NCBI RefSeq assembly: GCF_013149275.1
Contig: NZ_JABGNA010000001.1
Coordinates: 496,001 to 560,000 of the forward strand
DNA from: Mucilaginibacter sp. SG564
GTDB taxonomy: Bacteria > Bacteroidota > Bacteroidia > Sphingobacteriales > Sphingobacteriaceae
DNA length: 64,000 nt
Reading direction: 5' to 3'
The notes beneath the pieces were generated by a model. It ran no database searches and was not told the origin of the DNA. It saw nothing but the letters and a program-made list of their open reading frames with translations. The position numbers were made by a program, and so were the translations under genes. Positions 1 through 64,000 of this stretch are shown here, in pieces; position 1 is the first letter of the stretch; each line of letters starts with the position of its first letter.

Positions 1-1
1 A

Positions 2-754
2 AAATTGCAGGATGCCGGCGAAATATCAGCTGTTTTTCCTAATGCTTCTAAAGTAAGCGCCTTAAAACCCGAGCGCTCGGTATCATATAGTGCTGGTTTT
101 ACATTTACACCTGTTGCCGCGTTCAAGATCGATGTGAACGGCTTTTATAACAACGTTCATAATTTCATCAATACCGATCAGGTGGCTTCCAAAAAAGGGG
201 GGCAGCAGGTATTCACCTATTTTAATATTGATAAGGCATTCCTCTCTGGTCTGGATGTAGGTATGAGCTGGTTGGCCGCCAAGGGCTTAACCATTGCGGC
301 AGGATACCAATTGCTCTATGCCAAAGATCGTGGCGTTGTTGATTCCATAAAGGCGGGCACGGGTAATTACGCTACGGTTTATAACCCTAATACGAGTGAA
401 GAGCGCCGCTCAAAAGTTTCTGATTACTTTGGGTTAACCAACCGTTCGCGCCATATGGCCAATATCAGGTTTAACTATGAATATGAGCCTAAAGGTATCA
501 CTGGCACGTTCTGGGTAAACTATCGTGGTAAGTATGGCTTTCAGGAATCAAACCGACCAAATGGCTTTTTAGATCCCTATGATACTTATGTGGCGAGCTT
601 TTTCCTTTTCAACGCATCGGTTCAAAAAACACTGCTCAACAAGCACATGGCCATACAGCTTACGGCCGATAACCTATTTAACTACCGGGATATGCTGATG
701 CCCGGGCAACCTGGCCGTATGATACTGGCCGGATTAAACTACCGGTTCTTTTAA
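2..754 (+). CDS. TonB-dependent receptor, C-terminal fragment
   Basis: The reading frame is open from the left edge, so this is the last ~250 residues of a longer protein whose start lies outside the window. The visible part alternates short amphipathic beta strands with polar loops and ends in an aromatic strand (GLNYRFF), as expected for the last strands of a 22-stranded TonB-dependent receptor barrel in the outer membrane. The phrase 'TADNLFNYRD' near the end is typical of these receptors. Two HmuY-type lipoproteins follow, the first after 12 bases, which suggests heme or a similar iron ligand as substrate. The plug domain and TonB box are not visible, so the substrate is inferred from context only. 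Confidence 0.85.
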   Translation, partial: KLQDAGEISAVFPNASKVSALKPERSVSYSAGFTFTPVAAFKIDVNGFYNNVHNFINTDQVASKKGGQQVFTYFNIDKAFLSGLDVGMSWLAAKGLTIAAGYQLLYAKDRGVVDSIKAGTGNYATVYNPNTSEERRSKVSDYFGLTNRSRHMANIRFNYEYEPKGITGTFWVNYRGKYGFQESNRPNGFLDPYDTYVASFFLFNASVQKTLLNKHMAIQLTADNLFNYRDMLMPGQPGRMILAGLNYRFF

Positions 755-766
755 CAGATAAGATAT

Positions 767-1432
767 ATGAAAATGACCAAATACAATTACTTGAAAACAC
801 TACTCATTACGGTTGCCTCGGCCTTATTGATCAGTTCATGTACTAAGGAACAAGTAAAACCTCAGCTACAGGATGGCAAAAGCACTGTAGTAAATGATTT
901 GCCCGGCGATGTTGGCAGCACGATCAGCAGCGGTTTCAAAACTTTTTATTTCAGTTTTACTACCAATGCTAAAATTGATAGCGGTCAGAAGAAAAGTTCG
1001 CAATGGGATATTTCTTTCGCACGGGAGTACAACTCCTATGTAGGTATAAATAACGGTACTAACGATGCCAGTTTAGGTTTTGGCGGAACAGGAAAAGGCA
1101 GCATGGTAGTGGTAAATAAAGCCTATGACCAGGTTACTGAAGCCCCATCAGATAATGTATTTACCTCCGCAGCAATAACTTCTGCAGGTTGGGATAGTGG
1201 TAATGGCAGCGGTTGGTATTTCTATGACCTGAAAACCCACCTGGCAGTGCCAGTTAAGAACCGTACTTATGTTTTACGTACTGCGGATGGTAGATATGCC
1301 AAACTTGAAATGGTGAGCATGTATAAAGGGGCGCCAGCTGTAGTAACCGATCTGAACTGGCCGGCGCCTTATTTCACCTTCAGGTATTTTGTACAGCAAG
1401 ATGGCAGCCGCAATCTATCAACCAAAGACTAA
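767..1432 (+). CDS. HmuY family lipoprotein
   Basis: A 221-residue lipoprotein with a short basic N-terminus, hydrophobic stretch and lipobox ending at Cys25 (LISSC). The body carries the HmuY pattern: 'WDISF', an 'NNGT' turn, a 'GWYFYD' segment, 'YVLRTADGRYAKLEMVS', then a C-terminal 'YFTFRYFVQQDGS'. HmuY of Porphyromonas gingivalis is a surface hemophore that captures heme and hands it to a TonB receptor. This gene starts 12 bases after a TonB receptor and is followed by a paralogue, so it is probably in the same operon. Heme ligands cannot be assigned from sequence alone, so heme binding is inferred from the family. Confidence 0.85.
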   Translation: MKMTKYNYLKTLLITVASALLISSCTKEQVKPQLQDGKSTVVNDLPGDVGSTISSGFKTFYFSFTTNAKIDSGQKKSSQWDISFAREYNSYVGINNGTNDASLGFGGTGKGSMVVVNKAYDQVTEAPSDNVFTSAAITSAGWDSGNGSGWYFYDLKTHLAVPVKNRTYVLRTADGRYAKLEMVSMYKGAPAVVTDLNWPAPYFTFRYFVQQDGSRNLSTKD

Positions 1433-1462
1433 TTGAATAATTACACCAACATACATATTATC

Positions 1463-2209
1463 ATGCGATCAATCACCCATAATCTCACTAAATGGCTTGG
1501 CGTGCTTACCATTGCCGGTATGCTTTTTAGTTCCTGTTCAAAAAGTAACAACCCTGAACCTGACCCAAAAACCGATACACCAGCTGCATCTGGTTCCGTA
1601 CCTTTTTATAAACTGCAAAGAGTTGAAAATTTTTCGGCTCCTACGGATGACAGCGCTCCTACAACGGCGCCTCCTGTTCTTTATTTCAGTCTTGAAAATA
1701 AAGTGCAAGCACCTGCCGACTATCAAAAAACGGCCCGCTGGGATCTATCTTTTTCCAATTTGTATAACAGTTTTATTGGTGCCAATAATGGTAAAGATGC
1801 AACAAACCCGGGCTACACAGCCAATGGAGTAGGTGGTATACTCATCTTAAAACAAGCATTTGAAACGGTTACTGATGTTCCGGCTGATAAGGATTTTTCA
1901 ACCTCCAAAACTTTTGGTACAGATGACCAGGGAGCCTTTGGCGAGGGAACCGGCTGGTATCTGTATGATTTTGGCGGAAACATCAGGGGCGATGGCAGCT
2001 ATAATAAACAGCATGTGGCTTACGCGATGCCTGAGTCGCGCACATTGGTAGTGCGTACCGCAACGGGTAATTATGCCAAGATCAAAATGATCAGCTGTTA
2101 TAAAGATGTGCTTACTGCTGATAAATGGTTTCGCGATACACCGCACATGTATTTCACATTTGAGTATGTGATCGTCCCGAAAGGCAGCACCAAGTTTGAA
2201 ATTAAATAA
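1463..2209 (+). CDS. HmuY family lipoprotein, second copy
   Basis: A 248-residue lipoprotein. The ATG at 1463 is preferred to an upstream in-frame TTG at 1433 because it directly precedes a clean lipoprotein signal (MRSITHNLTKWLGVLTIAG, lipobox LFSSC). The fold signature matches the preceding gene: 'RWDLSFSNLYNSFIGANNG', 'GTGWYLYDFGG', 'LVVRTATGNYAKIKMISCY' and 'YFTFEYV'. It has a Pro/Thr-rich linker after the lipidated Cys and a longer insert before the conserved 'WDLSF'. The two tandem HmuY proteins have diverged considerably, so they may bind different porphyrins or work in sequence. Outer-membrane, surface-facing location is inferred. Confidence 0.83.
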   Translation: MRSITHNLTKWLGVLTIAGMLFSSCSKSNNPEPDPKTDTPAASGSVPFYKLQRVENFSAPTDDSAPTTAPPVLYFSLENKVQAPADYQKTARWDLSFSNLYNSFIGANNGKDATNPGYTANGVGGILILKQAFETVTDVPADKDFSTSKTFGTDDQGAFGEGTGWYLYDFGGNIRGDGSYNKQHVAYAMPESRTLVVRTATGNYAKIKMISCYKDVLTADKWFRDTPHMYFTFEYVIVPKGSTKFEIK

Positions 2210-2230
2210 TACTTACACCTGCATATCCCG

Positions 2231-3187
2231 ATGAAATTAAAACTAATACCCTTTTTAATAGCCATTTTGATAACAACTGTTTTCGCTTCATGCAAAAAAA
2301 CTGTTGAACTGCCTGCACAGCCCCAAAACAAGATCACAGAATATAAGGTAGTTAACCTTACTGATACGGTTATTTATGGCGCTATTGATCAAATTGATAA
2401 ATCTATCACGGTATATGTACCGTTTTATCTTAACCTCACGGTTATTGATCCTGCTATATCAGTATCGCAAGGAGCAAGTATTGTAGGAAAAGTTGAACCG
2501 ATACCTATTAGCGCACAAGACGTTAAATATACGGTTAAGGCAGCCGATGGCAGCACCAATATATATACACTTAAAATAGTACAGCAAAATACACCATCAT
2601 TAACAGTTGACTGGAGTGCTAACGCTACCCTGGAAGTGTCGCCTTTATTACAACTGCCCCCGATTATTGGTGATTTTCAAAGCAGGAACGGCTCTTTGGT
2701 GCAGGTTCAAATGACCAATCAAAAAAGCAATAAGGTGGTTACGTTCCCTACGGGGTCTGCTTTTTCCCTTAGCCCTTCAGATAACCTGTATGTATTAAAC
2801 GGGGTAATATTACCCGCTGATATTGACACCGGATCATACAAGGTTAAGGTTACTTATCTTGGGCATACGTCCGAAATAACACGCCCTATTCATGTTTTTT
2901 TTCAACAGCCCAATCTGCTGATACCATCACGTGAAGTAAAGCAGGGAGGCACAATCAGTTTTACCTCATTTAATACTGTATTTGTTGGTTTTAAAGCGGC
3001 TTCGGTAACGGTTAATGGTAAAACTTATGATCTGCCTATACAAAGCTACACTTATACCGACATGACGCTGAAGATACCTGATGATTTTCCGGTAGGGGTT
3101 TATTATTACACGGCCCAATACAGTTTTCAATTTGATGGCTGGGATGCGGTCAAAAAAATCGGGGCGTTAACGGTAACGGCCAAATAA
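2231..3187 (+). CDS. DUF5018-like surface lipoprotein
   Basis: A 318-residue lipoprotein (signal MKLKLIPFLIAILITTVFASC). Residues ~35-120 look like a DUF5018-type immunoglobulin-like domain: 'KITEYKVVNL', 'IDKSITVYVPFYLNL', 'DPAISVSQGASI', then 'VKYTVKAADGSTNIYTLKIV'. Residues ~120-318 contain two more beta-sandwich repeats with 'ADIDTGSYKVKVTYLGHTS' and 'DDFPVGVYYYTAQYSF', resembling IPT/TIG folds. The gene is 21 bases after the second HmuY gene and is paralogous to the lipoprotein at 3972-4907. It is probably a surface accessory to the receptor; its ligand is unknown. Confidence 0.7.
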   Translation: MKLKLIPFLIAILITTVFASCKKTVELPAQPQNKITEYKVVNLTDTVIYGAIDQIDKSITVYVPFYLNLTVIDPAISVSQGASIVGKVEPIPISAQDVKYTVKAADGSTNIYTLKIVQQNTPSLTVDWSANATLEVSPLLQLPPIIGDFQSRNGSLVQVQMTNQKSNKVVTFPTGSAFSLSPSDNLYVLNGVILPADIDTGSYKVKVTYLGHTSEITRPIHVFFQQPNLLIPSREVKQGGTISFTSFNTVFVGFKAASVTVNGKTYDLPIQSYTYTDMTLKIPDDFPVGVYYYTAQYSFQFDGWDAVKKIGALTVTAK

Positions 3188-3268
3188 CACATGGTTATCC
3201 CACCTGCGTACGAAGGTGATTAACATATATTAATTCAATTCATTTATTAAAATTCAATCTTATTCATC

Positions 3269-3898
3269 ATGAAAAACAATTTTCTAGGCGTTTTAAAATC
3301 TGGCGTAGCTGTTGTTGCTATCGCGGTTCTGGCAGTTTCCTGCTCTAAAGACAAAGGCGTTGCCCCTGCAAACAATGATGCTTCGGCAAATTCAAAATTA
3401 TCTGTTAACGCGGTGCCAACCAGCAATACTTATACAGTAACCGGCACTTATGCCAACCCGGCACAAGGCCCGGCCGGTTATGGTACTATTTATGTAGATC
3501 TGGCTACTGGTGCTCAAAGCACAAGCAGTTTTACCGCTGCCGACGTGCTTTTTACAAGTACCAATAACTCGGTTATACAAACCATTTCAGGCTCTACTTT
3601 AAAGTATTTGTATGCTCCAACTAAAACATTTGCCTCATTGAAAATTTCTGATTTTGCTGGCATTACCGCAGTCGCAAGCATCGGCAGAAACACTTCAACC
3701 GATCCAAATGCTCCTAATGGCTGGTACAACTATGTTCAGCCAGGTGGTGTAACAGCTATCGCTAGCTTTTACATCCTGGTTACTCCCGCGTCTGGCAGCC
3801 CATATGCCCTACAAGTTACCGGAGCTACCGGTGATGGTACAACTACCAGCAACAGAGGTGTATACACTATTAAAACCGGTGTAATTAATAACAACTAA
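3269..3898 (+). CDS. Lipoprotein, possibly a divergent HmuY-like protein
   Basis: A 209-residue lipoprotein with lipobox VLAVSC and a Ser/Asn-rich linker. The rest is small-residue-rich beta sequence. A 'NGWYNYVQPGG' segment followed by a strand reading 'ASFYILVTPASGSPYALQVTG' echoes the HmuY 'GWYxYD...YVIRT' pattern, but the conserved 'WDIxF' motif and the final 'YFTFxY' strand are missing. I therefore call it HmuY-like only tentatively; it could be a separate Bacteroidota surface lipoprotein family. It lies within the run of lipoproteins and is followed by a hairpin, which may lower expression of the next gene. Confidence 0.6.
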   Translation: MKNNFLGVLKSGVAVVAIAVLAVSCSKDKGVAPANNDASANSKLSVNAVPTSNTYTVTGTYANPAQGPAGYGTIYVDLATGAQSTSSFTAADVLFTSTNNSVIQTISGSTLKYLYAPTKTFASLKISDFAGITAVASIGRNTSTDPNAPNGWYNYVQPGGVTAIASFYILVTPASGSPYALQVTGATGDGTTTSNRGVYTIKTGVINNN

Positions 3899-3909
3899 TT
3901 AAATATCGG

Positions 3910-3940
3910 GGCAAGCCGGTTATCCGGCTTGCCTCTTTAC
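3910..3940 (+). terminator. Hairpin between lipoprotein genes
   Basis: A perfect 10-base-pair stem (GGCAAGCCGG / CCGGCTTGCC) with a 4-base loop starts 11 bases after the stop codon at 3898. The tail is only TCTTTAC, so this is a weak or partial terminator, or a stabilising 3' hairpin inside the operon. Confidence 0.6.
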
Positions 3941-3971
3941 AATTTACCCTAATAAAATAAATATTCGAATA

Positions 3972-4907
3972 ATGATCTACTTTAAATCAGGAAGACTATG
4001 TTTCTTGCTATCGTTACTTGCGGCTGTTTTTGTTATATCCTCCTGTAAAAAGGAGTACGTTGAATATCCTTATAACGATATTGAGCGTTTTACCATAAAA
4101 GATGCAAATGGTACAGAAATAAAAGCAAGTATTGAAGGATCAGATATTATAGTTTATTATCCTCCTTTTATGGCTGTCCCTGATTTTATCAATCCGCAGA
4201 TCACTGTTTCTGAAAGGGCGGTTATTGAGCCGGCCTCTGGTGCGCAGGTTGCCTTTAAAACGGGGGTGACTTTTAAAGTAAAGGCACAGGACGGTAGCGT
4301 TAAAACCTACAGGCTTAAACCTGCAATAAATCAGCCCAATCCTGCTTTTGAGGTTGGGGATTCACGTTTAGGAGATGTGCTTGTTTTATTCGGCGAATAC
4401 ATGGTGCCCGATACCAGTCGTACAAAATTATATATTGTTGATAAAAACAATAAAGAGACCCAATTGCCGGGTTCTTCCTTTACGGAATTTACGGCATCAC
4501 GGCTCATAGCTAATATTCCGATATCAATTGATACCGGTTCATACCGGGTTAAGCTTAAAACAGGTAGCCTGATCCAGTTAAAAGGGCCAATCCATATAGC
4601 CCCACCTGATTTATCATTGGTGGTGCCTGCAACAATTACTACGGTTAAACGTGGTGGAACCCTTTCCATTACAAGTGATAATGGTTCATTAAAATATTAC
4701 AAGCAAATATTTGTCAGGGCGACTATGTCCATTGATATTTTCACCGAAAAACCGGTAAATATAGTTAGCATAACCAACGACGAAATAAAATTACAAGTAC
4801 CGGTTGATTTCCCATTGATCAAGATCGAAAACATTTATCTGTATGATAAAAATGATACGCTATATGGTATAGACAGATCTGGCAATGGAATACAAGTAAC
4901 AGAATAA
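3972..4907 (+). CDS. DUF5018-like surface lipoprotein, second copy
   Basis: A 311-residue lipoprotein (hydrophobic signal, lipobox VISSC). It has the same architecture as the protein at 2231-3187: an N-terminal Ig-like domain ('DIERFTIKDANGTEIKASI', 'DGSVKTYRLKP'), then beta-sandwich segments including 'SIDTGSYRVKLKTGS' and 'VPVDFPLIKIENIYLYD'. The shared 'DTGSYxVK' segments mark the two as paralogues from an old duplication. It is the last structural gene before the regulator. A role beside the TonB receptor, perhaps in ligand capture, is inferred from position. Confidence 0.7.
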   Translation: MIYFKSGRLCFLLSLLAAVFVISSCKKEYVEYPYNDIERFTIKDANGTEIKASIEGSDIIVYYPPFMAVPDFINPQITVSERAVIEPASGAQVAFKTGVTFKVKAQDGSVKTYRLKPAINQPNPAFEVGDSRLGDVLVLFGEYMVPDTSRTKLYIVDKNNKETQLPGSSFTEFTASRLIANIPISIDTGSYRVKLKTGSLIQLKGPIHIAPPDLSLVVPATITTVKRGGTLSITSDNGSLKYYKQIFVRATMSIDIFTEKPVNIVSITNDEIKLQVPVDFPLIKIENIYLYDKNDTLYGIDRSGNGIQVTE

Positions 4908-4937
4908 CACAAACACCTACATATATCTATGAAAACA

Positions 4938-4965
4938 TAGCCTGCATCTTTTGGGATGCGGGCTA
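4938..4965 (+). terminator. Hairpin at the end of the lipoprotein operon
   Basis: TAGCCTGCATC pairs with GATGCGGGCTA (11 pairs, one G-U) around a 6-base loop. There is no clear U run after it. It sits 30 bases after the last lipoprotein and 17 bases before the regulator's start, so it may end the operon or limit read-through into the araC-type gene. Confidence 0.5.
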
Positions 4966-4982
4966 TAAAGTTAAAGTACCAT

Positions 4983-5969
4983 ATGCATATCAAATCAAAA
5001 ATAGAAGGTTTTGAAGACTGGCTTTTTATAGAAGAACTGCCTGACAACTATAACGTGCAAACGCCATTGGCCGAAAAAAGCATGACCATTAAGCGCCCGC
5101 CGGTTAAGCAGTTCTCAAATCATATGATCAGCTCGGGTGGTTTGTTTCTGATGAATGTGCAGATGCAGTTTAATGAGCCTGCCAGTATCCTTTTTGAGAT
5201 AGAAGGTGAAACTGTAACCTCGCAGTTTATATTTTATGAGCAAAAGCAAGCTTTGGACGATAAACAGCGCACCAAAAAAATGCGGGGAGGAGCAAGGCAT
5301 AATATTCGTTATATCCCCTCCCTGTCGGGCAGATATGAGTTGTTGCCCGATGTGGTGTACAATTACTTCCTGGTAGTACTGTCGAAAGAATATTATTTTC
5401 ATTTGATCAACCAAGATTCTTTGCTGCATGCCGATTTTGTACAGGAAATTAAGAATGGAAAATTCACTTCTATATCCGCCCAGGATTTGCTGGTATCGCA
5501 CGAAATGAGACAAACCATCAATGATATTGTAGAATGCAAAAGAGCCGGTGAACTGAAACGGTTGCATACCGAATCGAAAATATTGGAACTGCTGATGCTT
5601 CAGATGGAACAATTGCAGAACGATCAGCATGATGAAGTGCGCAAGTATTCCAACCTTGAGCAGGAAAAGATAGAGCAGGCCCGTGATATTTTGGACCAGG
5701 ATTTTGCCAACCCGCCCGTATTGCCGGTTTTATCGCGTATGGTATCCCTCAATGAGTTTAAATTGAAGCGTGGTTTTAAGGCATACTTTGGTACAACTAT
5801 TTATGGCTACGTAACCAGGTTAAAAATGGAGCGTGCCCGGCACTTGCTTGTTGATCAGAAAATGACCATCAGGGAAGTGACCTACGAGGTTGGTTTTAAG
5901 CACCAGTCTCATCTGTCCGAAGCTTTTAAAAAGTATTTTGGGATATTGCCTAGTGAGATCAGAAGCTAA
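4983..5969 (+). CDS. AraC family transcriptional regulator
   Basis: A 328-residue cytoplasmic regulator. The ATG at 4983 is chosen because the in-frame ATG at 4956 lies inside the preceding hairpin. Residues ~1-210 form a sensor region with no recognised motif. The last ~100 residues are a double helix-turn-helix of AraC type: 'PVLSRMVSLNEFKLKRGFKA', 'GTTIYGYVTRLKMERARHLL', 'MTIREVTYEVGFKHQSHLSE' and 'FKKYFGILPSEIRS'. This arrangement resembles PchR-type regulators, which sense iron-siderophore complexes and switch on the adjacent TonB receptor. Control of the upstream heme/iron genes is inferred from adjacency. Confidence 0.85.
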   Translation: MHIKSKIEGFEDWLFIEELPDNYNVQTPLAEKSMTIKRPPVKQFSNHMISSGGLFLMNVQMQFNEPASILFEIEGETVTSQFIFYEQKQALDDKQRTKKMRGGARHNIRYIPSLSGRYELLPDVVYNYFLVVLSKEYYFHLINQDSLLHADFVQEIKNGKFTSISAQDLLVSHEMRQTINDIVECKRAGELKRLHTESKILELLMLQMEQLQNDQHDEVRKYSNLEQEKIEQARDILDQDFANPPVLPVLSRMVSLNEFKLKRGFKAYFGTTIYGYVTRLKMERARHLLVDQKMTIREVTYEVGFKHQSHLSEAFKKYFGILPSEIRS

Positions 5970-6005
5970 AAACTCAGTGTACTCTGCTCAAAAGCAGGGC
6001 AATGA

Positions 6006-6400
6006 TCACCGCGATGAAACCGTTGATAGTTTTGTATAAGAAACACGAAGGTATCTTAACGCCTGGGTTATCTGGTTTTCAACCGTACGTTTAGAAATGT
6101 TGAGTTTACCCTCTATCTCGTCATTACTTAAATTTTGTACCCGGCTTAACCAGAATATCTCCTGGCAACGGCGGGGTAATCTTTTAATAGCTGCGCCAGT
6201 TCTGTCTCAAATGATTCGTAACCCAGTTTGCTGTCGGCGGTGTTGTATACCACCATTTCTTCCATTTCTGCAAACTGCTCCATGTATTCCACACAATTAA
6301 TTCGTGCAGCTTTCAGATGTTTAAATACGTGGTAACGGGCGGTTACATGTATATAGTTTTGAAAGTTGTTTATTTTAAGGTGTTTAACACACTCTACCAT
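6006..6400 (-). pseudogene. Broken ECF sigma factor remnant
   Basis: Read on the minus strand, 6400 to about 6186 encodes the end of sigma region 2 and the linker ('NNFQNYIHVTARYHVFKHLK' ... 'ESFETELAQLLK'). The frame then runs into TAA at 6146-6148. A different frame takes over at an AAAA run (6182-6185) and gives a textbook region 4: 'RLPRRCQEIFWLSRVQNLS', 'NDEIEGKLNISKRTVENQIT', 'QALRYLR', ending at the TGA at 6006-6008. One extra base in the A run would join the two. The start of region 2 is also missing: a stop codon lies just upstream of the ATG at 6400. The gene therefore appears both 5'-truncated and frameshifted. Confidence 0.75.
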
Positions 6401-6595
6401 TTATAGCCAGTTAAACTTTCATAAAGTATTTGGTAAGCATGATTTGACCATTTTGGGTGGTGTGCAGCAGGAAGTAGATAATCAGAGTTATGAGTAACAT
6501 ACCTGTCGAGAAGATGAATTTATAAAGAAACATGTTGCTGCGCCATATTGCCGAGCCTATAGTTATCTGCTGCAGTTTTAGCTTTGGTTTCGCTG

Positions 6596-7894
6596 TTATT
6601 TGTTTATAAATTCAAATATTGAATTGAAAAATTCCTGAGGTTGTTTTTGCCATTGCCAATAAGTATATGGCCAATTCCAATCTGTACCATTCAGCTCTCC
6701 CTTTGTTATCATGTCGTGCCCGCAATTTTTTACGATAACAATTTTATAATCCACGCCTGCATTTTTCAGGTAGGTTTCCATTTTAATTTTGTTTTCGGCT
6801 GGGGGCACTAATACATCTTTTTCCCCAAGAATACTTAACACAGGACATTTTATGTTATTTAAAGCTTCTTTAGGGTCATACCTATTTTTTCTCCACCACA
6901 ATATGTCGTTCCCTATTTGTGATTGAGGTATATCAAGATTATCTATCCATTTTTTATCTTTTATTTTCGAGGCATAAGCTTTAAGCGCTTCCCAATCTTT
7001 TGTATGATTACTCTGAATATATTTGAAAAAAAGTCCCGAATAATGAAGTGCAGAATCAATAGAATGTTTTGAATAACCTTCATCAGTCAACGTATATTGA
7101 ACACGATTAACATCTTGCTCATAAAGAGAAACAGCGGGACCTACTATTAAAATTGCGAAGCCACAGTTTGAGACTTTATTGGCTGCAAGCGGTGTAATCC
7201 ATCCTCCCTGGCTTGCGCCAATAAAGCCTATTTTGGTATAATTCAAATCTTTTCTTTCTTTTATATAATTGAACGCGGAAACAGCATCGTCTGCCAGAAC
7301 ATTGAAATCTGCTGATGAAAAATTACCTGTTGATTTACCTGTCCCACGTTTATCATAAAGTAAAACTCCTATACCCTTGCTTGCCAGACTATAAGCTAAT
7401 GAATGATACCAAGGTGTGTTCCTGTCTTCCCATCCGGATCGATGTACTAAAATCACATAAGGAATAGGTTTCTCTGATTTTTTGGGTTTAAACAAAACTC
7501 CTGCAAGGGAAACATCTGCATTAGAAAATTTAATTTCCTCTTCTGAAAAGCTCTTTTTTTTCGCCGCCGTTTTTTTCAGGTGAATCCGGATTTTAGGATT
7601 CATATCCTTGCTTATACCTGTTAAATCTCCTGTTTTAGAGTCTAAAAAACAGGAGAAATCGCCATAGAATATTTTTAAATTCAAAGTGTCCTTTCTCAAA
7701 GCTATTTTTTCTGTAGTCACATCCCAATAACCAATTTCAGGAATGTCGTAAGTTGTTTTATCTATAGCAAAATCAAAGGAGATTAATTGAACAGATCCAT
7801 CTCTTGTCAGGGCACCTTCGTAATGTCCTTGTGGTGTTTGGCTGTGCGCGATTTGTGCTATTACAATCAAAATAGCTGTATACATGGTTTTCAT
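6596..7894 (-). CDS. Secreted alpha/beta hydrolase
   Basis: A 432-residue protein with a Sec signal peptide (MKTMYTAILIVIAQIAHSQ). Residues ~20-120 form a small beta-rich N-terminal domain. Residues ~135-432 are an alpha/beta hydrolase of the dienelactone hydrolase/prolyl-oligopeptidase type. The nucleophile elbow is GASQGG (Ser228), the acid is probably in 'GEKDVLVPPAENK', and the His in 'VKNCGHDMI'. An 'LVHRSGWEDR' segment occupies the oxyanion position. The substrate is not predictable; carboxylesterase or acyl-peptidase activity is likely. The gene stands alone, followed downstream only by the broken sigma gene. Confidence 0.82.
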   Translation of the reverse strand: MKTMYTAILIVIAQIAHSQTPQGHYEGALTRDGSVQLISFDFAIDKTTYDIPEIGYWDVTTEKIALRKDTLNLKIFYGDFSCFLDSKTGDLTGISKDMNPKIRIHLKKTAAKKKSFSEEEIKFSNADVSLAGVLFKPKKSEKPIPYVILVHRSGWEDRNTPWYHSLAYSLASKGIGVLLYDKRGTGKSTGNFSSADFNVLADDAVSAFNYIKERKDLNYTKIGFIGASQGGWITPLAANKVSNCGFAILIVGPAVSLYEQDVNRVQYTLTDEGYSKHSIDSALHYSGLFFKYIQSNHTKDWEALKAYASKIKDKKWIDNLDIPQSQIGNDILWWRKNRYDPKEALNNIKCPVLSILGEKDVLVPPAENKIKMETYLKNAGVDYKIVIVKNCGHDMITKGELNGTDWNWPYTYWQWQKQPQEFFNSIFEFINK

Positions 7895-8349
7895 TATTGT
7901 AAGGTTTATATGTTTGTACGTGTTACTTATTTATATGCTTCCAATAATAATTTGAGGCATAGGCAAATTGCAGCAACAAATAAATATTTCATCTTTTTGG
8001 CTTCTTTTAAATGTATTTTAACATACAAACGTTGCAAGAGTGTCAAAATAAACTTTACTCTTCGTCATCACAGTTTCTAATAGGATGGTCTGATTTAACT
8101 ATTTATCACAATTAGCTAAAAGCGATATTCCAGGTTTAGCGTTTAATTCGAGTTATGTATTTTTAGAGGAAACCTTATATTGATTGATAATGCGCCATTA
8201 TTTAAGGGCGCATTATTTTTTACCAATTGGGGAATAATATACACGCTTTTAAAACTATTCCTATTGGTTGTATGATGTGTCATATAGGTCATTGGAGATA
8301 GCTTTTGGGTGGTCTGAATTTTGTCTTGATCAGCTATACTCTGAAACCT
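7895..8349. other. Intergenic gap between divergent genes
   Basis: This 455-base gap separates the minus-strand hydrolase from the plus-strand response regulator. It is AT-rich and holds no convincing gene. It contains a plus-strand terminator-like hairpin at 8188-8220 that does not belong to any recognised plus-strand gene. No full TTTG/TAnnTTTG promoter pair was found. Confidence 0.6.
8188..8220 (+). terminator. Orphan Rho-independent terminator
   Basis: TAATGCGCC pairs perfectly with GGCGCATTA across a 10-base loop and is followed at once by TTTTT, the standard intrinsic terminator layout for plus-strand transcription. The nearest upstream gene is on the other strand, so it either ends a short unannotated transcript from 7895-8190 or attenuates transcription towards the response regulator at 8350. 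Confidence 0.6.
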
Positions 8350-9078
8350 ATGTTGATTGATTGCATGATTGTGGATGACGATGAGATGGCTGTTTTTCAT
8401 CTTCGTAGTCTTATTGACAATACCCCGTTTTTAAACCTGTTATCGTTTTATACCGACCCTAACGAGGGCCTGTTAGCCATAGAAAACCAAAACCCAAGAC
8501 TGGTTTTTCTGGATATCAATATGCCTGGCCTCAACGGCATTGAACTCGCCCGTATTATTAATGAGCGTATGGGCACCGATGCGCCACGTATTATTTTTAC
8601 CACAGGTTTTGATCGTTTTGCGATAGAAGGGTACAAAGTAAATGCTTTTGATTATCTGCTTAAGCCAATTGAATATGAGGTGTTTCTGAAAACAATGTAT
8701 AAAGCTAAAGCAGATCTGGAAGGTAATACGCAATTGCAAATCACAGATTATACAGAGCATGATTTTATTTTTTTACGGGTTGAGTATGAATTAGTAAAGG
8801 TTTATTTAAAGCATATACTTTACATTGAAGGATTCAAAGATTATGTAAAAGTTTATGTAACCAATACCGATGGTTATATAAAATCACTCACTACCATGAA
8901 AAATCTGGAAGAAAAATTAAAGAGTGGCGCATTTATGAGGGTGCATCGTTCTTTCATCGTTTCGCTGGATAAGATCGATAGTGTTACCCGGAGTACCATC
9001 CGATTTGGAAAAATATTGATACCTGTTAGCGAACAGTACCGGGAACCGTTTAAAAAGTTTATCGATAAGTGGTTTTAA
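8350..9078 (+). CDS. LytTR family response regulator
   Basis: A 242-residue two-domain regulator. The ATG at 8350 directly precedes the receiver start 'MLIDCMIVDDDEMAVFHLRS'. Residues ~1-120 are a REC domain with the acidic pocket 'DDDE', phospho-acceptor Asp55 in 'VFLDINMPGLNG', a conserved Thr in 'IIFTTGFD' and Lys in 'YLLKPIEYEVF'. Residues ~140-242 are a LytTR DNA-binding domain ('YIEGFKDYVKVYVTNTDGYI', 'FMRVHRSFIVSLDKID'). Its partner kinase is not adjacent; LytS-type kinases of this system may be elsewhere. Three evenly spaced TATAAC repeats lie downstream at 9181-9234 and are candidate binding sites. Confidence 0.92.
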   Translation: MLIDCMIVDDDEMAVFHLRSLIDNTPFLNLLSFYTDPNEGLLAIENQNPRLVFLDINMPGLNGIELARIINERMGTDAPRIIFTTGFDRFAIEGYKVNAFDYLLKPIEYEVFLKTMYKAKADLEGNTQLQITDYTEHDFIFLRVEYELVKVYLKHILYIEGFKDYVKVYVTNTDGYIKSLTTMKNLEEKLKSGAFMRVHRSFIVSLDKIDSVTRSTIRFGKILIPVSEQYREPFKKFIDKWF

Positions 9079-9180
9079 GCTTTATCTTCTGGTTTTGAAC
9101 TTTTGTCGAAAGGATAATAGTATCTGTCGAAACTATTTAACATTCGATTGAAAACTTATTTTATTTGATGCGGATTTGCA

Positions 9181-9234
9181 ATATAACAATGCGTAGCTTT
9201 ATATAACTATGCACAGGTTATGTATAACTAAACC
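9181..9234 (+). promoter_or_regulatory. Three phased direct repeats, possible LytTR site
   Basis: TATAAC occurs at 9182, 9202 and 9223, and the first two copies extend to ATATAACNATGC. The 20-21 base spacing puts them on the same face of the helix. LytTR proteins are known to bind pairs of ~9-base direct repeats spaced by about two helical turns. The block lies between the LytTR gene and the aquaporin gene, so binding by that regulator is an inference. Confidence 0.4.
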
Positions 9235-9289
9235 CATGTTGCAGTTTAGTTATTATTTACCTAATCCTTTAACCTAATTTATAATTCAG

Positions 9290-9997
9290 ATGGAGACAAG
9301 CACTTTTTCAAAATTTTCGGCCGAGTTTTTCGGTACACTGGTATTGGTTTTGATGGGCTGTGGCAGCGCGGTGATTGCCGGCGCCAATGGCACAAGTGGT
9401 GTTGGTTTGTTGGGTATCTCTTTTGCTTTTGGCTTATCGGTTGTAGCAATGGCTTATGCTATTGGTCACATATCTGGTTGCCACATTAATCCGGCCATTT
9501 CTATAGGTATGGTTGTTGCCGGCCGTATGAAAGCAAGTGAAGCGGTTATTTACATTATTGCCCAGGTATTGGGGGCTATTGCCGGCGCTGGTATCTTATT
9601 GCTCATAGCATCGGGGAAGGATGGGTATAGCGTAGCCGCTAATGGTTTAGGACAAAATGGATTTGATGCCTTTTCACCGGGGCATTACAATTTATTATCC
9701 GGCTTTATTGCCGAAACTGTTTTTACCTTCATCTTCCTGCTGGTAATTTTTGGTTCAACATCTACAAAAAATATACATGGTGGTTTCGCGGGTCTGTCAA
9801 TAGGTTTAAGCCTGGTGCTTATCCATATCGTAGGTATCATGGTTACCGGTGTATCTGTAAATCCGGCACGTAGCATTGGCCCGGCATTGCTGGTTGGCGG
9901 GGCGGCTATCAGCCAGTTATGGTTATTTATTGTGGCTCCCATATTGGGTGCTATATTAAGTGCCGCGGCATGGCGTATCCTGTTGGAAAGAAAATAA
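9290..9997 (+). CDS. aqpZ: Aquaporin, AqpZ type
   Basis: A 235-residue inner-membrane channel of the MIP family with six hydrophobic segments. Both pore motifs are intact: 'HINPAIS' (Asn67) and 'VNPARSIGPA' (Asn191). The Arg after the second NPA and the small residues around it fit a water-selective AqpZ rather than a glycerol facilitator, which usually has Asp after the second NPA (NPARD). Its length is normal for the family. It probably moves water across the inner membrane during osmotic change. It is monocistronic, with a hairpin after the stop, and phased repeats upstream may link it to the LytTR regulator. Confidence 0.92.
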   Translation: METSTFSKFSAEFFGTLVLVLMGCGSAVIAGANGTSGVGLLGISFAFGLSVVAMAYAIGHISGCHINPAISIGMVVAGRMKASEAVIYIIAQVLGAIAGAGILLLIASGKDGYSVAANGLGQNGFDAFSPGHYNLLSGFIAETVFTFIFLLVIFGSTSTKNIHGGFAGLSIGLSLVLIHIVGIMVTGVSVNPARSIGPALLVGGAAISQLWLFIVAPILGAILSAAAWRILLERK

Positions 9998-10008
9998 AAT
10001 TCAAATGC

Positions 10009-10049
10009 ATAACCAGGTCGGCATGGCTATTCCTGTTTGACCTGGTTAT
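10009..10049 (+). terminator. Terminator-like hairpin after aqpZ
   Basis: ATAACCAGGTC pairs perfectly with GACCTGGTTAT around a 19-base loop, 12 bases after the aquaporin stop. The tail lacks a clean U run. The rest of the 340-base gap up to 10337 is AT-rich, and I see no gene or complete promoter in it. Confidence 0.55.
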
Positions 10050-10337
10050 ACCTAAAAATCAATCCAAAATAATATTTCATTTTTTTTCTGCTGTTACTAT
10101 TACCCAATATTTAACCGTTGGCGGAGTTTTTAAGTGGTATCTACAGCCCGCATAACCATCCATTTTTAGCCTTCTGGTTTTCGTTTACGAGCTATACTTT
10201 TATTTAATGGTTTATATTTTAAACTTATTCTCATAAGAAGTTAAAAATATATCTTCCCCGGTTTTAATAAGTGTTATTATTGCCCTTAATTTTTCCATTT
10301 AAATATCGGCATCATACTTGCTTAGGTTACTGCTTTA

Positions 10338-12467
10338 ATGAAATCTACATATACTCAAAAAATCTCAAGGAAGATCATGCTGGCGTTTTTGGCATTGATC
10401 ATTATCCTTGCCATCATCGCGCTTTTTGTACGTAATTCTATTTCCAATAAATTACAGGACCTTTCAAAATTAGCGCACGATGTTGAATATGATCAGTCAA
10501 GACCCCAACAAGCCTTGTTATTATTGCATGAGGCCGAAGATGATTTTCAGGAATCGTTATTAAGTGCCGACGACGAAAAAAGTAAAGCATACAAGTTAAA
10601 ACTCTCACAAGCGTTTGACCTGATAGATACGCTGCTTAGAGATCACAGTAATATACCGGGCTTAAGCGACGAGCAACATCAAAAAGTGCTGTTTTGGCGC
10701 GTAAAAAAACTGGAATTATCGGGCAAGTTATATGAGCTTAAGCATAATTTTGATTCCCTGCTTACTGTTTATGCCGATTTTAATGAGGCTACTGGTAAAG
10801 AACCGGTTGTTATCACCACGACCACCGGGCCCAAGAAAAAAAATGTAGAGAGTAAATCTGATACCATAAAAAAAGATATTGTTGGTAAAAAGAAGGGCCT
10901 TTTCGGACGAATCAAAGACGCTATCGTTAATAAAAACAACAATACATCCTCCAGCATTATCGTGGTTAACCATAGCCGCACAAACTTATTGGTCGATTCG
11001 GCAACCCGTAAAGTGGCTTACCGCGATAAAAAGAACTTTAATCAAAAGTTAAAGCAGTTACAGGAGCGGAATATCAAATTACTGGCTACTCAAAAAGATC
11101 TGACAGCCCTTAATATTCATATCCGTAACGAGATGGAGAGTATTATAAACGGTGTAAAGGATATCAATTACAATATGGCCAATGAGTTTAAAGGGATGAC
11201 ATTTAAAAGTTACCAGGAAACAACCCGGCTAATCAATAATTTTTATCTGGCGGCTCTTTTCTTAGTACTGATATTTGCTGCGTTGCTCATTGTATTTATC
11301 CTTAAACTGGGTGTATCTGAAACCCTGCTACGACAAGAAAACGAGCGTTCGGTCACCATTGCTCAGCAGAAAATGGATCTGCTGCAGCATATGAGCCACG
11401 AAATACGTAACCCACTTACCGCTATAAAAGGTTTTCTGTATATATTCAGTCAAACTAATCTTTCGCCACGGCAGGCAGATATGTTGGGCTCCATCAGGCT
11501 TTCGTCTGATATGCTGCTGCGTACATTGAATGATACGCTCGATGCCGCTAAAATGGAGAATAGCGAGTTTAAGATAAACCGCGATCCTTTCAACGCTGAT
11601 TTTGTATTGAAAGAGGTGATAGAGAGCATGGAGTTTAGTGCCACCAAAAAGAAACTCAGCCTGGCATATCATTTTGAAGGCGATAAGGGTGCCCTGATTT
11701 TGGGCGATAGTTTCAGGCTTAAACAAGTGATGGTTAATTTGCTAAGTAATGCCATTAAGTACACCGATACAGGCAGTGTTACCGTAAAAGCTTCCCTGGT
11801 ACAGGTAAATAAAGAAAGCAGGTTGACGGTTGACATCATAGATACGGGTGCAGGTATAAGTACAGAGCAGCAGGCAAACCTTTTTTCTAAATATTACCAA
11901 ACCAACTCCGCGAAAGGTCAAACAGGTACCGGACTTGGGCTTTATATCTGTAAGCAGTTGGTTCAGTTGCAAAAAGGACAGATCAGTGTAAAAAGTGTGG
12001 CCGGAAAGGGGAGCACATTTAGTTTTTATATACCTTATGAGGCGGGCAACCTGGTTGCTGATAAACAAAAAATAGATGATCCGCTATCCTTGCTTAGCGG
12101 TATTAGTATCCTTGCTGTAGACGATAACGAGCTTAGTTTAATGTTTCTGAAAATGATGACCAGCAAATGGAATATTAAATTTTATCAGGCCAATAACGGA
12201 GAGGCTGCACTGGATATCCTGGCTAAAGAATCCATTACTGTTATTCTAACCGATATCCAGATGCCTGCCATGGATGGTCATGAGCTTATAGCCGCTATCA
12301 GGCATTTAAAAGCCCCGTTAAATAAAGTACCGGTTATTGCTATCAGTGGCACCTCAAGACCATCAGATGCTGAAAAGCTTTTCAAAAAAGGGTTTTCAGG
12401 TTTTTTAAGCAAACCATTTGCCGAGGCAGAACTGGTACGGCAGATTATCATCGCTTTGAAATTGTGA
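10338..12467 (+). CDS. Hybrid sensor histidine kinase/response regulator
   Basis: A 709-residue inner-membrane hybrid kinase. One membrane segment lies at ~12-32 and a second at ~302-322; they enclose an extracytoplasmic region of about 270 residues that is rich in helix and Lys, with coiled-coil potential at 230-290. Cytoplasmic order: HisKA with 'HMSHEIRNPLTAIKGFL' (phospho-His354), HATPase with N, G1 and G2 boxes ('NLLSNAIKYTD', 'DTGAGIS', 'GTGLGLYICK'), then a C-terminal REC with 'VDDNE', Asp639 in 'ILTDIQMPAMDG' and a Lys in 'FLSKPF'. No Hpt or output domain is present, so the phosphate is probably passed to a separate Hpt or the REC is regulatory. The signal sensed is unknown. Confidence 0.92.
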   Translation: MKSTYTQKISRKIMLAFLALIIILAIIALFVRNSISNKLQDLSKLAHDVEYDQSRPQQALLLLHEAEDDFQESLLSADDEKSKAYKLKLSQAFDLIDTLLRDHSNIPGLSDEQHQKVLFWRVKKLELSGKLYELKHNFDSLLTVYADFNEATGKEPVVITTTTGPKKKNVESKSDTIKKDIVGKKKGLFGRIKDAIVNKNNNTSSSIIVVNHSRTNLLVDSATRKVAYRDKKNFNQKLKQLQERNIKLLATQKDLTALNIHIRNEMESIINGVKDINYNMANEFKGMTFKSYQETTRLINNFYLAALFLVLIFAALLIVFILKLGVSETLLRQENERSVTIAQQKMDLLQHMSHEIRNPLTAIKGFLYIFSQTNLSPRQADMLGSIRLSSDMLLRTLNDTLDAAKMENSEFKINRDPFNADFVLKEVIESMEFSATKKKLSLAYHFEGDKGALILGDSFRLKQVMVNLLSNAIKYTDTGSVTVKASLVQVNKESRLTVDIIDTGAGISTEQQANLFSKYYQTNSAKGQTGTGLGLYICKQLVQLQKGQISVKSVAGKGSTFSFYIPYEAGNLVADKQKIDDPLSLLSGISILAVDDNELSLMFLKMMTSKWNIKFYQANNGEAALDILAKESITVILTDIQMPAMDGHELIAAIRHLKAPLNKVPVIAISGTSRPSDAEKLFKKGFSGFLSKPFAEAELVRQIIIALKL

Positions 12468-12471
12468 GATT

Positions 12472-12540
12472 TAGCATCAAGTAGTTAGTATCAAGATTTT
12501 CGACTTATTGATATCTTGTCTAGCTACTTGATACCAGCTA
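12472..12540. repeat. GTATCAAGTA-type inverted repeat, copy 1
   Basis: An imperfect inverted repeat with arms of about 26 bases built from units such as ATCAAGTAG and GTATCAAGAT. It fills the gap between two convergent genes and may act as a two-way terminator. A related repeat is at 41271-41347; both share the GTATCAAGTA core. Confidence 0.6.
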
Positions 12541-12551
12541 CTTTTCCTATC

Positions 12552-14180
12552 TTAAAAGTCATGATATAAATTCCGGAAGCCACTCTTTAAACCGAATGTA
12601 AATAAGGTGGTTTTATTATCATTCAGCGCATTCTTCTCTTGGCGGTAAAGGCCGCCAATTTCAATACGGAGATTAGTTTTAGGATTTACCAGGAATGATA
12701 TGGTACCTTCACCATAATAAAGTTGTGTACTGATGCCCTGGCCAATAACCGGAGTTGGGTTAGGGTTAACCGGGTATGGCTTTGTCAATAATTTTCCGTT
12801 ATTATCCGCCGCATTAGCATCAAGTCCGTATTTACCATAATCAACCTGGCCCTGAAAATCAAACCGGCCGATAGAGTAGTTGATGATACCTAGAAACTCC
12901 CTGAAATTGGCTCCGAATGGATGAGCAAGAGGATCGCCGAAAAAAGTATAATTATTAAGCACCTGCGTGTTGGAGTAGGTGTACGGTTTCACGGTATTAA
13001 ACTCAAAAAGATAGTTTAAACGGTTAACCTTAAATATATCGGCCCCACGTATACCCAATTGTACACCATTAGTATTGTCAAGGTTATTGCCCGAAAAGAA
13101 GTTGTTGAATTTAAACCTGTCGAGCAGTAACTGACCATAAATAGCCGTTTTATCAAATATCTTATACTTGCCGGTAAAGCCTACAAATACATTGTCTCTG
13201 GGTGAGCCAGACGAGCCTAAACCGCTGGAAAACACCAGTGGATTGATAAAGTTTACATCAAACCCGCGCCTGTTGCCCTGTGCATCGGCTTCCGGGGTGA
13301 TGAGCGCGTTGAAGAAACCCAGCGATACACGGTTGCTTACGTTCCAGTCTACATAATGAAACAGGGCCCACTTGCGCCTGTTGCTTCCCAACTGGTCAAA
13401 TTTTGGCGCTTTAAGGTCCTCCAGATAGGCCCAGGCCATCATATACTGTACGCTGCCAAGGTTAGCAGTAACTCTTAACAATGGCATATTAGCAGCATAG
13501 TCTGAAAGTAGTAGCGATCTGTAGCCATCACCTACAAACATTTTATCCTGTCCAAGGGTAATGTTCAGTTGTTTTATAGGCGTGTAAGATGCGATAGCTG
13601 TAACGTACGACCAATCCTGAGAGTTCTGTGCCTGGCCGTTATAGTGGCGGGCATAAGCCTGGCCGGGTACAAAGGCGTTTGCATTTACAACATCGTTATA
13701 ATAATCCGGAAACTTGGCCTGGTCTTCAAATCCGCTGGTGTAAAAGGAGAATTTTGTACCCACCGTACCGCCAAACTGAAAACCACGGGCATTTAAATAG
13801 GTGGATCGTTTGCCCGAAAAATCTCTGCCCAGCTGCAGATCGGCAATAACATCACCGTAAAAAGTATAATCTTTGGTTTGTACATCAAACAAATGTTCGT
13901 TAAACAACTTACGGCTAAGCCAGGTTTTACGTTTGTCGCTAACGCCTATGTTCATTACAGAATCATAGGTGCCATTGATCACACTGTCTATCAAAAAAGG
14001 GCGTAAGGATGTATGAAATGAGCTTTTTACACTATATATATCACCGTTAAATTTTTGATAAAGCAGATAGGATTGTGGTAAATAAACAGATTGTGCATGG
14101 CTTGTCTGAACCGAAAGGAGGAGTATCCCCGCTAACAAAAAAAGTTTTATAGATTGAACGAAGTAAAGTTTTTGCATCAC
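12552..14180 (-). CDS. RemB/Wzi-like outer-membrane beta-barrel protein
   Basis: A 542-residue protein with a Sec signal (cleavage after SHAQ) and alternating beta strands to the end. The central segment 'LGQDKMFVGDGYRSLLLSDY' is characteristic of RemB, an outer-membrane protein needed for gliding in Flavobacterium, and of the related capsule-assembly Wzi barrel group. Other barrel-like stretches include 'YGQLLLDRFKFNNFF' and the closing 'TFGLKSGFRNLYHDF'. The likely role is surface polysaccharide or adhesin handling; whether this organism glides cannot be told. It is transcribed toward the hybrid kinase and separated from it by an inverted repeat. Confidence 0.7.
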   Translation of the reverse strand: MMQKLYFVQSIKLFLLAGILLLSVQTSHAQSVYLPQSYLLYQKFNGDIYSVKSSFHTSLRPFLIDSVINGTYDSVMNIGVSDKRKTWLSRKLFNEHLFDVQTKDYTFYGDVIADLQLGRDFSGKRSTYLNARGFQFGGTVGTKFSFYTSGFEDQAKFPDYYNDVVNANAFVPGQAYARHYNGQAQNSQDWSYVTAIASYTPIKQLNITLGQDKMFVGDGYRSLLLSDYAANMPLLRVTANLGSVQYMMAWAYLEDLKAPKFDQLGSNRRKWALFHYVDWNVSNRVSLGFFNALITPEADAQGNRRGFDVNFINPLVFSSGLGSSGSPRDNVFVGFTGKYKIFDKTAIYGQLLLDRFKFNNFFSGNNLDNTNGVQLGIRGADIFKVNRLNYLFEFNTVKPYTYSNTQVLNNYTFFGDPLAHPFGANFREFLGIINYSIGRFDFQGQVDYGKYGLDANAADNNGKLLTKPYPVNPNPTPVIGQGISTQLYYGEGTISFLVNPKTNLRIEIGGLYRQEKNALNDNKTTLFTFGLKSGFRNLYHDF

Positions 14181-14645
14181 AACAAAGTAAGCATTATTTA
14201 TATTAACATGAAAATTGGATCAGCGCTTAATTGGCTAAGGAAATAACCCCCTTATTTGTTTCACAAAATAACATATTAATGCTTGAGTTTCGATTTTTAG
14301 CGTAAACATTTTTTGAGTAAGGGCTTTTTATTATAGTAGTTCCAGATTTATAACTATCTGAAAGTATGATTGATCCGCTTATAGGAAGTATATATTCTAT
14401 ACTCCAAAAATCTTTAATCTTTTGATTGTAAAAGTTAATTTATGTTAAATTTGGTGACACTAAGCTGATTTCTTTTAATAAGCTATAAAAATCCTGATAT
14501 TTGCGCGCTTATTGGCTCAATTGTTCATTGGTTGTTGAACGAATAGCTTTGCATGGTTATTCATATACATCCCGCTAATGAACATGGAACAGATGCACCA
14601 ATAAACTAATGGACAAGTGAACTAATGAACCCATATATAATATAA
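14181..14645. other. Divergent intergenic region
   Basis: A 465-base AT-rich gap between the RemB-like gene (minus) and the DUF2723 gene (plus). It carries one complete Bacteroidota promoter at 14421-14453. The stretch 14520-14630 has several loose repeats of 'GTTCATTGG' and 'AATGAAC/AATGGAC' types that can fold into weak hairpins in the long leader. No small gene was seen. Confidence 0.55.
14421..14453 (+). promoter_or_regulatory. Bacteroidota promoter for the DUF2723 gene
   Basis: TTTG at 14421-14424 and TAAATTTG at 14446-14453 are 21 bases apart, matching the Bacteroidota sigma consensus (TTTG, 19-21 bases, TAnnTTTG). Predicted transcription starts near 14460, giving a leader of about 185 bases before the ATG at 14646. 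Confidence 0.6.
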
Positions 14646-17600
14646 ATGCAATACAAAAAAATCAATAACCTTTTAGGCTGGCTTTGCTTTGTTATAGCTT
14701 CTGTTACCTACATTTTAACACTGGAGCCCTCCGTAAGTTTCTGGGATTGCGGCGAATTTATTTCATGTGCTTACCGTTTACAGGTAGCCCACCAACCCGG
14801 TTATCCTGTTTTTGCTATGCTGGGCAAATTATTTTCGCTGTTATCCTTTGGCGATAATACCAAGGTGCCTTATTTTACCAATCTGGGTTCTGCAGTAGCC
14901 AGCGGGGCCACTATTATGTTCTTGTTCTGGACGATAACCGCCCTGGCCAAAAAGATGCTTTTAAATAAACGTGATGATGTGGTTGAGCAATCAAACCTCA
15001 TCCTGATCATGGGAGCAGGCCTGGTTGGCGCGTTGGCCTTTACTTATACCGACACCTTTTGGTTTTCGGCTGTTGAGACCATTGTATTTGCATTATCATC
15101 CCTATGTACCGCTATTGTATTTTGGGCCATATTAAAATGGGATGCCCATGCCGATGAAAAAGGCGCGGATAAATGGCTGGTTTTTATAGCCTACGTTATC
15201 GGTTTATCTATCGGTATCCACCTGCTTAACCTGTTAACCATCCCGGCTATTGCCATGGTATACTTTTTCCGCAGGAGCAAAAATATTACCGTTAAAAATG
15301 GTATACTGGCATTTTTAGCAGGCGTTGTTATCCTGGGGCTGGTGCAATACGGCATCAGGGGATATACTATCAAATTCGCGGCGTATTTTGATCTTTTCTT
15401 TGTGAACTCACTGGGATTGGGCTTTGGCAGCGGAGCATTTTTCTTTATCTTATTAATTGTTGTAGTGCTTGTGGGTGGTATTATATATAGTATCCGCGCT
15501 AAAAAGCCAACGGTTAACCTGGCTTTATTATGTGTGGCCTTTATATATTTTGGCTACGCGGCTTTTGCCTATATCCCCATCAGGGCTACAGCTAACCCCG
15601 ATCTGAATAACTCTCACCCGGATAACGCTTTTACACTTTATGGCTACTTAAACCGTATCCAATACGGCGAAACGCCATTACTAAGCGGCCCATATTATGA
15701 TGCTACCGTTACCGATCAGAAAGAAGGCAGTACTATTTATCGTAAAGGAAAAACAAAGTATGAGAATGCCGGTAAAAAGATCGAGACAGAGTACAGCCAT
15801 ACTACGCCATTCCCGCGCATGTATAGTACCGAACCTAACGATGTTCAGTTTTATAAAGAGTGGTTGCGTATTCCGGATGGCCAGGCGCCGGGCTTTGGCG
15901 ATAACCTGAAATTTATGTTTAGCTGGCAAATGTACCAGATGTACTGGCGCTATTTTATGTGGAACTTTGTGGGCCGTACCAATGACGCCGACGGGCAAAC
16001 GAGCACTGGTGGCATTGATGGAAACTGGACTACAGGCCTTTTTGATAAGAATCTACCCAAATCATTATTACACGGGACCACCTATACACCGTTATATGCG
16101 CTTCCACTTATTATTGGCTTAATTGGTGCGTTTTATCACCTTAACCGTAAAAAGAAGGACGCGCTTATTGTATTGCTGTTATTTTTCTTTACGGGACTCG
16201 CTATTGTACTGTACGTTAATCAGCCATCTATACAGCCACGTGAGCGTGACTACTCATACGTAGGTTCTTTTTATGCATTTGCTATCTGGATAGGTATAGG
16301 CGTTATTGCCATTGCCGAATTTGCCCGTAAATATATCAATGCCAATACCGCCGCTATCGGCTCAACCGTGATCTGTTTATTGCTGGCGCCGGTGCTGTTG
16401 GCCAGCAAAGAGTGGAAAAGCCACGACCGTTCAACCAAATGGACAGCCCATGATATGGCCTATAATTACCTGATATCGTGCCCGCCAAATGCCATATTGT
16501 TTACTTATGGCGATAACGATACCTACTCGTTATGGTATGACCAGGAAGTGGAAGGTATACGCCCGGACGTACGCATTGTTAACCTGAGCTTGTTTACAGG
16601 CGATTGGTATATCCGCCAGATGCAGGGAAAAATGAACCAGTCGGAACCATTGCCTATCACCATGCCTTATGATAAATATAAGGAAGGGGTGAGGGACATC
16701 ATTTATTACAATGATCGTAAAATAGCCGGACCTGTAGAAGTAAAAGAGGTTTTCGACTTTATCTCTTCTGATGATAGAGCGACGCAGGTGCAGTATCAAA
16801 GTGGCGATTGGGGTAACTATTTACCAACCAAAAACTTTAAGATCACTATTGATCCTGATGAGGTGATTAAAAATGGTGTAGTAGCGGCTGATCAGAAAGA
16901 TAAGATAGCCAAGGTGATGGATTGGAAATATACCTCCAACTACGTTACTAAAGATAACCTGGCCATGTTGGATATTTTGGCCCATAACCATTGGAAAAGG
17001 CCAATTTGTTTTACCACCACTATCGGTAACGATAACCTGATAGGTTTACAACCTTATTTGTATAAAGAAGGCTTTACCTACCACCTGATCCCTTTTCAAA
17101 AAGATACCACCAAACGCGATCAGTTGGGCAAAACCAATACCATGGTAATGTATAACAACATCATGAACAAGTTTAAATTCGGCAACTTTAAAAATGCCCG
17201 TTACCTTGATCATGAGTCAACATCCATGTTTTACCCGGTGATGGCCTCTACCTTTATTGATCTGATACAAAACCTGATGCAGGAAGGGCATAATGACCTG
17301 GCGCTGAAAGCGCTCCATAAGTACGATCAGGAAATGCCCGATATTACGCCATATATTGATGTGGCCGGTCGTAAATTATTTCTGGCCCAGCTGGCATTCC
17401 AGCTTAATGATGTGGTTCTTGGTAAAAGACTTACTGCCAGCATTGATGATTACGTGACCGATCAGTTAGATTATAACTATCATTTGTTATCAGATAACTC
17501 CAGTAACGTAAACATGCGCGATGTGCAGATCAGTTTGCAATTGCTAAACGGTATAGCCGATTTCACCAAAGAAAACAAGCAAACCGATATCAATAAAAAG

Positions 17601-17663
17601 GTATCAGCGCAATTGAATGATTATATGAAAAAGTTTGCGCCAATCTTAGGCAGCGGACAATAG
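14646..17663 (+). CDS. DUF2723 membrane glycosyltransferase-like protein
   Basis: A 1005-residue multi-pass protein. About ten or more membrane segments occupy residues ~10-590; the last ~400 residues are soluble and probably periplasmic. The N-terminal loop 'LEPSVSFWDCGEFISCAYRL' followed by 'VAHQPGYPVF' is the DUF2723 signature; the acidic pair in 'WDCGEF' is the expected catalytic site by analogy with other GT-C enzymes. Human TMEM260, a member of this family, is a protein O-mannosyltransferase acting on IPT domains, so transfer of sugar from a lipid carrier to exported proteins is a reasonable inference. The C-terminal part has helical repeats (~880-1000) that look TPR-like. It is monocistronic with its own promoter and terminator. 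Confidence 0.82.
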   Translation: MQYKKINNLLGWLCFVIASVTYILTLEPSVSFWDCGEFISCAYRLQVAHQPGYPVFAMLGKLFSLLSFGDNTKVPYFTNLGSAVASGATIMFLFWTITALAKKMLLNKRDDVVEQSNLILIMGAGLVGALAFTYTDTFWFSAVETIVFALSSLCTAIVFWAILKWDAHADEKGADKWLVFIAYVIGLSIGIHLLNLLTIPAIAMVYFFRRSKNITVKNGILAFLAGVVILGLVQYGIRGYTIKFAAYFDLFFVNSLGLGFGSGAFFFILLIVVVLVGGIIYSIRAKKPTVNLALLCVAFIYFGYAAFAYIPIRATANPDLNNSHPDNAFTLYGYLNRIQYGETPLLSGPYYDATVTDQKEGSTIYRKGKTKYENAGKKIETEYSHTTPFPRMYSTEPNDVQFYKEWLRIPDGQAPGFGDNLKFMFSWQMYQMYWRYFMWNFVGRTNDADGQTSTGGIDGNWTTGLFDKNLPKSLLHGTTYTPLYALPLIIGLIGAFYHLNRKKKDALIVLLLFFFTGLAIVLYVNQPSIQPRERDYSYVGSFYAFAIWIGIGVIAIAEFARKYINANTAAIGSTVICLLLAPVLLASKEWKSHDRSTKWTAHDMAYNYLISCPPNAILFTYGDNDTYSLWYDQEVEGIRPDVRIVNLSLFTGDWYIRQMQGKMNQSEPLPITMPYDKYKEGVRDIIYYNDRKIAGPVEVKEVFDFISSDDRATQVQYQSGDWGNYLPTKNFKITIDPDEVIKNGVVAADQKDKIAKVMDWKYTSNYVTKDNLAMLDILAHNHWKRPICFTTTIGNDNLIGLQPYLYKEGFTYHLIPFQKDTTKRDQLGKTNTMVMYNNIMNKFKFGNFKNARYLDHESTSMFYPVMASTFIDLIQNLMQEGHNDLALKALHKYDQEMPDITPYIDVAGRKLFLAQLAFQLNDVVLGKRLTASIDDYVTDQLDYNYHLLSDNSSNVNMRDVQISLQLLNGIADFTKENKQTDINKKVSAQLNDYMKKFAPILGSGQ

Positions 17664-17681
17664 TATACTTTCAACTATATC

Positions 17682-17715
17682 AAAAAGCCATCTCATTTTG
17701 TGAGATGGCTTTTTT
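17682..17715 (+). terminator. Rho-independent terminator of the DUF2723 gene
   Basis: AAAAAGCCATCTCA pairs with TGAGATGGCTTTTT around a 5-base loop, with the U run built into the 3' arm and continuing. It lies 19 bases after the stop codon at 17663. Confidence 0.9.
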
Positions 17716-17723
17716 TATAAGCT

Positions 17724-17752
17724 TTTTTGATATTTTAAATAAATATCAAAAA
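17724..17752. promoter_or_regulatory. AT-rich palindrome before the transglutaminase gene
   Basis: TTTTTGATATTT and AAATATCAAAAA form perfect 12-base arms around a 5-base spacer, 31 bases before the ATG at 17784. It could be an operator or a second terminator reading into this gap. No matching copy was seen elsewhere in the window. Confidence 0.4.
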
Positions 17753-17783
17753 GTCGGGTTCTTTGTTTATTTTCAATGCCTGT

Positions 17784-20381
17784 ATGTCAAAGTGTTTAAA
17801 AATATACCTAACCTTAATTTTTTGCCCGCTATTAGTATTGTTTAAAAGTCAATTAGCTAAAGCAGGTACCCCCGTTATACATCAATCGCCCAGGCCAACA
17901 TGGTTAAGCAGCGTTAAAACTTATGATCAGAAGCCATCGGCACGAACCATTGAAAGAGGCTTTTTTTATGCGTTGATAGAAGAACAGATCCAGGTAGAAA
18001 AACAGGCCGATTATCATCACGTGATCCGCGAAATTGTATCAGACGCAGGAATTCAAAATGCCTCGCAGATATCTATCAGTTTTGACCCGGCCTTTGAACG
18101 TCTCGACTTTCATGATATCACCGTTTGGCGCGATAATAAACCACTAAACCGCTTAAAAATATCGGCGTTTAAAGTGCTGGCCGACGAAAAAAACCTCTCT
18201 GATTTTTTATACCAGGGTACCTTTTCGGCTTTATGCATATTGGATGATATCCGCAAAGGCGACCGGATCGAGTATTCCTATACACTTACCGGTCGTAACC
18301 CCATTTTTAAGGGTAAATACTGCGATAATATTTATTTTCAATGGTACACGCCCATAGCTCATCAGTATACCGCTGTTATCACGTCGCCACAAAGAAAGCT
18401 CAATTTTAAATATTTCAATAAAACACCCAAAGTAACAGTTTCTGAAAACGTCGGACTTAAACAGTACGCTTATGAAGATTTTCAGATACCGGCAGGTGAG
18501 GATGATAATAACCAGCCCGCCTGGTACGATCCGCTGGGGCATGTACAGATCAGTGAATATAACAGTTGGGCCGATGTGGTGGATTGGGCGCTGAGTATTA
18601 ATCCAACCGATACGCATATCACAGGTGAATTGGCTGACCGTATAAAAAAACTTAAAATCGAGGCCGGTAACGATAAGGAAAAATATTTCAGGGCGGCTGT
18701 GCGGACGGTGCAAAATGAGGTTCGGTACATGGGTATCGAGATAGGACAGTACTCGCACCGGGCCAATGACCCTCAAAAAGTATTTAAACAGCGTTATGGC
18801 GATTGTAAAGACAAATCCCTGTTGTTGGTATCCATGCTGAATGCCAACTGCATAGAAGCGCATATGGTGCTGGTAAATGCCAGCCGCAATGAACATATAG
18901 CCGATTATATACCTACCTACTATGCTTTTAATCACGCTGTAGTAACCGCTAATGTTAATGGCAAACAGGTTTGGGTTGATGCTACTATTGATTACCAGGG
19001 TGGTGAAGGCACTGATATTTACTTCCCCGATTATGGGAGGGGACTGGTATTAAAAGCAGGTAATAACGCTTTAACAACCATACCGCCTTCAAAAACAGGC
19101 AAGATCACCGGTAAGGATATTTATACCATTAAAGATGAAAAATCGCCGGTATTACTTACTGTTAAAACGGTGTACACCGGCAACCATGCAGATAATGTAC
19201 GCGATAGATTAGCCTCTAACAGCACTGCCGAAACTGAAAAAAGCTACCTGGAATATTATGCTAAAATATATACCAAAATTGAGCGTAAAGATTCTTTAGC
19301 CATATCAGACGATCTCCAAAAGAATATCATCACTACTACAGAAACTTATTTGATCAATAATTTTTTTAAAAAAGACTCCACAACCAACCGCTTAACCGGG
19401 GGGCTTTATGCCTACAGTATATCGGAAATGTTTCCATCCATTACCGGGCAAACAAAAACTCCCGTATCATTAAGCTATCCATACAATTTGGAGTATACAC
19501 AGCAGATAATACTACCAGGCGGCTGGGATATAACACCTGATAGCGCCTCCATCAACAGGGATTATTTTCGTTTTTCCTCAAATCGTAATGCTGTTGGCGA
19601 TAGCTTATTTTTGAAATACAAACTTACATTTCTGAAAGACAACGCGCCTCTTAATAAGCTCGCCGAATTTAAAGGTGATATTAAAACAATCAATAATGAA
19701 GAGCTTAGTTATAGCTTCTCTTACATTGGCGCAGGTTCTGCATCATCAGCAACTGCCGTTAACAGCTTTCTGATCATACTGACTGTTGTACTGATAGCAG
19801 GATTTGTTTTTTTATGCATGCGGATATATCAGCGGGAAACACCGGCCATAGTTTTTGCTCATGGCTCCGGCTTTCATCCTATTGGCGGTTGGCTGGTATT
19901 GGTGACTATAGGCTTGGCATTAACCGCTTTAGCGGCAATTTTTCGCGAGTTTTCGGATCATATTTTTAGTCTGCATACCTGGACTCTCTATGCTGGCAGC
20001 CGGCACGAGTTTAATTATAAACTGGCGCTTGTATATCAGTTGGTAGGTGATACAATATTGGCTGGTTATGCCATATTTTGCCTGGTATTGCTGCTTAATA
20101 AGCGAGACATATTACCATCTTTCATCATCGGGTATTTTATATATGGCTTGATCTTTTTTACCTTAAAGATCATTGTTGTGCAGCCGTTGCACAAAGCGGC
20201 CTTAACTAATGATAGTATCTCGGTAGCGGTACGTTCGTTTGTGGTAGCAGTTATCTGGATCTCTTATTTCAAGAAATCAACCCGGGTTGCCGAAACATTT
20301 ATTGTGCCGTATCCTCCATATAATTACAGTTATGAAGGGCCCGAAACGTTTGCTAAAGAACAGCCACACCAGGAAGGGTAA
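17784..20381 (+). CDS. DUF3857-transglutaminase-DUF2569 membrane protein
   Basis: An 865-residue protein starting at the ATG at 17784, which opens the signal-like segment MSKCLKIYLTLIFCPLLVLF; an upstream in-frame TTG is less likely. Residues ~60-210 match DUF3857. The transglutaminase core follows with a complete triad: Cys341 in 'YGDCKDKS', His384 in 'FNHAVV' and Asp399 in 'VWVDATIDY'. A beta-rich region follows, then a membrane segment at ~660 and a DUF2569-like four-helix membrane domain ('PIGGWLVLVTIGLALTALAA'). DUF3857-transglutaminase proteins are common in Bacteroidota; the DUF2569 tail is less usual. The role may be peptide cleavage or cross-linking at the cell surface; the substrate is unknown. 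Confidence 0.82.
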   Translation: MSKCLKIYLTLIFCPLLVLFKSQLAKAGTPVIHQSPRPTWLSSVKTYDQKPSARTIERGFFYALIEEQIQVEKQADYHHVIREIVSDAGIQNASQISISFDPAFERLDFHDITVWRDNKPLNRLKISAFKVLADEKNLSDFLYQGTFSALCILDDIRKGDRIEYSYTLTGRNPIFKGKYCDNIYFQWYTPIAHQYTAVITSPQRKLNFKYFNKTPKVTVSENVGLKQYAYEDFQIPAGEDDNNQPAWYDPLGHVQISEYNSWADVVDWALSINPTDTHITGELADRIKKLKIEAGNDKEKYFRAAVRTVQNEVRYMGIEIGQYSHRANDPQKVFKQRYGDCKDKSLLLVSMLNANCIEAHMVLVNASRNEHIADYIPTYYAFNHAVVTANVNGKQVWVDATIDYQGGEGTDIYFPDYGRGLVLKAGNNALTTIPPSKTGKITGKDIYTIKDEKSPVLLTVKTVYTGNHADNVRDRLASNSTAETEKSYLEYYAKIYTKIERKDSLAISDDLQKNIITTTETYLINNFFKKDSTTNRLTGGLYAYSISEMFPSITGQTKTPVSLSYPYNLEYTQQIILPGGWDITPDSASINRDYFRFSSNRNAVGDSLFLKYKLTFLKDNAPLNKLAEFKGDIKTINNEELSYSFSYIGAGSASSATAVNSFLIILTVVLIAGFVFLCMRIYQRETPAIVFAHGSGFHPIGGWLVLVTIGLALTALAAIFREFSDHIFSLHTWTLYAGSRHEFNYKLALVYQLVGDTILAGYAIFCLVLLLNKRDILPSFIIGYFIYGLIFFTLKIIVVQPLHKAALTNDSISVAVRSFVVAVIWISYFKKSTRVAETFIVPYPPYNYSYEGPETFAKEQPHQEG

Positions 20382-20468
20382 AACGCCCTGGTATACTCTC
20401 TATACAGATCTTTTACAGGTTGACCGAGGTGATTTTTATGCCTTCTATGTATTCTGCAGGGTATTTCG

Positions 20469-20729
20469 TATATTTGTATATATAACGGCCTTGCTTTCTG
20501 TTTAACAGAAAGCAAGGCCGTTCTGTTAAAGGATAAAACCGACCAAAAATAGAGACTGTTTTAGATTTACTTATTTGAACATCAATTATCAAATACTTTT
20601 TAAAGCTTTCAGAACCCGCTGAAAATTTGTTAAAATGGCATTAAAACTCCATTAAACTGAATATTTATCGGCTGTTTTTAGTCGTTTTTTGAACAGAAAA
20701 GTGTTAAAATTATGGGTTTAAAAAGTTTT
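20469..20729 (+). repeat. Hairpin-led intergenic element, copy A
   Basis: The element begins with TATATTTG (20469-20476), then exactly seven bases, then a perfect 19-base-pair hairpin (20484-20502 / 20504-20522). An AT-rich conserved part follows, with shared blocks CTTATTTGA, CAATTAT, AATACTTTTTAAAGC, TTTGTTAAAA, GTGTTAAAAT (20701) and GGTTTAAAAAGTTTT (to 20729). Copy B at 61050-61319 has the same order and near-identical spacing. The hairpin may also terminate the transglutaminase gene. AATACTTTTTAAAGC and the closing block are near-perfect inverted repeats of each other. The function is unknown: an untranslated RNA, a mobile repeat or a regulatory block are all possible. Confidence 0.65.
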
Positions 20730-20829
20730 CGGGCGGGTGCATTCTATAATATCCAATTAACATTTAGCGGCCTGCCGGAAATATTAATTTTTAAAATAAA
20801 TTTGATTACTTTAACCATAAAAAGCCATC

Positions 20830-22065
20830 ATGAAATTTCAACAGTTGTTAGAAGAGGTAAAACATTATGTCATATCATATTTTGATGTGCATGATGATCC
20901 CGAACTTGCATACCATAATCTTAAACATACTAAAGACGTAGTTGCTGCTGCTACTCAGATAGCCAACCACTACCAGCTATCTGACGAAGATTTTTTTATA
21001 GTGCTTTCCGCAGCATGGTTTCATGATACCGGCTACTTTGTTGATAAAAGCAATCATGAAGTGAAAAGTACCGAAAATGCAACCCATTTTCTGAAACAAC
21101 AAAAGGTAGATAACGCGGTAATTGATAAGGTAAACGCCTGTATCATGGCTACCGAAATGCCCCAAAAACCAACCAATCTGTCGGAAGAAATTTTGTGCGA
21201 TGCCGATCTGTTTCACCTGGGTACCGATGATTTTAGAGAAAAAAGCAAGCTGATGCGCAAGGAGTTGGAGGCCTGCAGGCACATCGAAATTAATAAAGAC
21301 ACCTGGCGCGAGGGTAATATTAAACTGTTAGAGTCGCACCATTACTTTACCGATTATTGCCAACTGCTGTTAAATGACCAGAAGCAAAAGAACCTTGAAA
21401 AATTAAAGGATAAACAAAGCGAAGTGGAAGAGAAATCCGAAAAAAAGGAAAAGGCGGAAGGCCGAAATGTGACTGAAACAGATCATGTTGAAGCTGCTCT
21501 TGTTAAAGAAGAGGAACATCATGAAAAAAAACATAAAAGTGATAAGCCGGAAAGGGGTATCGAAACCATGTTTCGTATCAGTTCAGCAAATCATCAGCGT
21601 TTGAGCGATATGGCCGACAATAAGGCCCATATCATGATCACAGTGAATTCGATCATCTTATCTGCCATTATCAGTTTGGTATTGCGCAAGTTGGATGAGC
21701 ATTCCAACCTGCTGATTCCTACTTTTATGCTGCTCACAGTAAGTTTAACCACCATGATATTCTCTATCCTGTCCACACGGCCTTCAATTCCGCCGGGTAT
21801 TTTTTCGCCCGATGATATTGAAAAAAAGACGGTCAATCTACTTTTCTTTGGTAATTTTTACCGTATGTCGTTAAACGATTACAGCGATGGTATGGTAAAA
21901 ATGATGGACGATAAGGATTTCTTGTACGGTAGTCTTATCCGCGATAATTATTCGCAGGGTGTTGTATTGGGCAAAAAATATAGGTTATTGCGGGTTTCTT
22001 ATAATGTATTCATGTTCGGTCTTATTATTTCGGTATTGGCGTTCCTGATCTCATCACTGATATAA
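20830..22065 (+). CDS. HD phosphohydrolase fused to Pycsar-type membrane effector
   Basis: A 411-residue protein. Residues ~1-185 form an HD domain with a full metal set: His33 (with His29 nearby), His65-Asp66 in 'WFHDTGY', and Asp124 in 'LCDADLFHLG'. A highly charged Lys/Glu linker spans ~190-245. Residues ~248-411 match DUF5706, the PycTM effector family: 'ANHQRLSDMADNKAHIMITV' and three membrane segments at ~265-287, ~295-317 and ~389-411. PycTM proteins in Pycsar defence respond to cCMP or cUMP and damage the membrane. No cyclase is near. It is the first gene of a four-gene operon with ppk1 (20-base gap), so control of nucleotide or phosphate signalling is as likely as defence. Confidence 0.82.
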   Translation: MKFQQLLEEVKHYVISYFDVHDDPELAYHNLKHTKDVVAAATQIANHYQLSDEDFFIVLSAAWFHDTGYFVDKSNHEVKSTENATHFLKQQKVDNAVIDKVNACIMATEMPQKPTNLSEEILCDADLFHLGTDDFREKSKLMRKELEACRHIEINKDTWREGNIKLLESHHYFTDYCQLLLNDQKQKNLEKLKDKQSEVEEKSEKKEKAEGRNVTETDHVEAALVKEEEHHEKKHKSDKPERGIETMFRISSANHQRLSDMADNKAHIMITVNSIILSAIISLVLRKLDEHSNLLIPTFMLLTVSLTTMIFSILSTRPSIPPGIFSPDDIEKKTVNLLFFGNFYRMSLNDYSDGMVKMMDDKDFLYGSLIRDNYSQGVVLGKKYRLLRVSYNVFMFGLIISVLAFLISSLI

Positions 22066-22085
22066 TCTGCTAAACAAACATCTTT

Positions 22086-24131
22086 ATGGATCATTACTCA
22101 TTTTTTGACAGAGACCTGAGTTGGCTGCTTTTTAACGAGCGTATTTTGCTGGAGGCCGAAAAGGAAGATCTGCCTGTAATGGAAAGGGTGAATTTTCTTT
22201 CGATATTTTCTTCAAATCTGGATGAGTTTTACCGGGTTAGGATGCCTGTTATACTGGCGGTTAACAAACTGAGTAAAGGCGCTGCACACGAAAAAGCAGA
22301 CGTTTTACTGGAAGCCCAGCAACTGATTGAACGGCAGCAGCAAAAATTCGGACAAGTGTTTACCGGCAGGCTAATACCCTTGCTTAAACAAAATAAGATA
22401 AACCTCTTGTTCAATGAACCACTTCCGGAAGTGGTGCGGGATAAAGTAACTGATTACTTTTTTAGCCAGGTGATGGCTTTTTTGCAGCCTGTTGACCTTT
22501 CGGAGACCGGGAAAAAGTTCTTCCCAGAAAACAACCGCTTATATTTCCTGATCAGCCTGGAGGTGAAGGGTGAAAAGGAAAAAACGATACTGCTTAATAT
22601 CCCTTCAAATCAACTACCTCGTTTTTACAGCGTATCCGCAGATGATCAGCAGTATATTATATTCCTGGATGATATCATCAGGTTTAACCTTGACAGGCTA
22701 TTTACCAGCGAAACCGTAAGCGGTTGTTACAGTTTTAAAATAACCCGTGATGCCGAGCTCGACCTCAAAGACGAGTACCACGGCGACCTGTCTGAACAGA
22801 TCGAAAAGCAATTGTTAAAAAGAGACATGGGCATGGCCACCAGGTTTTTGCACCAACCCGGAATCCCGCTGCGTACGCTACACTCCATCACCGAAAAGCT
22901 GGGTTTGCAGGGTTCAAGCGTGGTTGAAGGGGGCGTATATCATAATCTGAAAGATCTGATGAGCCTGCCTGTTAATTTACCTGCTTTGCGTTATACCCGC
23001 TGGCCGCCAATTGTCAATACAGGTTTGATAGATAAAGAATCGTTGTTTGATCACATTGCCGATCATGACCATATTTTCCATGCGCCTTATCAATCGTACA
23101 ACAGTATACTGCGTTTTTTTAATGAGGCAGCCATTGACAAGGATGTACAGGAAATCTCCGTGACCCTGTACCGGGTAGCCAGTGATTCCCGTATTGTGAA
23201 CGCGCTCATCAGCGCAGCTTGTAATGGCAAAAAGGTGAGGGTAATGGTGGAGCTTAAGGCCCGCTTTGATGAGGCCAATAATATTAAATGGGCCAAAAAA
23301 ATGAAGGCTGCCGGTGTCGAGATAATTTATAGCGATAAGGCATTAAAGGTGCATGCCAAAATTGCTTTGGTAAAAAGATTGGTGAATGGCCGGGTTAAAT
23401 ATGCAGGCTTATTGGCCACAGGTAACTTTAACGAAAGTACCGCCGCCTTTTATACCGATCATATTTTAATGACGGCTAATCCGGCTTTGCTTCGCGAAAT
23501 GGAGCTGCTGTTTATGTTCCTGGGTAAAAAAGCGAAGACATCCGAAGGGTATCCTATTGATTTTAAGCACCTGCTGGTGGCACAGTTTAATTTACAGCAA
23601 CGGTTCCTGGAACTGATTGACCGGGAAATAGATAATGTAAAAAAGGGCTTGGATGGTGCTATCACCATTAAGCTAAATAACCTGGAAGAGCGTATATTGA
23701 TCTCTAAACTATATGAGGCATCACAGGCAGGGGTAAAAATATCACTTATTGTACGTAGTATTTGCTGTATTATACCTGGTGTTAAAGGGATGAGTGAAAA
23801 TATAACAGTACGCCGCGTTGTTGATCGTTACCTGGAACACGGGAGGATATTTATTTTTCATAACAATAACGAACCGGAGGTTTTCCTGGGTTCGGCTGAT
23901 TGGATGAACCGCAATATTTACCGGCGGATCGAGGTCTGTTTCCCGGTTTATGATCAGGGTATCAGGGCCGAGATCATGCAAATCATCGATCTGCAGTTAA
24001 ATGATAATGTACAGGCGGTAATGCTTAATGAAGAGCTGCAAAACATCAGCATCGAAAAGCACGAACCCCTCATACAATCGCAACGGGCTATATATGAACT
24101 TTTACAGCACAAAACCGATGAGAAAGTTTAA
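22086..24131 (+). CDS. ppk1: Polyphosphate kinase 1
   Basis: A 681-residue enzyme, normal length for PPK1. It reversibly moves the gamma phosphate of ATP onto polyphosphate at the inner membrane. N-domain: 'FFDRDLSWLLFNERILLEAE' and 'FLSIFSSNLDEFYRVRM'. Catalytic domains carry the two conserved histidines: His423 in 'KVHAKIALV' (the phosphorylated residue, by alignment to E. coli His435) and His585 in 'YLEHGRIFIF' (E. coli His592). 'LLATGNFNESTA' and 'FLGSADWMNRNIYRRIEV' complete the phospholipase-D-like active site. The gene follows the HD-PycTM gene by 20 bases and overlaps the next start by 14 bases, so it is translationally coupled. Confidence 0.95.
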   Translation: MDHYSFFDRDLSWLLFNERILLEAEKEDLPVMERVNFLSIFSSNLDEFYRVRMPVILAVNKLSKGAAHEKADVLLEAQQLIERQQQKFGQVFTGRLIPLLKQNKINLLFNEPLPEVVRDKVTDYFFSQVMAFLQPVDLSETGKKFFPENNRLYFLISLEVKGEKEKTILLNIPSNQLPRFYSVSADDQQYIIFLDDIIRFNLDRLFTSETVSGCYSFKITRDAELDLKDEYHGDLSEQIEKQLLKRDMGMATRFLHQPGIPLRTLHSITEKLGLQGSSVVEGGVYHNLKDLMSLPVNLPALRYTRWPPIVNTGLIDKESLFDHIADHDHIFHAPYQSYNSILRFFNEAAIDKDVQEISVTLYRVASDSRIVNALISAACNGKKVRVMVELKARFDEANNIKWAKKMKAAGVEIIYSDKALKVHAKIALVKRLVNGRVKYAGLLATGNFNESTAAFYTDHILMTANPALLREMELLFMFLGKKAKTSEGYPIDFKHLLVAQFNLQQRFLELIDREIDNVKKGLDGAITIKLNNLEERILISKLYEASQAGVKISLIVRSICCIIPGVKGMSENITVRRVVDRYLEHGRIFIFHNNNEPEVFLGSADWMNRNIYRRIEVCFPVYDQGIRAEIMQIIDLQLNDNVQAVMLNEELQNISIEKHEPLIQSQRAIYELLQHKTDEKV

Positions 24132-25011
24132 AAACAACAAAATGAAGGGAAAGACTGCTGCTTTGATCATGATGGTGATTGCTGGTATTGCGGTAGTGTT
24201 AGGCATGTCATGCACCAGTAAGCCCGAAGTTATTACAAATCCAAAGGGATACGACCTGAATAAACCGGTAAAGTATAACATGCACATCAATTTAACCGAA
24301 ATATCGGGCATTGCCTTCCGGCACGGTAAAAGCGATTCGTTATATGCGGAGGAGGATGAGAATGGTAATGTATATTATTTAAAATTAGGCGATAAAAAGG
24401 TAAGCGAAAGCCGTTTTGGCAAATCGGGTGATTATGAAGATATCGCTATCAGTAATAATTACACGATCATCTTGCGCAGCGATGGTACATTGTTTACTTT
24501 TCCGTTTAACCAGGTAAGGAATAAAGAGATCCAAGATGTTAAGAAATTAAAGGATGTAGTACCTGCCGGCGAGTACGAAGGTATGTATGCCGATGAAAAA
24601 GCAAATCGGTTATACATCCTTTGTAAAAACTGTGATGGCGATAAGGGCAAGGTTAGCAGTGGTTATATTTTACAACTGCAAAACGACGGGACGGTTAAAT
24701 CTGCTGGTGGTTTTAGTGTCAATGTTAAAGCGGTAGAACAACTACTTACAGGTAAAAAGAAAGGCGCATTTCGTCCTTCGGCATTGGCCAAAAATTTAAA
24801 TACCAACGAGTGGTATATTCTTTCGTCGGTAAATAAGGTACTGGTGGTTGCTGATGCTTCCTGGAAGATTAAAAATGTTTATCCCCTGAACCCCACGCTG
24901 TTTAATCAGCCAGAGGGTATTGCGTTTGATGACCAAAACAATCTTTACATATCAAATGAGGGCGATCTGGTAAGCGCAGGTAACGTATTAAAATTTAACT
25001 ATACAAAGTAA
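24118..25011 (+). CDS. SdiA-regulated-type lipoprotein (beta-propeller)
   Basis: A 297-residue lipoprotein. The ATG at 24118 overlaps the ppk1 end by 14 bases; an in-frame ATG at 24142 is also possible and leaves a normal signal ('AALIMMVIAGIAVVLGMSC'). The body shows repeated propeller-like strands, with 'LTEISGIAFRHGKSDSLYAE', 'GDYEDIAISNN', 'YEGMYADEKANRLYIL' and 'FNQPEGIAFDDQNNLYISNE', matching the SdiA-regulated family. Such proteins are found in Bacteroidota beside phosphatases. Esterase or phytase-like activity has been suggested for similar propellers, but no catalytic residues can be named here. Its place between ppk1 and PAP2 suggests a role in phosphate handling. Confidence 0.75.
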   Translation: MRKFKNNKMKGKTAALIMMVIAGIAVVLGMSCTSKPEVITNPKGYDLNKPVKYNMHINLTEISGIAFRHGKSDSLYAEEDENGNVYYLKLGDKKVSESRFGKSGDYEDIAISNNYTIILRSDGTLFTFPFNQVRNKEIQDVKKLKDVVPAGEYEGMYADEKANRLYILCKNCDGDKGKVSSGYILQLQNDGTVKSAGGFSVNVKAVEQLLTGKKKGAFRPSALAKNLNTNEWYILSSVNKVLVVADASWKIKNVYPLNPTLFNQPEGIAFDDQNNLYISNEGDLVSAGNVLKFNYTK

Positions 25012-25015
25012 TTTA

Positions 25016-25639
25016 ATGATAAAAAACAAAAAGTTTTTCCTGTTTTTAATATGGCTCTTTGTCTTTATAAACACCGGACGTAGCTTAGCACAAAATCTTG
25101 ATGTTAATATTTTAAAAAGTATTAATCCGAGATATCCAACTTCGCAATATTGGCGCGGTACCAGTAATTCTGCATATTATGTGGCGGGTGCAGCTTCATT
25201 TGGTACTTTAATATATGGTTTGGCAAGTGATAATGCCACAGTGAAACATAACGCGGTTGAAACTCTGATCAGTTTGGGCGCAAATGTGTTGGTTACTGAC
25301 CTGATAAAAATCAGTGTTAACCGTACCCGTCCAGCTGATAGATATCCTGATTTGATATTTGTCAATACCCCTACGCATAACCAATCTTTTCCGTCAGGGC
25401 ATACCAGTCTGGCCTTCGCAACAGCAACAACATTATCTATGCAATACAAGAAATGGTATGTTACTGTACCCGCTTACGTATGGGCCTCTTCTGTAGCTTA
25501 TTCCAGGATGTATTTAGGTAAACATTACCCAACAGATGTACTGGCAGGGGCAGCTGTGGGCATTGGTACGGCTTACGCCGGGCATTGGTTTAACCAAAAG
25601 TTATTTCAACAACGTCAGAAATCTAAAAAGTTTGATTAA
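25016..25639 (+). CDS. PAP2 superfamily phosphatase
   Basis: A 207-residue membrane-associated phosphatase, 4 bases after the preceding gene. The N-terminus has a signal or anchor segment. All three PAP2 signature motifs are present: 'KISVNRTRP', 'PSGH' at residues 126-129, and 'SRMYLGKHYPTDVLAG', giving the catalytic His pair. The family removes phosphate from lipid pyrophosphates such as undecaprenyl pyrophosphate, or from phosphatidate. In this operon a link with polyphosphate or lipid-phosphate turnover is plausible. It is the last gene of the operon; a 194-base gap follows. Confidence 0.88.
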   Translation: MIKNKKFFLFLIWLFVFINTGRSLAQNLDVNILKSINPRYPTSQYWRGTSNSAYYVAGAASFGTLIYGLASDNATVKHNAVETLISLGANVLVTDLIKISVNRTRPADRYPDLIFVNTPTHNQSFPSGHTSLAFATATTLSMQYKKWYVTVPAYVWASSVAYSRMYLGKHYPTDVLAGAAVGIGTAYAGHWFNQKLFQQRQKSKKFD

Positions 25640-25833
25640 TGTATATGTTTGATAATAAGTATAATACCAATCGTTTTAATTACAAAAGCATTACTGACAA
25701 TTGTGCGTGATAGTTATAACTTTGACAAAATAAATCGTAGAGCCTTTCTTAAAAAGAAATAAGCTGCTCAATCCGGAGAGAGACTGTACCCGTATCTGTC
25801 TGTAGTTTTTAACAGGGTAATTTTATAATCACA

Positions 25834-28188
25834 ATGCACACAGAAGTTTTAAATATAAATAAAGATGATTGTTTTTTATGCCAGGTAGATACTTGCCTGT
25901 CATTTAATCCGTTCGTGGAGCATCTGCAAGAACGCGTACAAACTGAAAAAACACTTAAAAGTGAGTTTTACAGGTATGTATTGAATAAATTTGAAAATGA
26001 CACTTGTATAGATCTGGATATGCATCCCGAAGATGCCGAAAAGTACCGGGAAATGCTCGAACTTATCTATAGCATACTTACACCACCAATCTTAAACGAA
26101 AAAGAGTTTTTTTGGGCCCTGAGTACACCCGTGCCCGAAAAAATATTTTTCAGTACCGACGCTTTTTTCGATTTCCATTCCAGCAATCATTCCAGCCTGC
26201 ACGCTGTAAATATGACCCAGGGCGAACTGTTTAGCCAGCGCCAGAAACGGTTCATATACAACCTGATACTTGACCGGCTATACGGCTTCACAACGGTGTC
26301 GAAAAATGAATTGCTGTTTACTAATGCTGATCCCGAAACAGGGCTTTCCCGCTATTATAATATCCAAACCAATACGCAGTTTGTTAATGTGAAATTGATT
26401 GGCGAGTTACCCGAGATCAATTTTGATGCGATTGAGCCCTATATTAATGACTACGAGGGGATAGATGTTTTAGAAGACATACTGCCGCTTTCTAACTTTA
26501 AGTTTGAAGGTTTTACAGTGATAACCCTTACCGATGTAACCTTGCCTCACGCGGTTGAAAGCATCCGCAACGAGCTGGTTAACCATTCCAATAAGGAAGC
26601 CGATCAGTATGATCAGATCATCGATTCATTGAAAACGCTTTCTGAAAATTCGGCTATCGAGTTTGGTTTGCTGCCTTTTTTAACAGTCAACAATAAACTG
26701 ATATTTGATACAAACGAATGTTCGCAAAGCGTACTCATTTCATCGGCGAAGGAGTTTAGCCTGGCAGAAGAAACATTTTATGCCATTACCGACGATTATA
26801 AGCAGAATCCCAAGCCTGTATTTTTCCGGTCGCTGACTGATGAGAAGGTATCAAAGCACCCCTTCCTGAATATTTTAAAACAGGCGGGTATCAAGTCGTA
26901 CGGTATCTTCCCGGTTTATTACAATAAAAAAATGGCCGGTATTATGGAGGTTTATTCCTACCAGGAGATCGTGTTTTATGAAAAGCTGTTGTCGAAGTTA
27001 CAGGCGGCTATTCCCCTGGTAGCTCAGTTGCTGCAAAACAGCATCGACCAGTTTGCCTTCCGTATAGAAACCATTATCAAAGATAAATTTACCTCGTTAC
27101 AGCCATCGGTTCAGTGGAAATTTAACGAAGTGGCCTGGAATTATCTGAAAAAGAGCAACCGGAAAAAGAAAAACCAGGAAATAGAGACTGTAGTTTTTGA
27201 TGATGTGTATCCATTGTTTGGTGCTGTTGACATCCGCAACTCTACTATCGAACGTAATAGTGCCTTGCAGGAGGATCTAAAAGCGTTGCTAACCATTATT
27301 ATGGAAACGTTAACGGTACTAAAAAAACATATTCATCTCACACTCACCGATAGGTTGATATATAAATGTGAGGAGTGGCTGGAAAAAGTGAACGGCTTTA
27401 TAACCACCAACGATGAGTTAATGCTGGATGGTTTTCTGCGGGATGAGGTAAATCCCTTCCTTGACCATTTCCGGAAAAACTATCCGAACGAAAAAGAGGT
27501 GATCGATCGCTATTTTGATTCCCTTGGGGAAGAAAATGGCCTTTCGTATACCAACAGGCGCAACCTGGAGGCATCTATGCAACTGATCAACACTTCCATC
27601 AACCATTACCTGGAGCAGGCACAGGAAGAAGTACAGGGATCGTACCCATGCTATTTTGAAAAGTTTCGAACAGATGGGGTAGAATATGATATTTACATAG
27701 GGCAATCTATAGCGCCAGACAAGGCATTTGATGTGCTGTATTTAAAGAATATTCGCTTGTGGCAGCTCAAGTCAATGGCCGAAATAGCCAGGCTTACCCA
27801 TAGCTTAACCGATCAGCTTTCAAGGCCTTTGCAAACTACGCAATTGATATTTATACACTCAAATCCTATCGATATCAGCTTCAGGAACGATGAAAGGCGC
27901 TTTGATGTGGAAGGGGCTTATAACATTCGGTACGAGGTGGTCAAAAAACGCATTGATAAGGTTTTAATAGCCGGCACTATTGAACGTTTAACCCAGCCCG
28001 GCAAAATAGCCCTGGTTTATTTTAACCAGACAGAAGCGGCCGAATACATGGAATATATTAAATACCTGCAGGAAGAAAATATATTGCTGGATGACCTGGA
28101 AGAGCTTGAATTGGAGGAATTGCAGGGTGTTACCGGCTTAAAAGCACTAAGGGTTGGTGTTAATTACGAAATAGCTTTAGAAAAATAA
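25834..28188 (+). CDS. Large GAF-like cytoplasmic protein of unknown role
   Basis: A 784-residue soluble protein without signal or membrane segments. The middle (~225-410) reads like a GAF sensor ('FAEETFYAI'-type start, 'KSYGIFPVYYNKKMAGIMEV', long helix into 'QAAIPLVAQLLQNSI'). Next comes 'VVFDDVYPLFGAVDIRNSTI', which recalls the 'LFADIRGST' motif of class III nucleotide cyclases but lacks the rest of that domain. The C-terminal part is mostly helical and ends in a Leu/Glu-rich stretch. Proteins of this length and order occur widely in Bacteroidota under the name GAF domain protein; their function is not known to me. It may be cotranscribed with the barrel gene 53 bases downstream. Confidence 0.65.
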   Translation: MHTEVLNINKDDCFLCQVDTCLSFNPFVEHLQERVQTEKTLKSEFYRYVLNKFENDTCIDLDMHPEDAEKYREMLELIYSILTPPILNEKEFFWALSTPVPEKIFFSTDAFFDFHSSNHSSLHAVNMTQGELFSQRQKRFIYNLILDRLYGFTTVSKNELLFTNADPETGLSRYYNIQTNTQFVNVKLIGELPEINFDAIEPYINDYEGIDVLEDILPLSNFKFEGFTVITLTDVTLPHAVESIRNELVNHSNKEADQYDQIIDSLKTLSENSAIEFGLLPFLTVNNKLIFDTNECSQSVLISSAKEFSLAEETFYAITDDYKQNPKPVFFRSLTDEKVSKHPFLNILKQAGIKSYGIFPVYYNKKMAGIMEVYSYQEIVFYEKLLSKLQAAIPLVAQLLQNSIDQFAFRIETIIKDKFTSLQPSVQWKFNEVAWNYLKKSNRKKKNQEIETVVFDDVYPLFGAVDIRNSTIERNSALQEDLKALLTIIMETLTVLKKHIHLTLTDRLIYKCEEWLEKVNGFITTNDELMLDGFLRDEVNPFLDHFRKNYPNEKEVIDRYFDSLGEENGLSYTNRRNLEASMQLINTSINHYLEQAQEEVQGSYPCYFEKFRTDGVEYDIYIGQSIAPDKAFDVLYLKNIRLWQLKSMAEIARLTHSLTDQLSRPLQTTQLIFIHSNPIDISFRNDERRFDVEGAYNIRYEVVKKRIDKVLIAGTIERLTQPGKIALVYFNQTEAAEYMEYIKYLQEENILLDDLEELELEELQGVTGLKALRVGVNYEIALEK

Positions 28189-28241
28189 AACTATTTTTGT
28201 AATATACAATGGTTCTACTATTGCTAAACAAAAACCATATC

Positions 28242-30830
28242 ATGCGGCCTGCTAAAAACGTGTTTAAATTATTATTCCTGTTTTTAACGGGAGTTGTCCT
28301 GTTAGGTCCGCAATGCTTAAAAGCACAGGTTACCGGCGATAGCATAAAACTGGCCATAGAACCCACCTATAATGATGTAAGCGGAACCCACCGGTTTTTC
28401 CTGGGCGAAAATTACCGGAAACTTTGGGCCGCACCTGTTAAGCTTCCCATATTTCATATCGCTACAGAAAAAGGCGGCTTAAAAATTCTGCAAAAGGGCG
28501 GAGGGCAGCAAACCAAATCATTGCGATTGGAAGACCCTACCGGTCAGCAATGGGTATTGCGTACCATTCAAAAATACCCGGAGAAGGGTTTACCTGTTGA
28601 TCTTAGGCCTACGGTAGCCAAAGATATACTGCAGGATCAGGTATCGGCAGCACATCCGTTCTCGGCGCTTACGGTACCGCCACTGGCACAAGCATTGGGT
28701 GTGCCGCACTCCAACCCCAAAGTAGTTTATGTGCCAGATGACCTGGCCCTGGGCGATTACCGGAAAGATTTTGCCAACCAGGTTTTCTTATTTGAAGAAC
28801 GCGAGCCCCTTGATGCCGACAAGACGGACAATACCCTAAAAGTACAGCGGAAACTGCAGGAAGATAATGATAACCGGGTTAACGAAAAAACGGTTTTAAG
28901 GGCACGCCTGCTGGATATGCTCCTGGGCGATTGGGACAGGCACGAAGACCAGTGGCGCTGGGAAAAGATTGATGGCAAGCACGAAACCATTTATGAACCT
29001 GTGCCGCGCGACCGTGACCAGGTGTATTACAAAACATCGGGTGTGTTACCCTGGATAGTAGCCCATCAATGGTTAAAATCAAAGTTTCAGGGGTATAGCA
29101 ACGAGATTAGAGATATCAACGGCTGGAACTTTAATGCCCGTTATTTCGACCGTTACTTTTTAAACCAGTTAAGCGAAGATGACTGGAAGGAGCAGATCAG
29201 CTTTGTACAATCGAAATTAACGGATGAGCTGATCAACAAGGCTATGAAACTGATGCCCGATACGATCTATCAGCTTTCTGGTAAAGAGATAGCCGCAAAA
29301 ATGATAGCCCGCAGGAATGGACTTGCCAAACAAGCGCTGGAATACTATCGTTTTATATCTCGTGAGGTAGAGATCCCGGCGAGTGATAAAACGGATCAGT
29401 TCACCATTCACAACGAAGCGGATGGTAATTTAACCGTAACGGTTAACAAGATCAAAAAGGATGGCAGCATCGATAAAGTAACCTATCACCGTACATTTAC
29501 ACCTTCGGTAACCAAAGAAGTCAGGCTATATGGTTTCGCCGGTGATGATGTGTTTTCAGTTACCGGCAGCCAGCCTTCGCCCATCAAAGTGCGTATGGTA
29601 GGTGGGGATGGTATGGATAGTTTTGCTGTAAACGATAGTTTGCATAATAAGCGCAATTTATATATTTACGACCGATCCGATCAGCAGAATAAGTTACCGC
29701 TGTTATCCCAGGCAAAAAATAAAACCTCAACGGATACCGCTGTAAATAGTTACGATAAAACCAGCTATAAATTCGACCGTTTTGAGCCCATTATTTTAGC
29801 TAACTACAGCAATGATATCGGCGTATTGCTTATAGGTGGTTTTTCGTATGAAAAACATGGTTTCCGGAAAGAGCCTTATTCTTTTAGGGAGGAATTTTTA
29901 ACCAACTATTCGCTCGCGCGGAAATCATTATTGTTTACCTATGTAGCCGAATGGAAAAAGCTGATAGGCAATAATGATTTTGGTATCAATATACTGTCGC
30001 GGGGGCCAAACAACCTCAGTAACTTTTTTGGGATAGGTAATAATACCGTTTTTGAAAATAAGGATGACCATAAGATATCTTACTATCGTAACCGCTATGA
30101 TTATGTTACCGGCGATGTTTCGTTACATCATACTTATGGCAACTGGCGCATAAGCGCAGGCATAGCCGGGCAGTTTTATAATAGCCAGGCATCCAACAAC
30201 GATGAGCGTTTTTTGAATGATTATAACCGGGCATATCCCAATGAAAAAGTATTTGGCACCAAGGTTTATGGCGGAGTAACAGCAAATGCCAGGTTGGATA
30301 CGCGTAATAAATTGATTATCCCTACACAAGGGGTCTTATGGAATACAACCATCAGCGGTTTTTCGGGTGGTGGCGCTGGTAGTCACAATACTTATGGGCA
30401 GGTCTTGTCCGAGTTTAGCTTTTACTTAAATCCCGACAGGGATTCTGTTTTGGTGATAGCTAACCGCACCGGCTTAGGTACAACCGTAGGCGATGCAGCT
30501 TATTTTCAATTGATGAAACTCGGCGGGGCGCAAAATTTCAGGGGTTTCCATACCAACAGGTTTACCGGTAAAACCATCGCCTACAATAACCTGGAGCTCC
30601 GTTTAAAAGTGCTCGACTTTAGCTCATACCTGTTACCAGGCTCCTTAGGCATTATCGGATTTAACGATGTAGGGCGGGTTTGGCAACCAGGTGAATCATC
30701 CGACCAATGGCATGATGGTTACGGAGGCGGTATCTACCTGATACCCGCTCAACTGGTACTGATTGAAGGGGTGGTTGGTTTTTCCAAAGAAGGCGCTTTG
30801 CCCTATATATCGATAGGTTTCAGGTTTTAA
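28242..30830 (+). CDS. BamA/TamA-type outer-membrane protein with kinase-like region
   Basis: An 862-residue protein; the ATG at 28242 gives a normal signal peptide (cleavage near CLKAQ). Residues ~30-380 are a globular region with 'LRLEDPTGQQWVLRTIQKYP', a helix-rich stretch, then 'LLGDWDRHEDQWRW' (Asp232-Arg-His) and 'PVPRDRDQVYY' (Asp257, Asp259). That order resembles the catalytic DRH and metal-binding Asp of HipA/Fam20/PI-kinase-like folds. Residues ~540-862 are a surface-antigen (D15/BamA-like) barrel, with 'LGGAQNFRGFHTNRF' and a terminal 'YISIGFRF'. The same front domain occurs, as I recall, in longer Bacteroidota proteins that start with a metallophosphoesterase. Kinase activity is a hypothesis only. 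Confidence 0.72.
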   Translation: MRPAKNVFKLLFLFLTGVVLLGPQCLKAQVTGDSIKLAIEPTYNDVSGTHRFFLGENYRKLWAAPVKLPIFHIATEKGGLKILQKGGGQQTKSLRLEDPTGQQWVLRTIQKYPEKGLPVDLRPTVAKDILQDQVSAAHPFSALTVPPLAQALGVPHSNPKVVYVPDDLALGDYRKDFANQVFLFEEREPLDADKTDNTLKVQRKLQEDNDNRVNEKTVLRARLLDMLLGDWDRHEDQWRWEKIDGKHETIYEPVPRDRDQVYYKTSGVLPWIVAHQWLKSKFQGYSNEIRDINGWNFNARYFDRYFLNQLSEDDWKEQISFVQSKLTDELINKAMKLMPDTIYQLSGKEIAAKMIARRNGLAKQALEYYRFISREVEIPASDKTDQFTIHNEADGNLTVTVNKIKKDGSIDKVTYHRTFTPSVTKEVRLYGFAGDDVFSVTGSQPSPIKVRMVGGDGMDSFAVNDSLHNKRNLYIYDRSDQQNKLPLLSQAKNKTSTDTAVNSYDKTSYKFDRFEPIILANYSNDIGVLLIGGFSYEKHGFRKEPYSFREEFLTNYSLARKSLLFTYVAEWKKLIGNNDFGINILSRGPNNLSNFFGIGNNTVFENKDDHKISYYRNRYDYVTGDVSLHHTYGNWRISAGIAGQFYNSQASNNDERFLNDYNRAYPNEKVFGTKVYGGVTANARLDTRNKLIIPTQGVLWNTTISGFSGGGAGSHNTYGQVLSEFSFYLNPDRDSVLVIANRTGLGTTVGDAAYFQLMKLGGAQNFRGFHTNRFTGKTIAYNNLELRLKVLDFSSYLLPGSLGIIGFNDVGRVWQPGESSDQWHDGYGGGIYLIPAQLVLIEGVVGFSKEGALPYISIGFRF

Positions 30831-30841
30831 ATAGACATTCT

Positions 30842-31105
30842 AAAGACTTCGTAAGTCTTTACCCATCATTTTATAAAATAACAAGAGAATAAAAACAGAT
30901 AACGTTTGGGATGAATTGACACTTAACCGGTAATATTTATGCAAAAAGTGGGTTTACACATTTTTTGCATAAATTTAAATAAGTACTTGATTATCAAATA
31001 TATAAGTCAATGTAAACCGTGAAAAGTGTAAACCATGTAAACCCACTTTTTGGGGTAATAAAGTGATTTTAAGACTTACGAAGTTTTTAAAACTTCGTAA
31101 GTCTT
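30842..31105. repeat. Nested palindromic intergenic repeat
   Basis: This gap between convergent genes is almost all repeats. Its ends carry ACTTCGTAAGTCTTT hairpins: AAAGACTT/AAGTCTTT at 30842-30860 and a perfect 17-base-arm palindrome at 31071-31105. Inside, AAAAAGTGGGTTTACA (30943-30958) is matched exactly by its reverse complement at 31036-31051, and TGTAAACC occurs three times within 31010-31045. The layout suggests a small mobile or REP-like element; the end hairpins could terminate both flanking genes. Confidence 0.65.
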
Positions 31106-31117
31106 TCTCTTAAAAGT

Positions 31118-32290
31118 TTAGAGTAAAAGAATATCTATCTGATGCGCATGCACCATATTTACTACCGGAGACCAGGCGAAAACCGTAAACCTGCCATCTT
31201 GCGAGGCTACCAGCGCTATGGCATCCTTTTGATCAAATACAAACTGAGCAGCCGATAAATGCCTTGTGCCTCCATTTTGTGCCGGGTGGATGATTTGGGT
31301 AGAGCAGCCAACTACTGGCTCTGTAACAATAATTTCCTCAACGCGAACGCTTTTAGATGATCGGCCTATCTTGGCTCCGAATGCCAGCAATTCGTGTTTG
31401 TCGTTGATCACAGTAGCTCCATCTATAGAGGTTAAGCCACCAATGGTATCTACCGCACGGCGCAGCTTTTCCTGCCAGGAGGTATGGTATTTTTCGATGC
31501 CCTCGTGTATCATCAGATCGGTAAGACCAGAGAAGGCTGGGGATACCGGGTAAGATATCGGTGTAATGATCGATTCCCTCCAGTCGTCGTTCCCGGAAGG
31601 TACTACCAGCAAGATCCCGCCACGACGGTGAGCTTGCATAGAAGCAGCCAGCTGTACCAATACATTCACCGGGTCGTTCCACAACGATGGCAGGGTAAAA
31701 TCAAGCATGGAAGTGAGTATAGTAGGGCAATCGGACAAGGTTGAACCCTGCTCATCTACCACCTTGATGTCATCACCTTTTAAAATAGCGATGTTTACAA
31801 ATTTGCCAAAACCATCGACTCTGCGGTGCTTGATCACCAGCAGGCCCGGTTCTATAACTTCCAATACAAAACAATAAGCGGGTATGGCTAAAGTGGTTCC
31901 CCAAACGTAAAGTCCATCATCATCAATCCACACACCTAAATGGATGCCTGGTTGCTGAACCGCAGATGCAAACTTGGTGAGAATATTGGGAGCGAGCGGT
32001 ATTTTATGACCAAACAGCAAAGGCTGCCCGGCACTTTCAGGCGGCAGAAATGCTAAAGTAAACTTTGGCGAATAGCCCTCTTCACGCCGCAAACTTGCCC
32101 AAAAGGCTATATCAATTATATTTTCAATGGTGTTGATATCAGGAGTAGGGGCGGCAACGTCTTCCGTATCGGCATTAGCATTCACTAACGAATGAAAATA
32201 TTTAAAATGCCTTTCAATGGCAGGCGCTACAACCCTGGCAGCTTTATAAGTAGGTTCTGAAGTGGTGCTGCTGGTTTTCATTTTTTTCAA
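31118..32290 (-). CDS. DACNV sensor/diadenylate-cyclase-like protein
   Basis: A 390-residue soluble protein. The C-terminal ~130 residues resemble the DAC (DisA_N) domain: Asp290-Gly-Ala in 'TSIDGATVI', then 'GGTRHLSAAQFVFDQKDA' (Arg343-His344) and 'ALVASQDGRFTVF'. Canonical DAC proteins read RHR at this point; here the third residue is Leu. The N-terminal ~250 residues fit the DACNV-type sensor described with such domains. If active it would make cyclic di-AMP from two ATP; the changed RHR motif makes loss or change of activity possible. It has its own strong promoter and converges on the barrel gene across a repeat-filled gap. Confidence 0.7.
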   Translation of the reverse strand: MKKMKTSSTTSEPTYKAARVVAPAIERHFKYFHSLVNANADTEDVAAPTPDINTIENIIDIAFWASLRREEGYSPKFTLAFLPPESAGQPLLFGHKIPLAPNILTKFASAVQQPGIHLGVWIDDDGLYVWGTTLAIPAYCFVLEVIEPGLLVIKHRRVDGFGKFVNIAILKGDDIKVVDEQGSTLSDCPTILTSMLDFTLPSLWNDPVNVLVQLAASMQAHRRGGILLVVPSGNDDWRESIITPISYPVSPAFSGLTDLMIHEGIEKYHTSWQEKLRRAVDTIGGLTSIDGATVINDKHELLAFGAKIGRSSKSVRVEEIIVTEPVVGCSTQIIHPAQNGGTRHLSAAQFVFDQKDAIALVASQDGRFTVFAWSPVVNMVHAHQIDILLL

Positions 32291-32311
32291 ATAGAGGGCT
32301 TGTTATCTTAC

Positions 32312-32343
32312 CAAAAATAACGCTATTTACCTGCCATCACAAA
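32312..32343 (-). promoter_or_regulatory. Promoter of the DACNV gene
   Basis: On the minus strand TTTG (32340-32343) and TATTTTTG (32312-32319) are 20 bases apart, a full match to the Bacteroidota promoter consensus. Predicted start is near 32305, about 15 bases before the ATG at 32290. Confidence 0.65.
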
Positions 32344-32445
32344 CAAATAGCTCAAAATTGCAATTAACGGATAATTCTGTTTTAGTAAAGTAATATCTTA
32401 ATTTTATAATCAGGAGCATCGTCTTTATATTGATATTTGTATGTT

Positions 32446-33030
32446 ATGTACCAAACGCTGTTACAATATATTATTGATTACTCGCTAATGCAAGTATCAG
32501 ATCAGGAATTTAAACTGATACAGGCAGCTTTCAAACCCAAAAAACTGCGTAAAAAACAATACCTGCTGCAGGAGGGCGATGTGTGTAAATATCTTTCATT
32601 TATAGCCAAAGGCGCAATGCGGCAGTATGTTGTTGATGATAAAGGCGTTGAACATATTGTACGCTTTGGTATTGAGCGCTGGTGGATGGCCGATTATGAA
32701 AGTTTTACCACCAAAACGCCCTGCAGTTATGATATTGATGCTATTGAAGATACCGAGCTCTTTCAGATCAGCAGCGAACATCTGGAGGAGTTAAAGGAGA
32801 AAGTTCCGGCTATTGACGCCATGATCGAAAAAATGAACCAGCGGAGTTACGTGTCTCATCAAAAACGCATCCGCTCATCCATCAGTCAAACTGCAGAAGA
32901 GCGCTTTACCGATTTAATGAATACTTACCCCGAATTTTTGCAGCGTTTTCCTCAAAGTATGATCGCCTCTTACCTGGGCATTTCTCCCGAGACATTAAGC
33001 CGTATACGTAAGCAAATGACTTTGAAGTAA
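32446..33030 (+). CDS. Crp/Fnr family transcriptional regulator
   Basis: A 194-residue regulator; the ATG at 32446 is chosen over an in-frame TTG at 32437. Residues ~15-120 are a cyclic-nucleotide-binding-like beta roll ('KKQYLLQEGDVCKYLSFIAK', 'GAMRQYVVDDKGVEHIVRFG') without the Arg-Ser pocket of cAMP-binding CRP, so its ligand is open. The C-terminal helix-turn-helix reads 'FPQSMIASYLGISPETLSRI'. Members of this Bacteroidota subgroup often control a neighbouring carrier or oxidoreductase. Here the next gene, an MFS carrier 50 bases downstream, is the obvious candidate target. Confidence 0.88.
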   Translation: MYQTLLQYIIDYSLMQVSDQEFKLIQAAFKPKKLRKKQYLLQEGDVCKYLSFIAKGAMRQYVVDDKGVEHIVRFGIERWWMADYESFTTKTPCSYDIDAIEDTELFQISSEHLEELKEKVPAIDAMIEKMNQRSYVSHQKRIRSSISQTAEERFTDLMNTYPEFLQRFPQSMIASYLGISPETLSRIRKQMTLK

Positions 33031-33080
33031 TAGTACCCCCGCTTGCAAATTATCCATACTTTTGCCACTTTAATACAGGT

Positions 33081-34250
33081 ATGGATCAGCTCACAACTCC
33101 GGGGAAATTGAAATTGCGAATTGCCTGCGGGGTATTCTTTTTTATTTCGGGGTTTGGATATTCATCGTGGGCTTCACGTATCCCATCCATACAGCAACAA
33201 TTACACTTGAACGAAGGCCAGTTGGGGGCCGTATTATTTGCCCTGCCTATAGGCTTAATGCTTACTATCCCTATAACTGCAAAAATGTTAAAGCATTTCA
33301 GCAGCCGGAGTATTATGCTGGTGGGCGCTATCGCTTTTAATCTTTTACTGTGTTTACCTGGTTTTACAGCCTATATATGGCAACTGCTAGTATTGCTGTT
33401 TTTCTTTGGTTCTGCACGTAACATATTCAATCTTTCGGTAAACGCCCAGGCGGTGAGTGTACAGGGCTTTTATGACCGGTCTATCATGGTTACGTTTCAC
33501 GGTATCTGGAGTATGGCTGGGTTTGCCGGCGCTGCTGTGGGATATTTGATGGTATCTTATAATGTAGCCCCTTCTTACCACTTATTGTTTGTTGGAATCA
33601 GCATGATCATTATCACACTGATCTTTTACCCGCATGCTTATTATGAAAAGCCGGTTAATAAGATCAATCGCTCGGTTTTTACCTTGCCCGATAAACACCT
33701 GATCAAATTCTCGCTGATCTGCTTTGCATCCATGGCCTGTGAGAATACCATGTATGATTGGAGCGGTATCTATTTTCAAAAAGTGCTTCATGCTTCAAAA
33801 CCAGCGGCAACGGCTGCATTTGTAGTATATATGGTATCTATGACCATCGGCCGGTTTACCGGGGATAAGCTTGTGGCATCGGCAGGTATAAAAAAAGTGC
33901 TTAGTTTTAGCGGTATTTTGATATTGACTGGTTTGTTGTTTTCTGTCCTTTTACCATATAGTTATACAGTATATGTGGGTTATGCGATGGTGGGGATGGG
34001 GGTATCCTGCGTGGTACCGTTAGTGTTCAGTATGGCGGGCAAATCGCAAAGTATGAATACAGGGCAGGCGTTGGCCGCTATATCAACAGTAGGCTATCTG
34101 GGCTTTTTGATCATACCACCGGCGGTAGGTTTTATAGCGCAAGCGGCAGGATTACGCTGGGCCTTTGGTATTGTGGCTGGTTTCGGGGCCTTGATCATTG
34201 TTATGGTATCAAAGCTTAAACCGCAAGCCGAAGCTGTGGTTACATCCTAA
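33081..34250 (+). CDS. MFS transporter, YbjJ-like
   Basis: A 389-residue inner-membrane carrier with about 12 hydrophobic segments. The opening 'GFGYSSWASRIPSIQQQLHL' with 'NEGQLGAVLFALPIG' is typical of the YbjJ-type MFS subfamily, and 'MTIGRFTGDKLV' lies at the start of the second half. The substrate is unknown. A TACTTTTG box at 33057-33064 sits 16 bases before the ATG and could be its -7 element, though no TTTG partner is at the right distance. It follows a Crp-type regulator that may control it. Confidence 0.85.
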   Translation: MDQLTTPGKLKLRIACGVFFFISGFGYSSWASRIPSIQQQLHLNEGQLGAVLFALPIGLMLTIPITAKMLKHFSSRSIMLVGAIAFNLLLCLPGFTAYIWQLLVLLFFFGSARNIFNLSVNAQAVSVQGFYDRSIMVTFHGIWSMAGFAGAAVGYLMVSYNVAPSYHLLFVGISMIIITLIFYPHAYYEKPVNKINRSVFTLPDKHLIKFSLICFASMACENTMYDWSGIYFQKVLHASKPAATAAFVVYMVSMTIGRFTGDKLVASAGIKKVLSFSGILILTGLLFSVLLPYSYTVYVGYAMVGMGVSCVVPLVFSMAGKSQSMNTGQALAAISTVGYLGFLIIPPAVGFIAQAAGLRWAFGIVAGFGALIIVMVSKLKPQAEAVVTS

Positions 34251-34346
34251 ACTCTTGATAAATGTCAAGGTAATTTTTTGCTTTATATCATTTAGCAGCT
34301 TTTGGGCTTATCTCACCTTTGCTATGTAAATAAAAACATAGCAATA

Positions 34347-35210
34347 ATGAAAAAGATAGTTTTAGTAACCGGAACCAGTACAGGATTCGGCAAATTAATA
34401 ACCCAAACGTTATCAAAAGAAGGCCATACTGTAATAGCCGCCATGCGCGGAGTGAATGATAAGAACCAGGCGGTTGCCCGGGAGCTCGCTGCATTGCCCG
34501 GTGTTGATGTGGTTGAGCTTGATGTAACGAGTGATACCTCTGTGCAGGAAGCATTTGCAAAAAGCCTTGCTAAATATGGCCATATTAATGTATTGGTGAA
34601 TAATGCGGGTTTAGCCGGTTTTGGTGTAACCGAAGCCTATACGCTTGACCAGGTAAGACGCCTGTTCGAGGTGAATTTCTATGGCGTGTTGCGCACTTAT
34701 AATGCGGTGCTGCCATCTATGCGAGCGCGTAAAGATGGGCTGATCATTAACCTTTCAACCGGAGCCAGCGGTTTTACTTTGCCTTTTATGGTGCCTTATA
34801 TGGCTTCTAAATTTGCCATGGAGGCCCTTACCGAAGGTTTTCAGCATGAGTTAAAAGATTACGGTATCGAAAACGTATCTATCCAAAGCGGGGTATATCC
34901 AACCGAAATGAATACCGGCGTTAAGCCCGGGGTTAATGCCGATAAGGAAGATATTATAGCAGCTTATGGAAGTGTCGCTGTAGACACTTTTAACGCTATG
35001 GGTACAGCGCTGTTTGGCAAAATGGCCGAGTTTAAAATGGATCCGCAAACCATAGCCGATGGTGTGTTGGAATTGATCAATAAAGAGAAAGGTACACGCC
35101 CCTTACGTTTTCCATTGGACGCCGTTGCACAGGGTACAGATCATGAGTTTGTAAAATCTCGTGCGGAGATCAAAGACAGATGGGCCAATAAATATGGATT
35201 TAACCTATAA
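34347..35210 (+). CDS. Short-chain dehydrogenase/reductase
   Basis: A 287-residue cytoplasmic SDR; the ATG at 34347 directly precedes 'MKKIVLVTGTSTGFGKLITQ', the TGxxxGxG cofactor site. 'NVLVNNAGLAG' and the catalytic set Ser in 'INLSTGASG', Tyr and Lys in 'PYMASK' are intact. The lack of an Asp at the end of the second strand ('AAMRG') suggests NADP preference. The substrate cannot be predicted. A terminator-like hairpin follows at 35223, and a DinB gene starts 63 bases after the stop. Confidence 0.9.
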   Translation: MKKIVLVTGTSTGFGKLITQTLSKEGHTVIAAMRGVNDKNQAVARELAALPGVDVVELDVTSDTSVQEAFAKSLAKYGHINVLVNNAGLAGFGVTEAYTLDQVRRLFEVNFYGVLRTYNAVLPSMRARKDGLIINLSTGASGFTLPFMVPYMASKFAMEALTEGFQHELKDYGIENVSIQSGVYPTEMNTGVKPGVNADKEDIIAAYGSVAVDTFNAMGTALFGKMAEFKMDPQTIADGVLELINKEKGTRPLRFPLDAVAQGTDHEFVKSRAEIKDRWANKYGFNL

Positions 35211-35222
35211 TTGCATCAAATT

Positions 35223-35251
35223 AAAAGTCCGGTAAAAAACGCCGGGCTTTT
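35223..35251 (+). terminator. Terminator after the SDR gene
   Basis: AAAAGTCCGG pairs with CCGGGCTTTT (one G-U) around a 9-base loop, 12 bases after the stop at 35210, with the U-rich end in the 3' arm. It lies 22 bases before the DinB start, so read-through may be partial. Confidence 0.7.
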
Positions 35252-35273
35252 ACTCATCAAAAACCACCACAAC

Positions 35274-35798
35274 ATGAGCAATTCTATAACCGAAACCAAT
35301 GCGCTATCATTGCTGAACACAGCAATTAAAGTGGCTATATCTAACTGGGAGCTGCAAAATACCCGTCTTAATTCGTTGTTAGACAAATTAAGCGACGAAC
35401 AACTGGCCGCGCAAACGGCACCTGGACGTAACAGCGGCGTATATCTGCTGGGACACCTTACCGGCGTAAGTGACGGTATGTTTACTTACCTGGAACTGGG
35501 CGACAGGCTTCACCCCGAGCTGGATAACCTGTTTCTGAGAAACCCGGAGGCTGCTGAGCTGGAAAGACCATCGATAGTAGAACTGAAGGCTTATTGGGCT
35601 GAAGTAAATGCACAGCTCAAACAAAAAATGGAAGCATTACCTGCAGAAGCCTGGTTTGCTAAACACAGCGCTGTGTCGGCAGAAGACTTTGAGCGGGAAC
35701 CGCATCGTAATAAACTGAATATTCTGATCAACAGAACCATTCATCAGGGATATCATTTAGGGCAATTAGTTTACCTGTTGAGCAAACCAAACGTATAA
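35274..35798 (+). CDS. DinB family protein
   Basis: A 174-residue cytoplasmic four-helix protein; the ATG at 35274 is used, as no ribosome site or conserved sequence supports an earlier start. 'NSGVYLLGHLTGVSDGMFTY' supplies the first metal-binding His and 'NRTIHQGYHLGQLVYLLSKP' the other two, the usual His triad of the DinB/YfiT fold. Members include thiol transferases and stress proteins. The reaction is unknown. It may be partly cotranscribed with the SDR gene. Confidence 0.82.
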   Translation: MSNSITETNALSLLNTAIKVAISNWELQNTRLNSLLDKLSDEQLAAQTAPGRNSGVYLLGHLTGVSDGMFTYLELGDRLHPELDNLFLRNPEAAELERPSIVELKAYWAEVNAQLKQKMEALPAEAWFAKHSAVSAEDFEREPHRNKLNILINRTIHQGYHLGQLVYLLSKPNV

Positions 35799-35867
35799 AG
35801 GGCTTTACGTGACAATTCGGTGAAATGAATTTGACAAAAGGATGGTAAATAAAATTTAGATCCTTTA

Positions 35868-35970
35868 TACTTTTGCCTAACGCTGTTAAATAAATTAACA
35901 AGCGTTAAAATAAACCGGGAACTGAGATAAAACCCGGTTGTTTTTGTAAAATCATTTAACACTGTTAAAT
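35868..35970 (+). promoter_or_regulatory. tetR promoter region with operator palindromes
   Basis: A TACTTTTG -7 box (35868-35875) is followed by an imperfect palindrome TGTTAAATAAATTAACA (35884-35900) and a perfect one, ATTTAACA-C-TGTTAAAT (35954-35970), 19 bases before the GTG at 35990. The same palindrome sits upstream of the efflux operon, so this is most likely the regulator's own operator (autoregulation). Confidence 0.65.
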
Positions 35971-35989
35971 AATTTAATTAAGTAAAAAA

Positions 35990-36595
35990 GTGGCAAGCAA
36001 AGAACGGATACAACGCTTAAAAGAAGAAACCAGGATCAATATCCTGGATGCTTCCCTCCAAATTGTAAAGGAGGAGGGTTGGCAAGCTTTGAGCATGCGT
36101 AAAATTGCCGATGTAATTGAATATACTGCGCCCATTATATATGAGTATTTTGCTAATAAGGAAGCCATCCTGTTAGAGCTTACCCGGAAAGGTTACCTGA
36201 TATTGACCCGGGATTTACAGGAGGTGAGAGCTAAATATGAATTGCCGGCAAAACAGTTGGAGGCCATGTGGCTTGCCTACTGGGATTTTGCGATGAAGAA
36301 TAAAGAACTTTATCAATTGATGTTCGGTGTAGAAATGAATTGTTGCTGCGATATGGTGGCAACCCTCGAAGAATCAGAAGGGCCGTATAACGAATTCAGT
36401 CAGGCTATTATTGAACTCATGCACATTGAAAACCCAACCAAAGATATGGTATGTTTAAAATACTACACTTTTTGGTCTGTAGTACACGGATTGATCTCGA
36501 TCAATATCCTGCGCAGGGGTTACTCTGATGAAATGAACCAACAGGTATTAAAGGATGCTATCGGAACAATCATCAAATCAATAGAAAGGGCTTAA
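35990..36595 (+). CDS. TetR/AcrR family repressor of the efflux operon
   Basis: A 201-residue repressor starting at GTG 35990. The N-terminal helix-turn-helix reads 'WQALSMRKIADVIEYTAPII' followed by 'YEYFANKEAILLELTRKGYL', a clear TetR DNA-binding domain. The ligand domain contains 'WSVVHGLISINI', typical of the WHG C-terminal family seen in Bacteroidota. Matching palindromes before its own gene and before the RND operon, 295 bases downstream, indicate that it represses both and is released by an efflux substrate. The inducer is unknown. Confidence 0.92.
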   Translation: MASKERIQRLKEETRINILDASLQIVKEEGWQALSMRKIADVIEYTAPIIYEYFANKEAILLELTRKGYLILTRDLQEVRAKYELPAKQLEAMWLAYWDFAMKNKELYQLMFGVEMNCCCDMVATLEESEGPYNEFSQAIIELMHIENPTKDMVCLKYYTFWSVVHGLISINILRRGYSDEMNQQVLKDAIGTIIKSIERA

Positions 36596-36617
36596 AATTT
36601 TGCCTGGATTAAAACAA

Positions 36618-36643
36618 TGTTAAATCATTTAACACTGTTAAAC
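36618..36643 (+). promoter_or_regulatory. Overlapping TetR operators before the RND operon
   Basis: TGTTAAAT-C-ATTTAACA (36618-36634) is a perfect palindrome; its right half is shared with ATTTAACA-C-TGTTAAAC (36627-36643), which repeats the operator found at 35954-35970. Two overlapping sites suggest cooperative or two-dimer binding by the TetR protein encoded just upstream. Confidence 0.7.
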
Positions 36644-36691
36644 ATATAAAGTTTAAACATCTATCTATCAAACATATAAATACAAACAATC

Positions 36692-36778
36692 ATGGACATC
36701 AAATTTTACATGCTACTCATTAACGGTATTAAGAAGCTTAAAACTGTTAAAGCCAGCACTGCTTACAAAGCGTGTTAG
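36692..36778 (+). CDS. Candidate 28-residue leader peptide
   Basis: A short open frame (MDIKFYMLLINGIKKLKTVK, then ASTAYKAC) lies between the TetR operators and the adaptor gene, inside the likely efflux leader. It is basic with a hydrophobic start. Nothing proves translation. It could be a leader peptide of the efflux mRNA or chance. Confidence 0.3.
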   Translation: MDIKFYMLLINGIKKLKTVKASTAYKAC

Positions 36779-36889
36779 CTGCATACAACCGGATCATATA
36801 CATATGAACATAACTCAATCAACATATATGCAGACCGCAGGGTCAATTTTTAACTCCTATCATTTATCATCATCAAAAATTAATTATTT

Positions 36890-38032
36890 ATGAAAAGTTT
36901 CATTTTAGCGCTTTTAGCACTTTCATTATATGGTTGCTCTTCAAAGCCGCAAACGCAGCAGGCTCCGCCGCCACCATCTTTACCCGTAGCTGCTGTTACA
37001 GCAGGTACACAAACTACTTATCAAGATTACCCTGCATCAATAGAAGGGATTGTTAACGTAGAAATCCGTCCGCAGGTAAGCGGAACATTAGATAAAGTTT
37101 TTGTTGACGAAGGTGCTTTTGTAAACGCTGGTCAACCAATCTTTAAAATTAATGAGCAACCTTACCGTGCTGCTTTAAACAACGCGATCGCTGCCTTGCA
37201 CGCTGCCGAAGCAACCCAGCTCAATTCACAACTGGAAATTGATAAATTAACTCCATTAGTTGAAAACAAAGTAGTTTCTGACTATCAGTTAAAAACAGCT
37301 AAAGCAACCAATCAGGTTTCTAAAGCAAATATCGAACAGGCAAAAGCAAACATAGCAACTGCTCAAATCAATTTGGGTTATACTTTAATTAAAGCTCCTG
37401 TAAGCGGTTATATTGGCCGGCTACTTAAAAAACAAGGGAGTTTAGTTACTCCGGCAGATGTTGACGCGCTTACTCAACTATCAGATGTGCATGATGTACG
37501 TGTTTATTTCTCATTAGGCGAAAAGGATTTTATAAACTTTAAAGAACAATATCCTGGTCAAACCTTAAGTGAAAAATTAAAACAACTGCCAGCCGTATCC
37601 TTATTATTGGCTGACGGTACAGAGTATGCCAAACAAGGTAAAATAGATATGATCGACGGTCAGTTTGATAAAAACACCGGCGCTATCACCGTACGTGCAA
37701 GTTTCCCTAATCCACAAGGTTTAATACGTTCAGGTAATACTGGCAGAGTACGTCTAAGTCTTGAACATAAAGACGCCTTAATTATACCTGAATCAGCCAC
37801 TGTTGATATGCAGGATAAAGTATTTGTGTTTACCGTTGGTGATAGCAGCAAAGTGAAAAAAGCGGCCATTACTATTGTTGGTAAAAACGGTGACAATTAT
37901 CTGGTTAAAGACGGCGTAAAAGTAGGCGACCAGATTGTGTTAAGCGGTGTTGATAAATTACAAGAGGGTATGGTTATCCAACCTCAAAAAGCTACAGATA
38001 AAGTAGCTGACGCCGCTGTAACAAAAAAATAA
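36890..38032 (+). CDS. RND efflux periplasmic adaptor lipoprotein (AcrA-like)
   Basis: A 380-residue lipoprotein with lipobox ending at Cys16 (SLYGC). Order: a Pro-rich linker, beta-barrel/lipoyl start 'VNVEIRPQVSGTLDKVFVDE', alpha-hairpin ~100-160 ('LEIDKLTPLVENKVVSDYQL'), lipoyl return 'LIKAPVSGYIGRLLKKQGSL', and a C-terminal membrane-proximal domain. It links the RND pump to the outer-membrane channel. It is the first gene of a three-gene operon (24-base gap to the pump) with TetR-type operators upstream. Codon use is richer in A/T third positions than in neighbouring operons, but I did not measure this. Confidence 0.94.
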   Translation: MKSFILALLALSLYGCSSKPQTQQAPPPPSLPVAAVTAGTQTTYQDYPASIEGIVNVEIRPQVSGTLDKVFVDEGAFVNAGQPIFKINEQPYRAALNNAIAALHAAEATQLNSQLEIDKLTPLVENKVVSDYQLKTAKATNQVSKANIEQAKANIATAQINLGYTLIKAPVSGYIGRLLKKQGSLVTPADVDALTQLSDVHDVRVYFSLGEKDFINFKEQYPGQTLSEKLKQLPAVSLLLADGTEYAKQGKIDMIDGQFDKNTGAITVRASFPNPQGLIRSGNTGRVRLSLEHKDALIIPESATVDMQDKVFVFTVGDSSKVKKAAITIVGKNGDNYLVKDGVKVGDQIVLSGVDKLQEGMVIQPQKATDKVADAAVTKK

Positions 38033-38056
38033 TACATACACTTAAACTTTAAAGTC

Positions 38057-41000
38057 ATGTTTCAGAAATTTATAGAAAGACCGGTATTATCAACTGTTAT
38101 CTCCATATTATTGGTGATAGTTGGTATACTTGGTTTAACAAAACTGCCCTTAGAGCGGTTTCCAAATATCGCGCCTCCGTCGGTATTGGTATCTGCTGTG
38201 TATCCGGGCGCTAATGCCGAGACTATTTTACGTTCCGTGACTCCGTCATTGGAAGAGGCCATCAATGGTGTGGAAAACATGACCTACATGACCTCCACTG
38301 CCAGTAATGACGGTACACTGGGTATCACCGTTTACTTCCAGCAAGGCACCAACCCGGATCAGGCTGCTGTAAACGTTCAAAACCGTGTTTCACAAGCAAC
38401 CAGTCAATTACCTGCCGAGGTTGTACAATATGGTATAACTACTACCAAACAACAAAATAGCTTTATTGGAGCTATGGGTATTTACTCAGAAGATCCAAAA
38501 AAATACGACGCGACCTTTGTAAACAACTATGCACAGATCAATATTATTCCTGAGATCAAACGTATCCCGGGTGTAGGTTCTGCCAGTGTATTTGGTGGTA
38601 TTAAGGATTACTCCATGCGTGTTTGGTTAAATCCAACTCAATTGGCTACATATAAAATTACACCTGCCGAAGTAATGGCCGCTATACAGGACAAAAACCT
38701 GGAGGCTGCACCTGGTAGACTTGGTGAGCGTAGCAATGAAGCATTTGAATATGTAATTAAATATAAAGGTAAACTTACCACACCAGAGGAATATCAAAAT
38801 ATTGCTATCCGTGCAAATGCAGATGGTTCCGTACTGCGTTTAAAAGATGTAGCACGTGTTGAACTGGGCGCTTATAGCTATAGCAGTGTTAACCGCTTAA
38901 ACGGATACGAAGGTATTACTATTGGTATTATTCAATTATCAGGCTCAAATGCCAACGAGATCCAGATTGCCATTGATAAGCTGATGGTGAAATTATCAAA
39001 AGATTTCCCGGCAGGTATCAAATTCAATCAGTTTTATCGTACCAAGACCGACCTTGATGAGTCAATTGATCAGGTTGAGCATACATTGGTAGAGGCCTTT
39101 ATATTGGTATTTATCGTAGTATTTATATTCTTGCAAGATTTTAGGTCAACATTGATCCCGGCCATAGCGGTTCCGGTGGCCATTATTGGTACCTTCTTCT
39201 TCATGAACCTGTTTGGCTTCTCTGTTAACTTGTTAACCTTGTTCGCTCTGGTGTTGGCCATCGGTATTGTGGTGGATGACGCGATTGTGGTGGTGGAAGC
39301 GGTTCATGCCAAAATGGAGGATAATCCAAAACTTACCCCAAAAGAGGCAACTACCGAGGCTATGCACGAAATTAGCGGTGCCATTATATCAATTACATTG
39401 GTTATGGCGGCGGTGTTTTTACCGGTTAGTTTCATGACAGGTTCAACAGGTATATTTTACCGGCAGTTTGCGTTAACAATGTCTATAGCCATCATTATTT
39501 CGGCTGTTAACGCTTTAACTTTAAGCCCGGCCCTGGCTGCTTTATTCTTAAAGAATAAACATACTGCCGATGGTCATGAAGCGCCTAAAAAAGGTTTTGT
39601 CGAAAAATTTTACGCTGGTTTTAACGGTGGGTTCAATTATATGACCACCAGATATGTTGGAGCCTTAAAGATCCTTATTCGCAATAAATGGATCAGTATG
39701 GCTGGCCTTGCATTAATAGTTGTTGCTACAGTTTACCTGGTAAACAGAACAAAAACAGGCTTTATTCCAACAGAAGACCAGGGCTTCGTGGCTATCGCGG
39801 TTTCAACACCATCCGGAACTTCATTAGCCAATACCAGTAAAATAATCAATCAAGCCGAAAAAGAATTGAGAGCTTTACCATCAGCAAGATTTGTGATGGC
39901 ATTGTCTGGCTTTAACTTTTTAACGCTATCAAACAGCCCATCAGCAGGTCAGATCTTCCTGTTGTTAAAACCTAATAAAGAAAGAGGGGCCGTTAAGAAT
40001 ATTGATGATATACAAAATATAATAAGAGGCAAATTAGCCGGTATACCAAGTGGTACGTTCTTCGTGTTCAGCTTTCCAACAGTTCCCGGATTTAGTAACG
40101 TAGAAGCTTTGGACGTTCAGCTTCAGGACAGAACCAACGGCAGACTGGATAAATTTAGCGGCGTAGCCAATAACTTTATCGGAAAGCTGATGGCAAAACC
40201 GGCAGTAGCTTATGCCTTTACTTCTTATAAAGCCAATTACCCTCAATTACAATTAGAGGTTAATGACGAAAAGGCTAATCAATTAGGGGTAAATGTCAGA
40301 GACATTTTATCAACCATGCAGGCTTACTTCGGTACTGCGCAAGCATCAGACTTTAACCGCTTTGGTAAATACTATCGTGTGATAGTTCAAGCTGATATTG
40401 CCGACAGAACCGACCCTGCATCTATTGACCGCGTATTTGTTAAAAACAAAGCAGGAGAAACTGTGCCTATTAACACTTTGGTTAAACTAACCCGTGTTTA
40501 CGGTTCAGAAACTGCTTCACGTTATAACCTGTTTAACTCTATTGAGGTTCAAGCCATTCCTAAACCAGGCTACAGCTCTGGTGATGCTATTAAGGCTATC
40601 GAGGAAACAGCTAAAGAAGAATTGCCAAATGGTTTTGCTTATGAGTTCTCGGGCCAAACACGTGAGGAGATCTCTTCAGGCGGTCAATCGGCTGTGATAT
40701 TTATGCTTTGTTTGATATTTGTATACTTCTTACTATCAGCACAGTATGAAAGTTACATCCTGCCACTGGCAGTAATACTTTCCATCCCTACAGGTATATT
40801 CGGTGTGTTTGTGGTATTAGGCTTAACCGGTATCGAAAATAATATCTATGTACAGGTAGCCTTGATCATGCTCATCGGTTTGTTGGCCAAGAACGCCATC
40901 CTTATTGTGGAGTATGCGGTACAGCGACGAAGAGCAGGTCATACTTTGGTTGAATCGGCTATAGAAGCAGCCAGATTAAGGATAAGACCGATCATCATGA

Positions 41001-41254
41001 CATCACTGGCCTTCGTATTCGGTTTGTTCCCGATGAGTATCGCAACAGGTCCGTCTGCACAAGGTAACCACTCTATCAGTATTGGTGCAGCAGGTGGTAT
41101 GCTTTCAGGAGTAATCCTGGGTTTATTCATCATACCGGTACTGTTTGTGATATTCCAATACTTGCAGGAAAAAGTTTCAGGAGCACCTAAAGCACCAGCG
41201 AATAATGGTGGTAAAGATGTTCATGTAACAGACTTTGAACTGGCTAAAAATTAA
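38057..41254 (+). CDS. RND multidrug efflux permease (AcrB-like)
   Basis: A 1065-residue inner-membrane pump of normal HAE1 family length with 12 membrane segments and two large periplasmic loops. The N-terminus 'MFQKFIERPVLSTVISILLV' and the relay motif in TM4, 'LAIGIVVDDAIVVVEAVHAK' (the Asp pair), are typical, as is 'ALIMLIGLLAKNAILIVEYA' in TM10. It expels hydrophobic compounds using the proton gradient, working with the flanking adaptor and TolC-type channel. Substrates cannot be predicted, but the TetR regulator suggests a toxic ligand. Confidence 0.96.
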   Translation: MFQKFIERPVLSTVISILLVIVGILGLTKLPLERFPNIAPPSVLVSAVYPGANAETILRSVTPSLEEAINGVENMTYMTSTASNDGTLGITVYFQQGTNPDQAAVNVQNRVSQATSQLPAEVVQYGITTTKQQNSFIGAMGIYSEDPKKYDATFVNNYAQINIIPEIKRIPGVGSASVFGGIKDYSMRVWLNPTQLATYKITPAEVMAAIQDKNLEAAPGRLGERSNEAFEYVIKYKGKLTTPEEYQNIAIRANADGSVLRLKDVARVELGAYSYSSVNRLNGYEGITIGIIQLSGSNANEIQIAIDKLMVKLSKDFPAGIKFNQFYRTKTDLDESIDQVEHTLVEAFILVFIVVFIFLQDFRSTLIPAIAVPVAIIGTFFFMNLFGFSVNLLTLFALVLAIGIVVDDAIVVVEAVHAKMEDNPKLTPKEATTEAMHEISGAIISITLVMAAVFLPVSFMTGSTGIFYRQFALTMSIAIIISAVNALTLSPALAALFLKNKHTADGHEAPKKGFVEKFYAGFNGGFNYMTTRYVGALKILIRNKWISMAGLALIVVATVYLVNRTKTGFIPTEDQGFVAIAVSTPSGTSLANTSKIINQAEKELRALPSARFVMALSGFNFLTLSNSPSAGQIFLLLKPNKERGAVKNIDDIQNIIRGKLAGIPSGTFFVFSFPTVPGFSNVEALDVQLQDRTNGRLDKFSGVANNFIGKLMAKPAVAYAFTSYKANYPQLQLEVNDEKANQLGVNVRDILSTMQAYFGTAQASDFNRFGKYYRVIVQADIADRTDPASIDRVFVKNKAGETVPINTLVKLTRVYGSETASRYNLFNSIEVQAIPKPGYSSGDAIKAIEETAKEELPNGFAYEFSGQTREEISSGGQSAVIFMLCLIFVYFLLSAQYESYILPLAVILSIPTGIFGVFVVLGLTGIENNIYVQVALIMLIGLLAKNAILIVEYAVQRRRAGHTLVESAIEAARLRIRPIIMTSLAFVFGLFPMSIATGPSAQGNHSISIGAAGGMLSGVILGLFIIPVLFVIFQYLQEKVSGAPKAPANNGGKDVHVTDFELAKN

Positions 41255-41270
41255 TTTTAGTATATGTCAA

Positions 41271-41347
41271 TGGTGAGTATCAGGTATCAATAATTAAAAA
41301 AGTTGTATTTGAGATTGTTAATCAATCTTGATACTTGATACTCACTA
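41271..41347. repeat. GTATCAAGTA-type inverted repeat, copy 2
   Basis: An imperfect inverted repeat with ~24-base arms (left begins TGGTGAGTATCAGGTATCAA; right ends TTGATACTTGATACTCACTA). It is related to the repeat at 12472-12540 and sits inside the efflux operon, between pump and channel genes, where it may lower expression of the channel. Confidence 0.6.
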
Positions 41348-41390
41348 TTTGATACTGAAAAATGAAAATCACTAACTCAATAATTAATCG

Positions 41391-42809
41391 ATGAAACCAT
41401 ATATAAAACCATACGCCTTATTAATACTGGCAGTTGCTTTCATAAGCGCCTGTAAAGTATCAAAGGATGTGGCTACACCAAAAGCAGAGCTGCCTGCTAA
41501 TTTCAGAAATGCAGCCAATACCAGCGATACCAGCAGTATTGCTGATATTCAATGGAAAAGCTTTTTTACCGATGCTACTTTGCAAAAGCTAATCGATAGC
41601 GCTATTGCTAAAAATTACGATATGCAGATAGCTGTTAAAAACATCGAAGCATCGCAGTTATTATTTAAACAGGTAAAATGGAACTACGTTCCCGAGCTGG
41701 ATTTAAATGTAACGGCTAATACCAACAGGCCTTCTAATAATAGTTTGAATGGTTTAAGTACAAGCACTTTCCTGAAAACGAAGCATGTAGAGGACTACAA
41801 TGCTAATCTGGCCCTGACCTGGGAAGCTGATATCTGGGGCAAGATCCGCAATCAAAGCAGATCAGCATTAGCATCGTACCTTCAAACAGCCGAAGCTAAA
41901 AAGTTGCTTCAGACTAATATTGTGGCCAGCGTATCACAAGGTTATTATAATCTGCTGATGCTGGATGATCAGTTGGCTATCGCACAAAAAAATGTAAAGC
42001 TTAATGACAGCACTTTGCGTATTATCCGTTTACAATTTGATGCAGGTCAAACTACATTATTGGCGGTACAACAGGCCGAAGCTCAACGCTTATCCGCCGC
42101 TCAGTTGGTACCGGGATTTGAACAGAACATCGCTATTCAGGAGAATGCCATTAAGATATTAACCGGTTCACTTCCTGACAGGGTTGAACGTACTGTTCGT
42201 TTAGAAGAAGTTACCATTCCTGATAATCTATCAGCCGGTGTACCATCGGCCGTAGTAAGTCGCAGACCGGATGTGAAAAGTGCAGAATTAGCCTTAACCA
42301 TTGCTAATGCTAATGTTGGTATCGCGCAGGCTAATATGTACCCTTCATTAACTATTACGGGTAGCGGAGGTTTAAATAGCTTTAAAGCCAGCAACTGGTT
42401 TAACATCCCGGCTTCCTTATTTGGTACCGTAGCCGGTGCGGTGGCTCAGCCATTATTACAGCACAGACAACTGAAAACTCAATATAAAGTTGCTTTGGTT
42501 GATCGCGAAAAAACTGTTTTACAGTTTAGACAATCTGTTTTAAATGCTGTAGGTGAAGTATCTGACGCTTTAGTAAAGATCGAAAAGCTGAAAACACAAC
42601 AAGGTATTATTGCCGATCGTGTGAGCACCTTGCAAAAAGCTACCAGCAATGCTAACCTGTTGTTCAGAAACGGCCAGGCTACTTACCTTGAAGTGATCAC
42701 TGCTCAAAGTAATGTATTGCAAAGCGAGCTTGATCTGGCAACCGTAAAGAATGCACGTTTAAACGCTGTATCTGATTTGTACCGCTCAGTAGGCGGTGGC
42801 TGGAAATAA
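41391..42809 (+). CDS. TolC-like outer-membrane efflux lipoprotein
   Basis: A 472-residue NodT-type outer-membrane factor with lipobox ending at Cys21. Two OEP repeats with long helical hairpins are visible ('DSAIAKNYDMQIAVKNIEAS', 'LTWEADIWGKIRNQSRSALA', 'QTTLLAVQQAEAQRLSAAQL', 'ATYLEVITAQSNVLQSELDL'). It forms the trimeric exit duct for the RND pump encoded upstream. It is separated from the pump by a 136-base gap holding an inverted repeat, and ends at a strong terminator. Confidence 0.94.
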   Translation: MKPYIKPYALLILAVAFISACKVSKDVATPKAELPANFRNAANTSDTSSIADIQWKSFFTDATLQKLIDSAIAKNYDMQIAVKNIEASQLLFKQVKWNYVPELDLNVTANTNRPSNNSLNGLSTSTFLKTKHVEDYNANLALTWEADIWGKIRNQSRSALASYLQTAEAKKLLQTNIVASVSQGYYNLLMLDDQLAIAQKNVKLNDSTLRIIRLQFDAGQTTLLAVQQAEAQRLSAAQLVPGFEQNIAIQENAIKILTGSLPDRVERTVRLEEVTIPDNLSAGVPSAVVSRRPDVKSAELALTIANANVGIAQANMYPSLTITGSGGLNSFKASNWFNIPASLFGTVAGAVAQPLLQHRQLKTQYKVALVDREKTVLQFRQSVLNAVGEVSDALVKIEKLKTQQGIIADRVSTLQKATSNANLLFRNGQATYLEVITAQSNVLQSELDLATVKNARLNAVSDLYRSVGGGWK

Positions 42810-42834
42810 AAATAACTCCACCCAATATATATGC

Positions 42835-42868
42835 AAAGCGGCCCTGTTTATTACGGGGCCGCTTTTTT
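42835..42868 (+). terminator. Rho-independent terminator of the RND operon
   Basis: AAAGCGGCCC pairs with GGGCCGCTTT around an 11-base loop, followed by more T residues. It lies 26 bases after the channel gene and also borders the convergent lyase gene. Confidence 0.88.
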
Positions 42869-42884
42869 GGTTAAAGTGGGTTAC

Positions 42885-44054
42885 TTATAACCCTGATACA
42901 TTGAAATGTGTATAGCTTGTAAACCCTAAAAAGGTGTTGTCATTCGGCACGCCATTTGGTGGATTGATCTCTCTTAATGATTTCAGGTTAGCTGTTTTGT
43001 AATGGTTGTATGCCACCTCGGTACCAGGGAATACCGGGCTTGAGGTTGAGCAATAATTGCAACCGGTACTTTGATTATAAGCACTTCTCATAAAATCATA
43101 ACCAGCGCTAATCCTGTTGGAGTTGGCTGTCCAGATGGAACCATCGCCTTGTATGCCGGCAATTTGTGCGGCATAAGCCAGTGCAGTCAGGGTATATTGA
43201 TAGTGCACACAATCTTGCCTGTCGCACAGTTCAGGGAGCGTACCATTGCTTTGTATAACTATTGGCAGATAGTTTTTAATCATATCTTCACCATTCTGGA
43301 AAACGGTAGCGCTGTTTAAAAATACCCCAATGGCCATCTTAGCGTATCCGGCTGAAGTATCCCAATTGTTATTGTACGATGTAGGCGTATTATTGATATA
43401 ATTGTTTTTAACCAGGTTAAGGAAATTACTGAATTGGGTAATATCCGCAGCCGACCAGCCGGCACCTACACCATTAACTTTGTAATATCTGATAATCTCG
43501 GCGGCGGCAACAAAACTCGGCGTTGTCCAGGAAGCTTCCAGATCTGGCTGATTCGGATTGGTAGATGAATCTTTCAAGCCATAGCCCTGGAAATTGTATG
43601 CCCAGCCATTTAAAATAGCAATGGTTTGTTGTGCATAGCTTGCAGTGCCGGTTTTGGCCCATCTTAGTGCCGTGGCATAGGCTAGTTCGGCATCCTTACG
43701 GATCTGATCTTTGGATGGGGTAGTAGCACCGTTTGAACCTACTACCACTGTTGCTGGAAATGAAGTAGGATAGGAGTGACTGTTAATGTAATCCAGAACT
43801 TTTTGGTAATAAGCTGTGCGGGTTGCATCGCCTCCGTTTACCTGTCCTGCAACCAGATCCAGGCTGGCTTGTGTGTTTAATACCCCCGGGTGTACAAAGG
43901 TAGTTACTGCACTTGCAGCCAGTTTATCAGATTTGGCAGCATTGCCGGATGCTGCGTTTTCCTGATTTGATGACTTTTTACATTGGTACAAAAATGTACT
44001 CCCGGCAACCAAGCCAATGGCGATCAGCGTAGAGCTGATTTTTTTGTTTTTCAT
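42885..44054 (-). CDS. Alginate-lyase-like polysaccharide lyase, lipoprotein
   Basis: A 389-residue lipoprotein (Cys near residue 25, 'TFLYQCKKS'). The catalytic domain has the Alginate_lyase alpha-toroid pattern: 'FVHPGVLNTQASLDLV' near the start, 'NNNWDTSAGYAKMAIGVFL' in the middle, and 'LPELCDRQDCVHYQYTLTAL' supplying the likely His/Tyr catalytic pair. It would cut an acidic polysaccharide by beta-elimination at the cell surface. Whether the substrate is alginate, glucuronan or another uronan cannot be told. There is no SusC/SusD pair nearby. Confidence 0.78.
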   Translation of the reverse strand: MKNKKISSTLIAIGLVAGSTFLYQCKKSSNQENAASGNAAKSDKLAASAVTTFVHPGVLNTQASLDLVAGQVNGGDATRTAYYQKVLDYINSHSYPTSFPATVVVGSNGATTPSKDQIRKDAELAYATALRWAKTGTASYAQQTIAILNGWAYNFQGYGLKDSSTNPNQPDLEASWTTPSFVAAAEIIRYYKVNGVGAGWSAADITQFSNFLNLVKNNYINNTPTSYNNNWDTSAGYAKMAIGVFLNSATVFQNGEDMIKNYLPIVIQSNGTLPELCDRQDCVHYQYTLTALAYAAQIAGIQGDGSIWTANSNRISAGYDFMRSAYNQSTGCNYCSTSSPVFPGTEVAYNHYKTANLKSLREINPPNGVPNDNTFLGFTSYTHFNVSGL

Positions 44055-44542
44055 AATTTAAAGTTTAGTATATGGTTTATTATTTGGTTTGCAAAAGCAC
44101 ATAAAAATCCTGTTCGGAGTTTGCAGGATCTCCGTTCGGTATTTTTATCAAAAAATTATTATTATTCGGTATATATTGGTAAACCAAATCTATATGATGT
44201 GTATGTTACAATAAGCTGTTGTTGAGGAATTTATTTACGAAAACGTTTGCGTTTTAGCTATAAAAATATCGAATTTTTAGGGTTACATGGCTAAGCATAG
44301 TGTATCTTAAAGCTCCGGGTACATACAATACTTAGTGTAATTGTCTATAAAAAAAATATTATTATATAATGCTGAAAAATACATAAAGAATAAACCTTTG
44401 CGTTTTTTTGAATAAACCGGCTGTTTAAAAAAAATGGCGCTCTATCAGATCATTAATTTTACATATTGCAAATAATTACCCTGAAATAGCCATATTTTTG
44501 CTATCATAGCGGTACCCTTGAGAGATTTGAACTTTTTATTGA
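44055..44542. other. Divergent intergenic region
   Basis: A 488-base AT-rich gap between the lyase (minus) and GH20 (plus) genes. A minus-strand TAGATTTG box lies at 44185-44192 and a plus-strand TATTTTTG box at 44493-44500; both are candidate -7 elements, but the partner TTG is off the usual spacing (16 and 24 bases). No gene or RNA structure was recognised. Confidence 0.45.
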
Positions 44543-46258
44543 ATGAAATTTAGACTATTAACAGCATTTCTTCTGCTTTCTGCATACGGTTGGGCCCAAA
44601 ATCTCAACATCATTCCGCAACCGCAATCTATTAACCGGCTGGAAGGTCAGTTTTATTTAAACAACCGTACCACAATTGGTACAACCGATACCGCATTATC
44701 TGTTCTGGTTGGTTATTTCCAGAAAGAGGTACATAAAGCAAAAAATGTAGCACTTGTACAAAATGTTGGTTCCGGAAGCTTAATTGATATTAAACTAAGC
44801 AGCACTCCGCAAACAGCCGGAGCTTATATTTTAGACATAACACCAGAGCATATCACGGTTTCATCATCCAATAAGGAGGGTGTGTTTTATGGGTTGATGA
44901 CACTGCTTCAACTCATAAAAGATCAGCAGGCAGATAACGACAATAATTTATGTTTACAGGCCTGTAAAATAGCTGATGCTCCACGTTACCAATGGCGCGG
45001 TCTGATGCTTGATGAAGCAAGACATTTTTTTGGTAAAGACAAAGTAAAACAGTTACTTGACTGGATGGCCTATTATAAACTGAATAAGTTTCATTGGCAT
45101 TTAACCGATGTGCAGGGCTGGCGTATCGAGATCAAAAAATACCCCAAACTGGCAACAGTAGGTGGCATGGGCAATTACAGTGATACCTCTGCTGAGGCTG
45201 AGTATTATACGCAAAATGAAATCCGCGAAATTGTAGCTTATGCGGCGCAACGTTTTATAACCGTAATACCCGAAATTGATATGCCCGGGCATGCGACAGC
45301 AGCTAATAAAGCCTATCCCGAGTATTCGGGCGGTAGCGTTGCCGGTTATCCCAATTTTACCTTTAATCCGGCTAACGAAAATACTTACCAGTATCTGGCT
45401 GATATTATCAGAGAAACCAATTCGTTATTTCCGGCACACATGATCCATTTGGGTGGTGATGAAGTTGCCTATGGCGTTAAAGCGTGGTCGCTGGATACGG
45501 CTATTGCCCGTATGATGCAAAAGAAAAATTTTGATGGTGTTAGCCAATTGGAGCAGTACTTTTTTAAGCGTATGGCCGATACTGTTACCAGCCTGAATAG
45601 TAAGATACTGGCCTGGGACGAAGCCACCGGCGGAAGCCTACCCGCTGATAAAACTATTATTTTTTGGTGGCGTCAAAACTTACCCGGTCAGCTGCACCTT
45701 GCCTTGCAGAAAAATTACCAGGTAGTACTTTGTCCAAGGCTACCGCTGTACTTTGATTTTTTACAGGATACGGGACTCGTGGCGGGCAGGAATTGGAATG
45801 GCGTATTTAATAGGGTAACGGATGTTTATAATTTTCCCGACAGGCAAGTGTCTGCCGATGAGCTCAATTCCAAACTTATTGTAGGTGTGCAGGCCAATAT
45901 TTGGTCAGAAACCATAGAGTCTGAAAAACGTCTGGATTTTATGCTTTTCCCGCGTATAGCCGGTTTAGCCGAAGCTGCCTGGACTGCACCAGACCAAAAA
46001 AATGAGCTGGCTTTTACAGAAAAATTAAAGGCTGATTTTAAAAACTATGATGCCGCCGGTATTTACTATTATAACCCGTTTGAGCCAAATTTTCATCCCG
46101 AGGTTGTTGATTTTGTACCACGTGTTAAGCTGGTTAAAGCCCGGTCATATGTTCGGCATGCTTCAAAAAGAGAACATGGGAAAGTAAGCCGGAAAAAACA
46201 TAGCAATTCAAAAAAGGATCATAAAAGCTCAAAAAGAGCTCATAAAAAAAGGAAATAA
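44543..46258 (+). CDS. Beta-N-acetylhexosaminidase, GH20
   Basis: A 571-residue secreted enzyme (signal MKFRLLTAFLLLSAYGWAQ). Residues ~20-140 form the GH20b N-domain; the catalytic barrel follows with 'RGLMLDEARHFFGKDKVKQL', 'FHWHLTDVQGWRIEIKKYP', 'PEIDMPGHATAANKAYPEY' and the catalytic pair Asp306-Glu307 in 'HLGGDEVAYG'. It removes terminal GlcNAc or GalNAc by substrate-assisted catalysis. The C-terminus is odd: about 40 residues rich in Lys, Arg, His and Ser (from ~'KARSYVRHASKREHGKVSRK'). Its last codons overlap the terminator stem. The basic tail may bind acidic surface polymers. Confidence 0.92.
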   Translation: MKFRLLTAFLLLSAYGWAQNLNIIPQPQSINRLEGQFYLNNRTTIGTTDTALSVLVGYFQKEVHKAKNVALVQNVGSGSLIDIKLSSTPQTAGAYILDITPEHITVSSSNKEGVFYGLMTLLQLIKDQQADNDNNLCLQACKIADAPRYQWRGLMLDEARHFFGKDKVKQLLDWMAYYKLNKFHWHLTDVQGWRIEIKKYPKLATVGGMGNYSDTSAEAEYYTQNEIREIVAYAAQRFITVIPEIDMPGHATAANKAYPEYSGGSVAGYPNFTFNPANENTYQYLADIIRETNSLFPAHMIHLGGDEVAYGVKAWSLDTAIARMMQKKNFDGVSQLEQYFFKRMADTVTSLNSKILAWDEATGGSLPADKTIIFWWRQNLPGQLHLALQKNYQVVLCPRLPLYFDFLQDTGLVAGRNWNGVFNRVTDVYNFPDRQVSADELNSKLIVGVQANIWSETIESEKRLDFMLFPRIAGLAEAAWTAPDQKNELAFTEKLKADFKNYDAAGIYYYNPFEPNFHPEVVDFVPRVKLVKARSYVRHASKREHGKVSRKKHSNSKKDHKSSKRAHKKRK

Positions 46259-46280
46259 CCAAATCGGTTATTTCCTTTTT
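46246..46280 (+). terminator. Terminator overlapping the GH20 stop codon
   Basis: AAAAAGGAAATAACC pairs perfectly with GGTTATTTCCTTTTT around a 5-base loop. The stop codon TAA (46256-46258) lies within the left arm. The symmetrical A and T runs mean it can serve the convergent minus-strand gene at 46295 as well. Confidence 0.85.
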
Positions 46281-46294
46281 ACCTGTCTTAAAGC

Positions 46295-46636
46295 CTATCT
46301 GTAAGTAGAAAGATGGGTTGTTTTTATGCTTAGCATAAATGATTTACCTACGCTTATTTTCACGTTTTTATCCTGCAATAATGCTTTTACTCCTTCGTCG
46401 GTTTTAATAGCTTCGTACAGGTCACGTGCTATTGGCGATCCGCTGATGTTGTTGGTCACCTTGCCGTTTTCCATACTGATGTTAAACGTATAACCCGTTT
46501 TACTGCGGCCACCTGCCGACTCAAAATCGGTTATATTCAATTTAAACTGCTGATCCTCATTCAGGCTCTTCTTCAAATGCAAACGAATAACCGGCATATA
46601 CCTTTGCCAGGTACTTAAAAACTTTCTTTCTTCCAT
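46295..46636 (-). CDS. Small conserved-looking protein of unknown function
   Basis: A 113-residue soluble protein, no signal, that I do not recognise. It opens with a helix ('RKFLSTWQRYMPVIRLHLKK') and continues with several beta strands ('QFKLNITDFESAGGRSKTGY', 'TFNISMENGKVTNNISGSPI') and a helical stretch before a final strand. Good gene features (proper start, compact globular composition, shared terminator) support it as real. Its neighbours are unrelated carbohydrate enzymes, so no role is proposed. Confidence 0.7.
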   Translation of the reverse strand: MEERKFLSTWQRYMPVIRLHLKKSLNEDQQFKLNITDFESAGGRSKTGYTFNISMENGKVTNNISGSPIARDLYEAIKTDEGVKALLQDKNVKISVGKSFMLSIKTTHLSTYR

Positions 46637-47008
46637 ACTAAACTATGATTCTATAAAAAATAAGGCCCTCGTGAGGTTATTCTACAAGGGCGTAAAATGA
46701 TTGTAAGAACAGGTGATATTTCCTGATCCTATTTATTGAAAATTATTGTTTGTTAAATTAAGGTAACGGCGAGCAGCAGGCCTTCCATAATGTTACCGCA
46801 TGATTTTTCAAAGCTAAGTAAATTAATGTGCAAAGGACTCATGCTGGGATGATAAAAGTTAAACCGGACTTTATTTGATATGATTTAATGCCTGCTGGTA
46901 TCCTGTAGAGGTAATATAGGGGCTCGTGACCGGCCAATTTAAGACTGTTCATGAGATCAGCGGCGTATTAATTAGTAATTTGCACATATAAATTTTGCCA
47001 GCAGAGAA
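46637..47008. other. Divergent intergenic region
   Basis: A 372-base gap between the small minus-strand gene and the GH9 gene. It holds a weak hairpin near 46660-46695 ('GCCCT...AGGGC') and no complete promoter pair. No gene was seen. Confidence 0.4.
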
Positions 47009-48784
47009 ATGACCTACAGCCACAAATTCAAAACCTTACTGACTTGTTTTTTAATCACGCTTGCTTTTATAGCTAAAGCGGCCCCTATCATTTATGTTAA
47101 CCAGGTGGCTTTTGATACAAAGGGTGCAAAACAGGCGGTTATCCGTAATGATGTTAACCTAAGCGGGCTAACGTTTAACCTGCTCAACTCATCTGGTAAG
47201 GTTGCATTTACAGGCGCACTCAAAGGACCTGAGCAAATTGAAGATTGGGTTAAGGGTGCTTTTTTTTACCAGGCCGATTTTTCATCATTTAAACAAGCGG
47301 GTAAGTATAAATTGAGCATCAGCGTAAACGGCAAAGTATATCTTTCAGATGGTTTTGAGATTAGTGAAAACGCGCTCGCGATAAACACCCTGCCTGCCAT
47401 CATTAACTATTATAATAAACAAAGGGCTAATACGCCAACAGAGCTCGATGTTGATAAAGCTATCATCCTTTTTGGCAGCAACAAAACCGCGGATGTACGC
47501 GGCGGCTGGTGTGATGCCTCGGGAGATGTAAGTAAGTATTTTTCGCACCTGGCTTATGCCAATTATATGTCGCCGCAGCAAATTCCTTTGGTAACCTGGT
47601 CAATGGTGAACGCGGTGCAAACTATACCGGGTTTGCTCAAACAGATCAATGCAGAAAATAGTATGACCAGCGAGGCTCTATGGGGAGGCGATTACATCAT
47701 GCGCTCGCTATCCAAAGAAGGCTATTTTTATATGACCGTTTTTAGCTACTTCAGCAAAGATCCCAAAGCACGCCGTATAGTGGGCTTAAGAGCCAACAGT
47801 GTTACAACCGACGAATATCAATGCGCTTTTCGCGAGGGAGGCGGTATGGGTATAGCCGCCCTTGCCCGTATCTCTACTTTAAAAAAAGATGGCGACTATA
47901 AATCGGCAGAATACCTTGCTGCGGCTAAACGTGCTTATGCCCATCTGCTCATCAACAATACTAAATATGATGATGACGGTAAGGAAAATATCATTGATGA
48001 TTATTGCGCATTGATGGCTGCAACTGAGCTTTGGATAGCAACAGATAGCTCATTTTATCAGGACGAAGCCCGCAAGCGGGCACAACATATCGAAAAGCGA
48101 ATGAGCCCCGCAGGCTATTTTATCAGTAACGACCAGGGGCGCCCATTTTGGCATGCCTCCGATGCCGGTTTGCCCATTATTGCTTTATGCAGATATTTAA
48201 CTAAGGAGAAAGAGCAGGGTGAAAGAACAGCGGCGTTAACCGTAATCAAAAAAGCGCTTGATTACAACCTGCGTGTAACCAATGAAGTGAATAATCCCTT
48301 TGGCTATGCCCGGCAAACTTTCCGCTTAAATAATCAAATCAAGAACGGATTTTTTATACCACATGAAAATGAAACCGGTTGGTGGTGGCAGGGCGAAAAT
48401 GCCCGGCTGGGCTCATTGGCGACCGCGGCTATAGTTGGCGGTCGTTTGGTTTACCCCGAAAAGAGCGGCTGGGGTGTAAAGAAAGATCTGGCTGTTTATG
48501 CATCTGATCAGTTATCATGGATACTGGGCTGCAACCCGTATTCCATGTGCTTTATGTACCAATTTGGCAAAAATAATGTACCGTACATGAGCTCCAGTTT
48601 TGGGCATGGATCGGGCAAGGGTGGTATATCTAATGGTATTACCGGGAAAGAAGGCAACCCAGATGGCAGCGGCATTGATTTTAAAACTGAAGATAACGGA
48701 AACGAGTGGCGTTGGACAGAGCAATGGCTGCCTCATGCGGCCTGGTTTATGCAGGCCATCACTGCTATTGCCCAGCCTGAATAA
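47009..48784 (+). CDS. Glycoside hydrolase family 9 enzyme
   Basis: A 591-residue secreted protein (signal ending near AKAAP). Residues ~25-120 are the CelD_N Ig-like domain ('IYVNQVAFDTKGAKQAVIRN'). The GH9 (alpha/alpha)6 barrel starts with 'VRGGWCDASGDVSKYFSHL', where Asp residues would serve as base, and ends with 'LSWILGCNPYSMCFMYQFGK' and 'FGHGSGKGG'; the acid Glu is probably in 'NGNEWRWTEQWLPHAAW'. GH9 includes endoglucanases and also exo-glucosaminidases, so cellulose, xyloglucan or chito-oligosaccharide are all possible substrates. Confidence 0.88.
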   Translation: MTYSHKFKTLLTCFLITLAFIAKAAPIIYVNQVAFDTKGAKQAVIRNDVNLSGLTFNLLNSSGKVAFTGALKGPEQIEDWVKGAFFYQADFSSFKQAGKYKLSISVNGKVYLSDGFEISENALAINTLPAIINYYNKQRANTPTELDVDKAIILFGSNKTADVRGGWCDASGDVSKYFSHLAYANYMSPQQIPLVTWSMVNAVQTIPGLLKQINAENSMTSEALWGGDYIMRSLSKEGYFYMTVFSYFSKDPKARRIVGLRANSVTTDEYQCAFREGGGMGIAALARISTLKKDGDYKSAEYLAAAKRAYAHLLINNTKYDDDGKENIIDDYCALMAATELWIATDSSFYQDEARKRAQHIEKRMSPAGYFISNDQGRPFWHASDAGLPIIALCRYLTKEKEQGERTAALTVIKKALDYNLRVTNEVNNPFGYARQTFRLNNQIKNGFFIPHENETGWWWQGENARLGSLATAAIVGGRLVYPEKSGWGVKKDLAVYASDQLSWILGCNPYSMCFMYQFGKNNVPYMSSSFGHGSGKGGISNGITGKEGNPDGSGIDFKTEDNGNEWRWTEQWLPHAAWFMQAITAIAQPE

Positions 48785-48941
48785 CATTCAGACTCAAATT
48801 TTAGAAATATTGATCATTTCCTTATCTTAGCCTTTGTGAGCCGGGACTAATCAACCGCGGCTAAACATCTGCAAAGCTCAACCAATCATGTGCTTTATTA
48901 TGCTGTAATGCGGCTGTTAAAGTCGCGTCAAAATCAATGTT

Positions 48942-49130
48942 ATGCTGATAGCTATAATGAAGGTCTGTATTTTTCTCTGTATCCTGATATTACCATTTCG
49001 AGGGCCCGCCAGGCGACGGGAAAACACGCCAGATCGACCCTCAAGTGTTAAAGTTTTTTCAAAATATAGTGTGAATGAACGGGGTGGCCTGGAAATGATC
49101 GAAACGGATGATCATACCGAAACTAACTAA
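48942..49130 (+). CDS. Possible small secreted or membrane peptide
   Basis: A 62-residue frame with a hydrophobic N-terminus (MLIAIMKVCIFLCILILPF) and a polar, charged tail. It sits in a 389-base gap after the GH9 gene and is followed within 6 bases by a good terminator hairpin. No ribosome site or homologue is recognised, so it may be chance; the rest of the gap shows nothing else. Confidence 0.35.
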   Translation: MLIAIMKVCIFLCILILPFRGPARRRENTPDRPSSVKVFSKYSVNERGGLEMIETDDHTETN

Positions 49131-49135
49131 AACAA

Positions 49136-49168
49136 ATCTCTCAGGCACCGGTAGCGTACCTGAGAGAT
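49136..49168. terminator. Bidirectional terminator-like hairpin
   Basis: ATCTCTCAGG pairs perfectly with CCTGAGAGAT around a 13-base loop. It lies between a short plus-strand frame and the end of the minus-strand DUF1801 gene (49174). Neither side has a long U run. Confidence 0.65.
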
Positions 49169-49173
49169 GAAGG

Positions 49174-49566
49174 TTATTTTTTACTTTTTTTGGATAGGGC
49201 CAGGATCTCGTTTTGCATCATTCGTTCTGATATGATCTTCCTGATGAGTTCAACAGGTAAGGCTTCGCCTGGTGCAAAATGCAGTGTAGAACCAGATACC
49301 CTGATATCTTTGAGCTCATCCTTCATAGATTTTACCAGGCTGGGGTTCATGGTGTAAAAGCTGCAGTACTTTTTATTTACTCCGATCCCCACCAGCATGT
49401 AATGATACTTGTAGCAAGGCAGCTGATAACTAATCATTTCAATGGCCTGCGGAACGGTGTCTTTGATGATGAGCCTTAACTTTTCCAGTATCGCTCTGAA
49501 TGCTGCTGGTTGTTGGGCAATATATTCATCGGCATCTCGTGGTGCCGGAAGATCTGAACCTCTCAT
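49174..49566 (-). CDS. DUF1801 domain protein (YdhG-like)
   Basis: A 130-residue soluble protein. 'RDADEYIAQQPAAFRAILEK', 'LRLIIKDTVPQAIEMISYQL' and 'PCYKYHYMLVGIGVNKKYCS' give the DUF1801 fold, related to Bacillus YdhG (Fra), an iron chaperone. The C-terminus ends in Lys/Ser-rich sequence. Iron binding is not evident from sequence. It is 26 bases downstream of the VOC gene on the same strand and probably cotranscribed with it. Confidence 0.8.
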   Translation of the reverse strand: MRGSDLPAPRDADEYIAQQPAAFRAILEKLRLIIKDTVPQAIEMISYQLPCYKYHYMLVGIGVNKKYCSFYTMNPSLVKSMKDELKDIRVSGSTLHFAPGEALPVELIRKIISERMMQNEILALSKKSKK

Positions 49567-49592
49567 AGCAGATAAATATACCGAATTGATGA

Positions 49593-50069
49593 TTAGCCTT
49601 GCGCGTAGGCTTCCTTTAATACATTAAGGTCAATTTTAACCATCTGCATCATAGCATTCATCACATTGTTGGCTTTTTTGGTGTTTTTATCTTTCAGCAT
49701 GGCCTCAATTTCTATAGGGCTTACCTGCCATGATAAGCCAAACTTGTCTTTAAGCCAGCCGCACTGGTTTTCTTTTCCACCATCGGCTAATAAGGCATTC
49801 CAATAAAAATCAATTTCTTCCTGGGTTTTACAGATAACCGATAATGATATCGCCTCGGTAAACGGAAACCCAGGGCCTCCGTTCAATATCATAAATTCTT
49901 GTCCGTCCAGCTCGAAGCGGGCTACCAGTATATCGCCGGCTAATTGTGGATGTGTTTCACCATAGCGGGTAATATCTGAAACTTTTGAGTTTTTGAATAT
50001 CGAGGTATAAAAATCGAGAGCCTCCTGAACTTTTCCGTTGAACCAAAGGCATGGGGTGATCTTTTGCAT
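49593..50069 (-). CDS. VOC/PhnB-like glyoxalase-fold protein
   Basis: A 158-residue protein starting 'MQKITPCLWFNGKVQEALDF', typical of the PhnB-type VOC family (formerly 3-demethylubiquinone methyltransferase-like). 'VARFELDGQEFMILNGGPGF', 'EEIDFYWNALLADGGKENQC' and 'GWLKDKFGLSWQVSP' are family landmarks. It forms paired beta-alpha-beta-beta-beta units that often bind a metal; the substrate is unknown. A CAAAGTTA box at 50126-50133 (TAACTTTG on this strand) is a candidate -7 element. Confidence 0.85.
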   Translation of the reverse strand: MQKITPCLWFNGKVQEALDFYTSIFKNSKVSDITRYGETHPQLAGDILVARFELDGQEFMILNGGPGFPFTEAISLSVICKTQEEIDFYWNALLADGGKENQCGWLKDKFGLSWQVSPIEIEAMLKDKNTKKANNVMNAMMQMVKIDLNVLKEAYAQG

Positions 50070-50216
50070 AATGTATTCTCCTTAATTTGTTTTAATATGA
50101 TTTACTTCAATTTGTTTTGTTATACCAAAGTTACCTGAAGCAATCCTACTGAAAAGGGTGTGAATGTGACAATATGCGGGGGCAATTGCGTATTGATAGT
50201 ATTTGCCTTAAAAAGT

Positions 50217-50246
50217 AAAAGGCGGTCTGTTAACAGACCGCCTTTT
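50217..50246. terminator. Perfect palindromic terminator
   Basis: AAAAGGCGGTCTGTT and AACAGACCGCCTTTT form a perfect 30-base palindrome. It terminates the minus-strand gene ending at 50285 and could serve the opposite direction too. Confidence 0.88.
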
Positions 50247-50284
50247 ATATGTCGAAAAAGAATTTTCCTTAAGTATTATATCAC

Positions 50285-50506
50285 TCAGGAGTTTTTTGAT
50301 TTTTCTCCGGCGAATGGTAAAGTAGATATAAAGATAACCATACCTATACCGAAAGTTATAAAACCACCATAAACAACACCGGCAGAAGCCTGAACACCGC
50401 TAATAGAATCAGCAGGGTTAAACGCGTGGTTTGGCGTGAAAATAAAGAAACCGCCTATGATTAAGATACCTATTGTTGTGATTAAAAGCCCTAATATTCT
50501 TTTCAT
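50285..50506 (-). CDS. Small two-helix membrane protein
   Basis: A 73-residue protein; the ATG at 50506 is used because a complete promoter lies just upstream (50533-50563), which rules out the longer in-frame start at 50566. Two hydrophobic segments ('ILGLLITTIGILIIGGFFIF' and 'VVYGGFITFGIGMVIFISTL') are joined by a short Asp/Ser loop. It has its own promoter and terminator, so it is a real single-gene unit. Function unknown; small inner-membrane proteins of this kind are common in Bacteroidota. Confidence 0.75.
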   Translation of the reverse strand: MKRILGLLITTIGILIIGGFFIFTPNHAFNPADSISGVQASAGVVYGGFITFGIGMVIFISTLPFAGEKSKNS

Positions 50507-50532
50507 GTTTTTGATGTGAAACTGTAATACCG

Positions 50533-50563
50533 CAAATGTATAAACTTTAAAGCAATCAACAAA
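50533..50563 (-). promoter_or_regulatory. Promoter of the small membrane protein
   Basis: On the minus strand TTTG (50560-50563) and TACATTTG (50533-50540) are 19 bases apart, a full match to the Bacteroidota consensus. Predicted start is near 50527, about 20 bases before the ATG. Confidence 0.68.
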
Positions 50564-50709
50564 CATCCCTTTATTTTAAATATCAACAGGTAAACTATTT
50601 TTACCACCGCTTTTGGTGATATGCTTAATGATTTAAAGTTGATAAATTAGGGCTATAAATTACAAACAATGCAATTGGTTATATCCTGTTGTAATACCAA
50701 ACACTTACT

Positions 50710-51768
50710 ATGAACATAAAACATTTAAAAATCGCATTTTTTATCGCGCTTACCTGGTTGGCAGCGTGTAAAGACCCTGATGCAGCGCAGAAGACCGAAT
50801 TGAGTTTACACAGTTTTTTAAAAGACACTACAAAAGGTGTACAACAAGGCGGGGTGCAGGTAGTTTCCATCAATACGCCAAAAGGAAAATTTAATGTATG
50901 GACAAAGAAAATTGGTAATAATCCTAAGATTAAGTTACTGCTGCTGAACGGCGGACCGGGCGCTACCCATGAGTATTTTGAATGCATGGAAGGCTTTTTA
51001 CCTGCCGAGGGCATTGAACTGATCTATTACGATCAACTGGGTACAGGAAATTCCGACAATCCTAAAGATACCGCCATGTGGAGCTTACCGCGTTATGTAG
51101 AAGAGGTGGAGCAGGTAAGGCAGGCGCTCAAATTAGATAAAGATAATTTTTACCTGCTGGGCCATTCATGGGGTGGTATCCTGGCTCTGGAATACGCGTT
51201 TAAATATCAGCAGAATTTAAAAGGGCTCATCATTTCCAACATGATGTCCAGTTGTCCGGACTATGGTAAATATGCCGATAATGTTTTGGCCAAGCAGTTT
51301 GATCCCAAGGTATTGGCCCGCATCAGGGCAATTGAAGCCAAAGGCGATTTTGAAAACCCGGAGTATATGCAGTTGCTGTTGCCCAATTACTACGCTAAGC
51401 ATATATGCCGTATCCCGATTGAGCAATGGCCCGAACCTGTTAACCGCGCTTTCAGCAAGATCAACCAATCGTTATATGTAACCATGCAGGGGCCCAGTGA
51501 ATTTGGTATTGCCGGTAAGTTAACGCATTGGGATCGTAAAGCAGATCTGCCTAAAATTTCAGTCCTAACTTTGAGTATAGGTGGCAAATATGATACGATG
51601 GATCCCGCACACATGCAGTGGATGGCGACCCAGTTTCAAAATGGCAGTTACCTGTATTGCGCCAATGGCAGTCACATGAGCATGTATGATGATCAGCAAA
51701 CCTATATGAACGGTTTAATAAAATTCATCCAAGGTGTGGATGAAGGCGAAAAGAAAGTGAAATTGTAA
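50710..51768 (+). CDS. Proline iminopeptidase-like lipoprotein
   Basis: A 352-residue lipoprotein with lipobox ending 'WLAACK'. The alpha/beta hydrolase core shows 'LLLLNGGPGATHEYFECM' (HGGPG-type oxyanion motif with Asn in place of His), 'YYDQLGTGNSD', the nucleophile elbow 'GHSWGG', an acid in 'GGKYDTMDP' and a His in 'CANGSHMSMYDD'. These match the proline iminopeptidase/tricorn F1 subfamily (S33), which release N-terminal residues from peptides. It has a strong terminator and stands alone. Confidence 0.87.
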   Translation: MNIKHLKIAFFIALTWLAACKDPDAAQKTELSLHSFLKDTTKGVQQGGVQVVSINTPKGKFNVWTKKIGNNPKIKLLLLNGGPGATHEYFECMEGFLPAEGIELIYYDQLGTGNSDNPKDTAMWSLPRYVEEVEQVRQALKLDKDNFYLLGHSWGGILALEYAFKYQQNLKGLIISNMMSSCPDYGKYADNVLAKQFDPKVLARIRAIEAKGDFENPEYMQLLLPNYYAKHICRIPIEQWPEPVNRAFSKINQSLYVTMQGPSEFGIAGKLTHWDRKADLPKISVLTLSIGGKYDTMDPAHMQWMATQFQNGSYLYCANGSHMSMYDDQQTYMNGLIKFIQGVDEGEKKVKL

Positions 51769-51782
51769 ACCTTGATCAAAAC

Positions 51783-51813
51783 AAAAAGCCCGGTATACTA
51801 TACCGGGCTTTTT
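51783..51813. terminator. Terminator between convergent hydrolase genes
   Basis: AAAAAGCCCGGTA pairs perfectly with TACCGGGCTTTTT around a 5-base loop, 14 bases after the plus-strand stop and 21 bases beyond the end of the minus-strand gene. The A and T runs on both sides fit bidirectional use. Confidence 0.9.
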
Positions 51814-51834
51814 GTTTTTGTACCAGATCTAAAC

Positions 51835-52809
51835 TTATTTTGGCAAATCTTTCATGAATTCCAGAATATCGGCGCCAATTTCCTGGACATGAGTTTCCAG
51901 GGCGAAATGACCGGTATCATAAAACTTCACTTTGGCGTTGGGATTATCCTTTTTATAGCCTTCAGCGCCGGCAGGCAAAAAGAAGGGATCATTTTTGCCC
52001 CATACGGCAAGTAGTTTTGGTTTTTTATCCCTGAAGTAGGCCTGGAATTTAGGGTACAGCAGCACATTGCTCTTGTAGTCAACCATCAGGTCAACTTGTA
52101 TGTCTACGTGACCGGGCAGGTCGAGGATATGTTTATCAAAGGTATAAGCTTCCGGTTCGATCAACGATTTGTCGGTCACACCGGTTTCATACTGAAATTT
52201 TACCATATCTAATGATACGAAGTTTTTTAAAGCATCACGGTTTTCCTGCGATGGATTGTCCCACGCTTTTTGGATCGGGTTCCAGGCGGTGCTTAAACCT
52301 TCTTCATAAGCATTCCCATTTTGCGAGATGATACCGGTTATCTTTTCAGGATTGGCCAGCGCCAGGCGCAAACCGGTAGGAGCGCCATAATCAAAAATAT
52401 AAACCGCGAAACGTTTGATCTTCAAATTATCAATAAAACCCTGCATCGCTTTAGCCAGGTTATCAAAGGTGTAACTGTAAGTTTTAGGATCGGGAGCATC
52501 TGAAAAACCAAAACCAGGCAGATCGGGCGCTATCACATGATATTGTGCAGCCAGTATAGGTATCAGCTTACGAAACATGAATGATGAAGTAGGATACCCA
52601 TGCAATAGCAGGATAACCGGTGCATCTTTTGGGCCTGCTTCACGATAAAAAATATTCAGCTCATTTACCTTAACATTGTTGTAATGGATGGTTGTCGTTT
52701 TCATTTGATTGTTTTTTGTTGTATGTATTTGCTGGGCATGCAGGGATAAAGTTCCGCCCGTGATAAGCAGTAGTATAAACTGCCATTTGATTAATGTGAT
52801 TGATTTCAT
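51835..52809 (-). CDS. Secreted alpha/beta hydrolase, dehalogenase/epoxide hydrolase type
   Basis: A 324-residue protein with a signal peptide (cleavage near LSLHAQ). The core reads 'VILLLHGYPTSSFMFRKLIP' (HGYP oxyanion motif), 'VIAPDLPGFGFSDAP', then 'VYIFDYGAPTGLRLALANPE', where the nucleophile is Asp rather than Ser. His is in 'KVKFYDTGHFALETH'. An Asp nucleophile with HG(Y/X)P fits haloalkane dehalogenases and epoxide hydrolases. The signal peptide is unusual for that group but common for Bacteroidota versions. The divergent LysR gene 74 bases away probably controls it. Confidence 0.83.
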   Translation of the reverse strand: MKSITLIKWQFILLLITGGTLSLHAQQIHTTKNNQMKTTTIHYNNVKVNELNIFYREAGPKDAPVILLLHGYPTSSFMFRKLIPILAAQYHVIAPDLPGFGFSDAPDPKTYSYTFDNLAKAMQGFIDNLKIKRFAVYIFDYGAPTGLRLALANPEKITGIISQNGNAYEEGLSTAWNPIQKAWDNPSQENRDALKNFVSLDMVKFQYETGVTDKSLIEPEAYTFDKHILDLPGHVDIQVDLMVDYKSNVLLYPKFQAYFRDKKPKLLAVWGKNDPFFLPAGAEGYKKDNPNAKVKFYDTGHFALETHVQEIGADILEFMKDLPK

Positions 52810-52883
52810 AGTTCAAATTTATATTGTATATTTGATTATTAAAAACGATTAATAATAATGCAAAACATCATAAAAAGTGATTT
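52810..52883. promoter_or_regulatory. Divergent promoter region, hydrolase/LysR
   Basis: A 74-base AT-rich gap carries a minus-strand TAAATTTG box (52814-52821) and a plus-strand TATATTTG box (52827-52834) almost side by side. The two face opposite ways, so a LysR protein bound here could control both genes. A clear T-N11-A LysR box was not identified with confidence. Confidence 0.45.
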
Positions 52884-53738
52884 ATGAATAGTAATGATCT
52901 TAAAATATTTGAAGCGGTGGCCACCCATGGTAATTTTACCAAAGCTGCCGAGGCCATGTTCACCGTACAATCAAACGTTACCGCGAGGATAAAAAGCCTG
53001 GAAGAGGAATTTGATGTGCAGTTATTTAAAAGAACATCGCGCACGGTAGAGTTAACATCGGCGGGTGAGATATTTATCCAATACTGTAAAAAACTGAACC
53101 ATCTCACCGAAACCTTAAAACAGGAATTATCCAATGTTCATCAGCTATCCGGCTCGCTTAAAATTGGGTGTATTGAAACTACAATGGCGCTTAAAGTGCC
53201 CGGATTGATACAGAAGTTTACTGATGAATACCCCGATGTTACCTTGAGTTTCAGGGCCGACAACTCCGGTAATCTCATCAATGATGTTTTGAACTATAAG
53301 CTCGATGCCGCTTTTGTAGCCGCTCCGGTTACCGCGCCGGAGTTGGGTGTACATCTGGTAAAAGAAGAAACGCTGGCCATCGCTACGGCCGCTAATTATC
53401 CGGATCTGCAGGATTACGTAAAAAAAGGACAAGTGAAAATTGTTGTTTTTGACGTGGGTTGTAGCTATCGCCCCAAGCTGGAAGACTGGCTAAAAGCCCA
53501 GGGGATATTTAATTACCAATGTACCGTGCTGAATACGCTGGAGGGCATAGTAAATTTTGTGGAAGCAGGGGTGGGGATAACTATTATGCCCGAAGATCTG
53601 TTCAGCCAGATGTATTATAACCGGAAGTTAAAAACATACCGCATCGAGGGCGAGCAGGGCGTATTAACCACGTTGATCGCGTACCGGAAAGACCTGCCGC
53701 AGTCAAATGCTATGAAAGTGTTTATGGGTTTGTTTTGA
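52884..53738 (+). CDS. LysR family transcriptional regulator
   Basis: A 284-residue regulator. The N-terminal winged helix is typical: 'LKIFEAVATHGNFTKAAEAM', 'FTVQSNVTARIKSLEEEFDV', 'QLFKRTSRTVELTSAGEIF'. A linker helix and LysR substrate domain follow ('LKIGCIETTMALKVPGLIQK'). It most likely regulates the divergent alpha/beta hydrolase. The ligand is unknown. Confidence 0.93.
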   Translation: MNSNDLKIFEAVATHGNFTKAAEAMFTVQSNVTARIKSLEEEFDVQLFKRTSRTVELTSAGEIFIQYCKKLNHLTETLKQELSNVHQLSGSLKIGCIETTMALKVPGLIQKFTDEYPDVTLSFRADNSGNLINDVLNYKLDAAFVAAPVTAPELGVHLVKEETLAIATAANYPDLQDYVKKGQVKIVVFDVGCSYRPKLEDWLKAQGIFNYQCTVLNTLEGIVNFVEAGVGITIMPEDLFSQMYYNRKLKTYRIEGEQGVLTTLIAYRKDLPQSNAMKVFMGLF

Positions 53739-53802
53739 TCATGAATAACCGGGTTCATTTTTATAAATTTGATGACCTGGTACCAGGCTGTTGATTTACC
53801 CT

Positions 53803-56373
53803 ATGATTTTTAAAAAAATACACAAATCCGGTATTACCTTATTCCTTATTGCTTTTAACGCGGTAATTGCTTATGCGCAAACCAACAATCAGGTAGTTGA
53901 ACTGGGCGTATCACGGGTGCTGGCTCAATACAGGCGTTCGGTGATCAGCGATATTCAATATACACTTAATCTGGATATTCCTGCAGATAAAAATAAAGGT
54001 ATCGAAGCTAAAGAATCCATCAGCCTGGTTTTAAAACATACTGATCAGCCCTTGCAGCTCGATTTGAAACAGGGTGCGGATAAGGTGCATGCCATACAAG
54101 TGAATTACAAACAAATTCCTGTAAAATTGGAGCAGGAGCATTTATTGATAGCTCCCGGATATTTACGTGTGGGTAAAAATACCATCTCGCTTCAATTTAC
54201 TACGGGCGATCAATCCCTTAACCGTAATGACGATTATTTATATGCTTTATTTGTACCCGACAGGGCACGCACGGTTTTTGCTTGCTTTGATCAGCCCGAT
54301 CTGAAAGCTAATTACCTGCTTACGCTCGCCGTACCGGCAGGATGGAAAGCCTTGACCAACGCGGCTATTGCCGATTCGGTAACCCGGAATCAAAGAACCA
54401 CTTATCGCTTCAAAAGATCGGACAAACTGAGTACTTACCTATTTTCCTTTGCTGCAGGTAAATTCAACAGCATTAAACAGCTTATTGATGGCAGGCAGGC
54501 CGAGTTTTTATATCGCGAAACAGATACCACCAAGATTAAACTGAGCATCGCTCCAACGTTTACCGCCCATAAAGATGCTATTAGCTTTTTACAACAGTGG
54601 ACAGGCATCCCGTTCCCTTTTCAAAAAGTGGGTTTTATAGCCATACCCGATTTTCAGTTCGGTGGTATGGAGCACCCTGGCGAAGTACAATACAAAGCTT
54701 CGGCGGTGTTTCTGGATGATGGGGCTACCAAAGATATGATTATAGCCCGGTCGAACCTGTTCTCGCACGAAACGGCACACATGTGGTTTGGTGACCTGGT
54801 AACTATGCGCTGGTTCAATGATGTATGGATGAAGGAGGTATTCGCTAATTTTATGGCCGATAAAATAACCGAAAAGCTCATGGGCAGCGAAACTTTTGAT
54901 CTGAAATTCCTGCAGGATCATTACCCGGCGGCTTACAGCATCGATCGTACACAAGGCGCTAACCCTATACGGCAGGATCTGGATAACCTGAAAGATGCAG
55001 GCTCGCTGTATGGTAACATTATTTACCACAAAGCACCCATCATGATGCAGCAATTGGAATTATTGATGGGAAAGGAGCCATTCAGGCTGGGAATACAGGA
55101 ATATCTGAAAAAATATGCTTATAGCAACGCCACCTGGAACGATCTGATAGCTATTCTGAGTAAACACACTACAACCGACCTGTATACCTGGAATAAAGTA
55201 TGGGTAAATCAACCCGGCCGGCCTGTTTTTGACGATAAGGTCCTTTACAAGGATAACAAGATCAGCAATTTTACCATAACCCAACATCCTGAGTTTGGTG
55301 CTGCACGTATTTGGCCGCAATCGTTCAACGTGACCCTGGTTTACCCGGCCTACACCAAAAACATTGCTGTGAATATGAAAAGCGCGGGTATTGAACTAAA
55401 GGAAGCGGAAGGTCTTGATAAGCCCCAGTATGTGCTATTCAATTCAAACGGGATAGGATATGGCTTGTTTCCGGTAGATAAGGCTGGCACGGATAGTTTA
55501 TTCCGGATCGGCAGCCCTCTGCAAAGGGCCTCGCTATATATATCTGCCTACGAAAATATGTTGGCAGGGCGATATTTTAAGCCACAGGAGCTACTAAGTA
55601 TTTTTTCAAAAGGGTTAGCCCGGGAAAAAGAAGAAACAAATCTGAGGCTGCTAACCGGTTATATGGGTAATATTTACTGGGAGTTTATCACACCTGCTGT
55701 TCGTGATGCTATAGCCGCTGATCTGGAGAATAATTTATGGTATGCATTACAGCAACAAGAGAAGCCAAATAATAAAAAAGTACTGTTCCGCGCTTATCAG
55801 GATGTGTATTTAACCAGGGCTGCTATAAAGAATATCTACACTATATGGCAGCAGCAAAAACCACCGCTGGGCGTAAAGTTAAATGAAGATGATTATACCT
55901 CCCTGGCACTGAGTATCGCTTTAAAAAGTGATTCGGTGCCCGGCGTATTACAGATGCAGGAGACAAGAATTGCCAATGTAGATCGTAAAAAACGATTGGA
56001 ATTTTTAATTCCGGCACTCTCCTCAGACGAGCAGGAAAGAGACCGTTTTTTTAATAGTTTACAGGATGTGAAGAACCGGCAAAAAGAAGCCTGGGTAACC
56101 ACTGCTTTGATTTACCTGCATCATCCGCTTAGACAAAAAACTTCGGAAAAGTATCTGCTCAAAAGCCTGGAACTGGTAGAAGAGATACAGAGAACGGGAG
56201 ACATATTTTTCCCGCAATCATGGTTGCAGGCGATCTTTGGTTATTATCAGGACAAGGAAGCTACCGAAGTTGTAGAAAAATTTTTAAGTACTCATCCCAA
56301 CTATAATCCAAAGTTAAAAGCCAAAATATTACAGAATACAGATAACCTGTTCAGGGCGCAAAAGTTGTTATGA
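53803..56373 (+). CDS. M1 family metallo-aminopeptidase
   Basis: An 856-residue secreted zinc aminopeptidase; the ATG at 53803 gives a signal peptide ending 'VIAYAQ'. The N-terminal beta saddle precedes 'FGGMEHPGEVQYKASAVF', the GxMEN-type exopeptidase motif with His in place of Asn, and the zinc site 'SHETAHMWFGDLVT' (His322, His326) with Glu345 eighteen residues on ('MKEVFANFMAD'). The C-terminal helical domain extends to the end. It would trim N-terminal residues from peptides in the periplasm. A TAAATTTG box at 53764-53771 may be its -7 element. Confidence 0.93.
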   Translation: MIFKKIHKSGITLFLIAFNAVIAYAQTNNQVVELGVSRVLAQYRRSVISDIQYTLNLDIPADKNKGIEAKESISLVLKHTDQPLQLDLKQGADKVHAIQVNYKQIPVKLEQEHLLIAPGYLRVGKNTISLQFTTGDQSLNRNDDYLYALFVPDRARTVFACFDQPDLKANYLLTLAVPAGWKALTNAAIADSVTRNQRTTYRFKRSDKLSTYLFSFAAGKFNSIKQLIDGRQAEFLYRETDTTKIKLSIAPTFTAHKDAISFLQQWTGIPFPFQKVGFIAIPDFQFGGMEHPGEVQYKASAVFLDDGATKDMIIARSNLFSHETAHMWFGDLVTMRWFNDVWMKEVFANFMADKITEKLMGSETFDLKFLQDHYPAAYSIDRTQGANPIRQDLDNLKDAGSLYGNIIYHKAPIMMQQLELLMGKEPFRLGIQEYLKKYAYSNATWNDLIAILSKHTTTDLYTWNKVWVNQPGRPVFDDKVLYKDNKISNFTITQHPEFGAARIWPQSFNVTLVYPAYTKNIAVNMKSAGIELKEAEGLDKPQYVLFNSNGIGYGLFPVDKAGTDSLFRIGSPLQRASLYISAYENMLAGRYFKPQELLSIFSKGLAREKEETNLRLLTGYMGNIYWEFITPAVRDAIAADLENNLWYALQQQEKPNNKKVLFRAYQDVYLTRAAIKNIYTIWQQQKPPLGVKLNEDDYTSLALSIALKSDSVPGVLQMQETRIANVDRKKRLEFLIPALSSDEQERDRFFNSLQDVKNRQKEAWVTTALIYLHHPLRQKTSEKYLLKSLELVEEIQRTGDIFFPQSWLQAIFGYYQDKEATEVVEKFLSTHPNYNPKLKAKILQNTDNLFRAQKLL

Positions 56374-56442
56374 TTGTTCCATATTATGAGATTGAACGTA
56401 TTGGACGTGATTAGCATTGCCGCCCGAAACGATGGTGCAGGA

Positions 56443-56675
56443 GGCACCTACGGAGCCGGGAAATATCTCCTATCAGCTATAAACAGATGGCTCCTCTGGA
56501 GCCTGATAGTTTGTAGTTCCTGCGTTCATAAAAATTAATAAAATGAATGGTTGCCGAGAAAAAAACTCGTATTAACTATAACCGGTGTCCCATCGTGAAA
56601 CCAGCGTAAATTATAGCTCCGGAGGAGCATCCTGTTTATAGAAAGAGTAATAAAGTGCAGTAGCTCCAGAGGAGC
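56443..56675. repeat. Cluster of four GCTCC-N3-GGAGC palindromes
   Basis: The 328-base gap between convergent genes holds four short palindromes of one type: GGCACC-TAC-GGAGCC (56443-56457, one mismatch), GGCTCC-TCT-GGAGCC (56489-56503), GCTCC-GGA-GGAGC (56616-56628) and GCTCC-AGA-GGAGC (56663-56675). Flanking CCTCCTG/CAGGAGG words are also shared. This is a REP-like cluster; no other content was seen in the gap. Confidence 0.65.
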
Positions 56676-56701
56676 CTCCTGAATCTCAAAAATATTTATT
56701 C

Positions 56702-58261
56702 CTATGAGGCATCCAAGGTAGAGCCTTTTTTAATGGTATTGTTCCGAATAAACAGAAATGACATCAAAGCACCTAAAAAAGCAAGCAAAGCCGACAGCTG
56801 CATCACCTTGGTGTAAACAGTAATAAACCCAGATCGGTAAAGTTTTTTAATAACCTGTTGGTCATGCGTGTCAAAGCCTGCGGGCACTTTGGCATCGCCC
56901 AGGTTAACCGCCTGCGTCATCACTGCCTGTTTTTGTTTTTCATTTAATGGGATTTGCTGAATATCCTGTTGTAGCGCGCCGGTGAAAAGCAAAACCGCAA
57001 AGGCCCCCAATATGGCATTGGCAAAAACATTGGCAATGCGCGAAAGTGCGTTATTTACTCCCGATGCCGTTCCCGAATAATGATCACTTACCGAGCCCAT
57101 AACCGCCGCTGTAAGAGGAGCCACCGTAAACGACATGCCCGTACCGAATATGATGATACCCGGGAAAAAGGTGGTCCCATAATCTGCCGGGCCTTTGGTT
57201 TGCCCAACAAATGATAAGATTAATAAGCCTATGCCTGTTGTCGCTGGCCCTGCTATCAATAACAATCTTGGCCCGTGCTTATCCGCAATGGCCCCGGAAA
57301 AACGGGCCATAATGATCATCAGTATAGTGAAAGGCAAAAAAGTAAGACCTGATTGTAGTTGACTATAACCCTGTGCCTGTACCAGGTTGAGCGAAAGAAA
57401 TAACATAGCCGCGCTAAGGCCGGCATATAAAAAAAACGTAAGCAGGTTAACCCCGCTGAAAGTCATGTTTTTGAATAGTGTTAAGGGCATCATCGGGTGA
57501 GTGCTTTTACTTTCGATAAAGATAAAAGTGGCTAGCAGCACTGTCCCCGCTATTAAGGTAGTGTAAACCTGCCAGTGTCCAAATCCCATAGCTGGCGCAC
57601 GTAAAAAGCCGAAGGTAAGCGCGGCTAAGCCAAGTGCTATGGAAATCGCTCCGGGGAAATCGAGAGTGTGGTCGGTGTCTTCATCACGGCTTTCGTTTAC
57701 TTTAAACCAAAGGATCAGCAAGGCTACAACGCCTATCGGTACATTAATGAAAAAGATATAGCGCCATAAACCGGCATCGCCAAAAGCGCCGCCTAAAATA
57801 GGGCCCCCTAAAGTAACTACCGTAGTAAAAGCCGACCAGGTGCCGATGGCCTTGCCCCGTTCTTTTTCGTTTATGGAGGAGGATATTAGAGATAAGCTGC
57901 CCGGTATCATCAATGCGCCACCAATACCTTGCAGCATCCGGAATGCTATGAGCAAATTAACATCGGGGGCAAAGCCGCAGGTTGTTGAGCCCACGATGAA
58001 AATAAAGATGCCTGCCATAAATATCTTTTTTCGGCCCAATTTATCGCCCAGAGCGCCACCGATCATGATTAATGCGGCCAGCATCAATAAATAAGCGTTC
58101 AGTATCCAAAAAAGGTCCGTACCGCTGGCATTAAGGCTTTGTTGCAACGATGGCAGTACCACATTAAGGGCAGTGCCATCAATAAAAGCCATGGCCGAGG
58201 CCATGATAGACGAAACCATGATCCATTTACCGGCCGAACTGCCCAATGCCACTGTTGCCAT
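56702..58261 (-). CDS. MFS efflux transporter, DHA2 (EmrB/QacA) type
   Basis: A 519-residue inner-membrane carrier with about 14 hydrophobic segments. 'DGTALNVVLPSLQQSLNASG' is the DHA2 motif in TM1, 'GGALGDKLGRKKIFMAG' is motif A, and 'GIGGALMIPGSLSLI' and 'GPILGGAFGDAGLWRYIFFI' (motif C) follow. It exports cationic or amphipathic drugs in exchange for protons. No membrane-fusion partner is adjacent, so it probably works alone like QacA. It is monocistronic. Confidence 0.92.
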   Translation of the reverse strand: MATVALGSSAGKWIMVSSIMASAMAFIDGTALNVVLPSLQQSLNASGTDLFWILNAYLLMLAALIMIGGALGDKLGRKKIFMAGIFIFIVGSTTCGFAPDVNLLIAFRMLQGIGGALMIPGSLSLISSSINEKERGKAIGTWSAFTTVVTLGGPILGGAFGDAGLWRYIFFINVPIGVVALLILWFKVNESRDEDTDHTLDFPGAISIALGLAALTFGFLRAPAMGFGHWQVYTTLIAGTVLLATFIFIESKSTHPMMPLTLFKNMTFSGVNLLTFFLYAGLSAAMLFLSLNLVQAQGYSQLQSGLTFLPFTILMIIMARFSGAIADKHGPRLLLIAGPATTGIGLLILSFVGQTKGPADYGTTFFPGIIIFGTGMSFTVAPLTAAVMGSVSDHYSGTASGVNNALSRIANVFANAILGAFAVLLFTGALQQDIQQIPLNEKQKQAVMTQAVNLGDAKVPAGFDTHDQQVIKKLYRSGFITVYTKVMQLSALLAFLGALMSFLFIRNNTIKKGSTLDAS

Positions 58262-58393
58262 AAAATAAGGTTAATGTATATGTAAATGTAACAAATGGCA
58301 ATTACAAAAGGATGGGATAATTGGTGGCAATCATTGGTGTGATGATCACTTAACAGTAATAACCCATTAAGTAGTAGCTATCCTAAAAAGTAT

Positions 58394-58467
58394 GTCATGC
58401 TGAGCGCCGTCGAAGCATGGTGGTGGGGGGCCCTGAGCTCCACCCTTCGACGGCGCTCAGGGTGACA
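58394..58467. repeat. GTCATGCTGAGCG...CGCTCAGGGTGAC inverted repeat
   Basis: GTCATGCTGAGCGCCGTCGA plus AG faces CTTCGACGGCGCTCAGGGTG plus AC: 22-base arms with two mismatches around a 27-base GC-rich centre. I recall this 'CTTCGAC..GCTCAG..TGAC' repeat type from many bacterial genomes. It lies in the gap between the MFS and GH127 genes, which are read in the same direction, and may act as a terminator for GH127. Confidence 0.7.
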
Positions 58468-58517
58468 GTCCCCTTTTTTAGTAGTATTTTTCGTTATGCC
58501 TTTTCATCGTTTATTAC

Positions 58518-60920
58518 TCACTTCACCACCCATTCATGTATCCCCGATGAATTATCTGCCGGTAACTGAATTTCCATTCTTAAAGCCGTAGTATTTACTG
58601 GTTCAAAGCTTACGGTATTAAAACTGTCTTTACTGATATTGTACGGAATAGTGTTTTTTACCGGCACCCATTGACCGTCTTTCAGGTACAGTATTTTGTA
58701 CGATGCCGGGATACGGCAGCCGCCCCAGGGGCCATCATCAAACCAGTATACCTTTGATTCGCTGACGGTATGTGCGGTATCAAAATTATATTGTACGTAT
58801 TCGCTGGTGTTTTTAGCCGGCCACCAATGCAGGTAAGGGTAGTTGGTATCCTTAGAGTCAGCAGGTTCATATTGATCTTTTATAGATGCAAACATCCTGG
58901 TATTTTTTAACGACGATGTTACCTTGCTGGTACTTGCTATGGTAGGTGCAGGTTTTGGCCTTGCAGCCGAAGCTTCGTACGGGATCCATACGGTCATTTC
59001 GCTTGGTCCGCGGTTTGCCCAGGCATAATAGGGAATGGCTTTTACCTGTTGGTTGGCCTCGATTAATCGATTGCTGTTTAACTGGCGTTTTGTGCTTTTA
59101 CCCACGGTATTTATCACATCAACGCCGTTGAGCAGATCGGCATAATAATTTGCCTCGGCAATGGCGTTTTTATCAACCATAATGTTTTGAACCAGGCTGT
59201 CTTTATTATCGGGGCCTTCAAGGCAATACACAACTGGTCCGCGTTCAAAAGCAAAACGATTGATATCATCCTTTACCAATGGGTTGGCCAATACTTTTTC
59301 GGTTTTCATGGGTAACAGCAAGGAAACCTGGTCGCCCTTTTTCCAGGTACGTTTTAATACCGCGTATCCTTTTTCGGTAACAAATGATTGCGGTTTACCG
59401 TTGATGGATAACATCACGGGTAACACTTTTTTATCCATAAAAGTATATAGATCACCCGGCACTGGTTGCTGTTTGGCCCACCCTGGTATACGTATCCTTA
59501 AGGTAAATTCGGTGTTTTTTTCCGGATTAACCGTGATATCAACTTTGCCTTTCCAGGGGTAATCAGTTGTTTGAACGATGTTCACATTGCCTGATGCCAG
59601 TTTGATGTTACTGGTATTGCCCATAAACAGATTTACGTACAGGTCATTTTTGTTTTTGGCATAAACATACCCCGGCAACGATGGCAAAAAACGGGTCATG
59701 TTGCTGATGCAGCAGGCGCAGCTGATCCAGGCACTGCGTTCGTTTTGCGACATAGATGCCAGTGGATTAGGGTAAAAGAAACGATCGCCACTGAGCGAAA
59801 CACCCGAGAGCAAACCATTGTAAAGTGTTCTTTCCAGTACATCAATATATTTGGAATCGCCGTGCAGCAAAAACATCCGGTTGTTCCAGTACACATTACC
59901 AATAGCCGCGCAGGTTTCGGCATAAGCCGACATGTTTGGCAACTGGTACGCGTCGCCAAAAGCCTCGCCGTTACCGGTTGCACCTATACCGCCTGTGATG
60001 TATAGTTTTTTGTTGACCACATCGCCCCATATATCATCAATAGCGGCTAAATATTTGGTGTCGCCCGTTAAGGCTGCAATATCTGCCATACCGGTATACA
60101 TATAAGCTGCCCTTACCGCATGCCCTTCGGCCTCATGTTGGTCGACTACTTTTTTGTTGGCCTGGTTGTAAGCGTCGCCCTTGGGGCCGCGCACATCCAG
60201 GAAAAATTTGGCCAGATCAAGGTATTGCCTGTTGCCGGTGACCCGGTACATTTTTGATAGCCCAATTTCTACTATCTGGTGACCGGGATATTCTTCCAGC
60301 TTGCCCGGTCCAAAAACCCTAACCAGCAGATCGGCATTTTTTATAGCGATATTAAGCAATGTACGTTTACCGGTAGCCTGGTAATGGGCAACGGCAGCTT
60401 CGTACAAGTGGCCGCAATCATACAATTCGTGGCTTAGTACTTCCTCTTGTTCCCAGCGTTTGGCGCCTATCCATTCATGCGGTTTTTGGGCATGTACACT
60501 ACGGAAGGTATACAGGTAACCATCGGGTTCCTGTGCGGCACCGATAATGCTGATCAGTGTATCGATATATTTATCAAGTTGAGGGTTAGCTTTGTTTTGC
60601 ATGGAGTAGGAGGCTCCTTCGATAGCCTTATATACATCGGTATCATCAAACGGGAATTCGCTTAGTTTATCGCCATCAAGTTTTTTGGCGGCCCTTAAAA
60701 AATTATCCATGCGGCCGTTTGCCTTGCATTGCGCCAAAACGTAGGGGATGGTCACATTGGCGTTAACCTCCATTTTGGGCTGCCAGAAATGATCATTCAC
60801 GTGAACACTGGTGAAGACCACAGGCTGTATAGGATAATCTTTTTGCTGTGAAAAGGCCATATTTGTAAATGCTATTATGAATAGCGGTAGCATGCAGACT
60901 GTTTTTCTTTTCTTGATCAT
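58518..60920 (-). CDS. GH127 beta-L-arabinofuranosidase
   Basis: An 800-residue secreted enzyme (signal ending NMAFSQ). The GH127/DUF1680 barrel includes 'WIGAKRWEQEEVLSHELYDC' and 'VDQHEAEGHAVRAAYMYTGM'. The unusual Cys-nucleophile site is complete: Glu335 and Cys337 in 'SAYAETCAAIGN', and Cys401, Cys403, Cys404 in 'SCACCISNMTRF', matching Glu338, Cys340, Cys415, Cys417 and Cys418 of Bifidobacterium HypBA1. The last ~120 residues are an extra beta-sandwich, F5/8-type. HypBA1 removes arabinose from hydroxyproline-linked beta-arabinosides of plant extensin. The divergent neighbours degrade hydroxyproline, which supports that substrate. Confidence 0.9.
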   Translation of the reverse strand: MIKKRKTVCMLPLFIIAFTNMAFSQQKDYPIQPVVFTSVHVNDHFWQPKMEVNANVTIPYVLAQCKANGRMDNFLRAAKKLDGDKLSEFPFDDTDVYKAIEGASYSMQNKANPQLDKYIDTLISIIGAAQEPDGYLYTFRSVHAQKPHEWIGAKRWEQEEVLSHELYDCGHLYEAAVAHYQATGKRTLLNIAIKNADLLVRVFGPGKLEEYPGHQIVEIGLSKMYRVTGNRQYLDLAKFFLDVRGPKGDAYNQANKKVVDQHEAEGHAVRAAYMYTGMADIAALTGDTKYLAAIDDIWGDVVNKKLYITGGIGATGNGEAFGDAYQLPNMSAYAETCAAIGNVYWNNRMFLLHGDSKYIDVLERTLYNGLLSGVSLSGDRFFYPNPLASMSQNERSAWISCACCISNMTRFLPSLPGYVYAKNKNDLYVNLFMGNTSNIKLASGNVNIVQTTDYPWKGKVDITVNPEKNTEFTLRIRIPGWAKQQPVPGDLYTFMDKKVLPVMLSINGKPQSFVTEKGYAVLKRTWKKGDQVSLLLPMKTEKVLANPLVKDDINRFAFERGPVVYCLEGPDNKDSLVQNIMVDKNAIAEANYYADLLNGVDVINTVGKSTKRQLNSNRLIEANQQVKAIPYYAWANRGPSEMTVWIPYEASAARPKPAPTIASTSKVTSSLKNTRMFASIKDQYEPADSKDTNYPYLHWWPAKNTSEYVQYNFDTAHTVSESKVYWFDDGPWGGCRIPASYKILYLKDGQWVPVKNTIPYNISKDSFNTVSFEPVNTTALRMEIQLPADNSSGIHEWVVK

Positions 60921-61049
60921 ACGTTTGGTTTTCCGGATATGTAAAGTAAAACTACAGGTATGTACAGAAATGTGATGGATGATAATTTGCAGGGTGATAA
61001 CCGGATTTTACCCCATTTTGCTGTCAGTATATGCCTCAAATTTATTTAG

Positions 61050-61319
61050 TATATTTGTGTAGGTAACAGCCCGCTTGTATGTAAAAAATACGAGCGGGCT
61101 GTTTTGGTTAAACGCAGAAAGGAACAAAGATAGTCTGTTTTTTATTTAGTTATTTGATAGTCAATTATTTAATACTTTTTTAAGCCTTAAAAAAGCTTAT
61201 CAAAATGGGGTTTAAATTTGTTAAAAAGTGTTAAAATGAGGCTGTTTTGAATATTTTATAGCCGCTTTTACCTCCGTTTTGACTAAAAAAGTGTTAAAAT
61301 TCAAGGTTTAAAAAGTTTT
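61050..61319 (+). repeat. Hairpin-led intergenic element, copy B
   Basis: This copy has TATATTTG (61050-61057), seven bases, then a 16-pair hairpin (61065-61080 / 61088-61103, one G-U) and the same AT-rich tail as copy A, including GTGTTAAAAT (61291) and GGTTTAAAAAGTTTT (to 61319). The hairpin sequence differs from copy A, yet the stem is kept. There is no upstream plus-strand gene here, so the hairpin is not a terminator for a known gene. The rest of the 527-base divergent gap holds a TAAGTTTG box (61424-61431), the candidate -7 of the hydroxyproline operon, and nothing else I could recognise. Confidence 0.65.
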
Positions 61320-61447
61320 TTGCACCATGAATTATCACGATTTGAGTGCCGAAAACAGTTTGCCTGGATAAAATATGGTTAGTACCAGTTAAATTATTGA
61401 GTTATTCATATGGGCTGCGAAACTAAGTTTGTAAAAAACATTTAGCA

Positions 61448-62383
61448 ATGATAGCATTTGAATGGAAAGGCGTATTACCCGCCGTAACTACCAAGTTTAC
61501 CAATCATGATGAATTGGACTTTGAAGCTTTTAATATCAACTTAAATGCCCAACTGGAAGCGGGTGTTGATGGTTTTATACTGGGCGGGTCTTTAGGTGAA
61601 GCAAGCGTACTGAGCGATCAGGAAAAATACGATCTGCTTGCTCATACCGCAGCCTTTGTGGAGGGAAAAGTGCCTGTTATACTCAATATTGCGGAGCAAA
61701 CAACCAAGGCTGCCGTTATCTGCGCGCAAAAAGCATTTGACAATGGAGCTGATGGCTTAATGTTATTACCGCCCATGCGTTATGGCAGCGATGAGCGCGA
61801 AACCATCGCTTATATCAGTACTATTGCCAAAAGCACGCCGCTACCCATCATGATCTACAATAACCCGGTTGATTATAAGGTAGAGATCACCCTGGATATG
61901 TTTGAACAACTTGCAGCCTATGATAATATACAGGCGGTAAAGGAATCAACCCGCAATGTATCTAACGTAACACGCATGATCAATCGCTTTGGCGACAGGT
62001 TTAAAATATTAACCGGTGTTGATCCCCTGGCTATGGAAAGCCTGGTGATGGGTGCAGACGGCTGGGTTGCTGGCCTGGTTGATGCTTTCCCTAAAGAAAC
62101 TGTAGCCATATACCGCCTGGTTAAGGCTAAACGATACGATGAGGCACTGGCTATATACCGTTGGTTTTTACCGGTATTGGAGCTGGATATCCATCCCAAA
62201 TTGGTACAATACATTAAACTGGCAGAAGTGGCAACCGGTATTGGTACCGAAAATGTACGTGCTCCGCGTTTGCCATTAGTTGGTGCTGAGCGTGAAAAAG
62301 TTCAAAAGATCATTAACGATGCGCTTGCTGTTCGTCCGTTGTTACCTGTAGGAAGTTGGGGTAAATTAAACGTGGTTGTATAA
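61448..62383 (+). CDS. DapA-family lyase, likely pyrroline-4-hydroxy-2-carboxylate deaminase
   Basis: A 311-residue TIM barrel of the dihydrodipicolinate synthase family. The Schiff-base Lys165 lies in 'IQAVKESTRN' and the catalytic Tyr137 in 'PIMIYNNPVDY'; 'GGSLGEASVLSDQEK' is the phosphate-like loop, with Gly-Ser in place of the Thr-Thr usual in true DapA. Its place before a 4-hydroxyproline epimerase and a D-amino-acid dehydrogenase indicates the third step of hydroxyproline breakdown, turning 1-pyrroline-4-hydroxy-2-carboxylate into 2-oxoglutarate semialdehyde with loss of ammonia. It is the first gene of the operon, 11 bases before the next. Confidence 0.85.
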   Translation: MIAFEWKGVLPAVTTKFTNHDELDFEAFNINLNAQLEAGVDGFILGGSLGEASVLSDQEKYDLLAHTAAFVEGKVPVILNIAEQTTKAAVICAQKAFDNGADGLMLLPPMRYGSDERETIAYISTIAKSTPLPIMIYNNPVDYKVEITLDMFEQLAAYDNIQAVKESTRNVSNVTRMINRFGDRFKILTGVDPLAMESLVMGADGWVAGLVDAFPKETVAIYRLVKAKRYDEALAIYRWFLPVLELDIHPKLVQYIKLAEVATGIGTENVRAPRLPLVGAEREKVQKIINDALAVRPLLPVGSWGKLNVVV

Positions 62384-62394
62384 CAATAAAACAC

Positions 62395-63396
62395 ATGGCC
62401 AGTAAAACTTTTTTTTGCATAGATGCGCATACCTGCGGTAACCCTGTAAGGTTGGTGGCCGGTGGCGGCCCAACATTAAAGGGCGATAACATGAGTCAAA
62501 AGCGCCAGCACTTTTTGAAGGAGTATGATTGGATCAGGACGGGACTAATGTTTGAGCCCCGGGGCCATGATATGATGTCGGGTAGTATCCTGTATCCGCC
62601 TCATGACCCGGCAAATGATGTGGCTGTTTTGTTTATCGAAACCAGTGGTTGTTTACCCATGTGTGGTCATGGAACCATCGGAACTATTACCATTGCTGTG
62701 GAAGAGGGACTGATACAACCTAAAGTGCCGGGTATCATCCGCATGGAAGCCCCCGCAGGCCTGGTATTGATCGAATATAAACAGGAAGGTAAAAAAGTTA
62801 CTTCGGTAAAGCTTAAAAACGTAGCGGCTTATCTGGCAGCAACAGATCTGCAGGTGGAATGCCCGGACCTGGGCATGCTCACCATTGATGTATCCTACGG
62901 TGGAAATTACTATGCCATAGTTGATCCACAGCCCAATTTTGGAGGGATTGAGCATTATACCGCCGGGCAACTGATTGCCTGGAGCCAGGTATTACGCAAA
63001 CGTATCAACGAAAAATATGAGTTCGTGCATCCACAGGACCCTACCATCAATACCTGTACACATATCCTCTGGGCCGGGGCTACATTATCCGCCGATGCCA
63101 CAGCCCGGAACGCGGTATTTTATGGCGATAAGGCTATAGATAGGTCGCCTTGCGGCACAGGTACTTCAGCCCGTATGGCGCAATGGCATGCCAAGGGAAA
63201 GCTGCAGGTTGGTGAGCCTTTTATCCATGAAAGTATTATTGGTAGTAAATTTACAGGCAGGGTAGAAGAAGTGGTAAAGATCAATGATATAGATGCCATT
63301 ATTCCAAGTGTGGAAGGCTGGGCAAAGGTGTATGGCTACAATACCATTAAAATAGACGATGACGATCCTTACGCTCATGGTTTCCAGGTGATATAA
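62395..63396 (+). CDS. 4-hydroxyproline 2-epimerase (proline racemase family)
   Basis: A 333-residue cytoplasmic enzyme. Both catalytic cysteines are present: Cys90 in 'LPMCGHGTIGT' and Cys253 in 'DRSPCGTGTSARM'. This separates it from the related trans-3-hydroxyproline dehydratases, which have Thr at the second site. 'CIDAHTCGNPVRLVAGGGP' opens the protein as usual. It converts trans-4-hydroxy-L-proline to cis-4-hydroxy-D-proline, the first step of the pathway formed with its neighbours. Proline racemase activity is a less likely alternative, given the context. Confidence 0.92.
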   Translation: MASKTFFCIDAHTCGNPVRLVAGGGPTLKGDNMSQKRQHFLKEYDWIRTGLMFEPRGHDMMSGSILYPPHDPANDVAVLFIETSGCLPMCGHGTIGTITIAVEEGLIQPKVPGIIRMEAPAGLVLIEYKQEGKKVTSVKLKNVAAYLAATDLQVECPDLGMLTIDVSYGGNYYAIVDPQPNFGGIEHYTAGQLIAWSQVLRKRINEKYEFVHPQDPTINTCTHILWAGATLSADATARNAVFYGDKAIDRSPCGTGTSARMAQWHAKGKLQVGEPFIHESIIGSKFTGRVEEVVKINDIDAIIPSVEGWAKVYGYNTIKIDDDDPYAHGFQVI

Positions 63397-63435
63397 CTTG
63401 CTTTATTTTTAAAATCAAAATCTCAAAAATACATT

Positions 63436-64000
63436 ATGACTAAAGTGCTGATTATTGGTGGTGGGATTGTTGGTCTGAGTTCAGCTTATTATTTACATAA
63501 AGCCGGGCACCAGGTTACCGTGGTTGATAAAGGAAATATGACCGACAATTGCTCTTATGGGAATGCCGGCATGATCGTACCAAGTCATTTTATACCCCTG
63601 GCCACACCAGGTATGGTAAGTCAGGGTATCCGCTGGATGTTTAGCAGTAAAAGCCCGTTCTATGTAAAACCTTCGCTCAATCCGGAATTGATATCCTGGG
63701 GCCTTAAATTCCTGAAAAAGGCTAATGCTGAGCATGTGGAAAGATCGGCTATTCCTTTAACAGAACTTTCTTTATTGAGCAAACAACTTTACCAGGAGCT
63801 GAGCAAAGAGCCTGATTTTGAATTTGATTTGATTGAAAAGGGTATCTTGATGTTTTATAAAACCGAAAAGGCTGCCGAAGAAGAAGCTCATATGACTGAA
63901 AAGGGCAGGCAACTAGGCCTGGATATGAAAGTGCTCACACCAGCCGACTGCATAAAGCTGCAACCCAAATTGAATCTGGATGTATTGGGTGCAGTGCATT
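63436..64000 (+). CDS. FAD-dependent D-amino-acid (D-hydroxyproline) dehydrogenase, partial
   Basis: An open frame starting at ATG 63436 and running off the window edge (188 residues seen). It begins 'MTKVLIIGGGIVGLSSAYYL', the FAD-binding GxGxxG motif, followed by 'VVDKGNMTDNCSYGNAGMIV', as in DadA-type oxidases. It lies 39 bases after the epimerase, so it is the expected enzyme that oxidises cis-4-hydroxy-D-proline to the pyrroline. The end and the likely following aldehyde dehydrogenase are outside the window. Confidence 0.88.
   Translation, partial: MTKVLIIGGGIVGLSSAYYLHKAGHQVTVVDKGNMTDNCSYGNAGMIVPSHFIPLATPGMVSQGIRWMFSSKSPFYVKPSLNPELISWGLKFLKKANAEHVERSAIPLTELSLLSKQLYQELSKEPDFEFDLIEKGILMFYKTEKAAEEEAHMTEKGRQLGLDMKVLTPADCIKLQPKLNLDVLGAVH

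Follow-up and report, generated by a model that had tools for sequence, protein, structure and literature searches.

A dispersed ~270-bp element of Mucilaginibacter pairs a covarying 5' hairpin with a helically phased, putatively curved DNA body

Two segments of the Mucilaginibacter sp. SG564 genome belong to a dispersed family of elements, ~270 bp in length, in which the 5' hairpin is under RNA-type selection and the body is under a DNA-helix-type constraint. The window, that is, the whole stretch of 64,000 bases analyzed here, comprises bases 496001-560000 of contig 1 in a genome of 6.83 Mb. Our best explanation, to which we assign a probability of roughly 0.45, is a dispersed DNA-bending element that would act as a supercoil-apex or chromosome-domain site and that carries a promoter-like start and an RNA hairpin.

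A first-pass annotation had described the two segments as copies of one element, each with a box, a spacer, a hairpin and closing blocks. Inspection of the sequence confirmed all of these parts at their places, as well as the two downstream genes starting at 20830 and 61448. The features are as follows (R1 is a covariance model described below).

20468-20729, + strand: copy A, whole conserved unit (contig 1, 516468-516729; R1 score 225.3 bits, E = 2.0e-37 in the genome)
61049-61319, + strand: copy B, whole conserved unit (contig 1, 557049-557319; R1 score 224.4 bits, E = 3.0e-37)
20469-20476, + strand: -7-like box of copy A, TATATTTG
61050-61057, + strand: -7-like box of copy B, TATATTTG, read in the sequence
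20484-20522, + strand: 5' hairpin of copy A, perfect 19-nt arms, 100% complementary, covarying in the family
61065-61103, + strand: 5' hairpin of copy B, 16-nt arms, 94% complementary
20523-20729, no strand: predicted curved body of copy A with in-phase A/T-tracts (best 213-bp window at 20561, end-to-end/contour ratio 0.56)
61104-61319, no strand: predicted curved body of copy B (best 213-bp window at 61161, ratio 0.19)
20830-22065, + strand: gene downstream of copy A, C-terminal PycTM domain; outside the element, marker for occupied and empty sites
61448-62383, + strand: gene downstream of copy B, dihydrodipicolinate synthetase (DHDPS) family; outside the element, marker for occupied and empty sites

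In both copies exactly 7 bases separate the box from the hairpin, and the closing blocks GTGTTAAAAT and GGTTTAAAAAGTTTT align between them, with the ends at 20729 and 61319. The 7-base spacer emphasized in the annotation is typical of the family without being invariant, the range being 5 to 10 bases (by eye, in an 18-copy alignment). Conservation across the family starts near -33 and stops at a T-tract. A search of the window with R1 returned nothing else better than E 0.03, bar the opposite-strand shadows of A and B, and Rfam gave no matches in the window, with only sub-gathering-score matches for copy A.

We also noted the nature of the neighboring genes. The C-terminal PycTM domain encoded downstream of copy A is a Pycsar effector domain, and the N-terminal half of the same protein resembles, by eye, an HD phosphohydrolase. 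A relative of this gene is present in 19 of the 21 same-genus genomes searched, hence a defence role is not obvious. Copy B is flanked by a GH127 arabinofuranosidase gene and by a pair of DHDPS-family and proline-racemase-family genes (58518-63396 of the window), presumably a neighborhood for hydroxyproline use.

The element had been taken for a two-copy one. An initial DNA search of the SG564 genome, with 18 of 148 candidates scored, gave 18 related places and one shadow row; R1, built from 18 copies of this genome, then recovered at least 106 distinct sites (140 rows minus opposite-strand shadows and fragments). The annotation had also suggested looking in relatives for further copies with compensating changes, and there are many in three congeners: R1 found at least 110 copies in genome G066 (113 rows), at least 124 in sp. 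OK268 (G144) and at least 116 in M. lappiensis ATCC BAA-1855 (G070). All four counts are lower bounds because 150 candidates were scored per genome. A second model, R2, was made from 20 distant copies of genomes G042, G085 and sp. SP1R1 (G103), in which it finds 25, 11 and 7 copies, respectively. Among 149 same-genus genomes, R2 at E 1e-4 matched 13 and R1 at E 0.01 matched 16; among 399 genomes of the bacterial family, R1 at E 1e-4 matched eight, every one of them Mucilaginibacter. These genus and family searches used stricter filters, with which weak matches are lost. Most congeners are therefore without the family, and its role is not essential in the genus. Plasmids searched with copy B gave no match, and viral contigs searched with one exact pattern gave none.

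The elements are oriented and near-constant in length, and their identity within a genome is low (mean 0.63 in SG564, 0.73 in OK268). Scores in SG564 range from 249 to 56 bits, with 200 bits or more reached by 49 of its 106 sites versus 103 of 124 in OK268. Decayed copies are thus present in SG564, as if constraint on the element were relaxed in this species. For alignment we used a sample of 69 SG564 and 68 OK268 copies, hereafter near copies, from 60 fetched stretches per genome.

The 5' hairpin has a GC-rich stem of ~16 pairs, with a mean RNA folding energy of -28.4 kcal/mol in near copies and -27.7 kcal/mol in distant copies. The orthologues of copy A keep a GGCCTTG-type stem with changed letters, and those of copy B in G066, M. 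lappiensis and OK268 likewise have changed stems. That pairing is kept while the stem sequence changes, as proposed from A and B alone, proved to be general: compensating double changes occur at 10 of the 16 stem pairs in OK268, double-change cells number 106 versus 25.9 in shuffles (125 versus 28.8 in SG564), and none of 500 shuffles matched the double-change cell number of the structure. At fixed inner stem columns, G-U was found more often than A-C (47:20, P = 0.0013, and 33:18, P = 0.049). Such a bias is not favored by a DNA cruciform, which points to + strand RNA. We consider selection on the hairpin as + strand RNA to be moderately supported by these counts, and only moderately because the alignments were fitted to the model.

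Beyond the hairpin, pair counts gave no double changes in any helix, although many such pairs barely vary and are thus little informative. Structured RNA over the full length was rejected, since RNAalifold and pair counts placed covariation in the 5' hairpin alone. We also considered long-range pairing of ACTTTTTAAA with the 3' end; the sequences are complementary and showed no covariation by eye. From the alignments, the body outside the hairpin does not look like an RNA body. The suggestion of a structured RNA hence finds support in the 5' hairpin and is not supported for the element as a whole, the body of which is constrained in DNA helical phase.

This body, ~205 bp with ~18 tracts per element by our count, has its A/T-tracts in phase at 10.5-10.6 bp. 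All 68 OK268 copies and 64 of 65 SG564 copies exceeded the 99th percentile of AT-rich controls (527 AT-rich windows from the same loci), and combined AAA/TTT power at 10.5 bp was 17.1 in OK268 and 14.0 in SG564 versus 1.6 in controls. A- and T-tracts share one phase in OK268 (coherence 0.97 and 0.95), and T-tracts taken alone give no peak at 10.5 bp (power 3.0 and 2.8). Conservation and G+C content both oscillate at 10.5 bp along the alignment. AA/TT power reached 15.3 in the 20 distant copies, compared to 29.5 and 22.5 in near copies and 1.5-2.5 in flanks; a search for the curvature phase carrying on into the flanks gave weak, inconsistent signals alone.

Internal distances vary little overall. 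The palindrome and ACTTTTTAAA are 21 bp apart in nearly all copies (66/68 in OK268, 58/59 in SG564), and the total from ACTTTTTAAA to TGTTAAAATT is 115-117 bp in most (67/68 and 61/65, respectively). Between these marks, TTTGTTAAAA lies either 31 bp (26/68) or 41 bp (42/68) from ACTTTTTAAA in OK268, a difference of roughly one turn of the helix for which the downstream spacing compensates, giving 31 + 85/86 or 41 + 74/75 bp in most copies. Over both genomes we counted 72 long-short, 55 short-long, one short-short and no long-long forms. Six of 29 scorable orthologous pairs had switched form; five of them keep the total within 2 bp and one shifts by 10 bp. As read from these alignments, selection on the helical phase of the body is well supported.

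Such phasing is as expected for intrinsically curved DNA. A wedge model predicted end-to-end/contour ratios of 0.47 in OK268 and 0.53 in SG564, versus 0.90 in AT-rich controls and 0.87 in block-shuffled elements, and a summed local bend of 270 and 264 degrees versus 147 (AT-rich) and 166 (block-shuffled). In the same model, copy B is the most curved and copy A the second most curved place in the window; the last 213 bp of copy A have moderate predicted curvature (ratio 0.67). The next most curved places, ~38921-39193 and 44141-44393 (ratio 0.61-0.68), have no family-model match. Intrinsic curvature would account for orthologues keeping equal length while their letters change.

We noted that the hairpin best keeps the identity of its locus (0.81 between orthologues versus 0.66 between paralogues) and the 3' part less so (0.87 versus 0.83). 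The hairpin thus tracks the locus and the body scarcely does, with forms switching between SG564 and OK268 orthologues, as would happen if copies swapped bodies or if a strict consensus had brought the bodies to saturation.

The body also holds near-invariant GTTAAAA-type repeats at 10-11 bp steps, and a site resembling WATCAANNNNTTR, the E. coli IHF consensus. This site is present in 64 of 135 near copies against an expectation of 3.2, almost always at the same place, and in 9 of 20 distant copies against 0.3. A family-wide palindrome, TTTGA...TCAA, lies ~100-119 bp into the element and overlaps the WATCAANNNNTTR site in about half of the copies. Repeats and site, together with the spread of copies over the chromosome, could suit a loading platform for one dedicated protein (a condensin loader, a segregation or a nucleoid protein) whose target is the phased GTTAAAA repeats, with curvature as a by-product of repeats on one face. 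We regard this as improbable: T-tracts lie in phase with A-tracts, and weakly conserved stretches keep the oscillation between G+C and A+T, both of which fit curvature better than a fixed motif.

We then examined genomic context. Copies are nearly always intergenic. With a simple ORF caller, no frame of at least 80 aa overlaps 127 of the 137 copies by more than 40 bases; among the other ten, eight overlap frames of 84-116 aa and two overlap frames of 188 and 243 aa. For the 98 copies whose right-hand neighbor is on the + strand, the median distance to the start of that gene is 101.5 or 113 bp, depending on the genome; for the 39 with a convergent neighbor, the median distance to its end is 14 or 6.5 bp. 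A general role as leader of the downstream gene was rejected because 39 of the 137 right-hand genes are convergent, mostly ending within 30 bp. The earlier view of the element as independent of its neighbors is supported. Two further candidates were set aside. Right neighbors are not more conserved in amino-acid identity than other genes, which speaks against a special class of neighbor, and the longest complete ATG frame in 135 copies has a median of 17 aa and a maximum of 55, which speaks against an encoded peptide.

The -7-like box before the hairpin turned out to be a family trait, with TAnnTTT[GA] present in 120 of 135 near copies and in all 20 distant copies. A peak of TT lies at -22/-21, upstream of GTAT, followed by G at -20 in 43% of copies; the spacing of this TTG is that of the Bacteroidota -33/-7 promoter consensus. 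Taken with the strong stem covariation, the excess of G-U over A-C and the extent of conservation from near -33 to a T-tract, the box and the TT(G) peak at 20-bp spacing could mark multi-copy sRNA genes, each with a promoter and a ~255-nt transcript with a stable 5' hairpin, acting in trans like Bacteroides FopS. We find this account unlikely, if worth keeping in view. The TTG at the -33 position is present in just 35 of 135 near copies and one of 20 distant copies, and is absent from A and B. A simple consensus scan called no terminator in the region of B and a single one in A, which lies within the body, so that neither copy has one at its 3' end. The 8 nt after the hairpin contain a mean of 3.1 T. 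Moreover, no double changes occur beyond the hairpin, and the body is under a 10.5-bp DNA phase constraint with one-turn steps.

Inheritance of the copies was followed in the aligned sample. At least 32 of 69 SG564 copies have an OK268 copy with both flanks matching and equal orientation, and for 13 of 20 distant copies (G042, G085, SP1R1) the genes on both sides match those of a fetched SG564 or OK268 copy. Sites A and B, examined with R1 and R2 beside their marker genes, are each occupied in OK268, G066 and M. lappiensis and empty in the other 16 of 19 loci; the 19 loci exclude the SG564 genome, and in remoter genomes the neighborhood may also differ. These occupied and empty sites mean that gains or losses have happened, yet many copies are old and fixed. 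Across the 32 orthologous pairs, element identity is 0.83 versus 0.71 for upstream DNA (higher in 29 of 32) and is slightly above the 0.79 of downstream DNA (21 of 32).

Nearest-paralogue identity has a median of 0.76 in SG564 and 0.83 in OK268, and exceeds 0.9 in 2 of 69 and 0 of 68 copies. The only SG564 pair above 0.9 is an inverted one in fetched stretch L095 (4097-4365 and 15009-15277), ~10.6 kb apart and 92% identical, a recent duplication or conversion. A scan of 135 copies for target-site duplication, at k 3 to 9, gave match frequencies close to one permuted control (6.7% versus 5.2% at k 3, with longer k not above control). Terminal inverted repeats were likewise not found in near copies, where the left end scored 7.33 against the reverse complement of the right end and shuffled sequences scored 7.41.

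These results bear on the proposal that the element is a mobile repeat. Relatives lack the element at sites A and B, yet many copies occupy fixed, inherited places with neither target duplication nor terminal inverted repeats. An ancient MITE- or REP-like mobile element that multiplied in the ancestor of four species, most of its copies now being fixed and their spacing due to local exclusion, would fit the lineage-restricted abundance (106-124 copies in four species versus 25, 11 and 7 in G042, G085 and SP1R1) and the pattern of three occupied and 16 empty loci at each site. We judge it rather unlikely, given the low nearest-paralogue medians, the distant copies that lie between the same genes as a near copy, and the helical-phase constraint.

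Copies lie roughly every 45,000 bases, avoid one another and are non-randomly spaced. Gaps below 10 kb, four to five per genome, make up 3.9% in G066, 4.9% in SG564, 4.6% in OK268 and 4.4% in M. lappiensis, versus an expected 13-16% (0/2000, P = 0.0075, 0/3000 and P = 0.0013, respectively). The fullest 10-kb gap bin is 40-50 kb in OK268, G066 and M. lappiensis, and the median gap in SG564 is 47 kb. Gaps of 30-60 kb account for 48.5% in G066 versus 24.4% expected, and for 49.5% in M. lappiensis versus 27.4% (0/3000). The null is uniform placement, not restricted to intergenic DNA, and the four tests are not independent since the genomes share orthologous copies. The coefficient of variation of gaps is below random in SG564 (P = 0.001), but not in G066 (0.31) or OK268 (0.68), where a handful of very long gaps raises it. 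Strictly periodic spacing was rejected; gaps are semi-regular with long exceptions. We also noted a rare breach of the spacing rule in OK268, where two copies in opposite orientation (C8:191185 and C8:191903) lie 0.7 kb apart. An sRNA family does not need semi-regular spacing, and in the case of an old mobile repeat it is not obvious how a hard exclusion zone by itself could make 40-50 kb the commonest gap.

We return to the dispersed DNA-bending element. The body would serve as an intrinsic bend at which the tip of a supercoiled loop is pinned, by analogy with a synthetic curved DNA of 250 bp (curved250), which pins plectonemes in vitro (PMC6301789). An IHF/HU-type protein might bind at the conserved WATCAANNNNTTR-like site, and the copies could anchor the chromosome or mark its domains at semi-regular positions; this supercoil-apex or chromosome-domain role is inferred. 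RNA polymerase would start at the edge of the bend, and the RNA would begin with the hairpin. In the least certain step, transcription might hold polymerase and supercoils at the apex, or the hairpin might end, protect or cap the RNA. Bending, protein binding, supercoil pinning and transcription of the element are all predictions.

Bacterial chromosomes form supercoiled loops, and it is an open question what determines where these lie. In its boldest form, which we think possible but doubtful, the proposal is that more than 100 selected bare-DNA bending modules, mostly 40-50 kb apart and each provided with a promoter-like start and an RNA hairpin where the bend begins, fix supercoil apices and split the chromosome into loops. 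If true, chromosome domains would be encoded in the sequence, and the curvature of the DNA would be what marks their boundaries. To our knowledge, no conserved and dispersed natural element is built for plectoneme pinning. More than 100 homologous, positioned test sites per genome (M. lappiensis, sp. OK268) and naturally empty sites in other species make the pinning idea directly testable.

Our search of the open-access literature brought up nothing that we recognized as this repeat family. Among known dispersed intergenic repeats, some BIMEs contain IHF sites, and Correia/NEMIS and ERIC, which carry promoters or IHF sites, have terminal inverted repeats or are palindromic. Unlike Correia/NEMIS and ERIC, the element has neither terminal inverted repeats nor target duplication, and by these sequence tests we do not class it as a MITE. 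A search of PMC2267715, on stem-loop families, for Bacteroidetes terms found none. FopS sRNAs of Bacteroides resemble the element as a paralogous, dispersed family; they have Bacteroidota promoters and structured RNA, of which the -7-like box and the 5' hairpin of the element are partial counterparts. The passages of PMC11697453 describe 14 members with mRNA-pairing seeds and do not mention a helically phased body. We do not class the element as a FopS-type sRNA family because the consensus scan gave neither A nor B a 3' terminator.

Closer likenesses are found among curved and palindromic DNA. The element shares with curved250 (PMC6301789) a length of ~250 bp and strong intrinsic curvature, predicted by computation in our case, and differs in being natural, repeated, evolutionarily maintained and equipped with a -7-like box and a hairpin. 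It shares with the A-tract clusters and curvature periodicity of prokaryotic genomes the 10-11 bp A-tract phase, the curvature and a proposed part in nucleoid folding; in the passages of PMC3940949 those clusters are a genome-wide periodic signal, whereas the element is discrete, homologous and oriented. With the REP/BIME of enterobacteria (PMC2817692) it has in common more than 100 intergenic copies, a covarying palindrome and a proposed binding of chromosome proteins. A possible IHF-type site is a further likeness, to the IHF-containing BIMEs. Unlike REP/BIME, it has a single hairpin at one end, a near-constant ~270 bp with ~205 bp of phased A/T-tracts, and semi-regular spacing in place of close alternating clusters. 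We therefore file it as a new family among dispersed intergenic elements, one that, by analogy, would work most like a cross of REP/BIME and A-tract curvature.
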